Below, piece by piece: positions 1-64,000 of a DNA stretch of 64,000 nt. The translations under genes and the position numbers were made by a program. Where the stretch lies: NCBI RefSeq assembly GCF_000427685.1, contig NZ_KE386573.1, positions 248,001 to 312,000 of the forward strand. The letters run 5' to 3'. The DNA comes from Haloplanus natans DSM 17983. GTDB lineage: Archaea > Halobacteriota > Halobacteria > Halobacteriales > Haloferacaceae. A model generated the notes under the pieces. It was not told the DNA's origin. It did not search any database and was given only the letters and a program-made list of their open reading frames with translations. The number at the start of each line of letters is the position of its first letter. Position 1 is the stretch's first letter.

Positions 1-648
1 GCCGTCCGTCCCGCCGAGATCCGGGAGCGTCGCGCGTTCCGGGTGAGGCATCATCACGGCCACCGTCTCCCGGTCGCCGAGGACGCCCGCCACCGATCCC
101 CGTGAACCGTTGGGGTTGGCGTCGTCGGTGACGGCGCCCTCAGAATCGCAGTAGCGAAGCAGGATCCGATCCTCGTTCACGAGGCGGTCGTACGTCTCGT
201 CGTTCGCCTCGAAGCGCCCTTCGCCGTGGGCGATGGGGAGTTCGAGTACGTCGCCCTCGTCGTACGCGCGGGTCCACGGCGTGTCGGCGTTCTCGATGCG
301 GACGTGGACGCGCTCACACTGGAAGCGTGCGCTCTCGTTGATCGTGAACGCGCCGGGCGTGAGGCCGGCTTCACAGCCGATCTGGGCACCGTTACAGACA
401 CCGAGGACGGGGACGCCACGGCTTGCGGCCTCGCGCACGTCTTCGAGGATCGGGGTCCGGGCCGCCATCACGCCCGCGCGGAGGTAGTCGCCGTAGGAGA
501 AACCGCCGGGGAGCATCACGCCCGTCGCGTCGGCGGGCAGGCCGTCCTCGTACCAGACGCGTTCGGCGTCGATACCGAGATGCGTGAGCGCGCGCACTGA
601 GTCACGGTCGCAGTTGCTCCCGCCGAACTGGATCACCGCGACCGTCAT
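1..648 (-). CDS. purQ: Phosphoribosylformylglycinamidine synthase subunit I (PurQ), C-terminus cut by window edge
   Basis: This is the glutaminase subunit of FGAM synthase, which supplies ammonia to PurL in step 4 of purine synthesis in the cytoplasm. Reading from the ATG at 648 gives 216 residues with the class I amidotransferase nucleophile Cys85 in VLGVCNGAQIG and the catalytic His202/Glu204 in PHPE. Family members are about 220-225 aa, so only a few C-terminal residues lie outside the window. The ATG overlaps the purS stop (ATGA), so the two are translationally coupled. No stop codon is visible because the frame runs off base 1. Confidence 0.95.
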   Translation of the reverse strand, partial: MTVAVIQFGGSNCDRDSVRALTHLGIDAERVWYEDGLPADATGVMLPGGFSYGDYLRAGVMAARTPILEDVREAASRGVPVLGVCNGAQIGCEAGLTPGAFTINESARFQCERVHVRIENADTPWTRAYDEGDVLELPIAHGEGRFEANDETYDRLVNEDRILLRYCDSEGAVTDDANPNGSRGSVAGVLGDRETVAVMMPHPERATLPDLGGTDG

Positions 649-896
649 CGCTCCGTGACCCCAACCTCGTAGTCGTGGATGGTCGGGTTCGCGAGCAGTC
701 GCTCCGCCATCTCGTCGGCGCGTTCCTCGGCCGCGGCGACTGATTCGGCGTCGAGGTCGATCTCGAACCGGTCGGCCGACCGGAGGTCCTCGAGTTCGAA
801 CCCGAGTCGTTCGAGCGCGCGCTGGGTCGTCTCCGCCTCCGGATCGAGGACGCCCCGCTTGAGTCGCACCGTGACCGTCGCGGTGTATGCCGTCAT
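645..896 (-). CDS. purS: Phosphoribosylformylglycinamidine synthase subunit PurS
   Basis: This 83-aa protein is the small bridging subunit of the archaeal/Bacillus-type PurLQS complex. I chose the ATG at 896 (MTAYTATVTV), which gives the normal PurS length; an upstream in-frame ATG at 923 would add nine atypical residues. The sequence shows the PurS pattern: an N-terminal strand with VRLKRGVLDPEAETTQRALE, then a FEIDLD strand and a long helix. Its TGA overlaps the purQ start. purC follows on the same strand further upstream, which makes a purine gene cluster. Confidence 0.93.
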   Translation of the reverse strand: MTAYTATVTVRLKRGVLDPEAETTQRALERLGFELEDLRSADRFEIDLDAESVAAAEERADEMAERLLANPTIHDYEVGVTER

Positions 897-945
897 CGCC
901 CGACCGTCGGTGGCCGGGCGCAAAAGCCGTTTTGGAGTCGTCGTC

Positions 946-1959
946 CTACAGGTTTCGCACCGCGTCCACCGCGTCCCCGATGTCCGGCGCGTCGAACCAC
1001 GCGCTGCCCGTGTAAGCGTTCGCCCCCGCCGCGTACATATCGGCGACGGCGGTGATCACGCTTTCGGGAAGCGGGTTGGGTGCCACGTCACACAGCGGTC
1101 GCCAGTCGGCCACGCCCTGTCGGTCGGCCGCCGCCTTCGCCTCGCCCACCGCCTCGACCCACTCGGGGTGGGCCCGCTTGTAGTACTGACGCACCACCTC
1201 TTTCGACACCTCCTGTCCCGCGTAGGCGAAGCGGTTCTCGTCGAACGTCCCCACCACGTCCGCCACCCGAACCTCGCCGTCGACGTAGCAACACTCGATC
1301 TTGCCATCCTCGTGGACGAAGCCCGTTTCGGCCGCTCGGTCGGTGACGACGCGGTTCACCTCGCGCGCCAGGTCGTCGAGGGCGTCGACGTCGGCGGCGC
1401 CCGCGATGCGTTCGGCCTCGCTTCGGTCGAGATACCGGTCCTGCTCCTCGTATTTCGTCGAGAACTCGACGACCGGCTCCGGCAGGTCGACCGGCCCGTC
1501 CGGCCACGAGTCGTGGTCGAGGCCGTAGTTGCTCGGCTCGCCACGGGTCCGGAGACTCGACCCCACGGGCACCGTGTTTCGGAAGACGATTTCCAGGGGG
1601 ATCAGGTAGTTCGTGCCCGCCGCGCCGTGGTAGGCGTCGTAGTCGTACGCGCCCGCGGAAAAGGGCAGGTCCGGCACCTGCACGAGTTCGATGGCGAGTT
1701 CGCGCGGCGCCGCCTCGGCGTCGTCGAGGGGCACGGCGTCGGGGCCGACGCCACGGTAGTGGGTGGGGACGCCCGCGGCCTCCAGCCGTTCGAAGTTGAA
1801 CGCGCCCATCGTACAGAGGCTGCGGCCCTTCTCCGGAATCCGGTCGGGCATCGCCCCCCAGTCGAAGACGGAGTAGTCGTCGGTGAAGGCGAAGCGCCCG
1901 CGCCCCGTCGCCGCCGCCGTGGGTTCGTGCTCGACGCGGAACTCCTTGACGCTGGTCAT
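946..1959 (-). CDS. purC: Phosphoribosylaminoimidazole-succinocarboxamide synthase (SAICAR synthetase)
   Basis: The enzyme condenses CAIR with aspartate using ATP in purine synthesis. The 337-aa product begins MTSVKEF at 1959. It has the ATP-grasp-like nucleotide region [18 protein letters not shown] near residues 17-35, the conserved VPLEIVFRN-type strand (here IPLEIVFRN) and the DGKIEC segment, all SAICAR synthetase signatures. It is longer than bacterial PurC (about 240 aa) and fits the longer haloarchaeal form. It lies about 50 nt upstream of purS on the same strand, so co-transcription is likely. Confidence 0.93.
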
Positions 1960-2053
1960 ACTGAGGGACGCGGCGCCCGCCGGCAAAAGCGATTCGACCC
2001 GTCCGGCTCGGCGGACCCCCGATGCTTTTACCCCGGCGCCCGTCGGCTGACCC

Positions 2054-2581
2054 GTGCCCGGCGCCTCGCCCGACACCTCGGATGTCGACGCGTCCGGCGT
2101 CACCGTCGATTCCGACCCCGTGACCGATGTCGACCTCCGGCGCCTCCGCGACCTGAGCTACCTGCTCGACGACTCGATCCGGCTCCCCGGCGGCTACCGG
2201 ATCGGCATCGAACCGCTGATCGGCCTCCTGCCCGTCGTCGGCGACGGCGTCGGCCTCGCCATCTCGGCGTACGTCTTCGCCGTCGCCGCCCGCGCCGGCG
2301 TCCCGCGGGCGACGCTCGGCCGCGTCGCCGTCATCCTCTGGCTCGACGCCGTCGTCGGGAGCGTCCCCCTCCTCGGCGACCTGTTCGACGCCTACTGGAA
2401 GGCGAACCTGCGGACGGCGAACCTGCTCGACGCCCGCGTCGCCGACCCCGCGAGCGCGGTCGCCGACCGCCGGTATCTGCGCCGGGTAGCCGTCGTCGCC
2501 CTCGCTCTCACGCTCGTCGTCGTCGCCGTCGTCGTCGCCCTCGCGTGGTGGGCCGCGACCCGGGTCGGCGTGATCGGATAG
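2054..2581 (+). CDS. DUF4112 family membrane protein
   Basis: This 175-aa protein has the DUF4112 core: a short amphipathic segment with [20 protein letters not shown], a hydrophobic pass with [11 protein letters not shown], a second with [14 protein letters not shown], and a C-terminal membrane helix at about residues 147-170. The start is GTG at 2054, preceded by a TTTTA-type box at about 2026. It is divergent from purC across roughly 95 nt. The function of the family is unknown. It belongs with the membrane proteins by its hydrophobic segments only. Confidence 0.8.
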
Positions 2582-2615
2582 CAAGACAGTTACGCGCGCC
2601 GACCCCGACTCCGGT

Positions 2616-3911
2616 ATGAGCCTCCTCGACGACGCCCGCCGCCTCGCCGCGACCGGCCCGGTGTGTGATGCGTGTCTGGGGCGCGTCTTCGCCGACCGGA
2701 GCTTCGGGTTGACCAACGCCGAGCGTGGCCGGTCGCTCCGCGTCGCCGCCGCCATCGACGACGACGAGCCGTTCGACCCCGTCGACCGTACGGACTGCTG
2801 GGTCTGTGAGGGCCGCTGTGCCGACTTCGACGACTGGGCCGAACGTGCCGCCGAGTCCGTCGACGGCATCGAGTTCGACACCTACCAGGTCGGCACCCGC
2901 ACGCCGCCCCTGATCGAGGAGAACGAGCGCCTGCTCCGCGAGGAGGTCGGCGCCGATCCCGACGCCGGCGAGGCGTTCAAGTCGGAGTTCAACCGCGAAG
3001 TCGGCAAGCGCGTCGGCCGCCGCACCGGCACCGAGGTGGACTTCGAGCGCCCGGACGTGCAGTTCGTCCTCGATTTGGACGCCAATCGCGTGGAGACGAC
3101 GATCAACTCCGCGTTCGTCTACGGTCGCTACCGCAAGCTCGAACGCGACATCCCCCAGACGGAGTGGCCGTGTCGGGAGTGCGACGGGAGCGGACGGCAG
3201 GGGAGCCAGCCCTGCGATCACTGCGGCGGGTCGGGCTATCTCTACGACCGGAGCGTCGAGGGGCTGACCGCGCCCCTCGTCGAGGACGTGATGGACGGCG
3301 TCGACGCCACCTTCCACGGCGCCGGCCGCGAGGACGTGGACGCCCGGATGCTCGGCACCGGCCGGCCGTTCGTCGTCGAGGTGAAAGAGCCCCGGCGCCG
3401 CGATATCGACGTGGCGCGGCTCGAATCCGACATCAACGCCTTCGCCGACGGCGCCGTCGAGGTGGAGGGGCTTCGCCTCGCCACCTACGAGATGGTCGAA
3501 CGGGTCAAGCGACTGGACGCGAGCAAGACCTACCGCGCCGCCGTCGAGTTCGACGACCCGGTCGACGCCGACGCCCTCGCCGACGCCGTGGCGGCACTCG
3601 ACGGCGCGACGGTCGAGCAGTACACGCCCCGGCGGGTCGACCACCGCCGGGCGAACCTGACCCGCACTCGCGAGGTGTACGACATCTCGGGCGACCTCGA
3701 CGATCCGACCCACGCCACGGTCGAGATTCACGGCGCCGGCGGCCTCTACGTGAAGGAACTCGTCTCCGGCGACGACGGGCGGACGGAGCCCAGCCTCGCC
3801 GGACTGCTGGGCGTCGGCGCGCGCGTCACTGCCCTCGACGTGCTCGCCGTGGCGGGCGAAGACGAACCGTTCGAGGACGAGGCGTACTTCGCGGAGCCGC
3901 CGGGTACATAG
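2616..3911 (+). CDS. pus10: tRNA pseudouridine(54/55) synthase Pus10
   Basis: Pus10 makes pseudouridine 54 and 55 in archaeal tRNAs. The 431-aa protein has an N-terminal THUMP-like zinc region with Cys17, Cys20, Cys61 and Cys64, a second CxxC pair block at about residues 189-205 (CRECDGSG and CDHCGGSG), and the catalytic Asp in GREDVDARMLG near residue 240. The C-terminal KTYRAAVEF and LYVKELVSGD segments are also typical. The ATG at 2616 gives a full-length protein. The end of the gene (about 3900-3911) appears to carry the TATA-like box of msrA. Confidence 0.94.
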   Translation: MSLLDDARRLAATGPVCDACLGRVFADRSFGLTNAERGRSLRVAAAIDDDEPFDPVDRTDCWVCEGRCADFDDWAERAAESVDGIEFDTYQVGTRTPPLIEENERLLREEVGADPDAGEAFKSEFNREVGKRVGRRTGTEVDFERPDVQFVLDLDANRVETTINSAFVYGRYRKLERDIPQTEWPCRECDGSGRQGSQPCDHCGGSGYLYDRSVEGLTAPLVEDVMDGVDATFHGAGREDVDARMLGTGRPFVVEVKEPRRRDIDVARLESDINAFADGAVEVEGLRLATYEMVERVKRLDASKTYRAAVEFDDPVDADALADAVAALDGATVEQYTPRRVDHRRANLTRTREVYDISGDLDDPTHATVEIHGAGGLYVKELVSGDDGRTEPSLAGLLGVGARVTALDVLAVAGEDEPFEDEAYFAEPPGT

Positions 3912-3934
3912 TCGTCCGGTGCCTACAAGCCTGC

Positions 3935-4474
3935 ATGACGGACGATCACGCACTCGCGACGCTCGCGGGCGGCTGTTTCTGGTGTCTCGAAGCACCGTTT
4001 CAGGAACTTCGCGGCGTCCACGCCGTCACCTCCGGCTACGCCGGCGGCGACACGCCCGATCCGACCTACGAGGCGGTGTGTTCCGGGTCGACCGGCCACG
4101 CCGAAGTCGTCCAGGTCGAATACGACCCCGACCGCATCTCCTACGCCGACCTGCTGGCGGTCTTTTTCGCGCTCCACAACCCGACCACGAAGGACCGACA
4201 GGGGCCGGACGTGGGCTCGCAGTACCGCTCGGCTATCTTCACCCACGACGACGACCAGCGGGTGGTTGCGGAGGCGACGGTCGAACGCCTCGCCGACGAC
4301 TACGACGACCCCATCGTCACCGAAGTCGAGCCACTGGAGACGTTCTATCCCGCCGAGGACTACCACCAGGACTACTACGCCAACAACCCCCAGCGGGCGT
4401 ACTGTCAGGTGCAGGTCCGGCCGAAGCTACAGAAGGTTCGCGAGCAGTTCGCGGCACAGGTGGCCGAGGACTGA
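3935..4474 (+). CDS. msrA: Peptide-methionine (S)-S-oxide reductase MsrA
   Basis: MsrA repairs oxidised methionine in proteins. The 179-aa product has the catalytic GCFWC motif at residues 13-17 with Cys14 as the nucleophile, and the YAGGDTPDPTYEAVCSGSTGHAE region and QYRSAIF strand that bind the substrate. The ATG at 3935 lies about 27 nt after a GTACATAG box that overlaps the pus10 stop, so the message is probably leaderless. The stop TGA is followed at once by TAG and merges with a dispersed palindromic element (4474-4552). Confidence 0.95.
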   Translation: MTDDHALATLAGGCFWCLEAPFQELRGVHAVTSGYAGGDTPDPTYEAVCSGSTGHAEVVQVEYDPDRISYADLLAVFFALHNPTTKDRQGPDVGSQYRSAIFTHDDDQRVVAEATVERLADDYDDPIVTEVEPLETFYPAEDYHQDYYANNPQRAYCQVQVRPKLQKVREQFAAQVAED

Positions 4475-4552
4475 TAGAGAGTACTGTCAGTCATCGCCGG
4501 TGGGTCGGAACGGGTCGGCGAACCACCGGTAACCAGTTACAGTAAACAGTAT
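4474..4552. repeat. Dispersed palindromic element, copy 1
   Basis: This imperfect inverted repeat has arms of about 31 nt that match at roughly 21 of 31 positions when one is reverse-complemented. Read on the minus strand the better arm is ATACTGTTTACTGTAACTGG followed by TTACCGGTGG. It resembles copies at 12131-12216 and 59960-60036. The left arm begins in the TGATAG at the end of msrA. The function is not known; it could be an operator, a terminator/RNA structure or a miniature transposable element. Confidence 0.75.
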
Positions 4553-4671
4553 GAGACAATCCGTCGTCACTCCGCCGGGCGCCGTCCTCGATGGCGATGG
4601 CGTTTCGGACGGGCTCCCGTGCCGTCGACTTCGACCCAAACGGCTTTGATGCGGTCCGCACACCAGCCGGT

Positions 4672-5310
4672 ATGCAGATCGGTGCCGACGAGGCGGGCAA
4701 GGGGCCGGTGCTCGGGCCGATGGTCGCGGCGGCGGTCCGGGCGCCGGCCGACGCGGTTCCCGACGCTGTCGACGACTCGAAACGGCTCGCGCCGGCCCGT
4801 CGAGCGACGCTGGCCGACAGGCTCCGGAGCGACACTGCCGTCGATGTCGGCGTCGCCGTCGTCCCGCCGGCCCGCATCGACGATCCGGAGACGGACATGA
4901 ACTCGTTGACCGTCGCGGCACAGGCCGAGGCGGTCGCGGCGGTGGCGGCCGAGGGCGACGCCGTGACCGTCGACGCGGGCGACGTGGACGCCGAACGGTT
5001 CGGGCGGCGGGTCGCCGAGGGCGTCGACGCCGCAGTGACGATGCGGTCCGAGCATCGCGCCGACGAGACACACGCCCACGTCGCGGCGGCGAGCATCGTC
5101 GCCAAAGTCGAGCGTGACGCCCGTATCGATGCGCTCGCGGACGCCTACGGCGAGGTGGGCAGCGGCTATCCGAGCGACGAGCGGACCCGGGCGTTTCTGG
5201 CCGCGTACGTTCGCGAGAACGGATCGTTGCCCGACTGCGCGCGGGCGTCGTGGTCGACCTGCGACGACGTGCTCGCGGCCGCCGAGCAGTCGTCGCTCGC
5301 GGACTTCTAA
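4672..5310 (+). CDS. rnhB: Ribonuclease HII
   Basis: RNase HII cuts the RNA strand of RNA-DNA hybrids. The 212-aa protein starts at 4672 with the first active-site pair Asp6-Glu7 in GADEAGKGPVLGP. It continues with DDSKRL near residue 40, VDAGDVDAE, and the conserved ASIVAKVERDARID block and SGYPSD. The ATG lies 25 nt after a CTTTGAT box, which fits a leaderless message and argues against the longer in-frame start at 4591. Its TAA overlaps the secD stop on the other strand. Confidence 0.94.
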   Translation: MQIGADEAGKGPVLGPMVAAAVRAPADAVPDAVDDSKRLAPARRATLADRLRSDTAVDVGVAVVPPARIDDPETDMNSLTVAAQAEAVAAVAAEGDAVTVDAGDVDAERFGRRVAEGVDAAVTMRSEHRADETHAHVAAASIVAKVERDARIDALADAYGEVGSGYPSDERTRAFLAAYVRENGSLPDCARASWSTCDDVLAAAEQSSLADF

Positions 5311-6869
5311 CTGTCCCGCGTCAGCAGCGCCCGCAGGATGTCACCGTACGCCGGGCGCGTGAGCAAAACGCCCACGACGACCCCGAGGATGGTGAAGATG
5401 GCAAAGCCCTGCAGGTCGCCGAGCGAGAGGACCGCGAGCGGACTCATCGCGATGATGGTCGTCGCGGCGGCGGCGCCGATGACCCAGAACGCCTTCTTGA
5501 ACCGGGACTGGAAGACGCGGCGACTGTTCACGTCGCCCTCGGCCATCACCTCGTCGGCGATGATGATGAGGTCGTCCACCCCCGTCCCGATGACGGCGAT
5601 GAAGCCGGCGATGACCGAGAGGTCGAGCGGGTAGCCGATGCCGGCCGCGAACCCGAGGAGGATCACCACCTCCGAGAGCGCGGTGACGACCATCGGCAGG
5701 GCCACCTCGAGTTCACCGTAGCGGACGAAGACGACGCCCGAGACGGCGAACACCGCGATGATCCCGGTCAACAGCGAATCGGTTCGGAACTGCTGGCCCT
5801 GACTCGGGGAGACAAACGAGGAGGTCCCCGCACCGTCCGGCCCGATGTCGAGGGGCGCGGGGAGCGCGCCGGCGCGCAGGTTGATCGCCACCTGTCGCGC
5901 CGCGCTGAAGTTCCGGGTCTGCAGGATGAACCGGGGGTCCTGTGCCCACTCGCCGGAACGCATCCCGGACGCCAGCCCCGGGCTCATCCCGAAGGAGTTG
6001 ACGACCTGTCCGTCGACGATCAGCAGGAGACAGGCGTCGGTGCCGTTGGGGTTCGTCGTGTAGGAACATCGCGAGCCGCCCTGGCTTGCGAGGCCCGTCC
6101 GAATCATCGCCTGCTGGAACTCGGGGGCGACGCTCTCGCGCACCACGACCGGGACGTTCGGCAACTGACCCTCGCCGCCCTGCTGGGCGTTACCGATGCT
6201 CTGGAAGTCGTCCTGTTCGAGCACAGTCCGCTGTTCGTATCCGCTGTCGGTCGGGTAGTAGGCGTCGACGCGGACGCTCCCGCGCTGGTTCACCAGGTCG
6301 ACCACGCGCTGACGGTTCTCGTCCGGCACCTCGATGAGGATGTAGTTCTCACCCGTCGGCGTCTGAATCTGCTGGACGGTCCCGCCGGAGAGGCCCGCCT
6401 CGTTGATCTTGTTCGAGAGGATGTCGACGGCCTGGGCGCGCGTCTGCTCGGTGACGCCCTCCCGCGTCTCCTCGTAAGTATACCCCGCGGCTTCGAGGGC
6501 GTTCCCGAGGTCCTGTGGGCTCACGCCGTCGATGGTCACCTCGACCGTGCCCCCCGTCTGGGATGTCGGGCGGACGATGACGTCGGCGACGGTCACGCCG
6601 TCGAGTTCGCCGGCCACGGCCTGCTCTATCGCCGGCGGCTGATCGCCGCCGAACTCGACGCCCTCGGCGGTGACGCCCACCAGCGGCGCGCGGATGCGCG
6701 TCCCGCCGGAGAGCTGCAGGCCGTACTGGAGATTCGTCACCCCGCTACTCGCGAGGCCCGCCGCGTCGCTGCCGTCCTCGGCCATCGTGGGCGAAAATAG
6801 CGCGAAGAGGCTGCCCACGAGCACGAGGATCAGGAGGATGACCCGCCAGTTCTCACGGACCGTACCCAT
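5307..6869 (-). CDS. secD: Protein-export membrane protein SecD
   Basis: SecD works with SecF to pull exported proteins through the SecYEbeta channel using the ion gradient. The 520-aa protein has one N-terminal membrane helix (about residues 9-28), a large external domain rich in Gln/Gly, and five C-terminal helices starting near residue 365. The conserved segment GTGVDDLIIIADE carries the acidic pair needed for ion coupling in this family. The ATG at 6869 overlaps the secF stop by one base (TGATG), so the order is secF then secD, as in other archaea. Confidence 0.95.
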   Translation of the reverse strand: MGTVRENWRVILLILVLVGSLFALFSPTMAEDGSDAAGLASSGVTNLQYGLQLSGGTRIRAPLVGVTAEGVEFGGDQPPAIEQAVAGELDGVTVADVIVRPTSQTGGTVEVTIDGVSPQDLGNALEAAGYTYEETREGVTEQTRAQAVDILSNKINEAGLSGGTVQQIQTPTGENYILIEVPDENRQRVVDLVNQRGSVRVDAYYPTDSGYEQRTVLEQDDFQSIGNAQQGGEGQLPNVPVVVRESVAPEFQQAMIRTGLASQGGSRCSYTTNPNGTDACLLLIVDGQVVNSFGMSPGLASGMRSGEWAQDPRFILQTRNFSAARQVAINLRAGALPAPLDIGPDGAGTSSFVSPSQGQQFRTDSLLTGIIAVFAVSGVVFVRYGELEVALPMVVTALSEVVILLGFAAGIGYPLDLSVIAGFIAVIGTGVDDLIIIADEVMAEGDVNSRRVFQSRFKKAFWVIGAAAATTIIAMSPLAVLSLGDLQGFAIFTILGVVVGVLLTRPAYGDILRALLTRDS

Positions 6870-7744
6870 CAGTTCCCCACCCCCTCGTATTTGTACCAGC
6901 GAAGGAGGCTCAGGTTGAGCATGTAGGTGTTCAGGAGGTCAGTCGTGAGTCCGAACACGAGGACGGTCCCGATGGCGGCGAGGAGTTGGATGCCGAACAG
7001 CGTCGCCACGATGGTCATGACGACCATCGCCGCGAGCGACGTGAGCGTCATGGTGACGCCGGTCCGCATCGCCCGGTACGTCGACTCGTAGAACCCGCCC
7101 GACCGCCTGAGGATGTGGTTGTTGAGCAGGATGTCGGAGTCGACGCTGTACCCGATGATCATGAGGAGCGCAGCGACGGTCCCCAGCGTGAGTTCGATGC
7201 CGAGGACGTTCATCAGCGCCACCGGGATCACGATGTCGGAAAACGCCGAGATGACGACTGCTATCGAAGGCACGAACGTCCGGAACATGAGGAAAACGAG
7301 CGCGCTCATGCCCAGGAAGGCGAAGGCGACGCCGCCGAGGGCGAGCAGTTGCGTCCGCGACCCGAAGGAGGGCGAGACGGTGTAGCTCGACGCCACCTCG
7401 AAGCCGGCCGCTCGCGCCTGCTCTTCGAGCGCCGAGACGCCCACCTCCTCGGTCTGGAAGGTCAGAATGTAGGTGTTGTCGGAGGGCACGCCCCGGATCG
7501 ACTCGGGTGCGGGATCGAACGCCGCCCGTATCTGCTCGCGTGCCTGCCCGTCCGGTGCGTCGACGGCGACCCGAAGCTCGGCGCCGCCGGTGAATTCGAG
7601 GCCGGGATTGACCGGCACGCCGGTCGCGACGTACCACCCTGCGATGATCAGGAGGGCGATGGCGAGCACCGCGAGTGGCACCGCCGCGAGCTGGCGATTC
7701 GTGTACCGGGTGTAATCGATCTCCGGTACTTCGAACGCTACCAT
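6869..7744 (-). CDS. secF: Protein-export membrane protein SecF
   Basis: This 291-aa partner of SecD has a first helix at about residues 20-40, the GLEFTGGAELRV motif of the SecD/SecF family just after it, an external domain, and five helices with GYSVDSDILLNNHILR, whose Asp residues match those conserved in SecF. The start at 7744 (MVAFEVPEID) gives the normal length. A CTTAGTAGG-type box lies about 23 nt upstream. A divergent HTH-10 regulator starts at 7865. Confidence 0.95.
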   Translation of the reverse strand: MVAFEVPEIDYTRYTNRQLAAVPLAVLAIALLIIAGWYVATGVPVNPGLEFTGGAELRVAVDAPDGQAREQIRAAFDPAPESIRGVPSDNTYILTFQTEEVGVSALEEQARAAGFEVASSYTVSPSFGSRTQLLALGGVAFAFLGMSALVFLMFRTFVPSIAVVISAFSDIVIPVALMNVLGIELTLGTVAALLMIIGYSVDSDILLNNHILRRSGGFYESTYRAMRTGVTMTLTSLAAMVVMTIVATLFGIQLLAAIGTVLVFGLTTDLLNTYMLNLSLLRWYKYEGVGN

Positions 7745-7864
7745 GTCCGCCGGTCCAGCCCGACGCCTACTAAGCCTTCTTATGTCCGCCGGAACGGACG
7801 GTCCCGGCGGCGCGTCCGCGTGTCCATCGACACGCCCATTATCGCCGCCGTTCGTCGGACGCGT

Positions 7865-8557
7865 ATGGGACTTGTCGCCGAGTACGCGATCCCATGTGAC
7901 GGCCTGCCGCTCGTCGGCGTCGCGGCCGCCGTCCCCGACGCGACGCTGGAGGTGGAGATTCAGTTCAACCACGGCGCCCGCCCCCCGTTTCTCGTCTACG
8001 CGACCCACGACGACCACGCCCCGATCGAACGGGCGTTCGAGCCGTCGGACTTCGTCGACCAATATGTGCTGGTAGGGCAGGCGGGCGAGACGCGGCGCTA
8101 TCAGGTGCGGCCGGCAGTCAGCATGAAGGCCCAGCTGGGCGACCATCTCGACGACCTCGACGACCTCCGGGCGCTGGCGACGGCCGAGGCGATCGTCGAA
8201 CGGATTCGAGTGACCCCGACGGGCTGGGTGCAGACCGGCTGGTTCGCCGACCGAGCGGCGTTCGACGAGTTTCGGACGTTCTGGGTGCGCAACGACTGCT
8301 TCGCGCTCCGGCGACTCACCCGCGACGGCGACCCCGAGCCACCGGGCAACGGCCTCACCGACCGCCAGCGCGAGGCGCTCCGCATCGCCTACGAGATGGG
8401 CTATTTCGAGGTTCCACGGCGCGCGTCGCTCGACGACGTGGCCACCGAACTCGGCATCTCCGCCTCGGCGCTCTCCGAACGCCTCCGCCGAGCCCAGACG
8501 CGGGTGATCGAGACGACCGTCGCCTCGACGTGGCCGCCGTTACCCGACGGGACATAA
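7865..8557 (+). CDS. HTH-10 (bacterio-opsin activator type) transcriptional regulator
   Basis: This 230-aa protein has the two-part layout of the haloarchaeal Bat/HTH-10 family: an N-terminal ligand-sensing beta domain (about residues 1-155) and a C-terminal HTH_10 domain from LTDRQREALRIAYEMGYFEVP, with the recognition region DVATELGISASALSERLRRA at about 195-215. It is cytoplasmic, with no sensor kinase-like domain. The ATG at 7865 follows a CCATTATCG box by about 25 nt. Its target is unknown; being divergent from secF is suggestive but not evidence. Confidence 0.87.
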   Translation: MGLVAEYAIPCDGLPLVGVAAAVPDATLEVEIQFNHGARPPFLVYATHDDHAPIERAFEPSDFVDQYVLVGQAGETRRYQVRPAVSMKAQLGDHLDDLDDLRALATAEAIVERIRVTPTGWVQTGWFADRAAFDEFRTFWVRNDCFALRRLTRDGDPEPPGNGLTDRQREALRIAYEMGYFEVPRRASLDDVATELGISASALSERLRRAQTRVIETTVASTWPPLPDGT

Positions 8558-8615
8558 ACGGCCTCACGACTGAGAGTGAGACGTAGGCCGCCGGGCGACG
8601 AACCCGGAGTCGCCG

Positions 8616-9416
8616 ATGCCAACTGTAACGTCCCCGGACGGTACACGGATCGCGTACGAACGACACGGCGACGGCCCGCCGCTCGTCTGCCTCCACGGCG
8701 GGCTGACCCGGCGCTACTGGGACCCGCTCGTCCCGCAGTTCGCCGACGACTACACCGTGATCAGGCCGGATCGACGTGGCCGCGGCGAGAGCGAGGACGC
8801 GGACGCCTACAGCATCGAGCGCGAAGTCGCGGACGCCCGCGCCGTCATAGAGGCGGTGGACGGCACGCCCGTGCTGTTAGGCCACTCCTTCGGCGGCCTG
8901 CAGGCAATCGAGACGGCCCGCGACACCGCCGTCGCGGGCGTCGTCGCCTACGAACCGGCCTATCTCGTCGACGACTACCGCGCCGAAGCCGACCTGGCGG
9001 CGCGGATGCAGGCCCGTCTCGACGCCGGCGACCCGCACGGCGCAACGAAGCTCCACCTCCGCGAAGTCCTCCACGGCGACGATGTCGACGACCTGGACGC
9101 GTGGCTCGACGACTGGCCGGTCTGGCCCGCACCCGTCGACCACGTCGAGAACACGATCCGAATGAACCGCGCGCTCGAAGATCACCCGCTGCCCGAGACG
9201 CTCGACGTGGACGCACCCGTCCTCCTGTTGACCGGGAGCGAGGGGCCTGCCCACCTCCGCGAGAGCGTCCGCGCCGTTCACGACGCCCTTCCCGACAGTC
9301 GCCTCGTCGAGTTCGCGGGCGTGGGACACAGCGGGCCGACCGAAGCCCCCGACCGCACCGCCGAAGCGGTGGGTGACTTCGCCGACGGCGTGACGCCGAC
9401 GCCGCCCCGAACGTAA
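8616..9416 (+). CDS. Alpha/beta hydrolase
   Basis: This 266-aa alpha/beta hydrolase shows the HGG oxyanion motif near residue 27, the nucleophile elbow GHSFGG with Ser91, and the catalytic His238 in GVGHSG. The acid is probably the Asp or Glu after LLLTGSEG near residue 210. There is no signal peptide, so it should act in the cytoplasm. The substrate cannot be told from sequence. The gene stands alone between the HTH-10 regulator and a convergent DUF5812 gene. Confidence 0.85.
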   Translation: MPTVTSPDGTRIAYERHGDGPPLVCLHGGLTRRYWDPLVPQFADDYTVIRPDRRGRGESEDADAYSIEREVADARAVIEAVDGTPVLLGHSFGGLQAIETARDTAVAGVVAYEPAYLVDDYRAEADLAARMQARLDAGDPHGATKLHLREVLHGDDVDDLDAWLDDWPVWPAPVDHVENTIRMNRALEDHPLPETLDVDAPVLLLTGSEGPAHLRESVRAVHDALPDSRLVEFAGVGHSGPTEAPDRTAEAVGDFADGVTPTPPRT

Positions 9417-9419
9417 CCC

Positions 9420-9893
9420 CTACGGCAGGTATCGAACGCTCACCACGCCCGGCTCCGAGCGCACGACCACGCGCTCGACGCCGAGACGCGCCGCCCGCGA
9501 CCGGAGGCCGTCTTCGTCGTCCAGTACGTCCGCGACGGCTGCTTCCGTCTCCGACTCCGGGACCGTCAGCACGTGAATCTCGCCCGTTCCCGCCCGTTCC
9601 CGTTTCGTGAGTTCCCCCACGGCCCCCTCGGCCGCAATCTCACGTTCGTGTGTCGTCGGGGCCTCGGAACTTTCCTCGACGCTGATCGACCACTGCTCGG
9701 CCACGTCGACGAGTCGCCATGCGACTTCGAGCGGCGGTTCCGGCGCGACCGTACCCTCGACGGCGTCGCCGGTTTCGACCCCCGGATTCGTCGCCAGCGT
9801 GTGTACCTGTCCGTCGTCCACGTCCGCGAGGACGGCCGAATCGTCGTCGGCCGCCGTGACGAGGAAGGTCCCCGTCTTCTCGTCGTCGGTCAT
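9420..9893 (-). CDS. DUF5812 family protein
   Basis: This 157-aa acidic soluble protein matches what I recall of haloarchaeal DUF5812: an N-terminal KTGTFLVT strand, DVDDGQVHTL, a Pro-rich VAPEPPLEV segment and a C-terminal VRSEPGVVSVRYLP. No catalytic motif, membrane segment or cysteine pair is visible. It is convergent with the alpha/beta hydrolase with only 3 nt between the stops. Function is unknown. Confidence 0.78.
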   Translation of the reverse strand: MTDDEKTGTFLVTAADDDSAVLADVDDGQVHTLATNPGVETGDAVEGTVAPEPPLEVAWRLVDVAEQWSISVEESSEAPTTHEREIAAEGAVGELTKRERAGTGEIHVLTVPESETEAAVADVLDDEDGLRSRAARLGVERVVVRSEPGVVSVRYLP

Positions 9894-9944
9894 AGGTGCG
9901 GGTAGGGGGGCGGGGGGCTTCGGGCTTTCGTCACGCTAGCGGCG

Positions 9945-10466
9945 TCAGCGAAGCGACCGATGCGCCAGCAGGATGACCGCCGCGGCGAGAAGCGGCGGTA
10001 CCACTCCCACGAGTTGCGGCAGGCCGTACAGCCCGGCGATCAGGGGCGCGAGCGCCCCCGTCGGCGTCGTCTGCTGGGCGGGCGGCACCGAGATGACGAG
10101 GCCCACGTAGAGCGCGAAGACGAACAGGTACCCCCCGGCGGCGAGGGCGGCGTCGTACGGTCCCGCGACGGCGTCGCCCCGCTCTCGCGCCCGACGGTGC
10201 CGGCGCGCGACGAACAGGACGGGTGCCACCAGCGGCACCACCACGAACAGGCCGACGACGGCGAAAAAGGACCGCGAGAGCGTCAGGCTCCCCCCGCGGC
10301 CGCCGGTCGTCCCCGCGATGACGCCGACGACGGCAGCGATAAAGAGGAGGCTCACCGCGACGGTCAGCAGGCCGCCGAGGGCGACGTAGCTCCGGAACAG
10401 GAGCGAATCGCTCGCCCGGAAGGCGTAGGGGAAGGCGCCGACGACACCACGGTAGTCGTCTGCCAT
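9945..10466 (-). CDS. Four-helix haloarchaeal membrane protein
   Basis: This 173-aa protein has four predicted membrane helices: about residues 22-50, 63-88, 110-135 and 143-170. A short Arg-rich loop (ARRHRRARERG) follows helix 2 and would lie inside the cell. The start at 10466 (MADDYRGVVGAFPYAFR) was chosen because everything upstream in frame is low-quality sequence. I do not recognise a named family and no transport or enzyme motif is visible. Confidence 0.7.
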   Translation of the reverse strand: MADDYRGVVGAFPYAFRASDSLLFRSYVALGGLLTVAVSLLFIAAVVGVIAGTTGGRGGSLTLSRSFFAVVGLFVVVPLVAPVLFVARRHRRARERGDAVAGPYDAALAAGGYLFVFALYVGLVISVPPAQQTTPTGALAPLIAGLYGLPQLVGVVPPLLAAAVILLAHRSLR

Positions 10467-10558
10467 CGACGGCCGTAGGCGTCGCGGCGAGTTAACGGCC
10501 GTGGATTCGTCCGGTTCGTCACAAGCCATCGTCAAAGCGTTCCGACGATCCGGCGCAG

Positions 10559-11053
10559 TCACGCGAATCGATACCGGGGGGCTCCGTCGCCACCGGTGCG
10601 TGCCGCCGCGTCCAGCAGGACCAGCCAGTCGAGCAGGTCGGCCACCCGCTCGCGCCACGCGTCCGTCCACTCGGTGTCGCGGTGGCGCTCCCACGCCGGC
10701 ACGCGTTCACGGACCGCCTCGAACGCGGCGTCGGCCGTCAGTGGCCCCTCGGCCGCCAGCGCGTCGCGGACGGCGTCGGCGGCGAACACCCGATTCAGGA
10801 ACGCCTCGCGACAGCCCGCGACCCCCGGTTCCCTGTCGGTCCGCCGGTAGCCCGACGGCGTCTCCTCGGCGAGTTCGAGCGCCCGCAGGAAAGTGAGCCA
10901 CGTCCGGGCGGCGTCGCGACTCGGCAGGTCGAGTCGGTTCATGAGGCGGGCACAGCAGTCGTCCTCGGTGCCGGGGACGAGGGGTACCGCCCGCTGGACG
11001 CGGGTGACGTACCCGAATTCGTCGGGTGCGGGCGGGACGGGCTTGAACTTCAC
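10559..11053 (-). CDS. Conserved hypothetical protein coupled to mch
   Basis: This 164-aa soluble protein starts with GTG at 11053 (first residues MKFKPVPPAPDEFGYVTRVQ). The GTG overlaps the mch stop as GTGA, so it is translated directly after methenyl-H4MPT cyclohydrolase. The middle of the protein contains helices and a CCARLMNRL segment that looks like a small helical or winged-helix fold, ending in PRYRFA. I cannot assign a function. The tight coupling suggests a role tied to Mch or to pterin C1 metabolism. Confidence 0.72.
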   Translation of the reverse strand: MKFKPVPPAPDEFGYVTRVQRAVPLVPGTEDDCCARLMNRLDLPSRDAARTWLTFLRALELAEETPSGYRRTDREPGVAGCREAFLNRVFAADAVRDALAAEGPLTADAAFEAVRERVPAWERHRDTEWTDAWRERVADLLDWLVLLDAAARTGGDGAPRYRFA

Positions 11054-11982
11054 AGCCCGAACGACTCGGCCAGCAGGTCGTGGTTCGTCTCGCCCAGCGC
11101 GTACGTCGGCCCGTCGATCACGTCGACTGTCACCTGCGCGGGCGCGAACACCGACTCGGGCACCTCGTAGAAGTCCCAGTCGGCGTCCTCGAACACCTGC
11201 TCGAAGGGCGTGTCGTACTCCGCGGCGGCGGTGGAGGGCACCTCGTCGAAGCGGTCGAAGTCCTCGCGCACCTGCACGTACACTTGCCCGCCGTAGGCCA
11301 ACGCGTCGTTCGTCCGGCCCATCGCCACCCCTTCGTCGTGGCTGACGGGGGCGACGGGCGCGCTGCCGGCCGCCGACACCACGTCCGTCGGATCGTAGCC
11401 GAGTTCGAACAGGCGAAAGAGGGCGAGTTCGGGGGCGCGTGCGGCGGCGCTGACGCTCCCGGCCATCGATCCCGTGGCGTACGTGGGGAGGAAGACGCCG
11501 CTCGGGGCGACGCCGGCGCGGTCGGCCACCTGCTCCGCCGTCGGATCGCCGGGGAGGCTGTCGGCCTCGACGGTCAAGACGGTCAGGTCGAACTCGTCGT
11601 AGTAGCCCACCACTTCGAACTCGTACTCCTCGCCCACGAGCGCTCGGGCCGGCCCGGAGCCGAGGCCGTCGACGCCCTCCGAGACGAGTTCCCACCCCGC
11701 CTTCTGTGAGCAGAGCAGCGAGAGCGCCGGCTTGTCGGTCGTGAGTTCGACGTACGGGAACGGCGTCCCCGCCACCTCGTCCATCCGGGTCTGGATCGTC
11801 GCCAGCCCGGCGGTCTGTATCTCCGCGAGCAACAGTCCGGCTTCGAGGCCACCCGCCGCCTCGACGCCGAAATCGAGCACCGTCGCCCCCGAGTCGAGTT
11901 CGAACACGTCGACGTTGAGTTCGCCCGCGAAGTCGATGGCTTCGTCGACGAGTTCGACGGCCATCCGGTTGAGACTCTCCAT
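11050..11982 (-). CDS. mch: Methenyltetrahydromethanopterin cyclohydrolase
   Basis: Mch interconverts N5,N10-methenyl- and N5-formyl-tetrahydromethanopterin. The 310-aa protein matches the family over its whole length, from MESLNRMAVELVDEAI to GPTYALGETNHDLL near the end. Typical blocks include AGLLLAEIQTAGLA and SGVFLPTYATGSMAGSVS. Haloarchaea are not methanogens, so it probably works in one-carbon transfer with a pterin or folate. The ATG at 11982 lies about 25 nt from a CCTATAAG box, so the message is probably leaderless. Confidence 0.93.
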   Translation of the reverse strand: MESLNRMAVELVDEAIDFAGELNVDVFELDSGATVLDFGVEAAGGLEAGLLLAEIQTAGLATIQTRMDEVAGTPFPYVELTTDKPALSLLCSQKAGWELVSEGVDGLGSGPARALVGEEYEFEVVGYYDEFDLTVLTVEADSLPGDPTAEQVADRAGVAPSGVFLPTYATGSMAGSVSAAARAPELALFRLFELGYDPTDVVSAAGSAPVAPVSHDEGVAMGRTNDALAYGGQVYVQVREDFDRFDEVPSTAAAEYDTPFEQVFEDADWDFYEVPESVFAPAQVTVDVIDGPTYALGETNHDLLAESFGL

Positions 11983-12003
11983 ACGGGCCGATTGGGCGTT
12001 TTC

Positions 12004-12012
12004 ACTTATAGG
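12004..12012 (-). promoter_or_regulatory. TATA-like box of mch
   Basis: On the minus strand this reads CCTATAAGT and its centre is about 26 nt before the mch ATG, the normal spacing for a leaderless haloarchaeal gene. Confidence 0.6.
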
Positions 12013-12130
12013 GGTTGTCGGTCTCCCGTTCGCGCTTCGCAGGCGGCGAACGGTTCCCCACGTCGTCCGCTTCGATCACCGTCCCCATCGGATTCGTCTC
12101 GTAATCGTCGCCGGCGCTACGTGCCGGCTG

Positions 12131-12216
12131 TCATAGTGTTTATTGTAAGTCATTACCGATGGCTCGCCGGACCGTCTTGGTGACTCACCGGTAACCAGTT
12201 ACAATAAACACTATCA
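12131..12216. repeat. Dispersed palindromic element, copy 2 (best preserved)
   Basis: The arms at 12133-12148 and 12199-12214 are perfect 16-nt inverted repeats of ATAGTGTTTATTGTAA, and the match continues inward through TTACCGxTGxxTCxCC to about 30 nt per arm. The centre is a short non-palindromic loop near 12170-12177. It lies in the gap between mch and a zinc microprotein gene. From 12217 to 12440 I see no convincing gene: only a 30-codon minus ORF running into the element and a 44-codon plus ORF. Confidence 0.85.
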
Positions 12217-12440
12217 GAGGGAGCTTCGATCCCTCGCTGTCGAGTGCGGCCACCGCGTCCGCCACGTCCTCGGCCATGTTCTCCGTTTTCACCGGTGCGA
12301 CCGACGGGAGTGCAACGACGGTCGTAGGCGACGGTCGGGCGACCGCAGGTATATCTCCCCTCGCCGTACTCGCCCTCCCCGCCGGCGGGTGGCTGTGGCT
12401 CCGGCGGTAGCCTCTTGATCGCTCCCACCCACGACGGCCC

Positions 12441-12614
12441 ATGAGCGCCTGCACCTACTGTGGCTGTGACGTGACCGCCCACGATCCGGTGTTCGTCGCG
12501 GAACTCGCGGACGGCGACCGTCTGCCAGCCGGTCAGTTCTGCAACTACGGCTGTCTCGCCGCCCACATCGACGAGGCCGGACTGACCGAGGGAACGGCCT
12601 GCCGGATCGACTAG
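12441..12614 (+). CDS. 57-aa CxxC zinc-finger microprotein
   Basis: This small ORF encodes 57 residues beginning MSACTYCGCDVTAHDPVFV and containing Cys4, Cys7 and Cys9, then FCNYGCLAAH near residues 34-43 (Cys35, Cys39, His43). Two Cys pairs fit a single zinc site, as in the many haloarchaeal zinc microproteins. A CTTGATC box lies about 25 nt before the ATG. The stop is 3 nt past the stop of the convergent zinc/HTH gene at 12611. The role is unknown; such proteins often modulate regulation or protein contacts. Confidence 0.75.
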   Translation: MSACTYCGCDVTAHDPVFVAELADGDRLPAGQFCNYGCLAAHIDEAGLTEGTACRID

Positions 12615-13504
12615 TCGACCCGCGTCGCCTCGATCACCGACGGCTCCTCGTCGAGACGCAGTCGAAGCGTCTCGCCCTCGCAGCCGACCCGCACCGTCGC
12701 GTGCAGGGGGTCGCGGTCGGTGATCGTCGTCCGCTCGTCCGAGGCCGCGAAGGGGAGCGACCAGATGTGTCGGCGCGTCACGTCGACCGCGTGGTCGTGG
12801 AAGAAGGAGACGACCGCCGGATGCGTGACGACCAGACCGCCGAGGCGGGTGTAGATGGCGCCGTCACAGGTGTCACAGGCGTGCAGGACCCGGTGCTCGA
12901 TGGCGGGGTTGTCGCGGTGGGGCATCTCGGCGTCCGGCGGGAGGACGCGGGCGGTCATGCGACCACAACACCACGGGCAGACGCCCTTCGCCATCGACGC
13001 GATTTCGCGCTGGATGCGCTCGTTGGCCGCGCGGAGGACGCCCTCGCGCTCCCGGTCGGCTAGGCTGCTCGGCGGGCAGAAGTACTTGTAAAACACCGCC
13101 CCGCAGTCGCCGCCACAGCGCACGCGGAACATGCTGTCGTCGTAGGCGGCCTCCTGGGGGGCGCCACAGACGTGGCAGACGGCGTCGAGTTCGAAAGGGT
13201 CGATCCGCACGCGGTCGGTGAACGTCCCCGCCTTGATCGCCTGATACACCCGCACCCCGGGGTAGCTCAGGCGGTAGCCGTCCTCGGTCTCCTCGACGAA
13301 CTGCCCAACCAGCTTTCCGAGGTGGTAGTTGAACCGGCCGCTTCCCGAGATGTCGGCCCGGCGGCGAAGCTCCGAGAACGGCAGCGTCTCCGGCACGCCG
13401 GGCGTGGAGGCGTCCCCGAGGGCCCTGATGATCTTGATCCGCGTCCGGTCGGCTAACAGGGTAAAGGCGTCGTCGGGGCGCAGGGTCTCGGTGTCCTCGG
13501 TCAC
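12611..13504 (-). CDS. ArsR-like winged-helix protein with C-terminal zinc-binding domain
   Basis: The 297-aa product has an N-terminal winged helix (about residues 10-90: ADRTRIKIIRALGD, SELRRRADISGSGRFNYHLG, YRLSYPGVRVYQAIKAG). A cysteine-rich part follows: CHVCG, CGGDCG, CPWCCGRMT and CDTCDGAIYTRLGG. This is the layout I recall for haloarchaeal DUF7347/DUF7351 proteins. GTG at 13504 was chosen because GGTATATGT (13537-13529) lies about 28 nt upstream, which excludes the longer ATG at 13615. It is probably a cytoplasmic regulator; target and ligand are unknown. Confidence 0.8.
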   Translation of the reverse strand: MTEDTETLRPDDAFTLLADRTRIKIIRALGDASTPGVPETLPFSELRRRADISGSGRFNYHLGKLVGQFVEETEDGYRLSYPGVRVYQAIKAGTFTDRVRIDPFELDAVCHVCGAPQEAAYDDSMFRVRCGGDCGAVFYKYFCPPSSLADREREGVLRAANERIQREIASMAKGVCPWCCGRMTARVLPPDAEMPHRDNPAIEHRVLHACDTCDGAIYTRLGGLVVTHPAVVSFFHDHAVDVTRRHIWSLPFAASDERTTITDRDPLHATVRVGCEGETLRLRLDEEPSVIEATRVD

Positions 13505-13666
13505 CGTACGGAAACGGGTTGCCGACGTACATATACCCTCGGCCGTCGTCCGGGGATCGCGTTTCACCGGCGTAGCCGAACGCCACTCGCCTGCCGCCAT
13601 TTCGGGGGGCGGCATGGTGAATCACGCGTTGGTTTTAACGGGGTACCGTCCGCCGATAGCACACGA

Positions 13667-14449
13667 ATGTCGGCCACCGCGCTCGAATATCTGGCTGCGT
13701 CGTCCGTCCGCCCCGACGTACTGGCTGTGCTCCGGGAGCACGGCCTGCTCTCGCTCCGGGATCTGGACGACCACGTCTCGGCCTCGCGGCGCACGGTCAA
13801 GCGGACGCTGAGCGCGATGGAGTCCCGCGGGTGGGTTCGGAAGGTCGACGGCGGCTACGAACTCACCGCCCTCGGCGAGACGTTGCTCTCGGCCTACGAG
13901 CGGTTCCGCGAGCGAAGCCGCGTCGCGAGCCGTCTCCGGCCCGTCCTCGAACACGTCCCCGCCTCGATGTTCGACTTCGATATCGAGGCACTGACCGACG
14001 CGACGGTGGTCGCGCCCGACGACGATCCGGCGGCCTTTGCCGACCGGATGGTTGCGCTCCGTGCGGACGCGAACCGGATCCGCGAGTACGCCCCATTTCT
14101 CACGCTCGACAGCGTCCGACAGCTAGCGCAACACGTCGAGAACGGCCGCCCCTCGCCCGATACGACGATCATCGTCCGGACCGACGCGCCACCGCAGTCG
14201 TCGCCGGAGTATCGCGAGCGATTCCGGACGCCGGTCGAAGCTCCCGGCGTCGACATCCGGCATCACCCGGACGGCCCGATGCTCGGGTTCGGCATCGTCG
14301 ACGGCCGCGCCTTCCTCGGCGCGGCGGCCGACGACGGAATGCCGTGTTTCCTGCTGGAGAGCGAGGGGTCCGCACTCGTCTCGTGGGTCGACCGGCAGTT
14401 CGAGAACTGTCTCGCCGCTGCGGAGCCGCTGTCGGTGGAGCGGTCGTAA
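13667..14449 (+). CDS. Winged-helix regulator with FilR1 (DUF1724) domain
   Basis: This 260-aa protein has an N-terminal winged helix (residues about 10-80, with LRDLDDHVSASRRTVKRTL as the helix-turn-helix). A sensor-like domain follows, with RPVLEHVPASMFDFDIEAL, ADANRIREYAPFLT and ERFRTPVEAPGVDIR. This layout matches the FilR1/DUF1724 family, which in methanogens controls filament formation and methanogenesis genes. Here the target is unknown. The divergent zinc/HTH gene starts about 160 nt away. Confidence 0.82.
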   Translation: MSATALEYLAASSVRPDVLAVLREHGLLSLRDLDDHVSASRRTVKRTLSAMESRGWVRKVDGGYELTALGETLLSAYERFRERSRVASRLRPVLEHVPASMFDFDIEALTDATVVAPDDDPAAFADRMVALRADANRIREYAPFLTLDSVRQLAQHVENGRPSPDTTIIVRTDAPPQSSPEYRERFRTPVEAPGVDIRHHPDGPMLGFGIVDGRAFLGAAADDGMPCFLLESEGSALVSWVDRQFENCLAAAEPLSVERS

Positions 14450-14526
14450 CCGGTCGCGCTCCGCCGGGCCGAACGCGACGGGGCTGGACCCGTGGATTCA
14501 TACGCCGGAACGCGCAACTCGCGGTC

Positions 14527-15042
14527 ATGTACGCGGTGGTGGGCTGTACGGACTGTCACGCCCTGTGGCTCCTTTCGGACCCGGAGTCGGCCGAGACGGC
14601 GACCTGCCCGCGTTGTGGGCGGCGCCACCGGACCGGGAAGCTGAAGCGGCTGTTTACCGCCGAGGACCGCGAGACGGCCCGCGAGGCCCGCGCGTCGATG
14701 CTCGCCGACGCCGCCGACGCGACGGCGTCGTTCGAGTCCGTCCCGTCGGACGCCGAGACGGACGCCCCCGTCGTCGACGACGACGAGTATCTGGACGCGG
14801 CGGGCATCGACGCCGACGCGGTGGCCGCGGCGGGTGAGCGCTCCGACCGACGCTCGCGGAGTCGAAGCCGCCCCGAAATCGTCCGCGACGCGCTCCGCGA
14901 ACTGGAGGCGCCCGACGAGCGCGACGTGGTGGCGTACGCGGCCGATCACGGCGTCCCCGAGGACGCCGCGGCGGACCTGCTCGATCGGCTGGTGCGGCGG
15001 GGCGAAGCGACGGCTCACGGCGGCACGTACCGGCTATTGTAG
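14527..15042 (+). CDS. DUF5817 zinc-ribbon and helical protein
   Basis: The 171-aa product has a zinc ribbon at the N-terminus (Cys7, Cys10, Cys27 and Cys30 in GCTDCHALW and CPRCGRRH). A helix AEDRETAREARASMLAD comes next, then an acidic linker. The C-terminal part looks like a winged helix (EIVRDALRELEAPDERDVVAYAADHGV ... LVRRGEATAHGGTYRLL). This fits DUF5817 as I recall it. The C-terminal fold suggests nucleic-acid binding. Its stop almost touches the convergent hmgA stop. Confidence 0.8.
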   Translation: MYAVVGCTDCHALWLLSDPESAETATCPRCGRRHRTGKLKRLFTAEDRETAREARASMLADAADATASFESVPSDAETDAPVVDDDEYLDAAGIDADAVAAAGERSDRRSRSRSRPEIVRDALRELEAPDERDVVAYAADHGVPEDAAADLLDRLVRRGEATAHGGTYRLL

Positions 15043-15043
15043 C

Positions 15044-16261
15044 TCACCGCCCCAGCGACTCGTGGGCCGAGGAGAGGTGTCGCGATCCGAGCGCCGCGAG
15101 CAGGGAGAGTTCGCCCGCTAGCGCGCCGGCGGCGATACACTCCGCGAGGGCGTCGGCGTTCGACCCGGGCGGGTCGCCGCCGCCGCCGACGCCCAGCAGA
15201 TCCAGTCCCTCGCCCTGTGTCGGGAGTTTCGTCCCGCCCCCGACGGTGCCCACCTCCAGGCTGGCGAGCGAGACGGAGACGTACAGGCCGTCGTCGCGCG
15301 CCTCGGCGGTCGTGATGGCGTTCGACCCCTCGACCACCTGCGCGGCGTCCTGCCCCGTCGCGAGGAACATGGCGGCGACGACGTTCGCGACGTGGGCGTT
15401 GAAGCCGAGACTGCCGGCCTTCGCGCTCCCCACGAGGTTCTTGCGTCGGTTCACCTCCGCGATGGCTTCGGGCGTGGTGTGCAGGCGCGACTCGACCACC
15501 TCGCGCGGAATCGTCACGTCGGCGGTGACGCTTCGACCCCGCCCCTCGACGGCGTTGATCGCCGCCGGCTTCTTGTCCGTACACAGGTTGCCCGAGAGCG
15601 CGATCAGCGAGGCAGTCGTCGCCTCCTCTATCGCCTCGGCGGCCGCCCGCGTCGCGATGGTGGCCATGTTCATCCCCATCGCGTCCTTGGTGTCGTACCG
15701 AAAGCGCAGGAAGACGGAGTCCCCGACGACGTACGGCGTCACGTCGAGCAGTTCGCCGTGGCTCGTCGTCGCCTCGGCGGCCTCGCGGAGCCCCCCCTCG
15801 TTGTCCCGCACCCACTCGACGAGCGCCTCGGCCTCGGCCACGTCGCCGACGCGGAAGACGGGCGCGCGGGTCATCCCCGATTTCGTGACGCGGGCCGTCG
15901 CGCCGCCGGCGGCGTCGACGACCGAACAGCCGCGGTTGACACTCGCCAGGAGGGCCCCCTCGGTCGTCGCCATCGGGAGGTAGCGCGCCCCGTCGACGGC
16001 GCCGCCGTTGACGGTGACGGGGCCGGCGACGCCCATCGGTACCTGTGCCGCGCCGATCATGTTCTCGATGTTGGCGTCGGCCCGTTCGGCGGGGAAGCCG
16101 TACGACCCGACCGCGTCCAGGTCGACGCCGGCGTCCGATTCGACGATACGACGCCGCGCGTCCGCCGCCGCGTCGGCGTTCGCGTGCGCTTCGAGTTCGT
16201 GGAGTCGGATGTCGCCGTCGCGGACCCGGTCGACGAGGGCGGCGACACTGTCGTCGGTCAT
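15044..16261 (-). CDS. hmgA: Hydroxymethylglutaryl-CoA reductase (NADPH)
   Basis: HMG-CoA reductase makes mevalonate, the first committed step of archaeal isoprenoid lipid synthesis. The 405-aa soluble class I-type enzyme shows ENMIGAAQVPMGVAGPV, the catalytic Glu in TTEGALLASVNRG, DAMGMNM (NADPH binding), TDKKPAAINAVEGRG with the catalytic Lys, GQDAAQVVEGSNAIT with the catalytic Asp, and GTVGGGT. A conserved His sits in the C-terminal SSAHESLGR. It is the target of mevinolin in haloarchaea. Confidence 0.96.
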   Translation of the reverse strand: MTDDSVAALVDRVRDGDIRLHELEAHANADAAADARRRIVESDAGVDLDAVGSYGFPAERADANIENMIGAAQVPMGVAGPVTVNGGAVDGARYLPMATTEGALLASVNRGCSVVDAAGGATARVTKSGMTRAPVFRVGDVAEAEALVEWVRDNEGGLREAAEATTSHGELLDVTPYVVGDSVFLRFRYDTKDAMGMNMATIATRAAAEAIEEATTASLIALSGNLCTDKKPAAINAVEGRGRSVTADVTIPREVVESRLHTTPEAIAEVNRRKNLVGSAKAGSLGFNAHVANVVAAMFLATGQDAAQVVEGSNAITTAEARDDGLYVSVSLASLEVGTVGGGTKLPTQGEGLDLLGVGGGGDPPGSNADALAECIAAGALAGELSLLAALGSRHLSSAHESLGR

Positions 16262-16363
16262 GCCCCCCCGTGGCGGCCCCGGCGCCTAATACCCTCGGGT
16301 GTCGCCGGGGCGGGCACGGCACAACGCCCAAACAGTAAACTCGTCCGCCGACGACCGTTCCCT

Positions 16364-16816
16364 ATGGAGCTATCCAGCCCGGCCTTCCGAGACGGCGATC
16401 CCATCCCCGAGGAGTACGGCTACACCGAGCGCAACGTGAACCCGCCACTCGAAATCTCCGGAGTGCCCGACGGCGCCGAATCGCTCGTGATGGTCGTCGA
16501 CGACCCCGACGCGGTCGACCCCGCGGGCAAGATCTGGATTCACTGGCTGGTGTGGAACGTCAACCCGACGCGCAAGCGCATCCCGGAGGACTGGTCGACC
16601 GATACGGCCACGGCTGTCGAGGGCGAGAACGACTACGGCGAGGTGGGCTACGGCGGCCCGAACCCCCCGGATCGCGAACACACCTACCGCTTCCGGCTGT
16701 TCGCCCTGGATGATGAACTCGGCCTGTCGGCCGGCGCGTCGCTCGACGACCTGGAGCGGGCGATGGAGGGTCTCGTCATCGAGTCGACGACGTACGAGGG
16801 GACGTACGCGCCGTGA
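16364..16816 (+). CDS. YbhB/YbcL family (PEBP-like) protein
   Basis: This 150-aa protein belongs to the phosphatidylethanolamine-binding/Raf kinase inhibitor-like family. It has the family blocks ELSSPAF, NVNPPLEISGVPDGAESLVM, VDDPDAVDPAGKIWIHWLVWNV and YGGPNPPDREHTYRFRLFALD. There is no signal peptide, so it is cytoplasmic. The biochemical role of archaeal members is not established. It stands alone between hmgA and the archaemetzincin gene. Confidence 0.9.
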   Translation: MELSSPAFRDGDPIPEEYGYTERNVNPPLEISGVPDGAESLVMVVDDPDAVDPAGKIWIHWLVWNVNPTRKRIPEDWSTDTATAVEGENDYGEVGYGGPNPPDREHTYRFRLFALDDELGLSAGASLDDLERAMEGLVIESTTYEGTYAP

Positions 16817-16885
16817 GACGGAGCGGTGTGTGGGTGGCGGGCCGCCGCGACGCCCCGGCGACTCGCGGATACTGACGCGCCCGCC

Positions 16886-17407
16886 TCAGAACAGCGTCCG
16901 GTTACAGGAGCCACACAGCGTCTCCTCTTTCTTGTCCACTTCGCGGACCGTCGGGGAGAAACTCATGACGCAGCGTTCGTTGTCACAGTGTTCGAGCCCG
17001 ACGGTGTGACCGATCTCGTGGACGATCTCCTTGCGCACGCGGTCGGCGAACACCTCGGATTGGGGTTTGTGCGTGACGCCGCCATCGGAGGAGGTCTGGA
17101 GGCGGTACGTAGAGACCACGGAGCCGTTGCCGTTGAGATAGGCGAGGCCGAAGACGTAGTTCCGGCGCCGGTAGTAGAGGTCCTCGGGCGTGATGCCGAT
17201 GTTCTTCTCGCCGGAGCCGACGCGGCTCGTGAGTTCGATGAACTCCTCGGCCCGGTACTGGTTTCGACTCCTGTCGAACGCGCCGTCGGGGATGGATTGG
17301 GCGTCGTGGATCGTCACCTCACAGTCGTAGACGGATCGCAGCCCGGCAGAAGCCTCGCGTTTCACCTGTGCCGGAACGTCCCCGATCGGCACGATGTCGA
17401 CGAGCAT
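16886..17407 (-). CDS. amzA: Archaemetzincin family zinc metalloprotease
   Basis: The 173-aa product carries the full archaemetzincin signature: His130, Glu131, His134 and His140 in HEIGHTVGLEHC for the catalytic zinc, then Cys141, Cys146, Cys165 and Cys168 for a second structural zinc (CVMSF and CGSC). The Met in CVMSF is the metzincin Met-turn. It is soluble with no signal peptide, so it acts in the cytoplasm. The natural substrate is unknown. The ATG at 17407 is about 28 nt from a clear TATA box, so leaderless expression is likely. Confidence 0.93.
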   Translation of the reverse strand: MLVDIVPIGDVPAQVKREASAGLRSVYDCEVTIHDAQSIPDGAFDRSRNQYRAEEFIELTSRVGSGEKNIGITPEDLYYRRRNYVFGLAYLNGNGSVVSTYRLQTSSDGGVTHKPQSEVFADRVRKEIVHEIGHTVGLEHCDNERCVMSFSPTVREVDKKEETLCGSCNRTLF

Positions 17408-17430
17408 GGCAGACGTTAAGCGCGGCCCCG

Positions 17431-17440
17431 CTATAAATAT
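17431..17440 (-). promoter_or_regulatory. TATA box of amzA
   Basis: CTATAAATAT on the plus strand (ATATTTATAG on the minus) is centred about 28 nt before the amzA ATG. It lies only 7-16 nt before the UPF0146 GTG, so it serves amzA rather than the divergent gene. Confidence 0.65.
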
Positions 17441-17446
17441 CCCGAC

Positions 17447-17863
17447 GTGTCCGCCACGCGCACCGAACTCGCCGCCCGTCTGGCCGTCTACGACCGCCTC
17501 GTCGAGGTGGGGATCGGCCGCCGCCCCGAAGTGGCGGCCGCCCTCGCTGACGCCGACTGTACGGTGACCGCGACCGACGTGTTCGACGCCCCCACTCCCG
17601 AGGGCGTCCGCTTCGTCCGCGGCGACGTGGTCGCGCGAGCCGAACGGGTTCGAGCGGGAGGCGACCCCGGCGACCCCTACCGCGTCGACGCCGTCTACGC
17701 CCTGAACTGCCCCGCCGAACTCCAGCGACCTGCCCGCGACGTGGCTCACGCCGCCGACGCCGACTTCCTTTTTACCACGCTCGGCTTCGAGGACCCCGTC
17801 CTGCCGGTCGAACGCGAGACGGTGGGCGGCGAGACGCTGTACGTCGCCGAGCGTCGTAGATAG
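17447..17863 (+). CDS. UPF0146 family protein
   Basis: This 138-aa protein starts with GTG at 17447 and matches UPF0146: LVEVGIGRRPEVAAALADADCTVTATDV resembles the first strand and loop of a Rossmann methyltransferase. The later part has VDAVYALNCPAELQRP and ADADFLFTTLGFEDP, and the domain is shorter than a full methyltransferase. The function is unknown; SAM or nucleotide binding is an inference from the fold-like pattern. It is divergent from amzA, with 39 nt between starts. Confidence 0.83.
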   Translation: MSATRTELAARLAVYDRLVEVGIGRRPEVAAALADADCTVTATDVFDAPTPEGVRFVRGDVVARAERVRAGGDPGDPYRVDAVYALNCPAELQRPARDVAHAADADFLFTTLGFEDPVLPVERETVGGETLYVAERRR

Positions 17864-17919
17864 CGGGCAGGGTTGCCGACGGGCGAACGGGAAAGCCGCT
17901 CGCGGCCGCACGTCCCGCT

Positions 17920-18531
17920 GTGTCACACGACCACGACCACGACCACGAACCGGGGCACCACCACGAACACGTCGACGAGGCGGTCGAGGCCCACGACGAC
18001 TGGGCGCGCCGACGGCGCAAGGGCATCCCGACCGACGATCAACTCCTGGTCGTCGCCTGCATGGACGAACGTATCCCCGTCGAGGAGGCCCTCGGCATCG
18101 AACTCGGCGACGCCCAGATCTATCGGAACGCGGGCGGGAAAGTGACCGACGACGTGATCCGGTCGGCGGCGCTCACGACGCAGTTTTTCGACACCGAGGA
18201 GATCATCGTGATCAACCACACCGACTGCGGGATGATGAGCGCGCCCGACGACGCCGTCGTCGAGGGTCTCGAAGCCGCGGCGGGCGGCAGTCTGGACGAC
18301 GTGGACCTCGATCCCTCGCTACCCGAACTGACCGTCGGCGACGCATCCGTCGCAGATTGGGTGCGCATGACGGACGACATCGACGAGGCCTGTGCCGCGC
18401 AAGTGCGGTATCTGGAGGACCACCCGCTGATCGACGCCACCGTCCACGGCTACGTCTACGAGGTCGAGAGCGGGACGCTCCGCCACCCCGGCGGACGCAT
18501 CGCCGAGGAGATCAGCACGCGCGTCGAGTAG
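17920..18531 (+). CDS. Beta-type carbonic anhydrase with His-rich N-terminus
   Basis: Carbonic anhydrase interconverts CO2 and bicarbonate. The 203-aa product has the beta-class zinc ligands Cys47 (ACMDER, with the Asp49-Arg51 pair), His100 and Cys103 (HTDCGM). The first 17 residues hold eight His within HDHDHDH and HHHEH, an added metal-binding tail that could store or deliver zinc. The start is GTG at 17920; a later start would remove the His tail but also much of the normal N-terminus. It is cytoplasmic by sequence. Confidence 0.9.
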   Translation: MSHDHDHDHEPGHHHEHVDEAVEAHDDWARRRRKGIPTDDQLLVVACMDERIPVEEALGIELGDAQIYRNAGGKVTDDVIRSAALTTQFFDTEEIIVINHTDCGMMSAPDDAVVEGLEAAAGGSLDDVDLDPSLPELTVGDASVADWVRMTDDIDEACAAQVRYLEDHPLIDATVHGYVYEVESGTLRHPGGRIAEEISTRVE

Positions 18532-18582
18532 GCCCGCTCACCGGATAGAAAGGCACTTGCCCCGACGCGCCCGCCACCGGAT

Positions 18583-19440
18583 ATGGACGTAGACGCGGTC
18601 GTTCTCGACATCGACGGGGTGCTCGTCGACGTGGCGGACTCCTACCGCCGCGCCATCGTCGAGTCCGTCGACCGGGTGTACGGGCGGACGGTCGACGACG
18701 CGGCGATCCAGGCGTTCAAAGACGCCGGCGGCTTCAACAACGACTGGGAACTCACGTACGCCGCGGCGCTGTTCGTCCTCGCCCGTGAGGCGGGCTACGA
18801 CGCCGACGTGCCGGCCTTCACCGACGCGGTCGCCGAGGCGGGTGGCGGCCTCGACGCCGCCGAAGCCGTCGTCCGCGACGCGGGGTACGACGCGGCCTTC
18901 GATCGATGGGACCCCGACCGCCTGCGAGAGACGTTTCAGGCGCTCTACCTCGGCACGGACCTGTATCGCGACCTGGAGGGCGGCGAGCCACCCTTCGAGG
19001 CACGGGGCTACATCCACGACGAACCCGTCATCGTCGAGGCGTCGACGATAGCCGACCTGAACGAGCGGTTCGCGGTGGGCGTGTTGACGGGCCGTCCCGC
19101 CGCGGAGGCCGATATCGCCCTCTCGCGGGTCGGGCTCTCGGTTCCCGACGCCCACCGCTTCACGATGGACGACTGGGCGGAGGGCAAACCCCATCCCCAC
19201 GCTCTGACGACACTCGCCGACCGACTGGACGCGGCGCGCGTTGCCTTCGCCGGCGACACACTCGACGACGTGCGGACGGCGGCCAACGCCGCCGAGAGCG
19301 ACCCTGACCGGACCTACCACGGCGTCGGCGTCCTCACCGGCGGCCTGACCGGCGAGTCGGGCCGCCGAGCGTACACGGACGCCGGCGCCGCCGCGGTGGT
19401 CGAGTCGGTGAACGACCTGCCGGCCCTGCTCGACTCGTGA
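18583..19440 (+). CDS. HAD-superfamily phosphatase, TIGR01548 type
   Basis: This 285-aa protein has HAD motif I DIDGVLVD (Asp9 nucleophile, Asp11), motif II in VLTGRP near residue 168, and motif III/IV in EGKPHPHAL and [12 protein letters not shown]. The conserved [12 protein letters not shown] segment near residue 50 matches the TIGR01548 subfamily, which in some organisms is linked to histidine synthesis (an IGPD-like phosphatase role), but the substrate here is not proven. A small membrane-protein gene overlaps its stop (GTGA). Confidence 0.86.
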
Positions 19441-19610
19441 CGCCCGACTGGTCCCGGTTTTTCGGCGTGCTCGTCGGTCTTCTCGTCGTCGTCGTCGCCG
19501 TCGTCGCCGTCGTCTCCCCGTCCGATCCGGCCACGTGGCTCCGGGGACTCGCTCCGGGCGTCGTCGTCGCCCTCGTCGTCGCCTACCTCGTCGCCATCGG
19601 CGGCGAATAG
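19437..19610 (+). CDS. 57-aa membrane protein
   Basis: The GTG at 19437 overlaps the HAD gene stop as GTGA, and the frame gives 57 residues with two hydrophobic helices: about residues 9-27 ([16 protein letters not shown]) and 40-55 ([18 protein letters not shown]), joined by [11 protein letters not shown]. The coupling and the clean two-helix pattern support a real gene. No family or function is recognisable. Confidence 0.6.
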
Positions 19611-19655
19611 GGCCAGTCCCAACACGTTTACCTCGGACCGGGCCACAGTCCGCCC

Positions 19656-20324
19656 ATGCGAATCGCGCTACTCGGCGGGACCGGCGACGTGGGCGAGGGG
19701 TTAGCCCTCCGGTGGGCGTACCACACCGACCACGAGGTAGTGATCGGCTCTCGCGACCCGGAGAAGGCCCGCGCGAAGGCCGAGGAGTACGAAACCGAAC
19801 TGTCGAGCCGCGGCGTCGACTGCAAGATCAACGGCTTCGAGAACGCGATGGCGGCCGACCGGGCGCGGGTGGTCGTCCTCGCCGTCCCCGCCTACCACGC
19901 GACCGACACGGTCGAGGCAGTGGCCGACTCGCTCGACGAGGGGACGGTTCTGGTGACGCCCGCCACGGGGATGAAACGCGACGACGACGGCTTCCACTAC
20001 AACCGCCCCGGCGCGGGGAGCGTCACCCTCCTCGTCGCCGACGCCGCCCCCGACGACGTGGCCGTCGTCGGCGCCTTCCACAACCTCGCGGCGGGCCGCC
20101 TCGCCGACCTGGACGCCGACCTCGGAATCGACACCCTCCTCGTCGCCGACGACGCCGACGCGAAGGACCTCGTCTCCCTTCTCGCCGATGGCATCGACGG
20201 CCTCCGACCGCTGGACGCCGGTGGCCTCGCCAACGCCCCCGAAATCGAGGCGCTGACGCCGCTCCTGATCAACGTCGCCATGCACAACGACGGCCTCCAC
20301 GACCTCGGGGTCCGGTTCGACTAA
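19656..20324 (+). CDS. npdG: NADPH-dependent F420 reductase
   Basis: NpdG/Fno moves hydride between coenzyme F420 and NADP. The 222-aa protein begins with the Rossmann motif GGTGDVGEGLALRW at residues 7-20, followed by VIGSRDPEKA that recognises the NADP ribose-phosphate. It has the family blocks VVLAVPAYHATDTVE and VGAFHNLAAGRLAD and ends with NVAMHNDGLHDLG. Its presence fits F420 use in haloarchaea. Its stop lies within 4 nt of the convergent hisE stop. Confidence 0.92.
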   Translation: MRIALLGGTGDVGEGLALRWAYHTDHEVVIGSRDPEKARAKAEEYETELSSRGVDCKINGFENAMAADRARVVVLAVPAYHATDTVEAVADSLDEGTVLVTPATGMKRDDDGFHYNRPGAGSVTLLVADAAPDDVAVVGAFHNLAAGRLADLDADLGIDTLLVADDADAKDLVSLLADGIDGLRPLDAGGLANAPEIEALTPLLINVAMHNDGLHDLGVRFD

Positions 20325-20629
20325 AACCGGCCTTCGAGCTCCGCCCGAAGGTCGTCGACCGTCGCCCCCTCCATCGCCAGCAGGACGAGTAGGTGATAGA
20401 CCAGGTCGGCCGACTCGGCGAGCAGTTCCTCCCGGTCGTCGTCTTTCGCGGCGAGGATCACCTCCGTGGCCTCCTCGCCGACTTTCTCCAGCACCGCGTT
20501 CTCGCCTTTCTCGTGGGTGAACAGCGAGGCGGTGTAGGAGCCCTCGGGAAGTTCGTCGCGGCGGTCCTCGATGGTGGCAAAGAGGGCGTCGAGGACGGCT
20601 TCCGTGTCGGCCGCCGCATCGTCGCTCAC
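20321..20629 (-). CDS. hisE: Phosphoribosyl-ATP pyrophosphatase
   Basis: HisE splits phosphoribosyl-ATP to phosphoribosyl-AMP in histidine synthesis. The 102-aa MazG-like helical protein has the family signature SYTASLFTHEKGENAVLEKV, EEATEVILAAKDDDREELLAESADLVYH, whose Glu and Asp residues bind magnesium. The GTG at 20629 overlaps the pdxT stop as GTGA, so it is the third gene of a secG-pdxT-hisE operon. A longer upstream frame without this start would run through pdxT and is not used. Confidence 0.93.
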   Translation of the reverse strand: MSDDAAADTEAVLDALFATIEDRRDELPEGSYTASLFTHEKGENAVLEKVGEEATEVILAAKDDDREELLAESADLVYHLLVLLAMEGATVDDLRAELEGRF

Positions 20630-21255
20630 GCCTCGGCCCCCTCGTCGCCGGCGGCTGTAGCACGGAGCGGGTCGAACAGCGCGAGCCGGTGGAGGCGGTC
20701 GTCGGCGGTGAGCTCCGGATGAAAGGAGGTGGCGACGACCGATCCCTGTGACACGGCGACGGGGCGGTCCTCCCACGTCGCCAGCACGTCCACGTCGGGA
20801 CCCACTTCGTCGACGACGGGCGCGCGGATGAACACCGCGTGGAAGGGGTCGTCGAGCCCCGTCACGTCGAGGCCGGCCTCGAAGCTGTCGACCTGTCGGC
20901 CGAAGGCGTTGCGGTCGACGCTTACGTCGATCAGGTCGAGCGTGTCGACCCGGTCGTCACGGGCGTCGCTGGCGGCGACGATCAGTCCGGCACAGGTCGC
21001 CAAAATTGGCTTGCCGGCGGCGGCGTGGTCCCTGATCTCCTCGTCGATGCCCTCCAGTGCCAGCAGACGCGAGATGGTCGTCGACTCGCCGCCGGGAAGC
21101 GCGAGGGCGTCGCAGTCCGGGACGATCCCCGAGTCACGGACCCCGACGGTGTCGACGTCGAGGCCGGTGGCGGACGCCGTGCGTTCGATGGCGTCGACGT
21201 GCTCGCTCACGTTTCCCTGGACGGCGACGACGCCGATACGGACGGTCCCCGTCAC
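20626..21255 (-). CDS. pdxT: Pyridoxal 5'-phosphate synthase glutaminase subunit
   Basis: PdxT frees ammonia from glutamine for PdxS to make pyridoxal phosphate. The 209-aa product shows GGESTTI (residues 55-61), the nucleophile Cys88 in ATCAGLI, and the catalytic His179/Glu181 in SFHPEL. The start is GTG at 21255, overlapping the Sec61beta stop (GTGA). PdxS is not in this window. Lying between a translocon gene and hisE is odd but conserved coupling makes a shared transcript likely. Confidence 0.94.
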
Positions 21256-21413
21256 AGCGAGACGACGTTCAGAATCTGCACGAGAACGCCGAACAGCACG
21301 CCGAACGCGACCACGGTCTTCGGGTCGATCCGGATGGCGTTGCGGTCCTCGGCGTCGAAGTAGCGAACGAGCCCCGCACTCGACATCAGGCCACCACTTT
21401 GGCTCCCACTCAT
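21252..21413 (-). CDS. secG: Preprotein translocase subunit Sec61beta (SecG)
   Basis: This 53-aa tail-anchored protein is the small beta subunit of the archaeal SecYEbeta channel. It has the typical [21 protein letters not shown] sequence just before one C-terminal membrane helix (about residues 32-51). The ATG at 21413 gives the normal length. It leads an operon with pdxT and hisE, each joined by a GTGA overlap. A CGTTTAGG-type box lies about 27-34 nt before the start. Confidence 0.92.
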
Positions 21414-21521
21414 GGGCGATTGTGGGGTCCTCGCTCGCCTAAACGTTTCGGCTCGGCGCCGACGGGGACTCTCCAATGCCAAACGCTTATGCGCGCCGCT
21501 CCGGAACCCGGTGGACGGATC

Positions 21522-21788
21522 ATGACCGTTCGACTGCTCGATTTCTACGCCGACTGGTGTGGACCGTGCGACGCACAGGAGCCGATTCTCGAGGAGCTGC
21601 TCGCGGACTACGAGGGCGTCGAGCTGACGAAAATCGACGTGGATCAGGACCAGGACACCGCCAACGAGTACCAGGTCCAGTCCCTCCCGACGGTCGTCGT
21701 CGAGAACGACGACGGTATCGTCGATCGGTTCGTCGGCGTCACCCAGCGTCCCGACATCGAGGACGCGCTCGAACGCGCCGGCGTCTAG
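21522..21788 (+). CDS. Thioredoxin family protein
   Basis: This 88-aa thioredoxin has the redox motif WCGPC at residues 12-16 (Cys13 and Cys16) and the cis-proline in SLPTVVV. It is shorter than the usual 105 aa but keeps the full fold. The ATG at 21522 was chosen because it gives the standard LLDFYADWC start; the upstream in-frame sequence is antisense to secG. It acts in the cytoplasm; the reductase partner is not in the window. Confidence 0.9.
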
Positions 21789-21860
21789 TCCTGCCGGCCG
21801 TATAACCCGCCGCCCGCGAATCCCCACCGTTATGCCGATCGGACCCTAACCGGCGTTTAA

Positions 21861-22487
21861 ATGGGGATTCTCGAAGACAAATCCCGGGCGCGGCTGTTCT
21901 ACAAGTACCTCTCGAAGGTGTACGACCAGGTGAACCCGTTCATCTGGAACGAGGAGATGCGCGCCGAGGCGCTCGAACTCATCGACCTCGATCCCGACGA
22001 CCGGGTGCTCGACGTGGGCTGTGGCACCGGTTTCGGCACCGAAGGCCTCCTCCAGTACACCGAGCACGTCCACGGGCTCGACCAGAGCATCCACCAGATG
22101 GAGAAGGCATTCGAGAAGTTCGGCCGCACGGATCGGGTGGACTTCTACCGCGGCGACGCCGAGCGCCTCCCGTTCAAAGACGACAGCTTCGACGCCCTCT
22201 GGTCTTCGGGCTCGATCGAGTACTGGCCCAACCCCGTCGACGCCTTAGAGGAGTTTCGCCGCATCGTCGAACCCGGTGGCTCGGTGCTCGTCGTCGGTCC
22301 GAACTACCCGCGTAGCTCGGTCTTCCAGCGACTCGCCGACGCGATCATGCTCTTTTACGACGAGGCGGAGGCCGACCGGATGTTCGCCGACGCCGGTTTC
22401 GACGACGTGACCCACGTCACGATGGGGCCGGCGTACAACCCCGAAATCGCGATCACGACGCTGGCGCGCGTCCCCGACTCGGCGTAG
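21861..22487 (+). CDS. Class I SAM-dependent methyltransferase (quinone-methyltransferase-like)
   Basis: This 208-aa methyltransferase has motif I VLDVGCGTGFG near residues 49-58, FYRGDAERLPFKDDSFDALW (motifs II/III) and LEEFRRIVEPGGSVLVVG. The N-terminal ARLFYKYLSKVYDQVNPFIW resembles MPBQ/MSBQ-type methyltransferases that act on quinones in plants and cyanobacteria. A menaquinone-modifying role is therefore plausible but unproven. A CGTTATGC box lies about 28 nt before the ATG. Confidence 0.82.
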   Translation: MGILEDKSRARLFYKYLSKVYDQVNPFIWNEEMRAEALELIDLDPDDRVLDVGCGTGFGTEGLLQYTEHVHGLDQSIHQMEKAFEKFGRTDRVDFYRGDAERLPFKDDSFDALWSSGSIEYWPNPVDALEEFRRIVEPGGSVLVVGPNYPRSSVFQRLADAIMLFYDEAEADRMFADAGFDDVTHVTMGPAYNPEIAITTLARVPDSA

Positions 22488-22934
22488 CTACGCCGTCGCC
22501 GTCAGGGTCGCCAGCCGCCGCTCCCCGTACCGGAGTTCGACCGTCACGCGAGCGCCGGCCACGAGTCGCGGCCGGTTCGTTGACGCGAGCCGAACCGACG
22601 CACGCTCCCCGACCTCCCACCGCGGATCGGCGGCGGCGTTGAACGGTCCGGTCGGTCCCGGACGAAACCCCCGTGCCGAGAAGAACGGAACCGGCGGCTG
22701 ATGGCGCAGGGCCACGCCGTCGACGCGGACGGTCACGTCGAGTCGGCGCACGTCCACCGGATCGCCCGCCCGGTGCGTGAGGAGGAGTCGATCCCCGTCG
22801 ACCGTGAGGCTGATCCCGGCGGCGGTCGGTGCCGCGGGGGTCGCGCCGAGGCTTACGGCCGCGACGGCGGTCCCGACGACGACGGCGAACGCGAGTCCGA
22901 GAGCCGACCCGGTGGTGACGGCACGGCTGGCCAT
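22488..22934 (-). CDS. Type IV pilin-like secreted protein
   Basis: This 148-aa protein starts MASRAVTTGSALGLAFAVVVGTAVAAVSLG, a class III-like hydrophobic N-terminus without the extra charged tail of many pilins. A small beta domain follows, with ISLTVDGDRLLLTHRAGDPVDVRRLDVTVRVDG, the pattern I recall from archaeal type IV pilin-like domains. It should be outside the cell, anchored by the N-terminal helix. It ends with a repeat-like TLTATA. The gene follows the DUF7096-like gene by 16 nt. Confidence 0.72.
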   Translation of the reverse strand: MASRAVTTGSALGLAFAVVVGTAVAAVSLGATPAAPTAAGISLTVDGDRLLLTHRAGDPVDVRRLDVTVRVDGVALRHQPPVPFFSARGFRPGPTGPFNAAADPRWEVGERASVRLASTNRPRLVAGARVTVELRYGERRLATLTATA

Positions 22935-22950
22935 AGTGCCGGTGGTGCCG

Positions 22951-24351
22951 TTATCGCTTATAAGCGTCGGCGTCGACAGCGCTCGCGATGGCGGTCGGCA
23001 TCGGTGTCGTCGTGTTGTCCCCGTCGGACCCGGATTCCGTGCCGGTGCCGGTGCCGGCGCCCGTGTTCGCATCCACCCGTGGCGGCGCGCCGGGGTCGAC
23101 GACCGCCTCGACGGACTCGCCCTGGCTGTCGACGGTGATGGTGTAGCGGCGGTACGGCGAGAGCGTCCAGAGAACGCCGTCGTCGCCGGTGGTGCCGAGG
23201 CGGGTCGACCCGCCCGTTTCGATCGACATCGAGACGGTCGCGTCGACCGGATCGCCGGTCACCGAGTCGACGACGCGAATCTGTGCGGGGCCGCCCGGGT
23301 ACGTCCGATTCACGACGAGCCGAATCCCGTCGCCGGCTCCCTCGGCTCGCCGGTTCGCGACCATCGACGCGAGCGGCCGGCGCTGGTGTTCGGCGTAGAC
23401 GACGCGTGCGTCGCTGTCGACGAACGCCGTCAGATCACCGCGACCGTGGACGACCCGGACGGGATAGGTTTCGCCCCCGCCGAACACCTGCGTCTGCTCC
23501 CGCGTCGTGTTCCAGATGACGGGGTAGTTCGACGACACGATATCGAGGGCGACTTCGAGTTCGATGGCGTCGCCGTCGCCGTTCCGGAGGTCGCCGCGAT
23601 ACGCCTCACGGAGGTACGTCTCGTCGAGGATTGTCGAGAGGGTAACACTCTCGGGCCCGGTCGCGATGTAGAAGCGGTCGGGCGGGGCCTCACCCGTGAG
23701 GACGGCCCGGGCGTGGGCACGCACCGGTCCAGTGAACGCGGAGAGACGGTTACTGATCGAGGCGAGGCGCCCGCGGTCGATATCGAAGCCACGCGTCTCT
23801 GCGGCCAGCGACTCGATACGGTTCCGCCGGTCGCCGAGTTCCTCGGCCGCGATGCGCACGCGAACGAGCGTGACGAGCAGGTCGTGGGCGTCGATTTCGC
23901 CGCGACCGTACGCCGCGACGGCGGCCGTCTGTCGCTTCTCGAGGCCGTCGACTCGCGCTTCGAGGTCGCGAAGCGCCGTCCGGAGACGGTCGCGACGCTG
24001 CGCGGTCGTGTTCGCGGACTCGACCCGTTCGACCATCGCGCGGGTCCGGAGGTGATCGGTCGTCGCGTTCGTCGAGAGGCCGATGGCGGGGCCGAGGTCG
24101 ACGTACTGTGTATCGACGCCCCAGCGTTCGATCGATGTCGGGGGGATATCGAGGACGGAGATCTGCTGGGGGCCGCCCCCGCCGTCGGTCTGGGCAACGG
24201 GGGTGGCTGGATCGAGGGCGGGCGGCGCGGCATCGTCGCCGGCGACGGGGGCGGCGCCGGTCTCGGTCGCCGATCCGCCGAGGTCGCCGGTCGCCCCGAC
24301 GACGGCGGAGCAGACGAGGAGGGCAACCGCGATGACGGGGAGGGCTCTCAT
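22951..24351 (-). CDS. Secreted/anchored haloarchaeal protein (DUF7096-like)
   Basis: The 466-aa product has a signal peptide (MRALPVIAVALLVCSAVVGATG), a helical part with ALRDLEARVDGLEKRQTAAVAAYGRGEI (about residues 110-180), two beta domains, and a C-terminal Gly/Thr/Ser-rich linker after residue 430. It contains the N-glycosylation sequons NTT, NAT and NRT, so it faces outward. No C-terminal anchor is clear. I recall this pattern as DUF7096. It is divergent from a membrane-bound winged-helix protein at 24481, and the two often look like a pair. Confidence 0.72.
   Translation of the reverse strand: MRALPVIAVALLVCSAVVGATGDLGGSATETGAAPVAGDDAAPPALDPATPVAQTDGGGGPQQISVLDIPPTSIERWGVDTQYVDLGPAIGLSTNATTDHLRTRAMVERVESANTTAQRRDRLRTALRDLEARVDGLEKRQTAAVAAYGRGEIDAHDLLVTLVRVRIAAEELGDRRNRIESLAAETRGFDIDRGRLASISNRLSAFTGPVRAHARAVLTGEAPPDRFYIATGPESVTLSTILDETYLREAYRGDLRNGDGDAIELEVALDIVSSNYPVIWNTTREQTQVFGGGETYPVRVVHGRGDLTAFVDSDARVVYAEHQRRPLASMVANRRAEGAGDGIRLVVNRTYPGGPAQIRVVDSVTGDPVDATVSMSIETGGSTRLGTTGDDGVLWTLSPYRRYTITVDSQGESVEAVVDPGAPPRVDANTGAGTGTGTESGSDGDNTTTPMPTAIASAVDADAYKR
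22958..22965 (-). promoter_or_regulatory. TATA-like box inside the end of the upstream gene
   Basis: GCTTATAAGC lies 24-31 nt before the pilin-like ATG at 22934 and at the same time encodes the final residues (AYKR) of the gene ending at 22951. So the downstream gene can have its own leaderless promoter. Confidence 0.55.
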
Positions 24352-24480
24352 CGGGCGACGGTAGAGTCGCCGGCTACTAAAACCCCGCCGTCCGCCGTTC
24401 GTCTGACGCCCGCTCTCTCCCCGACAGGCTCTCTCCCCCGATGGAAAGCGTTTTCCCGTCACATCGAGACGCACGAACTA

Positions 24481-25626
24481 ATGCGGATCGCCGCGACCCT
24501 CCTTGCCCTCCTCGTCCTCTGTTCCGGGACGATTCCCGCGGTGGCGTTCGCCGCCGACGGGACCGAAGCCGCCGCTGCGGCCACGGCCGACCGGCCGGCG
24601 CTCGTCGGGCCGTCGGTCGCCCGCATCGACACCCCCGAGGTCACCGAGTTCTACATCGCCCCAAATCCCGACGGAAGCGCGCGCTGGACCGTCTCGGTCC
24701 GGTACAACCTCTCGACTGACGCCGCCCGCGCCGCGTTCGACGACTACGGCCGCGAGTTCGAGGCGGGGGAGACGACCGTGGGTCTCGACGCCGATTTCTT
24801 CCGGACGCTCGCCGCGGCAGCCAGCCGCGAAACCGGCCGCGAGATGTCGATCCGGAACACGACCCGCAACGCGACCGTCCGGAACGGCACGGGCGTCCTC
24901 AGCCTCTCTTTTACGTGGACGAACTTCCTGACCGACACCGACGCTGGCTTCGTGATCCGGGACGCGGTGTTGATGCCTAACAACCGCACCTGGCTCGCCT
25001 CTATCGGCCCCGAACAGCGACTGGTCGTCGAGACGCCGAAGGGCTATCAGGTGACGGACACGCGCTTCGGCCTCGACAACGGCTCGGTCGTCGTCGAGGG
25101 GCCACACCGATTCCGTGAACCGCTCTCTATCTCCTATCAGCGGACCGCCGTCGAGGAGCCGGAGCCCTCCCCGTTCCCGTGGTCGCTGATCGCCGGGGCC
25201 CTGCTCCTCGGTGCCGTCCTCGCCGCCGTGGCGTACGTCCGGTTGCGCGGCGACGAATCGGCGCCGCGGTCGGAAGACACCGTCACCGTGCCGTCCGGCG
25301 GGGGCGACGGCGGCGATGGCGGTGCAGGGCCCGAAACGGACGAGGCGTCCGCGGCGGGCGACGACGGCCGGCCCGACCCCGACGAGGGCGACAAAATGGA
25401 CGACGCGGACGTCGATCCCACCCTCCTCTCCGACGAGGAGCGGGTCGAACACCTCCTGGATCGGAACGGCGGGCGGATGAAGCAGGCCCGGATCGTCAAG
25501 GAGACGGGGTGGTCGGACGCCAAGGTGTCACAACTGCTCTCGACGATGGCTGACGACGGACGCGTCGAGAAGCTCCGCCTCGGCCGCGAGAACCTCATCT
25601 CCCTGCCCGACGAGGAGCCGGAGTAG
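24481..25626 (+). CDS. Membrane-tethered winged-helix regulator (DUF7345/DUF7343-like)
   Basis: This 381-aa protein has a signal peptide (about residues 1-23), an outer beta domain (about 45-225) with several NxT sequons, one membrane helix at about 235-255 (WSLIAGALLLGAVLAAVAYVRL), an acidic disordered linker, and a C-terminal winged helix (about 320-378: RVEHLLDRNGGRMKQARIVKE, WSDAKVSQLLSTMADDGRV). This looks like a sensor that reads the outside and acts on DNA inside. It is divergent from the secreted gene at 24351. Target genes are unknown. Confidence 0.85.
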   Translation: MRIAATLLALLVLCSGTIPAVAFAADGTEAAAAATADRPALVGPSVARIDTPEVTEFYIAPNPDGSARWTVSVRYNLSTDAARAAFDDYGREFEAGETTVGLDADFFRTLAAAASRETGREMSIRNTTRNATVRNGTGVLSLSFTWTNFLTDTDAGFVIRDAVLMPNNRTWLASIGPEQRLVVETPKGYQVTDTRFGLDNGSVVVEGPHRFREPLSISYQRTAVEEPEPSPFPWSLIAGALLLGAVLAAVAYVRLRGDESAPRSEDTVTVPSGGGDGGDGGAGPETDEASAAGDDGRPDPDEGDKMDDADVDPTLLSDEERVEHLLDRNGGRMKQARIVKETGWSDAKVSQLLSTMADDGRVEKLRLGRENLISLPDEEPE

Positions 25627-25677
25627 CTGGCGGTCGCTTCGGAAAACGTTTACTCCCGGCAGAGGAAGGGGTCGCAC

Positions 25678-26472
25678 ATGAAGATTCTCGTGACCGTCAA
25701 GGAGGTCGCCGAAGTCGCCGACGACTTCGAAATCGAGGGGCGTTCGATCCCCGAGACGTACCTCGAATACGACCTCAACGAGTGGGACGACTACGCCGTC
25801 GAGGCGGCGGTTCGGATCGCGGAGGACCGCGAGGACGAGGACGTGGAGGTCGTCGCCGCCACGATCGGTCCGGAGCGAAGCGAGGAGACGATCCGGATGG
25901 CGCTGGCGAAAGGCGTCGACCGCGCGGTCCGCGTCTGGGACGACGCGCTCGCCGAGGCCGACGTGCTCGACCCGACGACGACCGCCCGGATTCTCGCGGC
26001 CGTCGCGGAAGAGGAAGCGCCGGATCTCGTACTCTCGGGCGTTCAGGCCGCCGACGACGGCTTCGGCGCGACCGGCGTCGCCCTCGCCGACCTGCTCGAT
26101 ATGGGGTGGGCCGCCGTGGTGAACGATCTGGAGTTGACGGACGGCGACGCGTCGGTGCGACGCGAACTCGAAGGTGGCGTCGAGGAACTCACGACCGTCC
26201 CCTGTCCGGCCGTGCTGACGATCCAGACCGGGATCAACGAGCCACGCTACGCCAGCCTGCGCGGGATTCGGCAGGCCCAGCGGAAGGAACTCGCCGTCCA
26301 TACCCTCGCCGACATCGGCCTCGACCCGTCGCTCGTCGACGACGATCTGACACTCGCCGGGATGGCCAAACCCGAAAGCGAGTCCGACGCGACGCTGTTC
26401 GAGGGGAGTGCCGAGGAGACGGCCGCGGAGCTAGCGACCGTCCTGCGGGACGCGGGGGTGGGGGCGGAATGA
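25678..26472 (+). CDS. etfB: Electron transfer flavoprotein subunit beta (FixA type)
   Basis: EtfB pairs with EtfA to carry electrons from flavin dehydrogenases. The 264-aa protein shows KILVTVKEVAEV at the N-terminus, LNEWDDYAVEAAVRIAED, GVDRAVRVWD and LSGVQAADDGFGATG, then the conserved PCPAVLTIQTGINEPRYASLRGI block. A CGTTTACTC box lies about 27 nt before the ATG. Its TGA overlaps the etfA ATG (ATGA). It may act in fatty or amino acid oxidation; FixX and dehydrogenases are not here. Confidence 0.94.
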   Translation: MKILVTVKEVAEVADDFEIEGRSIPETYLEYDLNEWDDYAVEAAVRIAEDREDEDVEVVAATIGPERSEETIRMALAKGVDRAVRVWDDALAEADVLDPTTTARILAAVAEEEAPDLVLSGVQAADDGFGATGVALADLLDMGWAAVVNDLELTDGDASVRRELEGGVEELTTVPCPAVLTIQTGINEPRYASLRGIRQAQRKELAVHTLADIGLDPSLVDDDLTLAGMAKPESESDATLFEGSAEETAAELATVLRDAGVGAE

Positions 26473-27428
26473 GCGCCACGGACGTGCTCGTCGTCGCCGA
26501 CCACCGCCGCGGCGAACTCCGGCCGGTGAGCTACGAACTCCTCACCGTGGGTCGGGACCTCGCCGACGCGATGGGTGGGGACCTCCACGCCGCCGTCGTC
26601 GGCGGCGACGTGGACCGCTTCGCCGAGAAACTCGACTGCGAGGGGGTGGATGCGATCCACACCGTCGCCGAGGGCGACGAGTTCAACCACGACGTGACCG
26701 TCGCCGCCGTGACGGCGCTTTTCGACACGCTCGACCCCGGCGCGGTCGTGATGCCCAACAGCGTCAACGGGCTGGATTACGCCCCCGCGGTGGCGACGCG
26801 TCTGTCGCTCCCGCTCGTCACCGACGCCGTCGCCATCGACTACGACGACGGCCCGACCGTCACCCGGGAGATGTACGGATCGAAAGTCGAGACGGCAATC
26901 GAGGTGACGAGCGAACCGGTCGCGCTGACGATCCGTGGCGGCGAGTGGGCGGCCGCCGAGGGGGTCGGCGACGCCGACATCGAGCCGTTCGCGGTCGATA
27001 TCGACGAGTCGTCGATCCGGTCGACGGTTCGTGGCTTCGAGGAGGTCGGTGCCGGCGACGTGGACATCAGCGAGGCGGAGTTCATCGTCTCCGTCGGCCG
27101 CGGCATCGAGGAGGAGGAGAACCTCGAACTGATCGAGGAGTTGGCCGGGGCGTTGGACGCGACGCTGGCGTCGTCGCGACCCATCGTCGACAGCGGGTGG
27201 CTTCCGAAGAACCGCCAGGTCGGACAGTCCGGGAAGGCCGTCACGCCGAAAGTGTATCTCGCCATCGGCATCTCGGGGGCGGTCCAGCACGTCGCGGGGA
27301 TGAAAGGCGCCGACACGATCATCGCGATCAATACGGACCCCGACGCGCCCATCTTCGACATCGCGGACTACGGGGTCGTCGACGACCTGTTCGAGGTGGT
27401 GCCCGAGTTGATCGAGCAGTTCGAGTAG
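26469..27428 (+). CDS. etfA: Electron transfer flavoprotein subunit alpha (FixB type)
   Basis: The 319-aa alpha subunit binds FAD in its C-terminal domain, seen as IVSVGRGIEEEENL, the VDSGWLPKNRQVGQSGKAV segment, YLAIGISGAVQHVAGMKGAD and IAINTDPDAPIFDIADYGVVDDLFEVVPEL. Start is the ATG at 26469 inside the etfB stop. Both subunits are cytoplasmic and encoded in the usual beta-alpha order. Confidence 0.94.
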   Translation: MSATDVLVVADHRRGELRPVSYELLTVGRDLADAMGGDLHAAVVGGDVDRFAEKLDCEGVDAIHTVAEGDEFNHDVTVAAVTALFDTLDPGAVVMPNSVNGLDYAPAVATRLSLPLVTDAVAIDYDDGPTVTREMYGSKVETAIEVTSEPVALTIRGGEWAAAEGVGDADIEPFAVDIDESSIRSTVRGFEEVGAGDVDISEAEFIVSVGRGIEEEENLELIEELAGALDATLASSRPIVDSGWLPKNRQVGQSGKAVTPKVYLAIGISGAVQHVAGMKGADTIIAINTDPDAPIFDIADYGVVDDLFEVVPELIEQFE

Positions 27429-27521
27429 GCGCGGTCGACCGTCGTCGCCCCCGATTTTAGGACCGTCTCGAACGCCCAGATAGCGTCACGTACTTGACTC
27501 GCCCGTCCCTTCGTCGGGGCG

Positions 27522-28364
27522 ATGGAGTATCTGGATCGCCGCGTGGGCCTGGTGAACGACCGGTTGGAGTCGCTCGTCGAGGCGGTCGAACCGGCGGAAC
27601 TCTCGGCGGAACTCGGCCACGTCGTTCTCTCGGGCGGGAAGCGGGTTCGCCCCGCGGTGACGGTGCTCACCTGCGAGGCTGTCGGCGGTGCGCCGGCCGA
27701 CGCCGTCGACTTCGCGGTGGGGATCGAACTCGTCCACAACGCGTCGCTGGTCGTCGACGACATCATCGACCGCTCGGACGTGCGGCGCGGGACGCCGAGC
27801 GCGTGGGCGGAGTTCGGCTACGGACCGGCCATCGTCGCCAGCGACGGCCTCCTCGGCGAGGCCTTCGCCCTCTTTTCCGAGAACGAACGCGCCATGCGCA
27901 TCGTCGCGGAGGCGATGGTCGAACTCGGCGAGGGCGAGGCGACGGAACTGGTCGCTCGCCCCGAAAACGAGGTCGAATACATGACGCTCGCCCGGCGGAA
28001 GACGGGTGTGCTCTTCCGAGCAGCGGCGGAACTCGGGGCGGTGGCCGGCGGCGCCGACGCCTTCACGGTCGAAGCCCTCGGCGACTACGCCGAACGCGTC
28101 GGCGTCGCGTTCCAGATCCGGGACGACGTGTTAGACGCCACTGCGGACGCGGCGGACCTCGGCAAGCCCACGGGTCAGGACGCGGAGATGGACCGGCCGT
28201 CGCTGGTGCAGGTGACGGATCTCTCGCCGGAGGAAGCCAACGCCCGCGCCCAGCGCGAGTCGGATCGCGCGCTGGCGGCGCTGTCGACGGCCGACACCGA
28301 GGAGGTCGACGCCGTCGAGTATCTGCAGGACCTCGCGGAGTTCGTGGTCGTGCGGGAGCGCTAG
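27522..28364 (+). CDS. idsA: Polyprenyl (short-chain) diphosphate synthase
   Basis: This enzyme builds geranyl(farnesyl) or geranylgeranyl diphosphate for archaeal lipids and quinones. The 280-aa product has the first Asp-rich motif DDIID at residues 79-83, the GGKRVRP motif at 38-44, and the second motif DDVLD at 201-205. It is shorter than most family members (about 320-350), lacking part of the N-terminal helices, so product length is uncertain. It is convergent with the DUF373 gene (stops overlap by 4 nt). Confidence 0.88.
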   Translation: MEYLDRRVGLVNDRLESLVEAVEPAELSAELGHVVLSGGKRVRPAVTVLTCEAVGGAPADAVDFAVGIELVHNASLVVDDIIDRSDVRRGTPSAWAEFGYGPAIVASDGLLGEAFALFSENERAMRIVAEAMVELGEGEATELVARPENEVEYMTLARRKTGVLFRAAAELGAVAGGADAFTVEALGDYAERVGVAFQIRDDVLDATADAADLGKPTGQDAEMDRPSLVQVTDLSPEEANARAQRESDRALAALSTADTEEVDAVEYLQDLAEFVVVRER

Positions 28365-29476
28365 GCTGGGTCGGCGCCAGTCGGATAGCGGGACTCCGCG
28401 AGCGCGAACGTGAGCGTGCTCAGGACGCCCAGCAGCGTCCCGACGGTGAGCGCCACCGCGAGATCGGTGAGCGTGAGCGTCGTCACCCCGTCCACGGGCG
28501 GGAGGAGAAAGCCCGAGACGGCATAGAGGACGATGGCGATGGCGACGACGTAAAACGGCGCGTTCAGATAGCGCCACTTGAACTGGTCGGCCAGACACTC
28601 GTCGGTCACCTGGCCGAGACTGCTGGTGATGCCGGCGGCGGCGAACCACCGGATAGCGCCGTTGACGAGCGCCGCGAGCACCGTCACGGCGGAGGGGTCG
28701 CCCGCGACGCCGGCTTCGATGGTGCGGAGGGTGTCGACTCCCTCGGCGCCGCCGACGATCAGGAGGGCTGCGGCGACGACGTACGTGATGATCGTCACCC
28801 GGCCGGCATAGAGGAAGTTCCGGACACGGTCGGCGGCCTCGTCGACCGTCGCCTCTAGCCCCAGTCCCCGGAACAGCGTATAGAGACCGAGCAGCGCGGA
28901 GATGAGGCCGAGAACCGCCGCGCCGGGCACGTCGAAGAACGTGGCGATGGTGACGAACGGGTAGATGAGCAGGAGGATGCCGAGCGGCACGAGCAGGGTC
29001 CCCCGCGTTTCGGGGTCGGCGAGCACCTGCTTGACCGTGTAGTACATCGATTCGAGGTTCTGTGCCTGTCGGACGACCACCCGGCGGACGCTGTCGATGG
29101 GCACCCGCGACCGGATCACGGGCAACACCGACTCGTCCTGTGCGCCGTCGGTGATGACGATGGCGCGGACGGACTCGCCGGTCGAGAGGCCCGCCAACAC
29201 CCGGTCGACTTCGTCACCGACCTCCCGTGTCGCGCGCACTTCGCTCCCTTGCAGTCCGGTGACGGCGGCGATTTCGACCTCCTCGCTCTCCGCGGTCCGC
29301 AGGTCGTCGAGGACGTGCAACCCCTGGAACATGACGTTCACGTCGGAGTCCTCGGGGTCAGCGGTGGCGAGGGCGACGGCGGCGTCCCTGACGGCGTCCC
29401 GGCCGATGACCGGCGTCTCGATGCCGGTTTTGCGGCCGAGGTCGTCGTCGAGGTCGACACAGAGCACGAGGAGCAC
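28361..29476 (-). CDS. DUF373 family membrane protein
   Basis: This 371-aa protein has an N-terminal soluble domain (about residues 1-150) with LVLCVDLDDDLGRKTGIETPVIGRDAV and RAIVITDGAQDESVLPVI. Five to six membrane helices follow, from about residue 160 (TLLVPLGILLLIYPFVTI) to the end. The aspartate-rich N-terminus is the DUF373 hallmark. The function is unknown. A TATA-like run (CGCAAAAATAGG) precedes the ATG by about 20-30 nt. It may be an operon with nothing else; DUF2070 lies 42 nt upstream on the same strand. Confidence 0.88.
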   Translation of the reverse strand: MLLVLCVDLDDDLGRKTGIETPVIGRDAVRDAAVALATADPEDSDVNVMFQGLHVLDDLRTAESEEVEIAAVTGLQGSEVRATREVGDEVDRVLAGLSTGESVRAIVITDGAQDESVLPVIRSRVPIDSVRRVVVRQAQNLESMYYTVKQVLADPETRGTLLVPLGILLLIYPFVTIATFFDVPGAAVLGLISALLGLYTLFRGLGLEATVDEAADRVRNFLYAGRVTIITYVVAAALLIVGGAEGVDTLRTIEAGVAGDPSAVTVLAALVNGAIRWFAAAGITSSLGQVTDECLADQFKWRYLNAPFYVVAIAIVLYAVSGFLLPPVDGVTTLTLTDLAVALTVGTLLGVLSTLTFALAESRYPTGADPA

Positions 29477-29517
29477 GACCGGAGGTAGGCTATCCGCCTA
29501 TTTTTGCGTTTGGGCGG

Positions 29518-31425
29518 CTACCCCGTCACGAAAAAGACCAGGACGCTGACCGCCATCGCGACGAGGATGATGACGGCTGCGAGCGCGCCGCCCATCGAGA
29601 CGACGGCGTTGGCGTGGCTGGCGAGCGTCTCGGTGCGGTCGTTGCCGAACACCGTCACCGTCGCACGCTCGGTCGCCAGCCCCGCCTCGACGGGTTCGAG
29701 GTCGTCGACCGCCGCGTCGACGAGTCGTTCGATAGTGGCGACGAACGCCCCGTGATCGATGGCCGCGCCCACCTGATTGTCCGCCTCGACGGTGTTGACG
29801 ATGTGCGTGTCGGTCGTCATCACCTCGGCCACGTCGATGCCGCGTGCGGTCACCGCGTCGACGACGCGGTCACGCAGGCCGGGCACCATGTTGTTGCCGT
29901 CGACGAGGACGTACGCCGTCTGTTGGTCGCCCACCTCGACGACGGCGGCCCGGATTCCGAGCGGGCCGATACCGTCCAGGGCGTCCCAGTCGGTGCGCTC
30001 CCACGCGACGCCGAGGCGGATCGGGCCGGTCGGCGCCTCGCACAGCCGCCCGCCGGCCTGCTTCGCGGCGGTGAGCATGTCGAACGCGCGCTGGCTGCCG
30101 GGCGTGACGTGGCCGAGGTCCTCGCCCTGCAGGCCGTTGTTGGAGTTGTGGGCGTCGACGAGGAGCACGTCGTCGAGGCCGACGGTCCGGGCCTCGGCGG
30201 CCGCCGAGAGGCCGACGCCGTACTCCACGTCGTCCGCGAAGCCGGGGGCGTAGGAGGCGACGAGGAGGGCGTCGTTACCGAATGCCTGCCCGAGCATCGA
30301 CGCCTCCCCCGACCGCGTGCGGACGCTCCGGGTCGCCGTTCCCGAGTACGTGAGCTTCGTCTGGGCGGCGTCGATGGCGTCGAGAATCGAGTCCACCTCG
30401 CGCTCGGTGACGAGGTTGAAGTCGTGGCCGGCGGTGGCGTGGGGCGGGAAGACGAGGCCGTCGGTGTGTTCCGCGACGCGCGTCGGGAAGTTGCCGCCGC
30501 CGATCTCCCCCATCGGCCCGGGGTGGATCATCGGCAGGACGAATCGCGCCTTCTGTGTGCCGTCGCGGCGGCGGAAGGCGAGTACCGAGACGGGGACGAT
30601 GGCCTCCTCGCCGAGCTTCTCGAAGAAGTCCTCGAGTTCCCTGGAGCCCTCGGCGACGTGGCCGATGAAGCCGCGGATGAAATCGAGGACCGAGACGCCG
30701 AGGCTGCGCTGCCACGGGCGGTCGATCACCCGGATGAAGACGTAGACGGCGCCCGCGTAGAGCACGCACATGATCCCGAGCAGCTGGAAGTGCTGGGCGT
30801 CGATGACCCAGAGTTCGGCCGGGGCCTCCGACGCCCGCGAGAGGTAGGGCATCAGATAGGCGTCGACGAGCGGCCCGCCGAGTTCCAGAAAGCGGACCGT
30901 CCCGCTGTAGACGAACAGGAAAAGCGCCGAAACGACGGTCTGGAGGCTGGCCGGAACGGCGGCGATGAGCAGGGAGGACTGCGACACCGCCATGACGACC
31001 AGCAGGCGGAAGGCGAAAATGGAGGCCAGTGCGATCACCAGCGCGTCGTAGATGAACGTCTGGCCGAGCGGCGTAAGCAGCGAGACGATGCCCGCGCCGA
31101 TGACGATAGCGACGAGGATGACCTCACAGAGAAGCGCCAGCAGCGACGATCGGTTCGGCGTGAGTTTCCCGCCGACGAAGCGGTCGACACCGGTGGTGCC
31201 GACGGAGGCGATGACCGTCGGCAGGCCGATGAAGAAGATGCCCTGCCAGGCGTCGCGTCCGAGGATGAGCAGGCTCCGCCATGTGGGCGAGGTGCCGCCG
31301 GAGTCGAAGGCGGCGATGCCGGCCATCGCCGCGATGGCGAGGGCGAACCCCAGGCTGGCGTACCAGCTGGGTGCGGTGAAGATGTACCGCGACAGCCCCG
31401 CGAGGTCGGACTGCGTCGCCGTCAT
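29518..31425 (-). CDS. DUF2070 family membrane protein
   Basis: The 635-aa product has about seven membrane helices in the first 250 residues and a cytoplasmic or outer domain of about 360 residues with HPGPMGEIGGGNFPTR, PPHATAGHDFNLVTER and VLLVDAHNSNNGLQGEDLG. A last helix lies near the C-terminus (ALAAVIILVAMAVSVLVFFV). These histidine/aspartate-rich blocks recall a phosphoesterase-like metal site. DUF2070 is widespread in archaea with unknown function. The DUF373 gene follows on the same strand. Confidence 0.88.
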   Translation of the reverse strand: MTATQSDLAGLSRYIFTAPSWYASLGFALAIAAMAGIAAFDSGGTSPTWRSLLILGRDAWQGIFFIGLPTVIASVGTTGVDRFVGGKLTPNRSSLLALLCEVILVAIVIGAGIVSLLTPLGQTFIYDALVIALASIFAFRLLVVMAVSQSSLLIAAVPASLQTVVSALFLFVYSGTVRFLELGGPLVDAYLMPYLSRASEAPAELWVIDAQHFQLLGIMCVLYAGAVYVFIRVIDRPWQRSLGVSVLDFIRGFIGHVAEGSRELEDFFEKLGEEAIVPVSVLAFRRRDGTQKARFVLPMIHPGPMGEIGGGNFPTRVAEHTDGLVFPPHATAGHDFNLVTEREVDSILDAIDAAQTKLTYSGTATRSVRTRSGEASMLGQAFGNDALLVASYAPGFADDVEYGVGLSAAAEARTVGLDDVLLVDAHNSNNGLQGEDLGHVTPGSQRAFDMLTAAKQAGGRLCEAPTGPIRLGVAWERTDWDALDGIGPLGIRAAVVEVGDQQTAYVLVDGNNMVPGLRDRVVDAVTARGIDVAEVMTTDTHIVNTVEADNQVGAAIDHGAFVATIERLVDAAVDDLEPVEAGLATERATVTVFGNDRTETLASHANAVVSMGGALAAVIILVAMAVSVLVFFVTG

Positions 31426-31518
31426 GTCAGTCGCCCCGACGAGGCGGGGCGTCGTAAATCCCTCCCTTCATACCTGTCGTGGTCACTGTTCGTCGCCGGC
31501 GTAGTCCCGCGCTCGGTT

Positions 31519-32067
31519 CTATCGACAGCGTTCGATGAAGTTCGCGAACAGTTCCTCGCCTTCCTCGGTGTGGGCCACCTCGGGATGCCACTGGACCCCG
31601 TAGAGCTCGCGGTCCCGGTCGCTCATCGCCTCGATGTCACACACGTCGCTCGTCGCGGTGTGGGTAAAGCCCGTGGGGAGGGCGGTCACCTCGTCGGCGT
31701 GACTCGCCCACACGCGCGTCTCGGGGGCGAGCGAGCCGACGAGGGGGTCGTCCTCGTCGACGATGCGGACCGTCACGTCGGCGTAGCCGCCGTAGTCGCC
31801 GGCGTCGACGGTGCCGTCGAGTTCGACCGCCATGATCTGCATACCGAGGCAGATGCCGAGAACGGGTACGTCCATCTCGAGATACTCCGCACAGCGGCCG
31901 ATCCGATCCATGTCGGGACCGCCCGAGAGCACGAGGCCGTCGGTGTCGAGCTCCTCGGGGGGCGTGGTGTTGTCGACGATGTCGGTGTCCACGCCCGCGT
32001 CCCGGAGCGCCCGGTGTTCCAAGTGCGTGAACTGGCCGTGGTTGTCGACGACGACGATTCGAGTCAT
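31519..32067 (-). CDS. guaAA: GMP synthase subunit A (glutaminase)
   Basis: In archaea GMP synthase is split; this 182-aa subunit provides ammonia to the ATP-PPase subunit GuaAB, which is not in the window. It has the nucleophile Cys73 in GICLGMQ, and the catalytic His161/Glu163 in QWHPE. SGGPDMDRIG marks the oxyanion region. The ATG at 32067 follows a CCGTTTTTACGC run by about 25 nt. Confidence 0.94.
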   Translation of the reverse strand: MTRIVVVDNHGQFTHLEHRALRDAGVDTDIVDNTTPPEELDTDGLVLSGGPDMDRIGRCAEYLEMDVPVLGICLGMQIMAVELDGTVDAGDYGGYADVTVRIVDEDDPLVGSLAPETRVWASHADEVTALPTGFTHTATSDVCDIEAMSDRDRELYGVQWHPEVAHTEEGEELFANFIERCR

Positions 32068-32109
32068 TACGCCGTCGTAATCCGGAAGCGCGTAAAAACG
32101 GATCGAATG

Positions 32110-32751
32110 TTAGCGCTCGTCGCGCTCCGCCGCCGTCCGGAAGCCGAACTCCGCTTGCTCCGTGCTCCGGCGCTCCTCGCGGGCCGCGAGCGCCTCCGCG
32201 TCCGGGTTCACGTCGTCGTCGACCCGCGCCCAGCCGGCGTGCACTTTCGCGTGACACCAGCGACAGAGGGAGACGGTGATCTCGTGGGCCGGGTCGTCGT
32301 CGCCGTCTCGCTTTCCGGTGCCGTACGACAGGTGGTGTTCCTCCAGCAACGGCCGCGCGTCCTCGTGTGCCAGGCGCACCTCCTCGAGTCCACAGCGTCG
32401 ACACTCGCGGCCGTCGGTCGTCGAGCGGTAGTGTGGGCAGTCACGCCACGTGGTGTCCTCGTCGGCGACGACACAGGCGTAGTCGTCGTCGCGGCGCGCG
32501 GCCGCGAACGCGGGGTCGTCGCCGGCCGCCGGCCGACTGCCCGAGGGACTGTGTCCCTCGCTGTCACCGGACTGCGTCCGGTTGCTCGCGGAGCGTGGCT
32601 CCGCGCTGCTTGAGGGACATCGCCCCCCGCTGTCCCCGGCGTGTTCGAGCGCGAACCGACACCGCCCGTCGCCGGTGAGGTGGTCACAGCGGTCGGCGTG
32701 GGCGTAGGGGTCGTCCACTCCGACCGGTGTGCCCGTTGGCGTCCGCTCCAT
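32110..32751 (-). CDS. HNH-type zinc protein with hairpin-rich insert
   Basis: This 213-aa protein has an HNH-like zinc/nuclease module in its C-terminal half: CRRCGLEEVRL, EEHHLSYGTG, then HEITVSLCRWCHAKVHAGW, where Cys pairs and the EHH...H pattern fit an HNH fold. The N-terminal part has DRCDHLTGDGRCRFALEH. In between lies a low-complexity stretch (about residues 43-76) coded by a run of hairpins. I recall the family as DUF7097. Nuclease activity is an inference from the motif. Confidence 0.72.
   Translation of the reverse strand: MERTPTGTPVGVDDPYAHADRCDHLTGDGRCRFALEHAGDSGGRCPSSSAEPRSASNRTQSGDSEGHSPSGSRPAAGDDPAFAAARRDDDYACVVADEDTTWRDCPHYRSTTDGRECRRCGLEEVRLAHEDARPLLEEHHLSYGTGKRDGDDDPAHEITVSLCRWCHAKVHAGWARVDDDVNPDAEALAAREERRSTEQAEFGFRTAAERDER
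32541..32606. repeat. Run of short hairpins inside the HNH gene
   Basis: Three perfect short inverted repeats follow each other: CGAGGGA/TCCCTCG (32542-32560), CCGGA/TCCGG (32567-32581) and CGCGGAG/CTCCGCG (32587-32605). They keep the reading frame and code for the Ser/Arg/Gly-rich part of the protein. This looks like an inserted miniature repeat rather than normal coding sequence. Confidence 0.65.
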
Positions 32752-32789
32752 GCCGGGCGGTCGGTCCCCACCGTCATCAACCTGTTCCG

Positions 32790-33092
32790 CTACGGCTCGT
32801 AGCCCGCGTACTCCATCAGCTGTGCGAACACGTCCGAGTCCATCGCCGATTCGTAGACGATGCCGCCGACCATCCCGCCGGGGTAGGAGTTGCCGTTCAT
32901 CGCGTGGCTCACCTTGTGACAGTGCATGAGGTAGATGCCGGGGTCGGCGTCCGCCTCGAACTCGACGGTTTTGCGCTCCGCGGGCGCCAGATCGAGGATG
33001 TCCTCCTCGTACTGGGCCACGTCGGGAATCCGCGAGCCGTCCTTCTCGACCACCCGGAACCGGTGGTTGTGGGTGTGGATCGGGTGGTTCAT
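32790..33092 (-). pseudogene. C-terminal fragment of a multicopper oxidase
   Basis: Only the last cupredoxin-like domain remains (about 100 residues): NHPIHTHNHRF provides three copper His, and YLMHCHKVSHAMN provides the HCH and a further His/Met of the type 1/2/3 copper sites. Intact enzymes are about 300-500 aa. The frame continues upstream into IS-like sequence rather than oxidase sequence, so the gene was cut near 33095-33105. The 5' part is not found on the other side of the element, which implies deletion. Confidence 0.75.
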
Positions 33093-33111
33093 AGAGATTG
33101 CGAGGCGGATA

Positions 33112-33132
33112 CCCCGACCCTTGAGGTCGGGG
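33112..33132. repeat. Left subterminal hairpin of the IS element
   Basis: CCCCGACC and GGTCGGGG pair perfectly around the loop CTTGA. It lies about 20 nt from the last recognisable multicopper oxidase base, as expected for an IS200/IS605 end bound by TnpA. Confidence 0.55.
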
Positions 33133-33227
33133 AGGAAGCCGACAACCGATGACACAAACCACGCACGATGGCAAGGCCGACTCCCCCACGTCTAAACAAA
33201 TACCTTCAAATATTTCTATCGGTACTA

Positions 33228-34464
33228 ATGAAGTATAGAGGTCGTCCGCAACATCCAGCTAAAGCTCGACGTTCCCGAGGACGCTCACAGCGTTCTCGAT
33301 GAGACGTTCGAGCAATTCCGTCAAGCGGCCCAACACGTCGCTGACGCTGGGTGGAGCGACGACCCCACGCAGATCGAGGACATCAAAAACACGCTCCACG
33401 AACAAACCTATTCAGAGGTTCGGGAGCAGACCAGTCTGCAAGCCAGTCTCGTCCAATCCGCCCGCAACCTCGCTGCCGACGCGCTCAGCAACTGCAAAGA
33501 CCGCATCCTCGACGACGGTCAGAAAGCCAGCAAGCCCGAGTTCCGAGGCAGTGTCGTCGCGTACAACGGTCGAACCATCACGTACAACGACGACCACGTT
33601 ACCCTCGCCACGGTTGGCGACCGCGTGACCGCCGAGTTAGTCACACCTGAAGACGAGGAAGAGACGCCGTTTGCGGAGTATTGGACGGATGACTGGGAAC
33701 GCAAGGAAGCAACGCTCCACAAGCGTGACGGGACGTACTACCTCCACGTCGCAGTCAAGAAACAAGTCGAATCGGCTGATTCTGGCGACGAATCGACTGG
33801 GAACGGAGTGGTTCTCGGCGTCGATTTGAACGTGGACGGCTCTCTCGCCGTCACCAGCACAGGGGCCTTCCTTGGAAACGCAGACTACCTCAACCACCGC
33901 CGCGACGAGTACGAACGTCGGCGCGGCAACCTCCAACAGACAGGCACTCGCTCCGCACACCTCACCATCGAAAGCATCGGGTCACGGTTCGCTCGGTGGA
34001 GTGCGGACTACCTCCACCGCATCTCGAAGGCCATCGTTCAGGAGGCTGTGGAGAACGATTGTGCGGCGATTGCGTTCGAGAATCTGACGCATATCCGCGA
34101 ACGCATCTCGAACGCTTCGAAGTTCCAGCAGTGGGCGTTCGGCGAACTCCAAGGCCACGTCGGATACAAAGCCGAAGAGTACGGTATTGACGTGGACGAT
34201 GTTGCCCCTACCTACACGTCACAGCGGTGCAGTCACGGCGAGTGCGGATTCACGCACAAGGACAACCGCAATGGTGACGAGTTCGAGTGCCTGAAGTGTG
34301 GAAAAGAACTCCACGCGGATTACAACGCCGCTCGGAATATCGGGTGGCGTCTTGTCCAGCACTGGCTCAAGTCCGGTGCTGGACGGGCCACCAGTCAACT
34401 GGTCTTCAAGTCAGGGACGCTGAACGCGAACGGTGATTACACGCCTTCCGCCTTGCGCGGATAG
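33228..34464 (+). pseudogene. tnpB: TnpB (RNA-guided nuclease of IS605 elements) with out-of-frame start
   Basis: The open frame from 33232 codes about 410 residues of TnpB with an intact RuvC-like core: Asp in LGVDLNVDGSLAV, Glu in IAFENLTHIRE, Asp in ADYNAARNIG, and the zinc finger CSHGECG...CLKCG. There is no in-frame ATG or GTG before 33625. The ATG at 33228 gives MKYR and then leaves the frame; removing one G from 33240-33242 would join it to VVRNIQLKLDVPED. So the start is frameshifted, or translation begins at GTG 33625 and lacks the N-terminal third. Confidence 0.75.
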
Positions 34465-34483
34465 AGCGGGAGTCCACTGACAA

Positions 34484-34506
34484 GCCTCGGGGCTTGACCC
34501 CGAGGC
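34484..34506. repeat. Right subterminal hairpin of the IS element
   Basis: GCCTCGGGG and CCCCGAGGC pair around the loop CTTGA, about 20 nt after the tnpB stop. In active IS605 elements the right end also encodes the guide RNA (omega RNA). A second overlapping palindrome, GGCGGTT/AACCGCC, follows at 34504-34521. Confidence 0.6.
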
Positions 34507-34640
34507 GGTTGACGAACCGCCGACGCGAGAGCTTCGTTCCGGGTGCACCAACTTGGTCCGTGATAACGAGTGAACCTCTGAGAGGGACGGACAAGCCTTG
34601 CTCGACGGTTCTCGCCGGCCGACACTGCTGTGCCGAATAC

Positions 34641-34690
34641 CCGAACCGGTTCGGCCTATTTAAATATCCGCTGGCGTCGCTGCGGCAAGA
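34641..34690 (+). promoter_or_regulatory. Orphan promoter: 14-bp palindrome, TATA box and spacer to an ATG
   Basis: A perfect palindrome CCGAACCGGTTCGG (34641-34654) is followed after 2 nt by the symmetric box TATTTAAATA (34657-34666). An ATG follows at 34691, 24-34 nt on, the normal leaderless spacing. The only ORF from that ATG (to 34924) is antisense to two better genes, so the promoter may have lost its gene or may drive an antisense RNA. The rest of 34516-34717 holds nothing else I can recognise. Confidence 0.45.
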
Positions 34691-34717
34691 ATGTCGAAGA
34701 TATTCGATAAAACCCCG

Positions 34718-34885
34718 TCAGCGCCGGTCGTGGTCCTCGTCGGTGTCACGGCGCGCGACGCGTTCGGCCGACGCTCGATCCATCACTTCGCGGTCGTCGT
34801 GTTCGGCGCGAACCAGCCAGTAGAGCAGGAGCGACGCGCCGATACCGAGCAGGAGGAACAGCACGACGACGCCGACTTCGGCCAT
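34718..34885 (-). CDS. 55-aa single-pass membrane protein
   Basis: The ATG at 34885 directly follows the stop of the zinc-ribbon gene. The 55 residues contain one membrane helix (MAEVGVVVLFLLLGIGASLLLYWLV) and a charged tail (VRAEHDDREVMDRASAERVARR). The pattern is common among haloarchaeal small membrane proteins. No function is known. It shares a transcript with the zinc-ribbon gene. Confidence 0.62.
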   Translation of the reverse strand: MAEVGVVVLFLLLGIGASLLLYWLVRAEHDDREVMDRASAERVARRDTDEDHDRR

Positions 34886-35095
34886 CTACCCGAGGAACAC
34901 GTCGACGATGTCGCTACCCTGTGAGCCCACGTCGCGGTACAGTTCCGAGTAGCCACACGAGGTACACGACACCACTTTGAACGAGTTGGTCTGGATGTCG
35001 AACATCTTGCTGAGGCCGCCGCCAGTGGTCGAAATCTTTCCCACGTCGGTCTCGGTGTGGCCGCATTTCGGGCAGCCGCGGTCTTCGGTGTCCAT
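34886..35095 (-). CDS. Zinc-ribbon protein (zinc_ribbon_13/DUF2082 type)
   Basis: This 69-aa protein has four zinc cysteines at 8, 11, 44 and 47 (GCPKCG and CTSCG). The segment ISTTGGGLSKMFDIQTNSFKVVSC ends in YSELYR and DIVDVFLG. That full pattern is the nucleic-acid-binding-like zinc ribbon found in bacteria and archaea. The function is not known. It is the first gene of a two-gene unit with the small membrane protein downstream. Confidence 0.85.
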   Translation of the reverse strand: MDTEDRGCPKCGHTETDVGKISTTGGGLSKMFDIQTNSFKVVSCTSCGYSELYRDVGSQGSDIVDVFLG

Positions 35096-35173
35096 GAGTG
35101 ACGACTCGGGAGGCTCCCCTCAAAAACCGGCGGTGACTCAAACGCCGGTTCGTGCGAACCGTTCACACGAGCG

Positions 35174-36106
35174 TCAGGAGTTGTTGTCGTAGACGGTCTC
35201 GGCGGTGGTGGCGCGACTCGACGCCAGGTCGAGCATGTCGCTCGCCACGTCCTCGAAGGCGTCGGCCCGGTCCGGAAGCTCCGAGAGCCGTTCGTCGAGC
35301 CGGTCTTCGACATCGCTGAGGAGTTCGTACGCCTGATCGGCCTTCTCCGCGGCCTCCTCGGGTCGGTTCTCGTCGACGGCGTCTCGCGCCTCGACGATCA
35401 GCGAAATCCCTTCGTGGAGGTCGGTGGCGTCGTCTCCGAGCGCGGCGAGTACGTCCGCCTCGTCGGTTAGCTGACCGACTTTCGAGCTGTACTCGTCGCC
35501 GCTGATGGCGTCGACTACGGCCGCGCTGTCGGCGTCCATCTCCTCTCGAATCGTGGCGGTCGGCTCCGACACCTCGTCGTTCGCCGTCTCGACCCGTTCG
35601 ATGTCCGCCTCGGCCTCGTCGAGGTCGCGTTCGTCGAGGTGGGTGTACGCCTCCGTGAGCGCATCGTGGCCGTCGATGAGCCACGACTGGGCGTCGGCCG
35701 CCAGCGTGAGAAACCGCTGCATCGTATCGAGCGACGCGATGGTCGCCCGCTGTTCGTCGGTGTTCGCGTCCGCCTCGGCGGCGGCGATGGCCCGCTGTAC
35801 CCGGTCGAGACGGAGGAGCACGTCCCGAGCGCGGAACTCATCGGTCTCGGCGGTCACCGACAGGAGGTCGTCGGTGACGCCGCCGGTGTAGACGTAGACG
35901 GCCTCGGTGAGGCGGTCCTGCGCGTCGTCGATGTGCTGGGCCGCCTCGGGCGACGCCTCCGGTTCGGGCGTCGGGGTCGGTTCGGGTGTTTCGGTCGGGG
36001 TCGGTTCGGAAGTCTCGGTCGCCGTGGGCGTCGGCTGGCTCTGCTGGCCGCCGAAGCAGCCGGCCACGAGAGGGGTCAGGGCGACGAGGAACGCGCGTCG
36101 ATCCAT
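35174..36106 (-). CDS. Lipoprotein with coiled-coil/helical domain
   Basis: The 310-aa product begins MDRRAFLVALTPLVAGCFGG: a signal peptide with an Arg pair and a lipobox ending at Cys17, so it should be exported (likely Tat) and lipid-anchored outside. A Thr/Pro/Glu-rich linker covers about residues 22-50. The rest is almost all helix with many Ala, Glu and Asp (HIDDAQDRLTEAVYVYT, RAIAAAEADANTDEQRATI). The function is unknown. An AT-rich gap of about 160 nt separates it from the next gene. Confidence 0.82.
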   Translation of the reverse strand: MDRRAFLVALTPLVAGCFGGQQSQPTPTATETSEPTPTETPEPTPTPEPEASPEAAQHIDDAQDRLTEAVYVYTGGVTDDLLSVTAETDEFRARDVLLRLDRVQRAIAAAEADANTDEQRATIASLDTMQRFLTLAADAQSWLIDGHDALTEAYTHLDERDLDEAEADIERVETANDEVSEPTATIREEMDADSAAVVDAISGDEYSSKVGQLTDEADVLAALGDDATDLHEGISLIVEARDAVDENRPEEAAEKADQAYELLSDVEDRLDERLSELPDRADAFEDVASDMLDLASSRATTAETVYDNNS

Positions 36107-36269
36107 GTTCGGTGCCTACGCGTCGATAGAGTAAAGCATATCGATACTGTCAGACGCGTGTTAGACGTGAAACTGCCGAAAAACGTCTTTCGAGTCGTGC
36201 TGTGCGACGGGCGTCAGACACATATCAGATTTTGATAGAAATTTATACGTCGTCGTCGCCGCACAGTTC

Positions 36270-37004
36270 GTGACGATGACCCTCCTCGGCACGTCGGGCG
36301 CTGCCCGCTCGCGAGCGGCCGCGCTCGTGGTCTCGCTGTTGGTCGCCATCACCGCGTGGAACGCCACGCTCAATACCCTCCTCGCCCGGTCCGGGCTGGC
36401 CTCGGCCATGCAGGTCGCCTACGAGCCGACGCTGCCTCTCACGGCGCTCGGGGCGGTCGGGGGCCTCGCCGTCGCCACCGTCGCTGCTGTCGCCGTTCTC
36501 GCGGCGCTAGCGCGGACTGTCGCCCCCGACGGCGACGCCCTCGGCGGGAACGAGACGATCGGTGAGACGGTGCTCGCCTACGCCCGCGCCGTCGTCGTCG
36601 CCGTCGGCGGTGTCGTCGCCGCGGCCGTCGGCCTCGGACTCCTCGTCGTCCCCGGCCTCGTCGTCCTCGTCCACCTGCCGCTGGTTTTCGTCGCCGTCGC
36701 CGTCGACGGCGACCCGATCGGCCGCGCGGTCGGTCGAACCTGGGCCCGTGCCAGCGGCTCCCGTGCCCGCATCGTCGCCGTCGCCCTCGCCGTCGTCGCC
36801 GTCCCCCTGTCGCTCGCGGTGATCGCCACCCTCACCACCCTCCTGTCGCCGACCGTCGAACTCGTCCTCGGCGTCCTCGTCACGAGCGTCGCCGCCGCGG
36901 CCGGCATCGTCGCCTTCGTCGCCCTCGCCGATTCGCTCGACGGCTCGTCGGGCGGCGCCGCCCGGACCGATCGGGTCGCTCCCGGCACGTCCCGACAGCT
37001 CTGA
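36270..37004 (+). CDS. Haloarchaeal multi-pass membrane protein
   Basis: This 244-aa protein has about five to six membrane helices, with long Val/Ala runs such as VLAYARAVVVAVGGVVAAAVGLGLLV (written in parts) and a charged loop AVGRTWARASGSRARI. TTTATA at 36242-36247 lies 23-28 nt before GTG 36270 and 29-34 nt before ATG 36276, so the leaderless GTG start is favoured. The C-terminus is short and Ser/Gly rich. It resembles the glycerophosphodiester/DUF7847-like membrane domains only by its helix pattern; I do not assign a function. Confidence 0.68.
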   Translation: MTMTLLGTSGAARSRAAALVVSLLVAITAWNATLNTLLARSGLASAMQVAYEPTLPLTALGAVGGLAVATVAAVAVLAALARTVAPDGDALGGNETIGETVLAYARAVVVAVGGVVAAAVGLGLLVVPGLVVLVHLPLVFVAVAVDGDPIGRAVGRTWARASGSRARIVAVALAVVAVPLSLAVIATLTTLLSPTVELVLGVLVTSVAAAAGIVAFVALADSLDGSSGGAARTDRVAPGTSRQL

Positions 37005-37016
37005 TCGGCTCCGCCC

Positions 37017-37370
37017 ATGACACGCATCGTCCACGACGGCGACGGCGACACCCGCGTCCTCGCCACGGACGTTCGCGTCGCCGACTCCTTTCTCGCCAGG
37101 GCGCGCGGGCTGATGTTCCGCCGCTCCTTTCCCGACGGGTCGGCGCTCGTCTTCCCGTTCGGTCGCCCCGCCCCCCGAACCCTGCATATGGTCGGCGTCC
37201 CGTTCGACATCGACGCCGTCTGGCTCCGCGGCGGCCGGGTCGAGCGGGTCAGTCGCCTGTCGGCGTGGACGGGTCTCGGCCGGGCGGCCGCCGACACCGT
37301 GATCGAACTGCCCGCCGGCGCCGCCGACGGCGTCCGCGAGGAGGACACCGTCCGCGTCGACGACGGGTGA
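37017..37370 (+). CDS. DUF192 family protein
   Basis: This 117-aa protein matches DUF192: ADSFLARARGLMFRRSFPDGSALVFPF, then TLHMVGVPFDIDAVWLRGG, which is the conserved H-M-VPFDI core. No signal peptide is present, unlike many bacterial members, so this copy is cytoplasmic. The function is unknown; some members are small solute-binding or envelope proteins. The ATG at 37017 lies 12 nt after the previous stop, so it may be in the same operon. Confidence 0.85.
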   Translation: MTRIVHDGDGDTRVLATDVRVADSFLARARGLMFRRSFPDGSALVFPFGRPAPRTLHMVGVPFDIDAVWLRGGRVERVSRLSAWTGLGRAAADTVIELPAGAADGVREEDTVRVDDG

Positions 37371-37417
37371 TGGACGCCGGCACGACAATTTATGATCCCT
37401 GCCCGCCCCCGAACGGT

Positions 37418-37756
37418 ATGGACATTCGTTCGTACGACGACACGGCGATGACCGAAGCGGTGCCGGACGTGCGCCTCTCGCAACTGGCCGCGGGCGAGAA
37501 GACGAGCGTACAGGGCTACGTCATCGACCCCGGCGCCGAGGTACCCGAACACAGCCATCCACACGAGCAGGCGGGCTATGCCTGGCGCGGCGAGGCGGTC
37601 TTCATCATCGACGGCGAGGAACACGCCGTCTCGGCGGGTGACTCCTACGTCATCCCCGGCGGCGACCCTCACCGGGTCGAAAACCGTGGCGACGAACCCT
37701 TCGAGGGCGTCGATATCTTCAGCCCACCGCGGACCGATCCGGACTGGAAGGACTAG
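37418..37756 (+). CDS. Cupin-domain protein
   Basis: This 112-aa single cupin has metal ligands His45, His47 and probably Glu50 in PEHSHPHEQ (motif 1) and His85 in GGDPHRVEN (motif 2). AATTTATGAT at about 37387-37396 sits about 25 nt before the ATG, so the message is probably leaderless. Its enzymatic role is not clear; single cupins bind small molecules or act as dioxygenases or isomerases. It ends 4 nt into the convergent lysS stop. Confidence 0.88.
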   Translation: MDIRSYDDTAMTEAVPDVRLSQLAAGEKTSVQGYVIDPGAEVPEHSHPHEQAGYAWRGEAVFIIDGEEHAVSAGDSYVIPGGDPHRVENRGDEPFEGVDIFSPPRTDPDWKD

Positions 37757-39360
37757 CCCTCTCGCCGCAGCCGCTTCACCACGAACGACTCGTCGAGTTC
37801 GCCGAGGAACTCGCCCAGACGCGGCCCCTCGGTGTCGTCGAAGAAGAGCCGATAGCCCGCGGCGAAGAAGTCGCCCACCTCGACGCCGTGAGCACGCGGT
37901 ATCTCGTACATCTGGCCCTGAATCTCCTCGCCGTCGTGGCCCTCGGCCACGAAGTCGGCGAGGTCGGAAAGCGCCGCGACCACGCTGTCGTCGAAGTCGG
38001 TTTCGGGCAGTTCGGCCTGCAGGCGGTAGTTGTAGGCGTTGTCCATGCGCTCGGCCCAGGTGCGTGCGCGCTCGACTCGCGCCAGCGCCGCCTCCACCGC
38101 CCACGCCGGCGTGTCGTCGTCGAAAAAGCCCTGATTGCGCGCCATCCGCACTCGAAGGTCGCGGTCGTCGGTCATGCCAAGCACCGCGGCGAAGGTGTAC
38201 GGGAGGCGCACCCGCTTTTCGCGCACCTCGTCGACGAGGTAAGGGTAGGCCCGCTCCGCGAGGGGTTCGAGGTCCGCGTCCGCCTCCTCGCCGAAGTAGA
38301 CGCGCTCGAAGCGGTCGAACTCGTCGACCAGCAGGTCGATACGCGCCACGTCGAAGTCCTTGGCGCGCTTGGGGTTGCGGACGAAGAAGTAGCGAAGCAC
38401 CTCGGGTTCGAGGAGGGCGAGCACCTCGTCGACGGTGACGACGTTGCCCGCCGAGGAGGAGAGCGGTTCGCCGTTGAGCGTGAACCACTCGTAGGTCATC
38501 GGGACCGGCGGCTCGATACCGAGCACCCGGCGGGCGATCTCCTCGCCGCTGGGCCACGAGCCCTCCGCGTGGTCCTTCCCGAAGGGTTCGAAGTCGACGC
38601 CGAGGACCGTCCACTGTGCGGGCCACTCGAAGCGCCAGGGGAGTTTGCCCTCCCGCAACGTGGCCGTCCCCGCGTGTCCACAGCCGTCGATGTGGTCGCC
38701 GCCGGCGTCGAGGCCGGAGCAGACGTAGTCGACGGTCCCCGCCTCCAGGTCGACGCCGCGCACGTCCTGGGTGAGCCGCCCGCACTCCGAACACTGCGGC
38801 ATGAAGGGGACGTAGTCCTCGTCGACCCCGTCCTGGTATTCGGCGAGCACCTCGCGGGCCAGGTCGCGCTTTTCGAGCACGTCCCGCGTAACGGCCTCGA
38901 ACTCACCGGATTCGTAGAGGTCGGTGTTCGACACCAGTTCCACCTCGACGTCGACGGCCGCGGCGCTCCGGGCCAGCAGGTCGGTGAAGTGGTCTCCGTA
39001 GGAGTCGCTCTCGCCGACGGGGTCGGGGATGTCCGTGTAGGGTACCCCGAGGTTCCGTCCCAGCGCCCCCGCGTCGATGTCGCCGAGGCCGACGAGGTTC
39101 CAGTCCGCGTCGGCGAGGGTCCGGGGGACGCTCCGTAGGGCGTCGCGGTCGTCGCTCGTGAACACCTGCCGGACCTCGTGGCCGCGTTCCCGGAGGACGC
39201 TCGCGACGAAGTAGCCGCGCATGATCTCGTTGAAGTGGCCGAGGTGGGGGACGCCGGAGGGCGAGACCCCGCCCTTGATGACGATGGGGTCCTCGGGCTT
39301 TCGTGCCTCGATTTCGTCCGCGATGTCGTCGGCCCAGAAGGCGTTGTGGTCGTCGCTCAT
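37753..39360 (-). CDS. lysS: Lysyl-tRNA synthetase, class I
   Basis: Most archaea use this class I enzyme instead of the bacterial class II LysRS. The 535-aa product has the HIGH-type motif HLGH at residues 39-42, and PLSSSAGNVV, the KMSKS-like loop. CSECGRLTQDV and a later Cys pair (CSGLDAGGDHIDGCG) mark the zinc-binding insert. I chose ATG 39360 because it overlaps the pyrH stop (ATGA); GTG 39366 is also in frame. The two genes are coupled. Confidence 0.94.
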   Translation of the reverse strand: MSDDHNAFWADDIADEIEARKPEDPIVIKGGVSPSGVPHLGHFNEIMRGYFVASVLRERGHEVRQVFTSDDRDALRSVPRTLADADWNLVGLGDIDAGALGRNLGVPYTDIPDPVGESDSYGDHFTDLLARSAAAVDVEVELVSNTDLYESGEFEAVTRDVLEKRDLAREVLAEYQDGVDEDYVPFMPQCSECGRLTQDVRGVDLEAGTVDYVCSGLDAGGDHIDGCGHAGTATLREGKLPWRFEWPAQWTVLGVDFEPFGKDHAEGSWPSGEEIARRVLGIEPPVPMTYEWFTLNGEPLSSSAGNVVTVDEVLALLEPEVLRYFFVRNPKRAKDFDVARIDLLVDEFDRFERVYFGEEADADLEPLAERAYPYLVDEVREKRVRLPYTFAAVLGMTDDRDLRVRMARNQGFFDDDTPAWAVEAALARVERARTWAERMDNAYNYRLQAELPETDFDDSVVAALSDLADFVAEGHDGEEIQGQMYEIPRAHGVEVGDFFAAGYRLFFDDTEGPRLGEFLGELDESFVVKRLRREG

Positions 39361-40067
39361 GTCCACCGCTCCGGTTCGTGACTCCCCTCGGGAATCACGT
39401 CGGTGCCGGAATGCTCGCCCCCGAGGACGGCGTCCGCGACCCGTTCGGGATCGGTCCCGTCGAGGACGATCGTCCGCATCGTCGAGCGCTCGATGAGTTT
39501 CGCCGCCAGCAGGTCGACCGGTGCCGACGCCCCGGCGCCGCGACTCATCGGCGCCACGAGGTCGACGAGTTCCGTTCCCGAGAGCCGGGGGTACTGCTCG
39601 GCGTCGGGGTCACCGTCGGGGTCGGCGCTGAACACGCCGTCGACGCTCGTGGCGTAGACGAGGAGGTCGGCGTCGACGTATTCGGCCAGCGCCGCGGCGA
39701 CGGCGTCGGTCGTCTGCCCGGGCATGACACCGCCCATGACGGCCACGTCGCCCCGGCGGAGCGCCTCGCCGGCCGCCTCGTAGTCGCGAGCGGGCGAGGG
39801 TGCGGAGACGTCGCCGAGTGCCGCGATCAGCAGGCGGGCGTTGATCCGCGTCACGTCGATGCCGACCTGGTCCAACTGTACCTCGTTGGCGCCGAGGCGA
39901 CGCGCCGCCCCGATGTAGTCGCGGGCGACGCCGCCACCGCCCACCACCGCGCCGACTTCGCAGTCCGCCTCGACGAGACGTTCGACCGCCGCCGCGTGGC
40001 CCGCGACGCGGTCGGCGTCGAGGTCGGGCGCGAGGACGCTCCCGCCGATGGAGATGACCACTCGCAT
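39357..40067 (-). CDS. pyrH: Uridylate kinase (UMP kinase)
   Basis: UMP kinase makes UDP in the pyrimidine pathway. The 236-aa archaeal PyrH has the amino acid kinase fold with VVISIGGSVLAPDLD, VVGGGGVARDYIGAARRLGA, QLDQVGIDVTRINARLL and YATSVDGVFSADP. Its TGA overlaps the lysS ATG, so lysS follows in the same operon. UTP feedback is common in this family but cannot be read from sequence. Confidence 0.94.
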   Translation of the reverse strand: MRVVISIGGSVLAPDLDADRVAGHAAAVERLVEADCEVGAVVGGGGVARDYIGAARRLGANEVQLDQVGIDVTRINARLLIAALGDVSAPSPARDYEAAGEALRRGDVAVMGGVMPGQTTDAVAAALAEYVDADLLVYATSVDGVFSADPDGDPDAEQYPRLSGTELVDLVAPMSRGAGASAPVDLLAAKLIERSTMRTIVLDGTDPERVADAVLGGEHSGTDVIPEGSHEPERWT

Positions 40068-40186
40068 TGGCCTTCGGTTGCCGCGATGCCGGCTTAAGGG
40101 TTGTCAAGCGGTCCCCGCTTCGGTACGCGTCCGCGTGCCTCGCGCCGTCGAGACACTGTTAAGGGTCCGCGTGCGCTTCCCCACGT

Positions 40187-40966
40187 ATGAAAACCCTCAA
40201 TCTCGTCGGCCCCGACGCCGTGGAGGTGGCCGACCGACTCGTCCCGCGACTCGACGGCCGGGTCGCCACCGTCGAGACGCTCCCCGAGACGGCCGCCCGC
40301 GACACCGACGCCGGCGCGGCATACGGCCTCTCACCCGACGGCTCGTGGATCGGCGCGGGCGACGGTCGTGACCTGCCCAACCTGCTCGACGACCTCGTCC
40401 CGGAGTTCGACTACGCCCTCACCGTCGGCTTCGCGGACGCCCGTCTCCCGACGGTCGCCATCGGGGACGCCGACCCCGCCGGCGACGTTATCCTCACCCT
40501 CGCCGACGCCGCCGCCGACCTCGATCCGGTGCTCGACGCCGCCGCCGACCTCGATCCCCGAATCACCCTCGAATCGCTCGTCGACCGGGCGAAAGCCTCA
40601 CCACTCGCGGAGCGATCGGGCGCCATCGCGACGTTCACCGGGCGCGTCCGCGTGAAAGACGCCGCGGACGACACGCCGACTACGCACCTGGAGTTCGAGA
40701 AGTACGAGGGCGTCGCTGCCGACCGGATGCGGGCCATCCGCGAGGAACTCGAAGCCCGTGACGGCGTGTTCGAGGTGCTGATGCACCACCGAACGGGCGT
40801 CATCCGCGAGGGGGAGGACATCGTGTTCGTCGTCGTCCTCGCCGGCCACCGCGAGGAGGCGTTTCGAACCGTCGAGGACGGCATCAACCGTCTGAAAGAC
40901 GAGGTCCCGATCTTCAAAAAGGAAACCACCGAAAACGAGGAGTTCTGGATTCACGAGCGGCCCTGA
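40187..40966 (+). CDS. moaE: Molybdopterin synthase catalytic subunit with degenerate MobB-like N-terminus
   Basis: The C-terminal 130 residues are MoaE, which adds sulfur to precursor Z: IATFTGRVRVKD, HLEFEKYEGVAADRMRAIREEL, VLMHHRTGVIREGED and the Lys-rich VPIFKKETTENEEFWIH active-site region. The N-terminal 120 residues (MKTLNLVGPDAVEVADRLVP) resemble MobB, but the P-loop GKT is gone. Fusions of this kind occur in haloarchaea. Its partner MoaD is not in the window; mobA is at 47131. Confidence 0.9.
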   Translation: MKTLNLVGPDAVEVADRLVPRLDGRVATVETLPETAARDTDAGAAYGLSPDGSWIGAGDGRDLPNLLDDLVPEFDYALTVGFADARLPTVAIGDADPAGDVILTLADAAADLDPVLDAAADLDPRITLESLVDRAKASPLAERSGAIATFTGRVRVKDAADDTPTTHLEFEKYEGVAADRMRAIREELEARDGVFEVLMHHRTGVIREGEDIVFVVVLAGHREEAFRTVEDGINRLKDEVPIFKKETTENEEFWIHERP

Positions 40967-41047
40967 TCCCCCGGAACGATCGCGATTTCGGCCGTATTAA
41001 TTCTCAACTCTATTTTCTGGAAACGAAGTCTTTGGAGAGATTATAAA

Positions 41048-41143
41048 ATGTCTCGTGGTCCAATAAAACGTCTTAAAGATTTCACGAAAGTGGGTAAATC
41101 GATAAAACTGGCCGAACTGCTCCGAACGTTCCTCCCTTTATAA
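41048..41143 (+). CDS. Possible 31-aa basic peptide in an AT-rich islet
   Basis: From ATG 41048 there are 31 codons ending at a TAA that overlaps the TATA box of the next gene. The product is basic and amphipathic (MSRGPIKRLKDFTKVGKSIK). About 40985-41150 is strikingly AT-rich compared with flanks, with codons unlike the genome. It may be real, foreign, or chance. No family is known. Confidence 0.25.
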   Translation: MSRGPIKRLKDFTKVGKSIKLAELLRTFLPL

Positions 41144-41181
41144 CATCCTCGGGTATGTACGTCGGATCGAGGCGACAACAA

Positions 41182-41436
41182 ATGAGCGCAACCCCAGACC
41201 CCTCCACCGGGACCGACGACAGCGCGTCGAAAGAGGAGCGCCTGAAGGAGTACCTGCTCTCGAAGGCCCAGGACGGTGAACTCTACTTCAAGAGTAAGTT
41301 CATCGCCGACGAGGTCGGTCTCTCGCCCAAAGAGATCGGTGCCCTGATGGTCAAACTCCGCGACTCCGCGACCGAACTCTCCGTCGAGAAGTGGTCGTAC
41401 ACGAGCGCGACCACCTGGCGAATCGAACCCGCGTAG
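41182..41436 (+). CDS. DUF7123 family protein
   Basis: This 84-aa soluble protein has a helical N-terminus (KEERLKEYLLSKAQDGE) and a winged-helix-like block YFKSKFIADEVGLSPKEIGALMVKLRDS, ending in WSYTSATTWRIEPA. I recall the same sequence from haloarchaeal DUF7123, possibly a small DNA-binding protein. TTTATAAC (about 41137-41144) lies upstream. The in-frame ATG at 41155 is too near the TATA box, so ATG 41182 is preferred. Confidence 0.83.
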   Translation: MSATPDPSTGTDDSASKEERLKEYLLSKAQDGELYFKSKFIADEVGLSPKEIGALMVKLRDSATELSVEKWSYTSATTWRIEPA

Positions 41437-41519
41437 GCCCCCTCGTCGCCGCTGGTCCCCGCCACGCACACGGGCCCGCTTCACGGGTTTTATACGACTG
41501 AGCGACGTACCGAATACCG

Positions 41520-42647
41520 ATGGACAGAGCCGATGGGCCGCCATTGGACGCTCTCGAAGCCGTATTTTACGTTCGCGACATCGACCGCGACGGCGACAGG
41601 CTTCGCTACTACGGCGAGCCCCTCGTTCCGCGCAGTTCGCTGGGTGACGAACTCCGGGAGCCGTTTCGCCACGCCGGCTACCGGGTCGACCTCGAAGCCG
41701 GTCGCGAACCCTACGAAACCGTCGTCGTCGCGACGCCCGCGGACGGCCGGATCGACGGGTTTCCGTGGCCCAACCTCGCCCTGTTGGTCGCGACGATGGT
41801 CTCGACGCTTTTCGTCGGCGCCTTCGCGTGGTACTACATCCCGCCGGCCGACCTCGCCGCGAACCCCCTGCTCGCCCTTCGAGCGTGGCCGTTCACGGCC
41901 GCCGTCCTCGGCGTCCTGACCGCCCACGAACTCGGTCACTACCTCGCCGGCCGATACCACGGCGTCGACGTGTCCCTCCCGTATCTCATCCCCTTCGTCG
42001 TCCCCTTCGGGACGCTCGGGGCCATCATCCGGATGCGCGGGCGGATGCCCGACCGCAAGACACTGTTCGACATCGGCGTCGCCGGCCCGCTGACCGGCCT
42101 CGTCGCCACGGTCGTCGTCACCGCCATCGGCCTCTCGCTCGACCCGATGACGATCCCGTCGAGGGTCGTCGACTCCTCCGCACAGGTCATCGTCTTCAAC
42201 AACCCGCCGCTTCTCGACCTGATCGCGACGGCCCTGGGACAGCCGACCAGCTACGCCGACCCGACCAAGACCGTCCACCCCGTCATCATCGGCGGCTGGG
42301 TAGGGATGTTCTTCACCGTCCTCAACCTCCTCCCTGTCGGCCAACTCGACGGCGGGCACATGGTCCGAGCGATGCTCGGACGGCGCCAGGAGACGGTCGC
42401 CTCGCTGGTGCCGATGGTCCTGTTCGGCCTCGCGGCCTACCTCTACTTCGTCCGCGACCTCTCGATCAACGAATCCGTCGGGTTGTGGGCCTTTTGGGGC
42501 CTGTTTGCCACGTTCATCGCGTACAACGGCCCCGCCAACCCCGCGGACGAGACGCCGCTCGGCTGGAAACGCCAGGTCGTCGGCCTCCTCACCTTCGCCC
42601 TCGGCGCCCTCTGTTTCCTGCTCGTTCCCATCCAGCTTCTGGGTTAG
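41520..42647 (+). CDS. Site-2 protease family (M50) membrane metalloprotease
   Basis: This 375-aa protease cuts within membranes, often to release regulators. It has a soluble N-terminal domain (about 1-80), then six helices. HELGH (residues 136-140: His136, Glu137, His140) and LLPVGQLDGGH near residue 278 provide the zinc site and third ligand. PYLIPFVVPFGTLGAIIRMRG is typical of the family. The substrate is unknown. It ends 4 nt into the convergent thiL gene. Confidence 0.92.
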   Translation: MDRADGPPLDALEAVFYVRDIDRDGDRLRYYGEPLVPRSSLGDELREPFRHAGYRVDLEAGREPYETVVVATPADGRIDGFPWPNLALLVATMVSTLFVGAFAWYYIPPADLAANPLLALRAWPFTAAVLGVLTAHELGHYLAGRYHGVDVSLPYLIPFVVPFGTLGAIIRMRGRMPDRKTLFDIGVAGPLTGLVATVVVTAIGLSLDPMTIPSRVVDSSAQVIVFNNPPLLDLIATALGQPTSYADPTKTVHPVIIGGWVGMFFTVLNLLPVGQLDGGHMVRAMLGRRQETVASLVPMVLFGLAAYLYFVRDLSINESVGLWAFWGLFATFIAYNGPANPADETPLGWKRQVVGLLTFALGALCFLLVPIQLLG

Positions 42648-43513
42648 TGGCTGTAGCCCCGGTCCGGAAGCGGGTCGCCGTCGGCGCGGACGCCGCCGTC
42701 GGTCACCGTTCCGATCCGTGTGATCGTGGTTTCGACCGACTCCCGAACCGCGTCGACTGCCGCCGCCGATCCGGTGAAGACGAGTTCGAAGTCCTCTCCG
42801 AAGTACGTCGAGAGGTCGCGACGCTCGCGCTCGTCGGCCGCGACGGCCTCGACGCTCGGATCGACCGGCAGCCGATCCCACTCCACCTCGAAGCCGCAGT
42901 CGCTCGCCGCGGCGAGTTGGTGCAGCGAGCGTGCGAGGCCGTCCGAGGAGTCCATCATCGCCGTCGCGACGGGGGCTAGCTGTCGGCCGGCCGCGACCCG
43001 CGGCTCGAACCGAAAGAGGTCGTTGCCCCGGTCGGCGTTCCCCCGTTCGAACTCGCGGATGGCGGCGCCCGTCCGCCCGAGCGTCCCCGTCACGTAGACC
43101 GCCTCGCCCGCCGACGCGCCCGTCCGATAGACCGGATGGTCGGTCCGGCCGACGACCGTTCCCGCGACGGTGAACTCGTCGTGGTTGTCGAGGTCGCCGC
43201 CGACGTACTCGGCGCCGGTCATCTCGCACACGTCGCTCGCGCCGTCGACGAACGCCGCTATCTCCTCGGCCTCGAACGTGGGCGCGCCGTAGGCGGCGAC
43301 GGCGGCCGTCGCGCTCGCGCCCATCGCCGCCACGTCCGATAGCGACGCGCCGATCGTCCGCCAGCCCGCGGTGTATCGGGTCGTCCCCGCCGGAAAGTCC
43401 GTCCGTTCGTGGAGCATGTCGGTCGTCACGACCAGCCCGTCGATCACCGCCGCGTCGTCGCCCGCCGCGTCGATCCGTTCGGCGAGCCGTCCCAACGCGC
43501 TCCGTTCGTCCAT
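42644..43513 (-). CDS. thiL: Thiamine-monophosphate kinase
   Basis: ThiL phosphorylates thiamine monophosphate to the active cofactor. The 289-aa PurM-like protein has GDDAAVIDG, VVTTDMLHERTDFP, GWRTIGASLSDVAAMGA, the GGDLDNHDEFTVAGTVVG segment and MDSSDGLARSLHQLA, all ThiL blocks. It is slightly shorter than the bacterial enzymes but complete. Convergent with the M50 protease gene. Confidence 0.92.
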   Translation of the reverse strand: MDERSALGRLAERIDAAGDDAAVIDGLVVTTDMLHERTDFPAGTTRYTAGWRTIGASLSDVAAMGASATAAVAAYGAPTFEAEEIAAFVDGASDVCEMTGAEYVGGDLDNHDEFTVAGTVVGRTDHPVYRTGASAGEAVYVTGTLGRTGAAIREFERGNADRGNDLFRFEPRVAAGRQLAPVATAMMDSSDGLARSLHQLAAASDCGFEVEWDRLPVDPSVEAVAADERERRDLSTYFGEDFELVFTGSAAAVDAVRESVETTITRIGTVTDGGVRADGDPLPDRGYSH

Positions 43514-43603
43514 GCACGGCGTTCACGACGAGCGAATAAAAAGCCACGACGAACGGCGGCGCGAGTCGGTGGGTTAATGGGCCGTCTCCCCTTCCCCGCA
43601 GGC

Positions 43604-44644
43604 ATGTCCGGCGGACGGATTCGAGCGACGATTCTCGGGTTCGCCGGCGCCCTCGCCGTCTTCGCCATCCTGCTTTCGGTCGCAGGGGTCGACGACCTGG
43701 TCTCGCAACTCGCGGCCGCCGACCTCCGGGTGGTGGCGCTGGTCTTTCTCGCTACGCTCGGTTGGCTCGCGGCCTGGGGCTTTGCCCTCCGAATCGTCCT
43801 CGATGTCCTCGGCGTCTCGCTGTCGGTCCCGCAGGCCTTCCTCGTGTTCACGGGCGCGATGTTCGCCAACAACGTCACGCCGTTCGGTCAGGCGGGTGGC
43901 GAGCCGATCACCGCCCTCCTCATCTCGCGTGTGACAGATGCGGAGTACGAAAAGGGGCTGGCCGCCATCGCCAGCGTCGACACGCTCAACTTCGTCCCCT
44001 CGATCACCATCGCCCTCATCGGCGTCGGCTACTTCGTCACCGAAGTCGCCCTCGGCACGAACCGTCGCCTCGAACTCGCGCTGGCGGCGGTGACGGTCCT
44101 CGCCGTCGGCGTCCCCGCGCTCGTCTATCTCGGCTGGCAACGTCGCTACCGGCTGGAACGACGCGTCGTCGGGTTCCTCACGCCGACCATCCGCCGGGTG
44201 GCGGATCGGCTCCCACGCGTGCCAGTCCCGACCGTCGGCGGCATCGAACGTCGCATCAACGGGTTCTTCCGGGCCATCGAGCGCGTGGCGGCCAACCCCC
44301 GCGGCCTGGCGCTCGCGCTCGCGCTCTCCGCGCTCGGCTGGTTCTGCCAGATGCTCGGCCTCTGGCTCGCCTTCCAGGCCATCGGCCACCCGGTCCCCCT
44401 CTCGGTCGCCCTCTTTATCGTCCCCATCGGTGCCATCGCGGGCGTGACGCCCCTCCCCGGCGGCGCCGGCGGTATCGAGAGTGTCCTCGTCGTCCTGCTC
44501 GTCGCCGCCCCGCTTCCCGGCGTCACCGAGGCCGTCGCCCTCGCCGCCGTGGTCGTGTTCCGCGGCGCCGTCTACTGGACGCCGACGGTGCTTGGCGGTA
44601 TCGTGACGGGCGTCGTCGGGCTCCGATCGCGCGGCGCCTCGTAG
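43604..44644 (+). CDS. Flippase-like lysylphosphatidylglycerol synthase TM-region (UPF0104) protein
   Basis: The 346-aa product has about eight membrane helices and the UPF0104 signature [19 protein letters not shown], with [14 protein letters not shown] near the C-terminal end. Family members include haloarchaeal AglD-like proteins involved in glycolipid or dolichol sugar handling. The exact substrate here is not known. The ATG at 43604 was preferred; 43577 is another in-frame start nine codons upstream. Confidence 0.85.
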
Positions 44645-44712
44645 CCTTCGAGTGCGTGGCCCGCGTACCGAATACGATGGGTTTAAACTCCGTCCGCGGG
44701 AACGCTGCGCCA

Positions 44713-45168
44713 ATGGTAACCCTCTACGACGTGCCGGCCGACGCGCTCATCGAGGCGCTCGCCGACCGGCTCGAGGACCGCATCGACGCCCCCGACTGGG
44801 CCGACTACACCAAGACCGGCGTCAGCAAGGAACTCCCGCCCCAGCAGGACGACTTCTGGGTCACCCGTGCCGCGAGCCTCCTGCGGAAAGTCGCCGTCGA
44901 CGGTCCCGTCGGCGTCGACCGCCTCTCGACGGCGTACGGCGACCGAAACCAGGGCTCGACGCGCTACCGCGTCGCCGCCGCCCACGCCGACGCCGGCAGC
45001 AAGAAGATCATCCGCACGGCGCTCCAGCAACTGGAGGAGGAGGACCTCGTCTCCACCGCGCAGGGCGAGGGTCGCGTCGCCACGCCCGCCGGACGGAGCT
45101 TCCTCGACGAGGTGGCCGCCGACGTGCTCGCGGACCTCGACCGCCCCGAACTCGAGAAGTACGCGTAG
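44713..45168 (+). CDS. rps19e: 30S ribosomal protein S19e
   Basis: This 151-aa archaeal/eukaryotic-type ribosomal protein matches S19e: [50 protein letters not shown], and a winged-helix part with [19 protein letters not shown] and [19 protein letters not shown] (about 44682-44690) lies 23-30 nt before ATG 44713, so leaderless translation from this Met is favoured over ATG 44677. The PDCD5 gene follows. Confidence 0.95.
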
Positions 45169-45233
45169 ACCGACGCGGCCCGACCGCTTCGGCCTCCGAA
45201 ATCGTTTTTACTGTTTCGACGGAATTCATAGTC

Positions 45234-45590
45234 ATGAGTGGGAACCCCGACGACGAACGACTCGAGGAGCTTCGCCAGCAGAAGATGCAGGAACTGAAAG
45301 ACCAGGCCCAGGAGGGCGGCGGTCCCGAGGGGGGCGAGGCCCAGCAGGCCGCCCAACAGCAGGCCGAAGCCCAGAAACAGGCGCTGTTGAAACAACACCT
45401 CACCGACGGCGCCCGCCAGCGGCTCAACGCCGTCCAGATGTCGAAACCGGAGGTGGCCGAACAGGTCGAACAGCAAGTCGTCGCCCTCGCACGGAGCGGT
45501 CGGATTCAGGACCGCATCGACGAGGACCAGATGCGGAAGCTCCTGAAGGAGCTCACGCCCGACAAGAGCTTCGACATCCGTCGGCGGTAG
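45234..45590 (+). CDS. DNA-binding protein, PDCD5 family
   Basis: This 118-aa helical protein matches the PDCD5/TFAR19 family of archaea and eukaryotes: [13 protein letters not shown], a Gln/Ala-rich linker, then [39 protein letters not shown] and LLKELTP. It is probably a ribosome- or DNA-associated protein; the molecular function is unsettled. ATCGTTTTTACTG lies about 25-30 nt upstream. S19e just before is the usual archaeal neighbour. Confidence 0.92.
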
Positions 45591-45591
45591 C

Positions 45592-46185
45592 ATGGACGTC
45601 GCCGTCCTCTACAGCGGCGGCAAGGACTCCACGCTCGCGGCGCTCTCCCTCGACCCCTTCTACGAGGTGACCCTCGTCACCGGTACCTTCGGGGTCAGTT
45701 CGGATTGGCGTCACGCCCAGCGGGCGGCCGAGCGCCTCGGCTACCCGTTCCGACGGCTCGACCTCGACCCCGCAGTCGCCGACGACGCCGTCGACCGACT
45801 CCTCGCCGACGGTTACCCCCGACACGGCATCCAGCGGGCACACGAACACGCGCTCGAACGCGCCGCGGACCTCGACGTGACCGCCGTCGCCGACGGCACC
45901 CGCCGCGACGACCGGGCGCCGACCGTCGACCGCGCGACGGCGCGGAGCCTCGAAGACCGTCGCGGCGTGGACTACCTCGCCCCCCTCGCCGGCTTCGGCC
46001 GGCGGGCCGTCGACCGCCTCGCCGACGCCACCCTCGACGTGGACACCGGCCCGAGCGAGTCGATCACCCGGGCCGACTACGAGGCGGAACTCCGGGCGCT
46101 CCTGACAGAGCGCGAGGACGGCGCCGTCGACGACGTGTTCCCGGCCCACGAGCAGTCGCACGTCCGGGGCGTGACCCGACCGTGA
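45592..46185 (+). CDS. PP-loop (adenine nucleotide alpha-hydrolase-like) ATPase
   Basis: The 197-aa protein begins with the PP-loop SGGKDS at residues 8-13 and the typical VSSDWRHAQRAAERLGYPFRRLDL, then a DGTRRDDRAP segment. Such enzymes activate a substrate by adenylation, for example in tRNA thiolation or asparagine synthesis. Only the ATPase half is present and no Cys pair is visible, so a specific reaction cannot be given. It starts 1 nt after the PDCD5 stop. Confidence 0.85.
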   Translation: MDVAVLYSGGKDSTLAALSLDPFYEVTLVTGTFGVSSDWRHAQRAAERLGYPFRRLDLDPAVADDAVDRLLADGYPRHGIQRAHEHALERAADLDVTAVADGTRRDDRAPTVDRATARSLEDRRGVDYLAPLAGFGRRAVDRLADATLDVDTGPSESITRADYEAELRALLTEREDGAVDDVFPAHEQSHVRGVTRP

Positions 46186-46277
46186 CGAGGGTGGGCGCCG
46201 GCCCGCTCGTGTCCCGCCCGTAATCCGTCGGATCACGCGCCCGATACGCCGAAGTGACTGGACGCGAAAGCAGCGGT

Positions 46278-47003
46278 ATGGATCTCATCGAGGCGCTGTC
46301 GGCCGACTCGCCGCTCGTCTGTGTCGTCGGTGCCGGCGGCAAGAAGACGACGCTCTACGCGCTCGCGAACCGGCTGGATCGCGCCGTCGTCACCGCGACC
46401 GTCCGCATCCCCATCTTCGACGACGAAGTCGCCGCGGTACGTCTCACCCGCGACCCAGTCGGCGCGCTCCGAGACGCGACCGACTGGCCGCTCGGCCTCG
46501 TCCCCGAACGGGAGCGCGACGACCGGTATCTCGGCTACGACCGCGAAACCGTCTCCGCCATCCGCGCGACGCCCGGACACGGGCCGGTACTGGTCAAAGC
46601 CGACGGCGCCCGAACGCGCCTGTTGAAAGCGCCCGACGAGCGCGAACCCCAGATCCCCGCCACCGCCGATACGGTGATCCCCATCGCCAGCGCCCGCGTC
46701 GTGGGCGAACCGCTCTCGGAGACCCACGTCCACCGCCCGGAGCGGGTCGCCGAACTCACCGGCCTCGACCTCGGCGATCGGATCGGCCCCGAGGACGTGG
46801 GCGCCGTCCTCGCGGACCGACTCGGCGGCCGCAAGGGCGTCCCCCCGAGTGCGACGGTCGTCCCGCTGATCAACATGGTCGACGACGACGACCTGGCCGC
46901 GACCGGCCGCGCCATCGCGGACGCCGTCCACGAGCGCACCAACGTGTCGCGGGTGGTGCTCGCGCGGATGCTGGACGCCGAGGTGGTCGACGTGGTCGAG
47001 TAG
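46278..47003 (+). CDS. yqeC: Selenium-dependent molybdenum hydroxylase maturation protein YqeC-like
   Basis: This 241-aa protein has a P-loop-like GAGGKKTTLYAL at residues 18-29 and the YqeC family blocks LVKADGARTRLLKAPDEREPQIP, IPIASARVVGEPLSE, HRPERVAELTG and SATVVPLINMVDD. YqeC is tied to cofactor maturation of molybdenum hydroxylases. Whether selenium is used in this archaeon is unknown. mobA lies downstream on the other strand, so the neighbourhood handles molybdenum cofactor. ATG 46278 was preferred over 46254. Confidence 0.85.
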   Translation: MDLIEALSADSPLVCVVGAGGKKTTLYALANRLDRAVVTATVRIPIFDDEVAAVRLTRDPVGALRDATDWPLGLVPERERDDRYLGYDRETVSAIRATPGHGPVLVKADGARTRLLKAPDEREPQIPATADTVIPIASARVVGEPLSETHVHRPERVAELTGLDLGDRIGPEDVGAVLADRLGGRKGVPPSATVVPLINMVDDDDLAATGRAIADAVHERTNVSRVVLARMLDAEVVDVVE

Positions 47004-47050
47004 CGCCGCTCCCGTCCGCCACGACCGTTCGGCGGGCTACGGCTCCTCCT

Positions 47051-47136
47051 CTGTAGTAGCCTTTATAAGTCAGAGCACACCTGATGGCACGCAGTCCTGC
47101 GATCAGGTGTGCAAACAGTTCCAAACGCTACTATAG
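47051..47136. repeat. Large imperfect palindrome between yqeC and mobA
   Basis: The arms pair over about 31 nt with roughly 22 matches: CTGTAGTAGCCTTTATAA from 47051, and the reverse complement of the other arm CTATAGTAGCGTTTGGAA ending at 47136. The inner parts GCACACCTGAT (47075-47085) and ATCAGGTGTGC (47102-47112) are perfect, with CGCAG/CTGCG at the tip. It spans the mobA stop. The sequence differs from the other palindromic family here. It may be a terminator for the two convergent genes or an inserted repeat. Confidence 0.75.
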
Positions 47137-47742
47137 CCGTCGCGCCGCGTCCTCGAAGTCCTCCGGCGTGTTGCAGTTCTCGAACGTGCTCGGACGACCA
47201 TGCGTTCGGACCTCGTCGCCGTCGACGACGACGAAATCGAGGTCGAAAAGCGGCGCGACGATGCGATCCTCGCCAGCCTCCAGCGCCGCCTCGCAGGCGT
47301 CGGCCATCGCCGCCGCCCGGTAGACGGCGTGGGTGGTCTCGAACCACTGGTCGGGGCGCGGGACGGCGGCGTCGTGACCCGCTGCCCGCTCGAACAGGTA
47401 GTCCACGAACCCGGCGTCGACGAAGGGCATGTCGCAGGCGACGACGAACGCGTACTCGCCGTCGACGGCGCGAAGGCCCGTCGCCATCCCCGCCATCGGT
47501 CCCTCGTCGGGGTAGTCGTCCTCCGCGAACGCGACGGGGACGCTGGCGCCATCGAGGGCGTCCGCGATCGCTGCTCGCTGTGCGGCCCGACAGTTGATCA
47601 CGACGGCGTCCACGACGGGGGTTATCCGGTCGACGACCCGGCGGATCATCGGCGTCCCGGCGAGGTCGGCGACCGACTTGTCACCGTCGCCGAACCGCGT
47701 CGACCGACCGCCGGCGAGGACGACCGCAGTGCGTTCGGACAT
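47131..47742 (-). CDS. mobA: Molybdenum cofactor guanylyltransferase MobA
   Basis: MobA links GMP to molybdopterin. The 203-aa nucleotidyltransferase has the LAGGRSTRFGDGDKSVADL motif at about residues 9-27, the GPMAGMATGLRAV block, VVACDMPFVDAGFVDYL and a DGDEVRTHGRPSTFENCNTPEDF end. The ATG at 47742 gives the correct length. yqeC and moaE are elsewhere in the window, which supports molybdenum cofactor use. Confidence 0.92.
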   Translation of the reverse strand: MSERTAVVLAGGRSTRFGDGDKSVADLAGTPMIRRVVDRITPVVDAVVINCRAAQRAAIADALDGASVPVAFAEDDYPDEGPMAGMATGLRAVDGEYAFVVACDMPFVDAGFVDYLFERAAGHDAAVPRPDQWFETTHAVYRAAAMADACEAALEAGEDRIVAPLFDLDFVVVDGDEVRTHGRPSTFENCNTPEDFEDAARRL

Positions 47743-47850
47743 GCGGGCGGATACACGTCCCACCGTTTTACGTCGTCGGGTCGCGATCCGTGTGGCTGCT
47801 CCGCGCAACCGCCGGCGGACACACGCCCGTCTCACCTCGCACCGCGCCGT

Positions 47851-48654
47851 TCACTCGAGTCCGTCACACAGGTCACCGACGACTCGTGCGGCGGTCGACG
47901 CCTCGATGCGCCGCTCACCGAAGGCCTCGCGGGCGCTCTCGACAGCCTGAGGGTCGGGCTCGAACGAGAGCCCGGGATACGTCACGTCCGCGAGGACGAG
48001 CGGCGTCGCCGGCGCGGTCGGGACGCCTCCCGGGCCGTCGAGTGGGTCGGGGCCGAGGACCCGATCGATCCGGTCGAGGCCGCTCTCCCCGCTCCCGACC
48101 GCCCGAACGAGCGAGACGATCCGGCGGACCATGTGCCGGGCGAAGCCGTCCGCCGAGAGCGTCAGGACGAGGAAGTCGCCGTCGCGGGCGCAGTCGGCAT
48201 CGAGGGTTCGGACCGTCCCCTCGTCGTCGGTGGTGAGGTTGTGGAAGTCGCCCTCGCCGGTCAGCGCGTCGAGGGCCGCACGCACGCGGTCGTCGTCCAA
48301 CCCGGGGCCGTGGCAGTAGTAGCGGTACGTGCGCCGGGTCGCGTCGTGGGTTGCGTGGAAGCCGGCGGGGGCGTCGGCGCCCGCCCACGCCCGGATCGCC
48401 GCGGGGAGTTCCGCGTTGAACGCCGCCGGCGTGAGCCAATCCGGTGCCTCGAATGCGACGGTCTGGGCGAGCGCCGAGACGCCCGCGTCAGTGCGGCCGG
48501 CGGCGGCGTAGCCGGGCGGGATGTCCGCCCCGTCGTTCGGAATACCGTGTGCGCGAAGCGCATCGAGCAGTTCGTCTTCGACGGTCGGCACGTCCGGCTG
48601 GCGCTGGAAGCCGAAGTACGGGCGGCCGTCGTAGGCGACGCGGAAGGCACGCAT
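47851..48654 (-). CDS. truA: tRNA pseudouridine synthase A
   Basis: TruA modifies U38-40 of tRNAs. The 267-aa protein has the catalytic Asp56 in GRTDAGVSA, the RVAYDGRPYFGFQRQP start, RTYRYYCHG, and HMVRRIVSLVRAVGSGE. Its stop is only 8 nt from hisS on the same strand, and both deal with tRNA. Confidence 0.94.
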   Translation of the reverse strand: MRAFRVAYDGRPYFGFQRQPDVPTVEDELLDALRAHGIPNDGADIPPGYAAAGRTDAGVSALAQTVAFEAPDWLTPAAFNAELPAAIRAWAGADAPAGFHATHDATRRTYRYYCHGPGLDDDRVRAALDALTGEGDFHNLTTDDEGTVRTLDADCARDGDFLVLTLSADGFARHMVRRIVSLVRAVGSGESGLDRIDRVLGPDPLDGPGGVPTAPATPLVLADVTYPGLSFEPDPQAVESAREAFGERRIEASTAARVVGDLCDGLE

Positions 48655-48662
48655 CGGGTCGC

Positions 48663-49961
48663 TTACGCGAAGTCGTCGTAGGTCGGCCGCTCCCGCTCAC
48701 CGGGAAACTCGTCGACGGGGGCGGTGGTCTGGTCGCCGCTCGACATCTCCTTGACGGTCACCTCGCCGCTTTCCAGGTCACGCTCGCCGACGATGACGAC
48801 CGTCTCGGCGTTGACGCCGTCGGCGTAGGACATCTGGGCGCCGAAGCTCCGCCCCGCGAGATCCGTCTCGACGACGTGGCCCCGGTCGCGCAGGTCCCGG
48901 GCCACCCGCGCCGCCGTGGCTCGGGTGTCGCCAACCGAGAGGACGTAGTAATCCGTCGACAGTGCCTCTTCGGGCCAGACGCCCGCCCGCTGGAGGAGCA
49001 GAGAGAGGGTGGCGTGGCCGGGAGCGACGCCCACCGCGGGCGTGGGCTGACCGCCGTAGCTTTCGATCAGGTCGTCGTAGCGCCCGCCGCCGAAGACGGC
49101 GCGGGACACCTCGCCCTGCGTGTCGAAACACTCGAAGACGGTGCCGGTGTAGTAGTCCAGCCCTCGAGCCGTCTCCAGGGAGACGGTGCAGTAGTCGCGA
49201 ACGCCGAAGTCGGCGGCGGCGTCGAGGACGTTCCGGAGGTTGCCCACCGCGTCGGCCACCTCGTCGGTGCCCGCGAAGTCGGTCAACTCGGAGAGGTCGC
49301 CCGTCGCCAGCAGGTCGTCGAACCGCTGGGCTTGATCGTAGGAGAGCCCCGCCTCGTGGAGCAGGTCGTAGTATTCGGCCGGTTCGATCTTGGCCGACTT
49401 GTCGACGGCGCGGATCGCCGCTCGCACGTTCACGTCCGCCTCGAACGCCCGCAGGAGGCCGCCGAGGATGTCGCGGTGGGAGACACGGAACTCGAAGTCC
49501 GCGCCTTCGAGGCCGAGCGTCGTCAGCGCGTCGGCCGCGTACGCGAGGATCTCCGCGTCCGCTTCGGGTTCGGCGGAGCCGAAGACGTCGACGTTGGTCT
49601 GGTAGAACTCGCGGAATCGCCCCTGCTGGACCTGTTCGTACCGCCAGAACGGTCGGGTGGACATCCACTTGATCGGCTTCTGGAGTTCCTGACCTTTCGC
49701 GACGACCATCCGCGCCACCGTCGGCGTCAGTTCGGGCGTCATCGCGACGTGCCGGCCGCCCTTGTCCTCGAAGGTGTACAGTTCGTCGACGATCTCGTCG
49801 CCGCTTTTGTCGGTGTAGAGGTCGACGGCTTCGAGCGCCGGGGTACCGATCTCCCGGAACCCGTACTGCCGGGCCGTCCCCTCCAGCGCGTCGGCCACGG
49901 CCCGCCGGGCCGCCATCTCCTCGGGGTAGAAATCGCGGAACCCCTTGAGTCGGTCGTACAT
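48663..49961 (-). CDS. hisS: Histidyl-tRNA synthetase
   Basis: The 432-aa class II synthetase starts at 49961 (MYDRLKGFRDFYPEEM). Motif 2 is in RPFWRYEQVQQGRFREFYQTNVDVFG and motif 3 is in GVAPGHATLSLL. The histidine motifs LDYYTGTVFECF and GGRYDDLIESYG are present. The anticodon-binding domain occupies the C-terminus. The 57 nt before the start hold no other gene. truA lies downstream and is probably co-transcribed. Confidence 0.94.
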   Translation of the reverse strand: MYDRLKGFRDFYPEEMAARRAVADALEGTARQYGFREIGTPALEAVDLYTDKSGDEIVDELYTFEDKGGRHVAMTPELTPTVARMVVAKGQELQKPIKWMSTRPFWRYEQVQQGRFREFYQTNVDVFGSAEPEADAEILAYAADALTTLGLEGADFEFRVSHRDILGGLLRAFEADVNVRAAIRAVDKSAKIEPAEYYDLLHEAGLSYDQAQRFDDLLATGDLSELTDFAGTDEVADAVGNLRNVLDAAADFGVRDYCTVSLETARGLDYYTGTVFECFDTQGEVSRAVFGGGRYDDLIESYGGQPTPAVGVAPGHATLSLLLQRAGVWPEEALSTDYYVLSVGDTRATAARVARDLRDRGHVVETDLAGRSFGAQMSYADGVNAETVVIVGERDLESGEVTVKEMSSGDQTTAPVDEFPGERERPTYDDFA

Positions 49962-50064
49962 GACGCCCCGTCGGCGCCCGCCGCGCTTGAAACCTGTCCT
50001 TTCGGAAGCGGAAGCCCTTGCTTCCACACGGGGGTTGAGACGCCCCGACGGCGACCGGCCGTCC

Positions 50065-51021
50065 ATGTCCCTCGTCTCCGCGTTCACCTCCGCCATCCTC
50101 CCCATCGTGTCGGTGATGGGACTCGGCTACCTCCTCGCCTCGACGCTCGATCTGGACGTCGATCCGTTGAACGACGTCGCGCTCTATCTCTTTCTCCCCG
50201 CGCTCATCTTCCACAGCATCGTCACGACGACGCTCTCGGGCGCGACGGTGGCGCGCATCTTCGCCGGCGTTTTCCTCTTCGTCGTCGCCACGATGGGCGT
50301 CACCGAACTCGCCGACCGACTGCTGGGGGTTCCCGAACCCTACCGGAGCGCGGACGTGTTGGCGGGCGCGCTCCCCAACGCCGGCTTCTACGGCATCCCG
50401 CTCGCCGAATTCGCCTTCGGCGCCATCGGCCGCACCACCGCCGTCATCTACATCACCGCGCAGGCGTTCCTGATGTACACCCTCGGTGTCTACGTCGCCT
50501 CCCGCGGCGGCGGCGAGGCGGGCATCGGCGCCGTCAAGGAGATTTTCCGTCTCCCCCTCGTCTACGCCATCGCCGCCGCGGGCGTCGTCCGCTTTCTCGG
50601 CGTCGCGCCCCCGACCGACGGCACGTTCATGTCCACCGCCCGCCTCGTCGGCGACGCCTCCATCCCCCTGATGCTCGTCATCGTCGGCATCCAACTGTCC
50701 GGACTGGCGTACGGCAACGTCCGCCGGGTGCTCCGCCCGTCGGTCATCAAACTCGTCATCGCGCCGCTTGTCGGCCTCGCCGTCGCCGTCGCCCTCGGCG
50801 GCTTCGGCGACCCAGCCGTTGCCCGGGTGTTCGTCCTCCTCTGTGCGACGCCCGTCGCGCTCATCCCCCTCGCGCTCACACTCTCGTACAGCGACACCGC
50901 GGAGCGCGACGGCCTCTCGGCCTCGGAGTATCTCACCATGACCATCTTCGTGACGACCATCGCGAGCGTGCCAGTGCTGACCGTCTTGATTACGCTCCTG
51001 CAGGACGGCGTCGTCTTCTGA
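50065..51021 (+). CDS. AEC family transporter
   Basis: This 318-aa protein has about ten membrane helices arranged in two halves, typical of the auxin efflux carrier family. Blocks such as LFLPALIFHSIVTTTLS, LPNAGFYGIPLAEFAFG and CATPVALIPLALTL match. In archaea these are thought to export or take up organic anions; the substrate is unknown. The ATG 50065 gives the complete fold. It is divergent from hisS. Confidence 0.87.
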   Translation: MSLVSAFTSAILPIVSVMGLGYLLASTLDLDVDPLNDVALYLFLPALIFHSIVTTTLSGATVARIFAGVFLFVVATMGVTELADRLLGVPEPYRSADVLAGALPNAGFYGIPLAEFAFGAIGRTTAVIYITAQAFLMYTLGVYVASRGGGEAGIGAVKEIFRLPLVYAIAAAGVVRFLGVAPPTDGTFMSTARLVGDASIPLMLVIVGIQLSGLAYGNVRRVLRPSVIKLVIAPLVGLAVAVALGGFGDPAVARVFVLLCATPVALIPLALTLSYSDTAERDGLSASEYLTMTIFVTTIASVPVLTVLITLLQDGVVF

Positions 51022-51062
51022 TCCCCTGAACGTTTTTGCCCGTTCGTCCGGTCGGTTTCACT

Positions 51063-51815
51063 ATGTCAACGGCTACCATTCGTGGCGCGGTCAGGGGCAT
51101 GGGTCAGCGGGCCAATCCGGCCTTCGCCGCCGGGGCCGTCGCCGTCCCGGTCGTCGCGCTCGCCTACGCGCTCACCGTCGCACCGGTCGTCCACCACATC
51201 TACGTCCACGTGATGGCGGGCGTGCTGTGGACGGGCATCGACCTCTTCATGGCCCTCGTCCTCGGCCCCGTCCTCGGGGGCCTGCCCGTCGAGGAACGCG
51301 CCAGCGTCTTCCAGCGATTCACGCCGAAGATGACCTTCCTGATGCCGTCGCTCGCCCTCGTCACCATCGTCGGCGGCGTCACCCTCGCGGAACGCCTCGG
51401 GGTCTTCCCCCATTCCCAACCCTGGATCGCCCTGCTCACCCTCGCCACCACCGTCCCCGCGCTCCTCCTGATCGGCTGGCAGTTCGACGCCTTCGACGAC
51501 CCCCGGTGGCTCGCCGCCTTCGCCGTCTCGCTGCTCGGCGGCGGTGCCTACCTCGCCGTCACCGCCAACGCCTTCGGCGTGCCCTCGGTCACTATCCTCC
51601 TCGCGCTCGCCATCGTCACCGTCCTCTCCGTCGTCGGCTTCGGCGTCTTGCTCCCCGGCGAGGTGCGCATCTACCGACAGCTCGCCTCCGGCGACCCCGA
51701 CCCGACCGTGATCAGCCGGATCGGTATGCGCAACGCCCGCCTGAGCGGCCTGCAGGGGTTCTTTCAACTCACTATCGTCGTCGTGATGGTGTATCTGCGG
51801 TGGCCGGCGGCCTAA
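51063..51815 (+). CDS. Multi-pass membrane protein (CopD/DUF2269-like)
   Basis: The 250-aa product has about six membrane helices. HHIYVHVMAGVLWTGIDLFMALVLGPVLGGL near the N-terminus, with conserved His and Trp, is reminiscent of haem/copper-handling CopD or DUF2269 membrane domains. RNARLSGLQGFFQLTIVVVMVYLRW closes the protein. No clear family can be given. A CGTTTTTGCC run precedes the ATG. Confidence 0.7.
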   Translation: MSTATIRGAVRGMGQRANPAFAAGAVAVPVVALAYALTVAPVVHHIYVHVMAGVLWTGIDLFMALVLGPVLGGLPVEERASVFQRFTPKMTFLMPSLALVTIVGGVTLAERLGVFPHSQPWIALLTLATTVPALLLIGWQFDAFDDPRWLAAFAVSLLGGGAYLAVTANAFGVPSVTILLALAIVTVLSVVGFGVLLPGEVRIYRQLASGDPDPTVISRIGMRNARLSGLQGFFQLTIVVVMVYLRWPAA

Positions 51816-52273
51816 CCCGTCAGCACCAAGCGTCCCGCGCCCACGACGAACAGGGCGCCGACGCCGACCAGGATGAACGGCTTGTTGGTGCTCTCCGGCT
51901 CGAGATACCCCGCCCCGGGCGAGTCGGTCGGGACGTACACCGTCACCGTCGTGCCCGGTTCGTACCCCTCCAGTTCGGCGCTGGCCGCACGCTCGGTGTC
52001 GAAATCCTTCGAGAGCGTGCCGGGGTAGACCTTCGAGGACGTGTACGTCTCCCCCCGGTAGGTGTAGTCGAACGTCGCCCGCGGCGTATACGAGGCGCCC
52101 CTGCCCGACGATTCCTCGATTGACGTGGACGTGATCGTCCCCTCGACCGTCGTTGCGGAGTCAAGCGCCGCCGACTGGGTGGTGTAGCTGTACGCGCCGA
52201 AGCCTATCGACGCGAGACCGATCACCAGCGTGAGGGCGATGCCGAGTCGCCCGGAGGGCCCGCTGATCTTCAT
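51812..52273 (-). CDS. DUF3592 family membrane protein
   Basis: This 153-aa protein has an N-terminal helix (about residues 10-28), a beta domain with TTVEGTITSTSIEESSG, ATFDYTYRGETYTSSKVYPG and GTTVTVYVPTDSPGAGYLEPES, and a C-terminal helix (LVGVGALFVVGAGRLVL). The GYLEPES motif near the end and the two-helix layout are DUF3592 features. The function is unknown. It is divergent from pgi. Confidence 0.84.
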   Translation of the reverse strand: MKISGPSGRLGIALTLVIGLASIGFGAYSYTTQSAALDSATTVEGTITSTSIEESSGRGASYTPRATFDYTYRGETYTSSKVYPGTLSKDFDTERAASAELEGYEPGTTVTVYVPTDSPGAGYLEPESTNKPFILVGVGALFVVGAGRLVLTG

Positions 52274-52381
52274 ATCGACCGCCGACGCCGTCGTCGGTGT
52301 TAAAACACGGCCACGCGTCTCCCGCCCGCGAACCGTACGGAACGGGAAACGACTTTATTCGCTCCTACCGCGCCTACGCGT

Positions 52382-53668
52382 ATGTACGTCGACCTCGGCA
52401 ACGCGCTCGACGCCGAACCTCGGCTGCCCCGGGCGGCGCTCGACCGCCTCGACGAGCGCGTCACCGACGCCCACGAACGCATCGCCCGCGGTCGCGACGA
52501 CGGCGAACACGGCTACGCGGCCCTGAACCTCCCGACCACCGCCGATCCCGCCGCGGTCCGTGCGGCCGTCGACGGCTTCGACGACCCGAGTGCGATCCTG
52601 ACCGTCGGCATCGGCGGGAGCGCGCTCGGCGCCGCGACCCTCTCCGAAGCCCTCGGCGGCGCGGTCGACCACTACGTCCTAGACAACGTCGACCCCGCGG
52701 GCGTCGACCGGCTCCTCGACTCCCTCCCGCTTGCCGACACCGTCGTCCACGTCGTCTCCCGGTCGGGCACGACGGCGGAGACGCTGGCGAACTTCCTCGT
52801 CGTCCGGGAGGCGATGGAGCGCGCGGGCGTCGACTGGACCGAGCGGACGCTCGTCACCACGGGCCCCGACGGCAACCTCCGGAACCTCGCCGACCGTCAC
52901 GACCTGCCCGCCCTCGACGTGCCCGCGGGCGTTCCCGGCCGCTTTTCGGCGCTCTCGACCGTTTCCCTCCCCGTCGCCGTCCTCGCCGGCGCCGACATCG
53001 ACGCCCTCCTCGCCGGCGCGCGGGCCGAGGCCGACCGTCTGGCTGGCTCCCTGTTCGAGTCGCCCGCCTACGCCTACGGCGCCGCCTGCTACGCACTCGA
53101 ACGCCGCGGCGCTGGCGTCAACGCCGTCATGCCCTACGCCGAATCTCTGGAGTGCTTCGCGGAGTGGTTCGCGCAACTGTGGGCCGAAAGTTTGGGCAAA
53201 GACGCCGTCGGGCAGACGCCAGCCCGCGCGCTCGGGGCGACGGACCAGCACTCACAGCTCCAGCTCTATCGCGCCGGCCCCCGCGACAAACTCGTGACAC
53301 TCGTCCGCCCGCGCGAGGGCCCCGACGTGCCCATCCCCGAGACGGACCTCGACGGCCTCGCCTACCTCGGTGGGGGGAGCCTCGGCGACCTGCTCGACGC
53401 GGAGTTCGAGGCGACGGAGGCGAGTCTCGCGGCCGCGAACTGCCCGAACGTCCGCGTCGAGGTGGACCGCCTCGACGCCCACGGCGTCGGCGAACTGCTC
53501 TACGGCATGGAGGCGGCCTGTGTCCTCTACGGCGAACTCGCCGGCGTCGAGACGTTCACCCAGCCCGCCGTGGAGTGGGGAAAACGCGCCGCCCGCGGCC
53601 TCCTCGGCGGCGGCGACTTCGAGGAGGCCACGGCGGTGGGCGAGAAACGGCGGCTGGTGGTGGAGTAG
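52382..53668 (+). CDS. pgi: Glucose-6-phosphate isomerase
   Basis: Pgi interconverts glucose-6-phosphate and fructose-6-phosphate. The 428-aa protein has TVGIGGSALGAATLSEALGG near residue 78 (sugar-phosphate binding), VVSRSGTTAETLANFLV, and GATDQHSQLQLYRAGPRDKLV with catalytic His and Gln. ACTTTATTC lies about 25 nt before ATG 52382, so it is leaderless. It is in the conventional PGI family rather than the cupin-type archaeal PGI. Confidence 0.93.
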   Translation: MYVDLGNALDAEPRLPRAALDRLDERVTDAHERIARGRDDGEHGYAALNLPTTADPAAVRAAVDGFDDPSAILTVGIGGSALGAATLSEALGGAVDHYVLDNVDPAGVDRLLDSLPLADTVVHVVSRSGTTAETLANFLVVREAMERAGVDWTERTLVTTGPDGNLRNLADRHDLPALDVPAGVPGRFSALSTVSLPVAVLAGADIDALLAGARAEADRLAGSLFESPAYAYGAACYALERRGAGVNAVMPYAESLECFAEWFAQLWAESLGKDAVGQTPARALGATDQHSQLQLYRAGPRDKLVTLVRPREGPDVPIPETDLDGLAYLGGGSLGDLLDAEFEATEASLAAANCPNVRVEVDRLDAHGVGELLYGMEAACVLYGELAGVETFTQPAVEWGKRAARGLLGGGDFEEATAVGEKRRLVVE

Positions 53669-53717
53669 CCGGTCGCCGATCCGACCCATTCTTACTTCCG
53701 GGGCGACTCCCTCCACC

Positions 53718-54653
53718 ATGGTCAACGAACTCGCCGCGGCGGCGATGCTTCACCTGCTCGGCGGGCTGGTACTCGCGACGCTCGTCCACCAGGACGCGTC
53801 GCTCCGGGGCCACCATCGACCGTTGGCCCTCGCCGGCGGCACCCTCGTCCTCGGCGTCGTCGGCGCGGTCGGCTACTACGCCACCAGGGAACGGATCGGC
53901 GACCTGCCCGACGACGTGACCCACGTGCGCGCCCCACTCGGCGTGCGCGCCCGCGATCTGTTCAAAGGCGTCCTCCTGATCGTCGGCGCCTTCCTCTGTG
54001 CGACCGCGATCGTCGGCCTCGGTGCGAACGCCCTCGTCGCCGCGGGCGTCGTCGACCGTGGAACGCTGGAGTTCCGCGTGATCGCCTCCGTCCTCCAGTT
54101 CGTCGGCTTCGGCGTCGGCGTCGGGGGCTATCTCGCCATCACCCGCGACTGGGACCTCCTCCAGCTTCGCGTCCCGACGCTTCGGACCGTCGGCCTCATT
54201 GCCCTCGGCGTCGTCGCTCTCGTCCTCGCCCAGCTCGCCATCGCCCGCCTGCTGACCGTCCTCGGCATCTCCGTCGCGCAGAACCAGGTCGTCGTCACCG
54301 GCCAGCAGGACCCCCGATATTTCCTCTATATGATCCCCGTCGCCATCCTCCTGGTCGGCCCCTTCGAGGAACTCGTCTTCCGGGGCGGCGTGCAGGGCAT
54401 CCTCCGACGGACGTGGGGTCCGGGCGTCGCCATCGTCGTCGCGAGCGTCCTGTTCGGTCTCGTCCACTGGATCGCGCTCACCGGGGCCGGCGGGTCGCGG
54501 GTGCCCTACGTCACCGTCGCCGCGACGCTCGGTCTCGTCCTCGGCTACCTCTACGAGCGGAGCCGGAACCTCGTCGTTCCGGCCGTCGTCCACGGCCTCT
54601 ACAACACCGTACTGTTCGGCGCGCAGTACCTGTCTGCGACCGGGATGGGCTAG
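53718..54653 (+). CDS. CPBP family intramembrane protease (CAAX-like)
   Basis: The 311-aa product has about eight helices. The active-site motifs EELVFRGGVQGILRR (Glu-Glu and Arg), FGLVHW (His) and VHGLYNTVLFG (His, Asn) are intact. CPBP proteases process prenylated or bacteriocin-linked proteins in other organisms; here the substrate is unknown. Its stop overlaps the next gene's stop. Confidence 0.9.
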   Translation: MVNELAAAAMLHLLGGLVLATLVHQDASLRGHHRPLALAGGTLVLGVVGAVGYYATRERIGDLPDDVTHVRAPLGVRARDLFKGVLLIVGAFLCATAIVGLGANALVAAGVVDRGTLEFRVIASVLQFVGFGVGVGGYLAITRDWDLLQLRVPTLRTVGLIALGVVALVLAQLAIARLLTVLGISVAQNQVVVTGQQDPRYFLYMIPVAILLVGPFEELVFRGGVQGILRRTWGPGVAIVVASVLFGLVHWIALTGAGGSRVPYVTVAATLGLVLGYLYERSRNLVVPAVVHGLYNTVLFGAQYLSATGMG

Positions 54654-55618
54654 CGGACCTGAATCCCCAGGTCGTCGAACTGTCCCTGCACCAGGTCGTC
54701 GACTTCGCCCCAGTCGACCGGCGGTTCGCGGCCGTCGAGGTCCGCCTCGAACCGGTCGAGCGAGTCGGCGACCCCGGCACGCTTCGACTCGAAGTCGTCT
54801 ATCTCCGCCGTCGCGGCGTCGAGCCGCGCTGAACACGTCTCGTGGCGCGCCGCCAGTTCGTCGAGGCGGTCCCGCAGCGTCGCCACGTCGGCCCCGTACG
54901 AGCCGTCCCGTCGCTCCAGCCACGCCTCGAGGTCCGCGATGTCGGCCCGGAGGTCCTCGAACACCAGCGACATCATCCGCTGGAGGTGGTAGGCCGCGAG
55001 CCACGCGCCGAACGGCCTGATCCCCGCGGGGTCGTCCGCTTCCAGCCGATCGAGGAGGCCCTCCGTGTTGTCGAGATATCGCTCGAAGCCGTCGATCTCC
55101 TCGTCGAGCGTGTCGATCCGGGTCGCGGGGTCGCCGAGCCACGTCTCGAACTTCGCCACTTCCGCCTCGACGTGGTGGAGCGAGTGGGCGACCTGGTGGA
55201 CGACCTGTCCACACCGCCGGAGGTTCGCGGCCGCCTCGTACGCCGCCACGGCCGACTCGGGGGTCCTCGGTGTCGCGTCCAGTCGCTCTTCGGTGGCCGC
55301 GAGCGCCGAGCGCATCGAGTCGAACCCGTCCTCGTACTCGTCGAGTCTGGCGCGGACCCGGTTCGTGTCACGGTCGATCGGATCGAGCGACGCCTCGAGT
55401 GCCTCGAATCGCGCCTCGGCGTCCGACAGGTCCGCCGCCGTCGAGCGGTGTGATTCCCGACACGTCCGGTACCAGTCCCGCATGGTTTCGACCGTGATCC
55501 GGCCGTCGTCGGCCCGGTCCTCGATGGCGGTCAGTCCGTCCGCCACGCCGTCGAGGTCGTCTCGCGTCTGGACGCGTTCCCGGACGGTCGAGACCGCCCA
55601 TCCCTGCTCGTCGGTCAT
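54650..55618 (-). CDS. Coiled-coil protein resembling halo-transducer helices
   Basis: This 322-aa soluble protein is almost entirely helix, with long heptad-like runs (DLSDAEARFEALEASLDPID, EERLDATPRTPESAVAAYEAA, TLRDRLDELAARHETCSARLD). No receptor or membrane segment is seen, although the helices recall the cytoplasmic part of haloarchaeal transducers. The role could be structural or in signalling. CCTATATGTG lies about 25 nt before the ATG, on the same TATA region that idi faces. Confidence 0.75.
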   Translation of the reverse strand: MTDEQGWAVSTVRERVQTRDDLDGVADGLTAIEDRADDGRITVETMRDWYRTCRESHRSTAADLSDAEARFEALEASLDPIDRDTNRVRARLDEYEDGFDSMRSALAATEERLDATPRTPESAVAAYEAAANLRRCGQVVHQVAHSLHHVEAEVAKFETWLGDPATRIDTLDEEIDGFERYLDNTEGLLDRLEADDPAGIRPFGAWLAAYHLQRMMSLVFEDLRADIADLEAWLERRDGSYGADVATLRDRLDELAARHETCSARLDAATAEIDDFESKRAGVADSLDRFEADLDGREPPVDWGEVDDLVQGQFDDLGIQVR

Positions 55619-55715
55619 GGCTGGCCGTTCGACGGACACACATATAGGCGATTCGAGCGCCCCCGCCGGAGCCCGCATCGAAGACACCATTAGCCTCCCC
55701 ACCGACTGCCCTGAC

Positions 55716-56282
55716 ATGAGTCCGAACGAGGGCGGCGACGCCGAGAGCCACCCCAACGCCGCACAGGAGGTCATCGCCGTCGATGCCGACGATCAGGAAC
55801 AGGGCACCGTCAACCGCCTCGACGCCCACACGGGCGAGGGGGTTCGCCACCGCGCGTTCACTGCCCTGGTCTTCGACGGCGAGGGGCGCATCCTCCTCGG
55901 CCAGCGGGCACCGGACAAACGCCTCTGGGACACCCACTGGGACGGCACCGTCGCGTCCCACCCCCGCCCAGGCCAGAGCCAAAAGGACGCCTGCCGCCAG
56001 CGCCTGATCGACGAACTCGGCGTCACGCCCGACCAGTACGGTGACCTCCGCATCACGGACAAGTTCGAGTACAAGCGCTACTACGAGAACGCGGGCCTGG
56101 AGTGGGAGGTGTGTGCCGTCCTGAAGGTGACCCTCGACGACACGACGCTCGACCCCGCACCCGAGGAGATCGCCGGCCGCCTCTGGGTCGACTACGATCA
56201 CCTCCACGGACACCCGCGGGCGTACCGACAGCTTCGCCTCTGCCCGTGGTTCGAAATCGCGATGCGTCGTGACTTCGAATGA
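55716..56282 (+). CDS. idi: Isopentenyl-diphosphate delta-isomerase, type I-like
   Basis: IDI converts isopentenyl to dimethylallyl diphosphate for isoprenoid lipids. The 188-aa Nudix-like protein has HRAFTALVFDGEGRILLGQRA, LWDTHWDGTVASHPRPGQS and FEYKRYYENAGLEWEV with conserved Glu residues. Where bacterial and eukaryotic enzymes have a catalytic Cys before GHP, this protein has Ala80 (VASHP). I recall the same change in other haloarchaeal sequences. The JAMM gene follows closely. Confidence 0.88.
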   Translation: MSPNEGGDAESHPNAAQEVIAVDADDQEQGTVNRLDAHTGEGVRHRAFTALVFDGEGRILLGQRAPDKRLWDTHWDGTVASHPRPGQSQKDACRQRLIDELGVTPDQYGDLRITDKFEYKRYYENAGLEWEVCAVLKVTLDDTTLDPAPEEIAGRLWVDYDHLHGHPRAYRQLRLCPWFEIAMRRDFE

Positions 56283-56295
56283 TCGGGAGTCGAGC

Positions 56296-56733
56296 GTGAC
56301 CGCAGACGACTCCCACGACGGCCTCACCCTCGCTCCCGGCGTCCGCGATGCCCTCCTCGACCACGCCCGCAAGGGGGCCGACCGCGATCCGCCGGCGGAG
56401 GTCTGTGGCATCTTCGCCGGCGAGCGCGGCCCCCCGGATCACGTGACGGCGATCCGGCGTGTCCCGAACGTCGCCGCCCACCCCCGTACCGAGTACGAAC
56501 TCGACCCCGCGGCGACGATGGCGGCCATCGACCGTATCGAGGACCGCGGCGACGACGCCGTCGGCTTCTATCACTCCCACCCCGAGAGCGCCCCCCGTCC
56601 CAGCGCGACGGACCGCGCGCGGGCGACGTGGCCGGGCTACGTCTACTGCATCGTCTCGCCGCCAGATGCGATCCGCGCGTACCGCTACGTCGACGACGGG
56701 TTCGTCGAACTTCCCGTCGAGAGCGCCGAGTAA
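56296..56733 (+). CDS. JAMM/MPN metalloprotease (SAMP isopeptidase-like)
   Basis: This protein of about 145 aa has the JAMM zinc motif: Glu35 (EVCGIF), His93 and His95 (HSHP) and Asp106 at the expected ten-residue spacing. Haloarchaeal homologues (HvJAMM1) release ubiquitin-like SAMPs from targets. The GTG at 56296 starts 13 nt after the idi stop; an upstream in-frame GTG at 56269 would overlap idi. Both are possible. It acts in the cytoplasm. Confidence 0.87.
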   Translation: MTADDSHDGLTLAPGVRDALLDHARKGADRDPPAEVCGIFAGERGPPDHVTAIRRVPNVAAHPRTEYELDPAATMAAIDRIEDRGDDAVGFYHSHPESAPRPSATDRARATWPGYVYCIVSPPDAIRAYRYVDDGFVELPVESAE

Positions 56734-57716
56734 GCCGCCCACGACGAATCGACCCCCGGCGCCTCGATCTCCTCGCCGTCGATGGCGACGCCCTCGCCGT
56801 CGACGACGCGGCCGATACGCGCGACGGCCGCCCCCCGGTCGTCCAGTGCCGACCGCACCGCCTCGGTTCCCTCGGGAGCGACCGTCACCACCAGCGATCC
56901 CGACGCCGTGGCGGTCCAGGGGTCGATCCCCAGCGTCTCGCACGTTTCCTCGACGCCAGGCCGGATCGGCACCCGGTCGCGTTCGAGTTCGAACCGGACG
57001 CCCGCGCCGGTCGCCATCTCGACGAACGCGCCGTGGAGGCCACCTTCGGTGGCGTCGTGCATCGCCGTCACCGGCCCCGCCGCGGCCGCGGTCATCGCGT
57101 CGCGGACACAACTCGCCTCGTCGAGGCGGGCCTGTGCCGTCCGGAGAGTGTCGGGCGGGAGGTCGATCCGATCGGGAAACAGCGTCGTCAACAGGCCGGT
57201 CGTCTCGACGGCCGGCCCGTTCGTCACCAACAGGTCGTCGCCGGGGCGGGCGCCGTCCGGCCGGATCACGTCACCGGGGTCGCCGACCGCGAGCGCCGTT
57301 GCCCCGCCGACCCACGGAAACGAACAGCCCTCGTAGCGGGCGGTGTGGCCGGTGACGACGCTCACGCCCAGATCGGCCGCCTCGGCGTGCAGTCCCGCCC
57401 AGACGGCCGCGAACTCCTCGTCTCCCATCCCCGGCGGGAGCGAGAAGGAGATGGCCAGATGCGACGGGGGCAGGCCGCTGACGGCCACGTCCGCGAGCAC
57501 CACGTCCAGCGCGAACCGCCCGGCGCGTTCGTAGCCGATGGGCGGGAGGACCGAGACGGGATCGGTCGCGATGGCGACGGCTCGCCCGCCGATATCGAGG
57601 AGGCCGAAGTCGACGCCCGGCGTCGGACCGAGGCGCACGTCGTCGCGGTCGGCTCCCAGGCGCGGGCGGACGTGCGTCTCGAAGAACTCGCGATCGATCT
57701 TGCCGAGGTCGGGCAT
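56685..57716 (-). CDS. AIR synthase-related (PurM/HypE/SelD-like) protein
   Basis: The 343-aa product has a two-domain PurM fold: ATDPVSVLPPIGYERAGRFALDVVLADVAVSG is the ATP-binding first domain, and DEASCVRDAMTAAAAGPVTAMHDATEGGLHGAFVEMA begins the second. SelD lacks its Cys/Sec and HypE lacks its terminal Cys, so it is neither of those enzymes as known. Substrate is not clear. Its end overlaps the JAMM gene by 49 nt on the opposite strand. Confidence 0.82.
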   Translation of the reverse strand: MPDLGKIDREFFETHVRPRLGADRDDVRLGPTPGVDFGLLDIGGRAVAIATDPVSVLPPIGYERAGRFALDVVLADVAVSGLPPSHLAISFSLPPGMGDEEFAAVWAGLHAEAADLGVSVVTGHTARYEGCSFPWVGGATALAVGDPGDVIRPDGARPGDDLLVTNGPAVETTGLLTTLFPDRIDLPPDTLRTAQARLDEASCVRDAMTAAAAGPVTAMHDATEGGLHGAFVEMATGAGVRFELERDRVPIRPGVEETCETLGIDPWTATASGSLVVTVAPEGTEAVRSALDDRGAAVARIGRVVDGEGVAIDGEEIEAPGVDSSWAAYSALSTGSSTNPSST

Positions 57717-57747
57717 ACCCCCGTTCGCTCCCGACGGCCCAAAGGCG

Positions 57748-58986
57748 TTACCCGCCGACCGCGAGATTGGCGTAGCGGTCGGCGAGGACGACGGCGACGA
57801 CGCCGAGGACGCCCCCGACGGCGACGACGCCGAGGAGCGTCCCCCGGACGGCGGCCTCGAAGCCGTAGCGCGGCGTCGCGAGGGCGACGGCGCCGCCCAT
57901 GACGACCGGCGTGAGCGTACTGCCCACCCGGCCGGCGGACTCGCCGAGACTCACCAGCGACCCCCGGAGGGCGTCCGGCGCGAGCGTCGAGATGGTGCTC
58001 CGATAGAGCGTCAGGACGAGGCCGAAGCCCGCGCCGACGACGACGGCGGCGACGATGGCGACGGGGAGCGATGGCGCGAGAGCAACACCCCCGAGGCCGG
58101 CGCCCGAGGCGGCCGTGCCCGCGAGAAGGGGCACCCGCCGTGTCTCGAAGGCCGCCGTGAGACGCCCGACCTGCGTGCCGCCGACCGAACTCGCCACGCT
58201 GGCGACGCCGACAAGCGCGCCCGCCGCGCCGGGCGTCCCGTCCAGAAACCGCACGACGACGATCGAGTTGTACGTCAGGAAGCCGAACCAGAGAACCGAG
58301 GGGACGGCCCGTCCGAGGAGCACGAGTCCGAGCCGAGGGCTGCGGAGCGCGTCGCGCAGACGGCGGTCGTCACCGGTCTCATTTGCGTCCCCGTTCCCAC
58401 CTGCCGACTCCTCGTAGTAGCGGTGGACGACGGCGGCCGCCGGGAGGCCGAGCGCGTAGATAGCGAAGGGGTACTGCCACGCGAGTGCGACGAGCAGCCC
58501 CGCCAGTACGGGAACGAGGGCGAGCGAGAGGCCGACCGTGGTGAACCGAAGCCCCTGTGCGGTCGCCTCGCGGTCCCCCGCGAAGAGGTCGCCCGTCGCG
58601 GCGATGAGGACGGGCGCGACGCCGGTGTAGCCGACGCCTTGCAGGAATCGCAGGGCGACGACCGCCCGGAAGTCGGTCGTGAACGCGAGCGCGGCGCCCG
58701 CGGCGCCGAAGACGGCCAGCCCCGCCGTGAGCACGGGTTTGCGGCCGTAGCGATCCGACACCAGCCCGACGAGCGGGATGGCGACGATGGCGGGCGCGGT
58801 AAAGGCCGCCATCACGAGGCCGATCCGCGCCTCGCTCACGCCGTAGACCGAGACGAGCGAATCGAGCAGCGGCGAGACGAGCGACGCGCCCATCGGGGAG
58901 ACGAGGCTCCCGAGTAGAATCACCCTGAACCGTGGGTCGGCGGCCACGTCCGCGTTCTCGCCGACCAGTCGCTCCGTGAGTGCCAC
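57748..58986 (-). CDS. MFS transporter
   Basis: This 412-aa transporter has 12 predicted membrane helices. The loop between helices 2 and 3 shows GLVSDRYGRKPVLTAG, the MFS signature, and helix 5 has VGYTGVAPVLIAATGDLF. The second half mirrors it weakly with RGSLVSLGESAGRVG. The substrate is unknown; drug or sugar exporters have similar patterns. GTG 58986 is used as start; the longer upstream frame is antisense to the epoxide hydrolase gene. Confidence 0.87.
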   Translation of the reverse strand: MALTERLVGENADVAADPRFRVILLGSLVSPMGASLVSPLLDSLVSVYGVSEARIGLVMAAFTAPAIVAIPLVGLVSDRYGRKPVLTAGLAVFGAAGAALAFTTDFRAVVALRFLQGVGYTGVAPVLIAATGDLFAGDREATAQGLRFTTVGLSLALVPVLAGLLVALAWQYPFAIYALGLPAAAVVHRYYEESAGGNGDANETGDDRRLRDALRSPRLGLVLLGRAVPSVLWFGFLTYNSIVVVRFLDGTPGAAGALVGVASVASSVGGTQVGRLTAAFETRRVPLLAGTAASGAGLGGVALAPSLPVAIVAAVVVGAGFGLVLTLYRSTISTLAPDALRGSLVSLGESAGRVGSTLTPVVMGGAVALATPRYGFEAAVRGTLLGVVAVGGVLGVVAVVLADRYANLAVGG

Positions 58987-59024
58987 GTGGGTCGTGGACG
59001 ACGCCCGGATTTGAGGCTTCCCTT

Positions 59025-59918
59025 CTACGGCGTCGGTCCCGCCGCGAACCCCTCGCGCAGACTCCTTGCCACCCGGTCCGGCCGCTCGTGATGAATCCAG
59101 TGGGTCGCGTCGTCGACGAGGACCGCCCGCCCGTCCCGGCAGTACGCGGCGCTCTCGCGTGCCATCTCGGTCCGGAGGAACTCGTCGTCCGTCCCCCACA
59201 GCACGAGCGTCGGCGGGTCGACCGGTTCGACCCGTTCCGGGAGCGGATACCGCGCGGCCGCCCGATACCAGTTCACCATCGCCGTGATCGCGCCGGGTTT
59301 CCCCCACGCCGCCCGGTAGCGTTCGAAGTCCGCGGCGTCGAACGCCCCCGGTCGACTCGTCTCGCGCAACGACTGCTCGAAGAGCCGCCAGTTGCCGGCG
59401 CGGAGGACTCGTTCTGGTAGGGCGGGAAGCTGAAAGAAGCCCATATACCAGCTTCGCCGGCGCTGGTCCCACGACCGCCGCAGGGTTCGCTGCATGACCG
59501 TCGGGTGGGGAACGTTCACCGCGGTGAGCGTCGCGACCCGGTCCGGATCGTCGAGTGCCAGCCACCACGCCACCGCGGCGCCCCAGTCGTGGCCGACGAC
59601 GTGGGCGGAACCCCCCGTCGCGTCGATCAGGTCCGCGGCGTCGGCCGCGAGCGTCGGCAGGCGGTAGGCGGCGACGCCCGACGGCTTCTCGCTCTCGTTG
59701 TATCCCCGCTGATCGGGCAGGTGGACGCGGTAGCCCGCCTCGGCGAGACGACGGGCGACCGGGAGCCAGCCGAACCAGAACTCGGGGAAGCCGTGCAGGC
59801 AGACGACCGGCGGGCCGTCTTCGGGGCCGAGGCTGACGACGTGCAGGCGGACGCCCTCCGTCTCGACGACGGTCGACGTGCCCTCGGACGGGCGGGGCCG
59901 CGCGGGATCGGTGGACAC
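59025..59918 (-). CDS. Epoxide hydrolase-like alpha/beta hydrolase
   Basis: This 297-aa protein has HGFPEFWFGW (oxyanion) and the nucleophile Asp111 in VVGHDWGAAVAWW. An Asp nucleophile instead of Ser points to epoxide hydrolases or haloalkane dehalogenases. The catalytic His lies in DDATHWIHHERP near residue 275. There is no signal peptide. The physiological substrate is unknown. It is convergent to nothing; psiE lies upstream. Confidence 0.88.
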   Translation of the reverse strand: MSTDPARPRPSEGTSTVVETEGVRLHVVSLGPEDGPPVVCLHGFPEFWFGWLPVARRLAEAGYRVHLPDQRGYNESEKPSGVAAYRLPTLAADAADLIDATGGSAHVVGHDWGAAVAWWLALDDPDRVATLTAVNVPHPTVMQRTLRRSWDQRRRSWYMGFFQLPALPERVLRAGNWRLFEQSLRETSRPGAFDAADFERYRAAWGKPGAITAMVNWYRAAARYPLPERVEPVDPPTLVLWGTDDEFLRTEMARESAAYCRDGRAVLVDDATHWIHHERPDRVARSLREGFAAGPTP

Positions 59919-59959
59919 GTCCGGACGTACGGCGCCGAGTACAAAGTATGCCCGCGTCG

Positions 59960-60036
59960 TACGGACTGCTGTAACGGGTTACCGTGTTCGCCGACCCGGG
60001 CGACCCGCCGGGACTGACTCACAATGATCACTATCA
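59960..60036. repeat. Dispersed palindromic element, copy 3 (most diverged)
   Basis: The right arm reads on the minus strand TGATAGTGATCATTGTGAGT, close to the other copies, and the left arm keeps CTGTAACGGGTTACCG. Its end coincides with the psiE stop (TGA then TAG on the minus strand), as copy 1 does with msrA. The match to copies 1 and 2 is clear but weaker. Confidence 0.65.
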
Positions 60037-60525
60037 GCTCATGAGTTTCTGCCCGTAGCCCCGTTCGACGAGGAGGAGTCCGACCAGTCCGAGGATGAGG
60101 ACGGTGTACGCCACCGCGGCGAACAGGGCGTCCTGTGTCGTCGCGTACTCGCCGGTCCGGAAGATGATCGTCTTTCGAACCATCGCGATGACGCCGGTGT
60201 AGATCACCAGCCGGACGATCCGTCGCGTCTCGCTCTCCTCGGTGTACGCGATGACCGTCTCGTACACCTCGACGATGATGAGGAGGAGGAGGCCGGTGTC
60301 GATGAAGCCGATGACGACGAGCGGGTCGGTGATCCTCCCGCTCCGAACCGCCCCCACGATCTGGATGATGAGGTCGACGACACCGATGGCGAAAAGCAGC
60401 GCGAACACCGCGGCGGCGACGAGTTCGGCCGCGTGGATGAACCGGTTGGTCATGTTGGCGACGCGACCCGGCCCTGGCCGCTCGCGTCCCTCCGGTTCGA
60501 CTGACTCCTCCGCGTCGTCGGTCAT
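60034..60525 (-). CDS. psiE: PsiE family phosphate-starvation-inducible membrane protein
   Basis: The 163-aa product has a short acidic N-terminus and four membrane helices, with FIHAAELVAAAVFALLFAIGVVDLI (first) and LILGLVGLLLVERGYG (last). ARNDs such as TGEYATTQDALFAAVAYTVLILG, with FRTGEY, match the PsiE family. In bacteria it is induced by low phosphate; the same role is not shown here. Its stop is inside copy 3 of the palindromic element. Confidence 0.82.
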   Translation of the reverse strand: MTDDAEESVEPEGRERPGPGRVANMTNRFIHAAELVAAAVFALLFAIGVVDLIIQIVGAVRSGRITDPLVVIGFIDTGLLLLIIVEVYETVIAYTEESETRRIVRLVIYTGVIAMVRKTIIFRTGEYATTQDALFAAVAYTVLILGLVGLLLVERGYGQKLMS

Positions 60526-60697
60526 ACGACCACGCCCTCGCCTCGATTCCGAGACACGCGATACCGTACGTGGGCGCGGAGTAAAAGCCAGTGGTCGGTC
60601 ACGGCCGAAAGTATAGGTGTGTCGGGGCGTTACACACGGCAACTCGCCGCCGGTCGGTCGACCGCCGGTCGGACGCCCCGTCGGCGCGATGCTATCC

Positions 60698-61690
60698 ATG
60701 ACGGACACAGGGACCCCGCACTCCGACCCCGACCCCGAGAACGTACAGGCGGCCGCACCTGCCGACGGCCCCGCTCCCCTGTCGGTGTCGGACGCAGCGA
60801 CGCTCACCGACCGCATCATCGAGAACGTCGAGGAGGTCATCGTCGGCCAACACGACGCCATCGAACACATCCTCGTCGCGATGCTCGCGCGTGGTCACCT
60901 CCTCTTGGAGGACGTGCCCGGCGTCGGCAAGACGGTTCTGGGGCGGGCGGTCGCTACCTCCGTCGACTGCTCGTTCAAGCGCGTCCAGTTCACGCCCGAC
61001 CTCCTCCCCTCCGACGTGACCGGCGTCAACGTGTTCAACCAGAAGACCCGGGAGTTCGAGTTCCGCTCCGGCCCCATCTTTGCGAACGTCGTCCTCGGCG
61101 ACGAAATCAACCGTGCGCCGCCGAAAACGCAGGCCGCCCTGCTGGAGGCGATGGCCGAAGAGCAAGTCACCGTCGACGGCGAGACGCGCACGCTCCCCAA
61201 CCCGTTTACGGTCATCGCGACCCAGAACGACGTGGAGCCGGGACGCACCTACGATCTGCCGATGGCGGAGATCGACCGCTTCATGAAGAAACTCCGCCTC
61301 GGCTACCCGGACGAGGACGCGGAGACGGCGCTGCTTCAGCGGGTTGCGGGCGACCATCCGATCGACTCGCTCGATCCCGTGGCGACGCTCGACGACCTCC
61401 GTGGCGCCCGCGCGACGGTCGCGAACGTCACGCTGAGCGAACCCGTCCGTCGGTACGTCTCGCGGCTGGCGACTCACACGCGCGACGAGGCGACCCTCGG
61501 CGTCAGTCCCCGGGGCGCCATTGCCCTCGTCCGCGCCGCGCAGGCGCGGGCCGTCCTCGACGGCCGCGACTACGTCATCCCGGACGACGTACAGACCGAG
61601 GCGCCGAGCGTCTGGAGCCACCGTATCGACGCCGACCGCGCCGGACTGGCGGTCGTCGAGGCCGCCCTGGAGGCGGTCCCGGTCGAGTGA
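60698..61690 (+). CDS. moxR: MoxR family AAA+ ATPase
   Basis: The 330-aa AAA+ protein has Walker A GVGKT near residue 80, Walker B GDEINRAPPKTQAALLEAM near 135, the ATQNDVEPGRTYDLPMAEIDRF sensor block, and a C-terminal helical lid. MoxR proteins act as chaperones for cofactor or complex assembly together with DUF58 proteins. ATG 60698 is used; 60689 also is in frame. DUF58 follows by 1 nt. AAAGTATAGG (about 60607-60616) is the likely promoter box. Confidence 0.92.
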   Translation: MTDTGTPHSDPDPENVQAAAPADGPAPLSVSDAATLTDRIIENVEEVIVGQHDAIEHILVAMLARGHLLLEDVPGVGKTVLGRAVATSVDCSFKRVQFTPDLLPSDVTGVNVFNQKTREFEFRSGPIFANVVLGDEINRAPPKTQAALLEAMAEEQVTVDGETRTLPNPFTVIATQNDVEPGRTYDLPMAEIDRFMKKLRLGYPDEDAETALLQRVAGDHPIDSLDPVATLDDLRGARATVANVTLSEPVRRYVSRLATHTRDEATLGVSPRGAIALVRAAQARAVLDGRDYVIPDDVQTEAPSVWSHRIDADRAGLAVVEAALEAVPVE

Positions 61691-61691
61691 G

Positions 61692-62729
61692 ATGCGCGGG
61701 GTTCGACCGACGCGGCGCGGCGTCGCCGCCCTCGTCGTCGCGGCCGTCGCCGTCGCCATGAGCAGGGCCTTCGGCCCCCGGGCGCTCGACGCGGTCGTTC
61801 TCCCCATCGCCGTGGCGTTCCTCGCCGCGGCGGTCCAAATCGCCTTGCTCGACGCTCCGGCGGCGACCAGAACGGTGCCACGACCGGCCGACCCGGGCTC
61901 GACGGGCACCGTTTCGCTGTCCCTCACCGCCGACACGCCCGCCACCGCGACGGTCCGTGATCGCCTCCCGCCGGGACTCGACGGCGACGGGCGGGGGACC
62001 GCCCTCGTCGGCGGCGATCCCGTCACCTATCCGGTGACCTACCGCGAACGCGGCGTTCACGAATTCGGCCCCGCCGTCGTCCACGCGCGGGATGTCCTCG
62101 GCCTCGTGCGGCGGACCTTCGTCACCGAGGGGCGGACGCCGGTGCTGGTGTATCCGCGCGTCTACCACCCGTCGACCCCCGTCGCCGAGCGGTTGCGGGC
62201 GCTGTCGACCCCCGCCGCGGCCGCCGAGCGCGGCGCGTTCGACCACCTCCGGGAGTACACCCGGAGCGACTCGCTTCGCGACGTGCACTGGAAGTCGAGT
62301 GCCAAGCGCGACGACCTCGTCGTCCAGGAGTTCGTCGACGAGGGGGACGGCCCGACGGTGACGCTGTCGGCGAGCGCGGCGTCGGGGTATGCCGACCGGA
62401 TGGCCGAGGCGGCGGCGACGGTCGGCTACGCCCTCCTCACGGAGGAAGCGAGCGTCGTCCTCGTGACACCCGGTGGACGGGTGCTGTGCTCGCCCGGCGA
62501 GACCGACCGCCTGCTCGCCCACCTCGCCCGTGTCGACGCCGGACACGTCACCGACCGCGACGCCGACGTGGTCGTCCACGCGGGCGACGACGGCACGAGG
62601 GTCCGGATCGACGGCGCGACGCTCCCGTTCGATCCCGGGCGGCGGCGGTCGATCGGCGGCGACGACGCGGGTGTGGAGACGACCGCCGATCGACCACCAG
62701 CCGCCGACAGGCCGGGGGTGACGGCGTGA
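61692..62729 (+). CDS. DUF58 domain protein
   Basis: This 345-aa protein has two N-terminal membrane helices (about residues 8-52), a beta domain, and the DUF58 core FDHLREYTRSDSLRDVHWKSSAKRDDLVVQEF (read in parts near residues 180-215), which resembles a von Willebrand A-type domain. It normally works with MoxR and a transglutaminase partner in the cell envelope. The start is 1 nt after moxR and its stop overlaps the next gene (GTGA). Confidence 0.9.
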   Translation: MRGVRPTRRGVAALVVAAVAVAMSRAFGPRALDAVVLPIAVAFLAAAVQIALLDAPAATRTVPRPADPGSTGTVSLSLTADTPATATVRDRLPPGLDGDGRGTALVGGDPVTYPVTYRERGVHEFGPAVVHARDVLGLVRRTFVTEGRTPVLVYPRVYHPSTPVAERLRALSTPAAAAERGAFDHLREYTRSDSLRDVHWKSSAKRDDLVVQEFVDEGDGPTVTLSASAASGYADRMAEAAATVGYALLTEEASVVLVTPGGRVLCSPGETDRLLAHLARVDAGHVTDRDADVVVHAGDDGTRVRIDGATLPFDPGRRRSIGGDDAGVETTADRPPAADRPGVTA

Positions 62730-64000
62730 GCGTCGACACCGGACGCCCCGGCATCCTCCCGGCCTCGTTCGTCCCGGATTTCCGTCTCGTCACGCTCGCC
62801 GCCCTCGTCGCCCTCACCGCCTCGTACGGGAGTGTCCTCTATCACGTGACGGACGTGGTCGGCGGGGCGCGACTCATGATCGCGGTGTTGCTCGGCTCGG
62901 CGTCGCTCGCCCTCGCGGTCGGTCGGGTGCTCCGGGTGCGGACGGCCGTGTTTCTGACCATCCTCCTCGTCGGCGGCGGGGTGACGGTGTATTTCGTCTC
63001 CGTGCCCGCGAGCCAGCGGGCGCTCATCTCGCCCGCACGCCTCGTCTCGGACACCGTTGCCCTCCTCACCGGGCTGTCGGTGTTGCGGCTGACGCAGGCG
63101 AACGTCTGGGCGCTGTCCGTCGCGCCCGCGCCAGTCTTTCTCTCGTGGTATCTGGCCGTCCGCCGACACTACGTCGCGAGCGTCGTCGTCGGTGGTATCG
63201 CCCTCGGCCTCCTCGTGTTGACCGGCGACGCGGGGACGTTCACGACGCTTCTCGGCGTCGTCGGCGGGGCGGCCGTCGTCGGCTTCGGTACCCTGGATCG
63301 CCACGGTGGGACCGCCGCACAGGTCGACACGCTCGTCGTCCTCTTCGTGGCGATGGTGGTGGTCGCGGCGACGCTCTCTATCGCCCCGACGACGCGTGCG
63401 GGGCCCGTCCTCCCCGACCGTTCCTCGCCGAGCGGCGTGACGAGTTTCGTCGATTCGGGCGACAGCGTCCGGGTCGTGGGGACGATTCGGCTCTCGCCGC
63501 AGGTGCAGTTCACGGTCGAGAGCCCCGTCGAGGAGTACTGGGCGACGGGGACGTACGACCGCTACACCGGATCGGGGTGGGTGCGCTCCGGCGACACCGA
63601 CCCGTACGTCGGTCGGTTGGGTGGACCACCCGGTGGCGGGCGGGCAGTCACCCAGACGGTCACCGCGGAGACGGACCTCGGTGCGATGCCGGCGGCGTGG
63701 CGCCCGACCCAGGTGGAGGGCATCCCGTCGGGTCGCGTTCGGGTGACCGACCAGGGGACCATCCGTCCCGCGACGACCATCGACGCCGGTGAGTCCTACG
63801 TCGTGACGAGTCGGGTGCCGAACGCCCCGGTGGAGGAACTCCGGGTCGCCGACGCCGACTACCCGGAGGAGGTGGCCACCCAGTACACACAGCTTCCGTC
63901 GTCGACGCCGGATCGGGTCGCGGAGCGGGCCGCGGCGGTGACGGCCGAGGCGGACGCCCAGACGCCCTACGAGAAGGCGCGGGCGATCGAGTCGTATCTG
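62726..64000 (+). CDS. Transglutaminase-like membrane protein, C-terminus cut by window end
   Basis: The GTG at 62726 overlaps the DUF58 stop. The visible 425 residues have about seven membrane helices (to about residue 215), then an outer beta domain (EYWATGTYDRYTGSGWV, a family hallmark) and the beginning of the catalytic domain (AQTPYEKARAIESYL at the edge). The Cys-His-Asp triad would lie past base 64000, so activity cannot be judged. MoxR-DUF58-transglutaminase operons are common in archaea and bacteria. Confidence 0.88.
   Translation, partial: MSVDTGRPGILPASFVPDFRLVTLAALVALTASYGSVLYHVTDVVGGARLMIAVLLGSASLALAVGRVLRVRTAVFLTILLVGGGVTVYFVSVPASQRALISPARLVSDTVALLTGLSVLRLTQANVWALSVAPAPVFLSWYLAVRRHYVASVVVGGIALGLLVLTGDAGTFTTLLGVVGGAAVVGFGTLDRHGGTAAQVDTLVVLFVAMVVVAATLSIAPTTRAGPVLPDRSSPSGVTSFVDSGDSVRVVGTIRLSPQVQFTVESPVEEYWATGTYDRYTGSGWVRSGDTDPYVGRLGGPPGGGRAVTQTVTAETDLGAMPAAWRPTQVEGIPSGRVRVTDQGTIRPATTIDAGESYVVTSRVPNAPVEELRVADADYPEEVATQYTQLPSSTPDRVAERAAAVTAEADAQTPYEKARAIESYL

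Follow-up and report, generated by a model that had tools for sequence, protein, structure and literature searches.

The palindromic repeat that recurs in this DNA is very probably a mobile element of MITE-like type, 79-80 bp long and non-autonomous, with targets that are mostly stop codons and a core that flips. We analyzed a window of 64,000 nucleotides (G000:C7:248001-312000) from the 3.80-Mb genome of Haloplanus natans DSM 17983, in which an earlier note had placed three palindromic copies of 77-86 bp. All three were re-found at those places, with four matches to the arm pattern in the window against 0.02 expected from shuffles, and a covariance model recovered them with E values of 1e-25 to 1e-4 (Table 1). 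The lengths changed once the target duplications were set aside, as the table gives them, and one base of the perfect 16-nt arms ascribed to copy 2 proved to belong to its duplication, leaving a real outer stem of 15 bp. The earlier note was correct that the element carries no coding gene; it overlooked that the target is duplicated over 3 bp, that copies lie at stop codons and that the core occurs in flip and flop forms. Copy 2 is intergenic and lies between divergent predicted genes.

Table 1. Copies of the element in the window, their flanking triplets and the genes that end at them.
Feature	Coordinates	Strand	Evidence
Peptide methionine sulfoxide reductase gene (msrA-type); copy 1 targets its stop codon	3935..4474	+	Pfam PMSR, E=3e-67
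Left target duplication TGA, copy 1; stop codon of the msrA-type gene	4472..4474	+	TGA on both sides; gene 3935-4474 ends there
Element copy 1, 77 bp, partly decayed; A end left, B end right	4475..4551	.	Covariance model, 59.9 bits
Right target duplication TGA, copy 1	4552..4554	+	TGA matches left triplet
Left target duplication TCA, copy 2	12131..12133	.	TCA on both sides
Element copy 2, full length, 80 bp; outer stem 12134-12148 / 12199-12213	12134..12213	.	Covariance model, 107.6 bits; 100% self
Right target duplication TCA, copy 2	12214..12216	.	TCA on both sides
Left flank triplet TCG, decayed duplication, copy 3	59957..59959	.	Flank comparison
Element copy 3, 74 bp, strongly decayed	59960..60033	.	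Covariance model, 33.4 bits
Right target duplication TCA, copy 3; stop codon TGA (minus strand) of the PsiE-like gene	60034..60036	-	
PsiE-family gene ending at copy 3	60034..60525	-	Gene call; Pfam PF06146, E=6e-12

The count of three holds for the window and not for the genome, where the arm pattern matched 134 times on the forward and 134 times on the reverse strand, compared to 5 and 6 matches for a reversed control. The covariance model returned at least 150 matches in the same genome, all with E < 1e-10, while Blast scored 40 of 135 candidate places. From the stretches that were fetched we extracted 110 arm pairs, 92 of them exactly 80 bp long, and, once doubly called ones were removed, no fewer than 106 distinct copies. 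The family is present in each of the 12 genomes of the genus, and in an order-level sample 44 of 195 genomes, representing 22 of 67 genera and 6 families, gave matches at E <= 1e-5. These genome-wide and order-wide copies exclude the situation that the earlier note had named as favoring chance similarity, namely three loci only and no conservation in relatives. A genome from a different family, G183, holds about 80 copies; among 29 extracted 79-bp copies there were 16 distinct sequences with a median identity of 0.94, and this near-identity indicates recent spread. Copies are also numerous in G114, G017 and G175. Halobellus sp. Atlit-31R was the sole haloarchaeal match in a scan of GTDB contigs, plasmids yielded two weak haloarchaeal matches that carry no annotation, and the phage records searched contained no member of the family. 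The 54 exact 17-mer matches in viral contigs were rejected, as they look like chance matches in AT-rich phages.

The repeat is flanked by an exact duplication of its target. The left and right triplets were identical in 77 of the 110 copies of the H. natans genome, whereas shuffling the flanks 2000 times gave a mean of 33 and a maximum of 48, and across the same 110 arm pairs the agreement between flanks never extended beyond 3 bp. The duplicated triplet is mostly TGA/TCA and rarely TAA/TTA, and triplets other than TGA still match across the element (TTA/TTA in five copies, TAA/TAA in two). Where both triplets have the form TNA, the two middle bases were the same in 43 of 46 pairs and complementary in 2; because they agree rather than pair, the triplet is a duplication and not part of the inverted repeat. 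The same 3-bp duplication was present in 32 of 37 G183 copies.

Empty orthologous sites were found in sister species. At L200:18247 in the H. natans genome the occupied site reads GAGGACTGA, 80 bp of element, then TGAGCG, while the corresponding sites read GAGGACTGAGCG in G009 and GAAGACTGAGCG in G006, with one TGA each; the protein encoded there ends identically in FGYERRYTTED and the stop with the insertion (H. natans) and without it (G009 and G006). The site at L200:4118 follows the same pattern, with GCCTGA. A copy of a related subfamily in G006 (L089) is arranged as aatACT-element-ACTGtcg, compared to aatACTGtcg with a single ACT in G009. For copy 1 of the window, alignment with L091 placed the end of msrA in sister genome G001 at the same codon (TAA) with the element absent; at the place of copy 2 the element was absent from every sister examined, in a spacer too diverged for the exact junction to be aligned. 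Taken together, the dispersed copies, the exact 3-bp target duplication and the empty orthologous sites show, as read from genome comparison, that the repeat is mobile. Among the candidates raised in the earlier note, the miniature transposable element is thus supported, by the many dispersed copies and empty orthologous sites that it had named as the signs of a mobile repeat, while an operator for a global regulator found no support, the position of the repeat differing between sister species.

A neighboring gene has its stop codon in the duplicated triplet, at the end of an open frame with typical codon usage, in 67 of 106 copies (63%) of the H. natans genome, these counts and the null below both resting on a simple codon-usage gene caller. 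Stop-codon copies made up 15 of 25 in G008, 12 of 20 in G006 and 5 of 6 elsewhere in the genus, and 20 of 37 in G183. Among the Pfam-supported genes that end at copies are msrA and the PsiE-family gene of the window, as well as atpI and one for a universal stress protein. Since the element begins with TAG in frame, the junction at a stop reads TGA-TAG, and since the stop codon is duplicated, the reading frame ends unchanged and the protein is unharmed. With respect to the stop, the element points either way at random (33 to 32).

Once the sites are turned so that all stop codons read the same way, the target is GAC-TGA-GAC, and copies outside stops use a similar motif; a palindromic target, GWC-TSA-GWC, was discarded as an artefact of a logo that mixed orientations. 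GAC or GTC precedes the stop at 55% of occupied sites, compared to 12.5% of stops in general. The stop-codon location could thus reflect this target motif together with the removal of harmful insertions, and no targeting of gene ends, an explanation that is compatible with mobility and that we judge to have an even chance of being right; the strong preference for GAC or GTC and the resemblance between the motifs at and away from stops both speak for it. However, a null weighted by the motif over all non-coding TNA sites placed 23-32% of insertions at stops versus the 63% observed, and the ratio of stop sites to sites in the first 100 nt downstream was 68:15, where motif weighting, admittedly a crude null, predicts a value near 1.3. 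These flank comparisons make targeting of gene ends a likely, although not proven, cause of the stop-codon excess, and much of that excess may be due to selection against other insertions.

The intact unit, without its duplication, is 79-80 bp long, nearly palindromic and non-coding. From the outside inwards it has an outer stem of 15 bp, an internal loop of 5 nt, an inner stem of 15 bp and a loop of 10 nt, or of 9 nt where the copy measures 79 bp. Its 15-bp ends follow the pattern TA[CG][GT]G...TGTA, and the internal loop holds conserved like-with-like mismatches, with GTCA on one side and CTGK on the other. Compared to shuffles, copy 2 folds with z = -7.0 as RNA and -5.3 as DNA. We aligned 19 representatives from many genera, in which 91.8% of cells were paired, compared to 72.7% when shuffled and 28-48% when slid; the covariation score was 0.496 compared to 0.155 for shuffled sets, and 19 of 30 pairs had double changes. 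Within the 15-bp outer helix, which forms the terminal inverted repeats, 93% of cells were paired. The alignment thus shows that both stems are kept by compensatory changes across genera. If a single enzyme acts on both ends, the outer stem should covary; the covariation of the inner stem goes beyond this, and quasi-palindrome correction could be its source. The mismatches of the internal loop nevertheless persist, which argues that selection acts at least there. One G183 copy (L286:1505-1583) is a nearly perfect 79-bp palindrome in which the normally asymmetric internal loop is symmetric, with GGTGCG on both sides, possibly a case of palindrome correction.

The terminal loop occurs both ways round relative to the asymmetric ends. 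The loop GGACCGTCTT was found 13 times and its reverse complement 13 times, and the loops GACCCGTTCT, GGACCGTCTC and GACCCGTCCT lay one way in 11, 10 and 7 copies and reversed in 6, 5 and 6 copies, respectively; the two directions numbered 18 and 8 in G183. Some pairs of copies are identical over 80 bp except for an exact inversion of the inner 36 bp, in one such pair together with a stem mismatch. The occurrence of both directions and of pairs that differ by the inner inversion indicates that the inner hairpin inverts often. Such an inversion would proceed through a hairpin, a cruciform or strand switching, and could take place as the element moves or afterwards in a resident copy. Short inverted repeats are known to undergo strand switching between their arms during replication, and replication strand switching between the stem arms of resident copies, likewise compatible with mobility, would fit this behavior and the restriction of the inversion to the inner stem and loop. 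We consider this origin of the flip/flop as probable as its opposite; against it, the near-identical and presumably young copies of G183 are already in both states at 18:8, which would need a high rate.

The structure and location of the repeats raise the alternative that they are cis-acting terminators or 3' UTR hairpins that selection keeps at gene ends, their mobility being incidental. The high proportion of copies right at stop codons, the strong covarying hairpin and the RNA fold of copy 2 agree with such a role; even so, we regard it as improbable, because positions differ among sister species, about a third of copies lie away from stops and decayed copies lose the fold, as in copy 3 of the window, in which the stable hairpin is gone (DNA fold z = -0.3). 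No Rfam match was obtained in the window or L200, and no T run was seen by inspection after the hairpin. In the A-type ATP synthase operon (L200:15687-20000), one stop-codon copy lies after atpI and before atpK and is absent in three sister species, and the next gene is co-directional at 14 of 20 scored stop-codon copies, one locus being counted twice. The lack of a T tract, the copy inside the ATP synthase operon and the co-directional next genes make a strong terminator unlikely. Of the earlier note's proposal of a structured RNA or terminator there is left a structured RNA in 3' UTRs, possible as a side effect of insertion, and a mild 3' UTR effect is possible, while a host function is not needed to explain the data.

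Returning to the mobile element, the 3-bp duplication points to DDE-like cleavage of both strands, staggered by 3 bp. A transposase acting in trans would recognise the 15-bp ends and the conserved asymmetric bases (GTCA at one end, CTGK at the other), cut the target with this stagger and insert the element in either orientation. The target itself is T-S-A, set in a short motif that resembles GAC-TGA-GAC. Genes that end in GAC-TGA or GTC-TGA match this motif, so haloarchaeal gene ends would be natural landing pads, and insertions at stop codons would cost the host little and would persist. Movement as a single strand by an HUH/Y1 enzyme of the REP-RAYT or IS200-like kind, with the left TGA as cleavage motif and the right TGA as a fixed end, would account for the hairpin architecture with its palindromic ends, the inner flip/flop and the conserved internal mismatches, but is highly unlikely, because the right triplet tracks the target in non-TGA copies and in the ACT/ACT copy with its single ACT at the empty site, and HUH elements are not known to make target duplications.

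Searches of 30 DDE_Tnp_1 loci of the genus, for PF13340, of 864 kb of the H. natans genome and of the G183 tiles yielded no autonomous transposon that shares these ends. The 30 DDE_Tnp_1 loci, considered as candidates for a parent insertion sequence, were rejected, as they have other ends, of ISH1-type and similar; the PF13340 search of the genus returned no domain; and the 864 kb contained no arm pair at transposon spacing, the unpaired arms there being decayed copies only. Single arms in the G183 tiles also came from decayed copies, apart from one copy (L312:3037-3115, the same copy as in L308) that is split by a sequence starting with GAGGGTGTCATAGAAC and resembling an ISH-type end of the genus. 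A more far-reaching version, in which a haloarchaea-wide element targets stop codons as such, inverts its core through a hairpin or cruciform intermediate in each round and is moved by an enzyme family new to transposition, is unlikely overall; in that version the enzyme might be a domesticated host gene, as the genomes examined show no autonomous copy.

Among described systems, haloarchaeal MITEs and the small mobile repeats (SMR) of Haloquadratum come closest. Like MITEs, the present family is short and non-coding, has terminal inverted repeats, a target duplication of constant length and many copies, and appears to be mobilised in trans; unlike them, it has no transposon found with the same ends, is very short at 79-80 bp, and combines a covarying hairpin, a flip/flop core and a stop-codon target. 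The SMRs of Haloquadratum walsbyi are 80-110 bp long, have prominent inverted repeats unrelated to known transposons and number tens of copies, with 80 bp for HqIRS41 of the SMR-B family; they were reported to lack target duplications and to insert into other mobile elements, and their mobilisation was called enigmatic, the mobilising enzyme being unknown (PMC3119063). Our family resembles them in size, prominent inverted repeats, copy number and the lack of an assigned enzyme, and differs in its 3-bp duplication and its location at gene ends, a distinction drawn from the published descriptions of the SMRs. REP/REPIN repeats with RAYT (Y1) transposases are likewise extragenic palindromes of high copy number, often downstream of genes, but REPs are shorter units and have no target duplication, in contrast with the 3-bp duplication here. 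ERIC, RUP and Correia/NEMIS are small palindromic intergenic MITEs of IS630 type, with many copies, that duplicate TA; the likeness ends at this target, 2 bp there and the 3-bp TSA here. Insertion sequences of the IS1031 type within the IS5 family make a 3-bp TNA duplication, as does our family, although PF13340, which we take to be typical of that group, is absent from the genus and no shared ends were seen. PATE elements, derived from IS605, lack terminal inverted repeats, unlike the present family with its outer 15-bp inverted repeats. Our search of open papers found no description of the family, and as far as could be found it is undescribed. What distinguishes it from the closest systems is the 3-bp duplication, the stop-codon location, the covarying hairpin and the flip/flop core.

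A parasite that inserts at a stop codon and duplicates it has a simple means of filling a gene-dense genome while leaving the host's proteins intact, and many genes thereby gain a hairpin of 80 nt directly after their stop. With a family that is widespread in haloarchaea and has recently spread in some lineages, it becomes testable whether a flip/flop core is the mark of a hairpin step during movement, and which enzyme moves the orphan palindromes of haloarchaea, the enigma posed by the Haloquadratum SMRs (PMC3119063).

Several individual copies merit description. Related subfamilies (L089:14851-14936, L185:5538-5621 and L191:15236-15341) have the ends TAGGGATTATCGTAA around a different core that starts with CTGTCCATAGATTCTCGCC, and one of them is about 105 bp long; the L089 copy duplicates ACT instead of TSA. 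Copies in G044, which belongs to another genus of the same family (L137 and L141), have exactly the arm sequence of the H. natans genome, rare elsewhere, and from this sequence identity horizontal transfer is possible. Two identical copies with identical flanks lie about 6 kb apart at L193:12886-12971 and 18969-19054 (L013, L014), the shared flanks indicating a local segmental duplication and not two insertions. At L320:6042-6203 a tandem pair was found in which the second element is inserted at the TGATA end of the first, indicating that the TGA-TA junction is itself a target.
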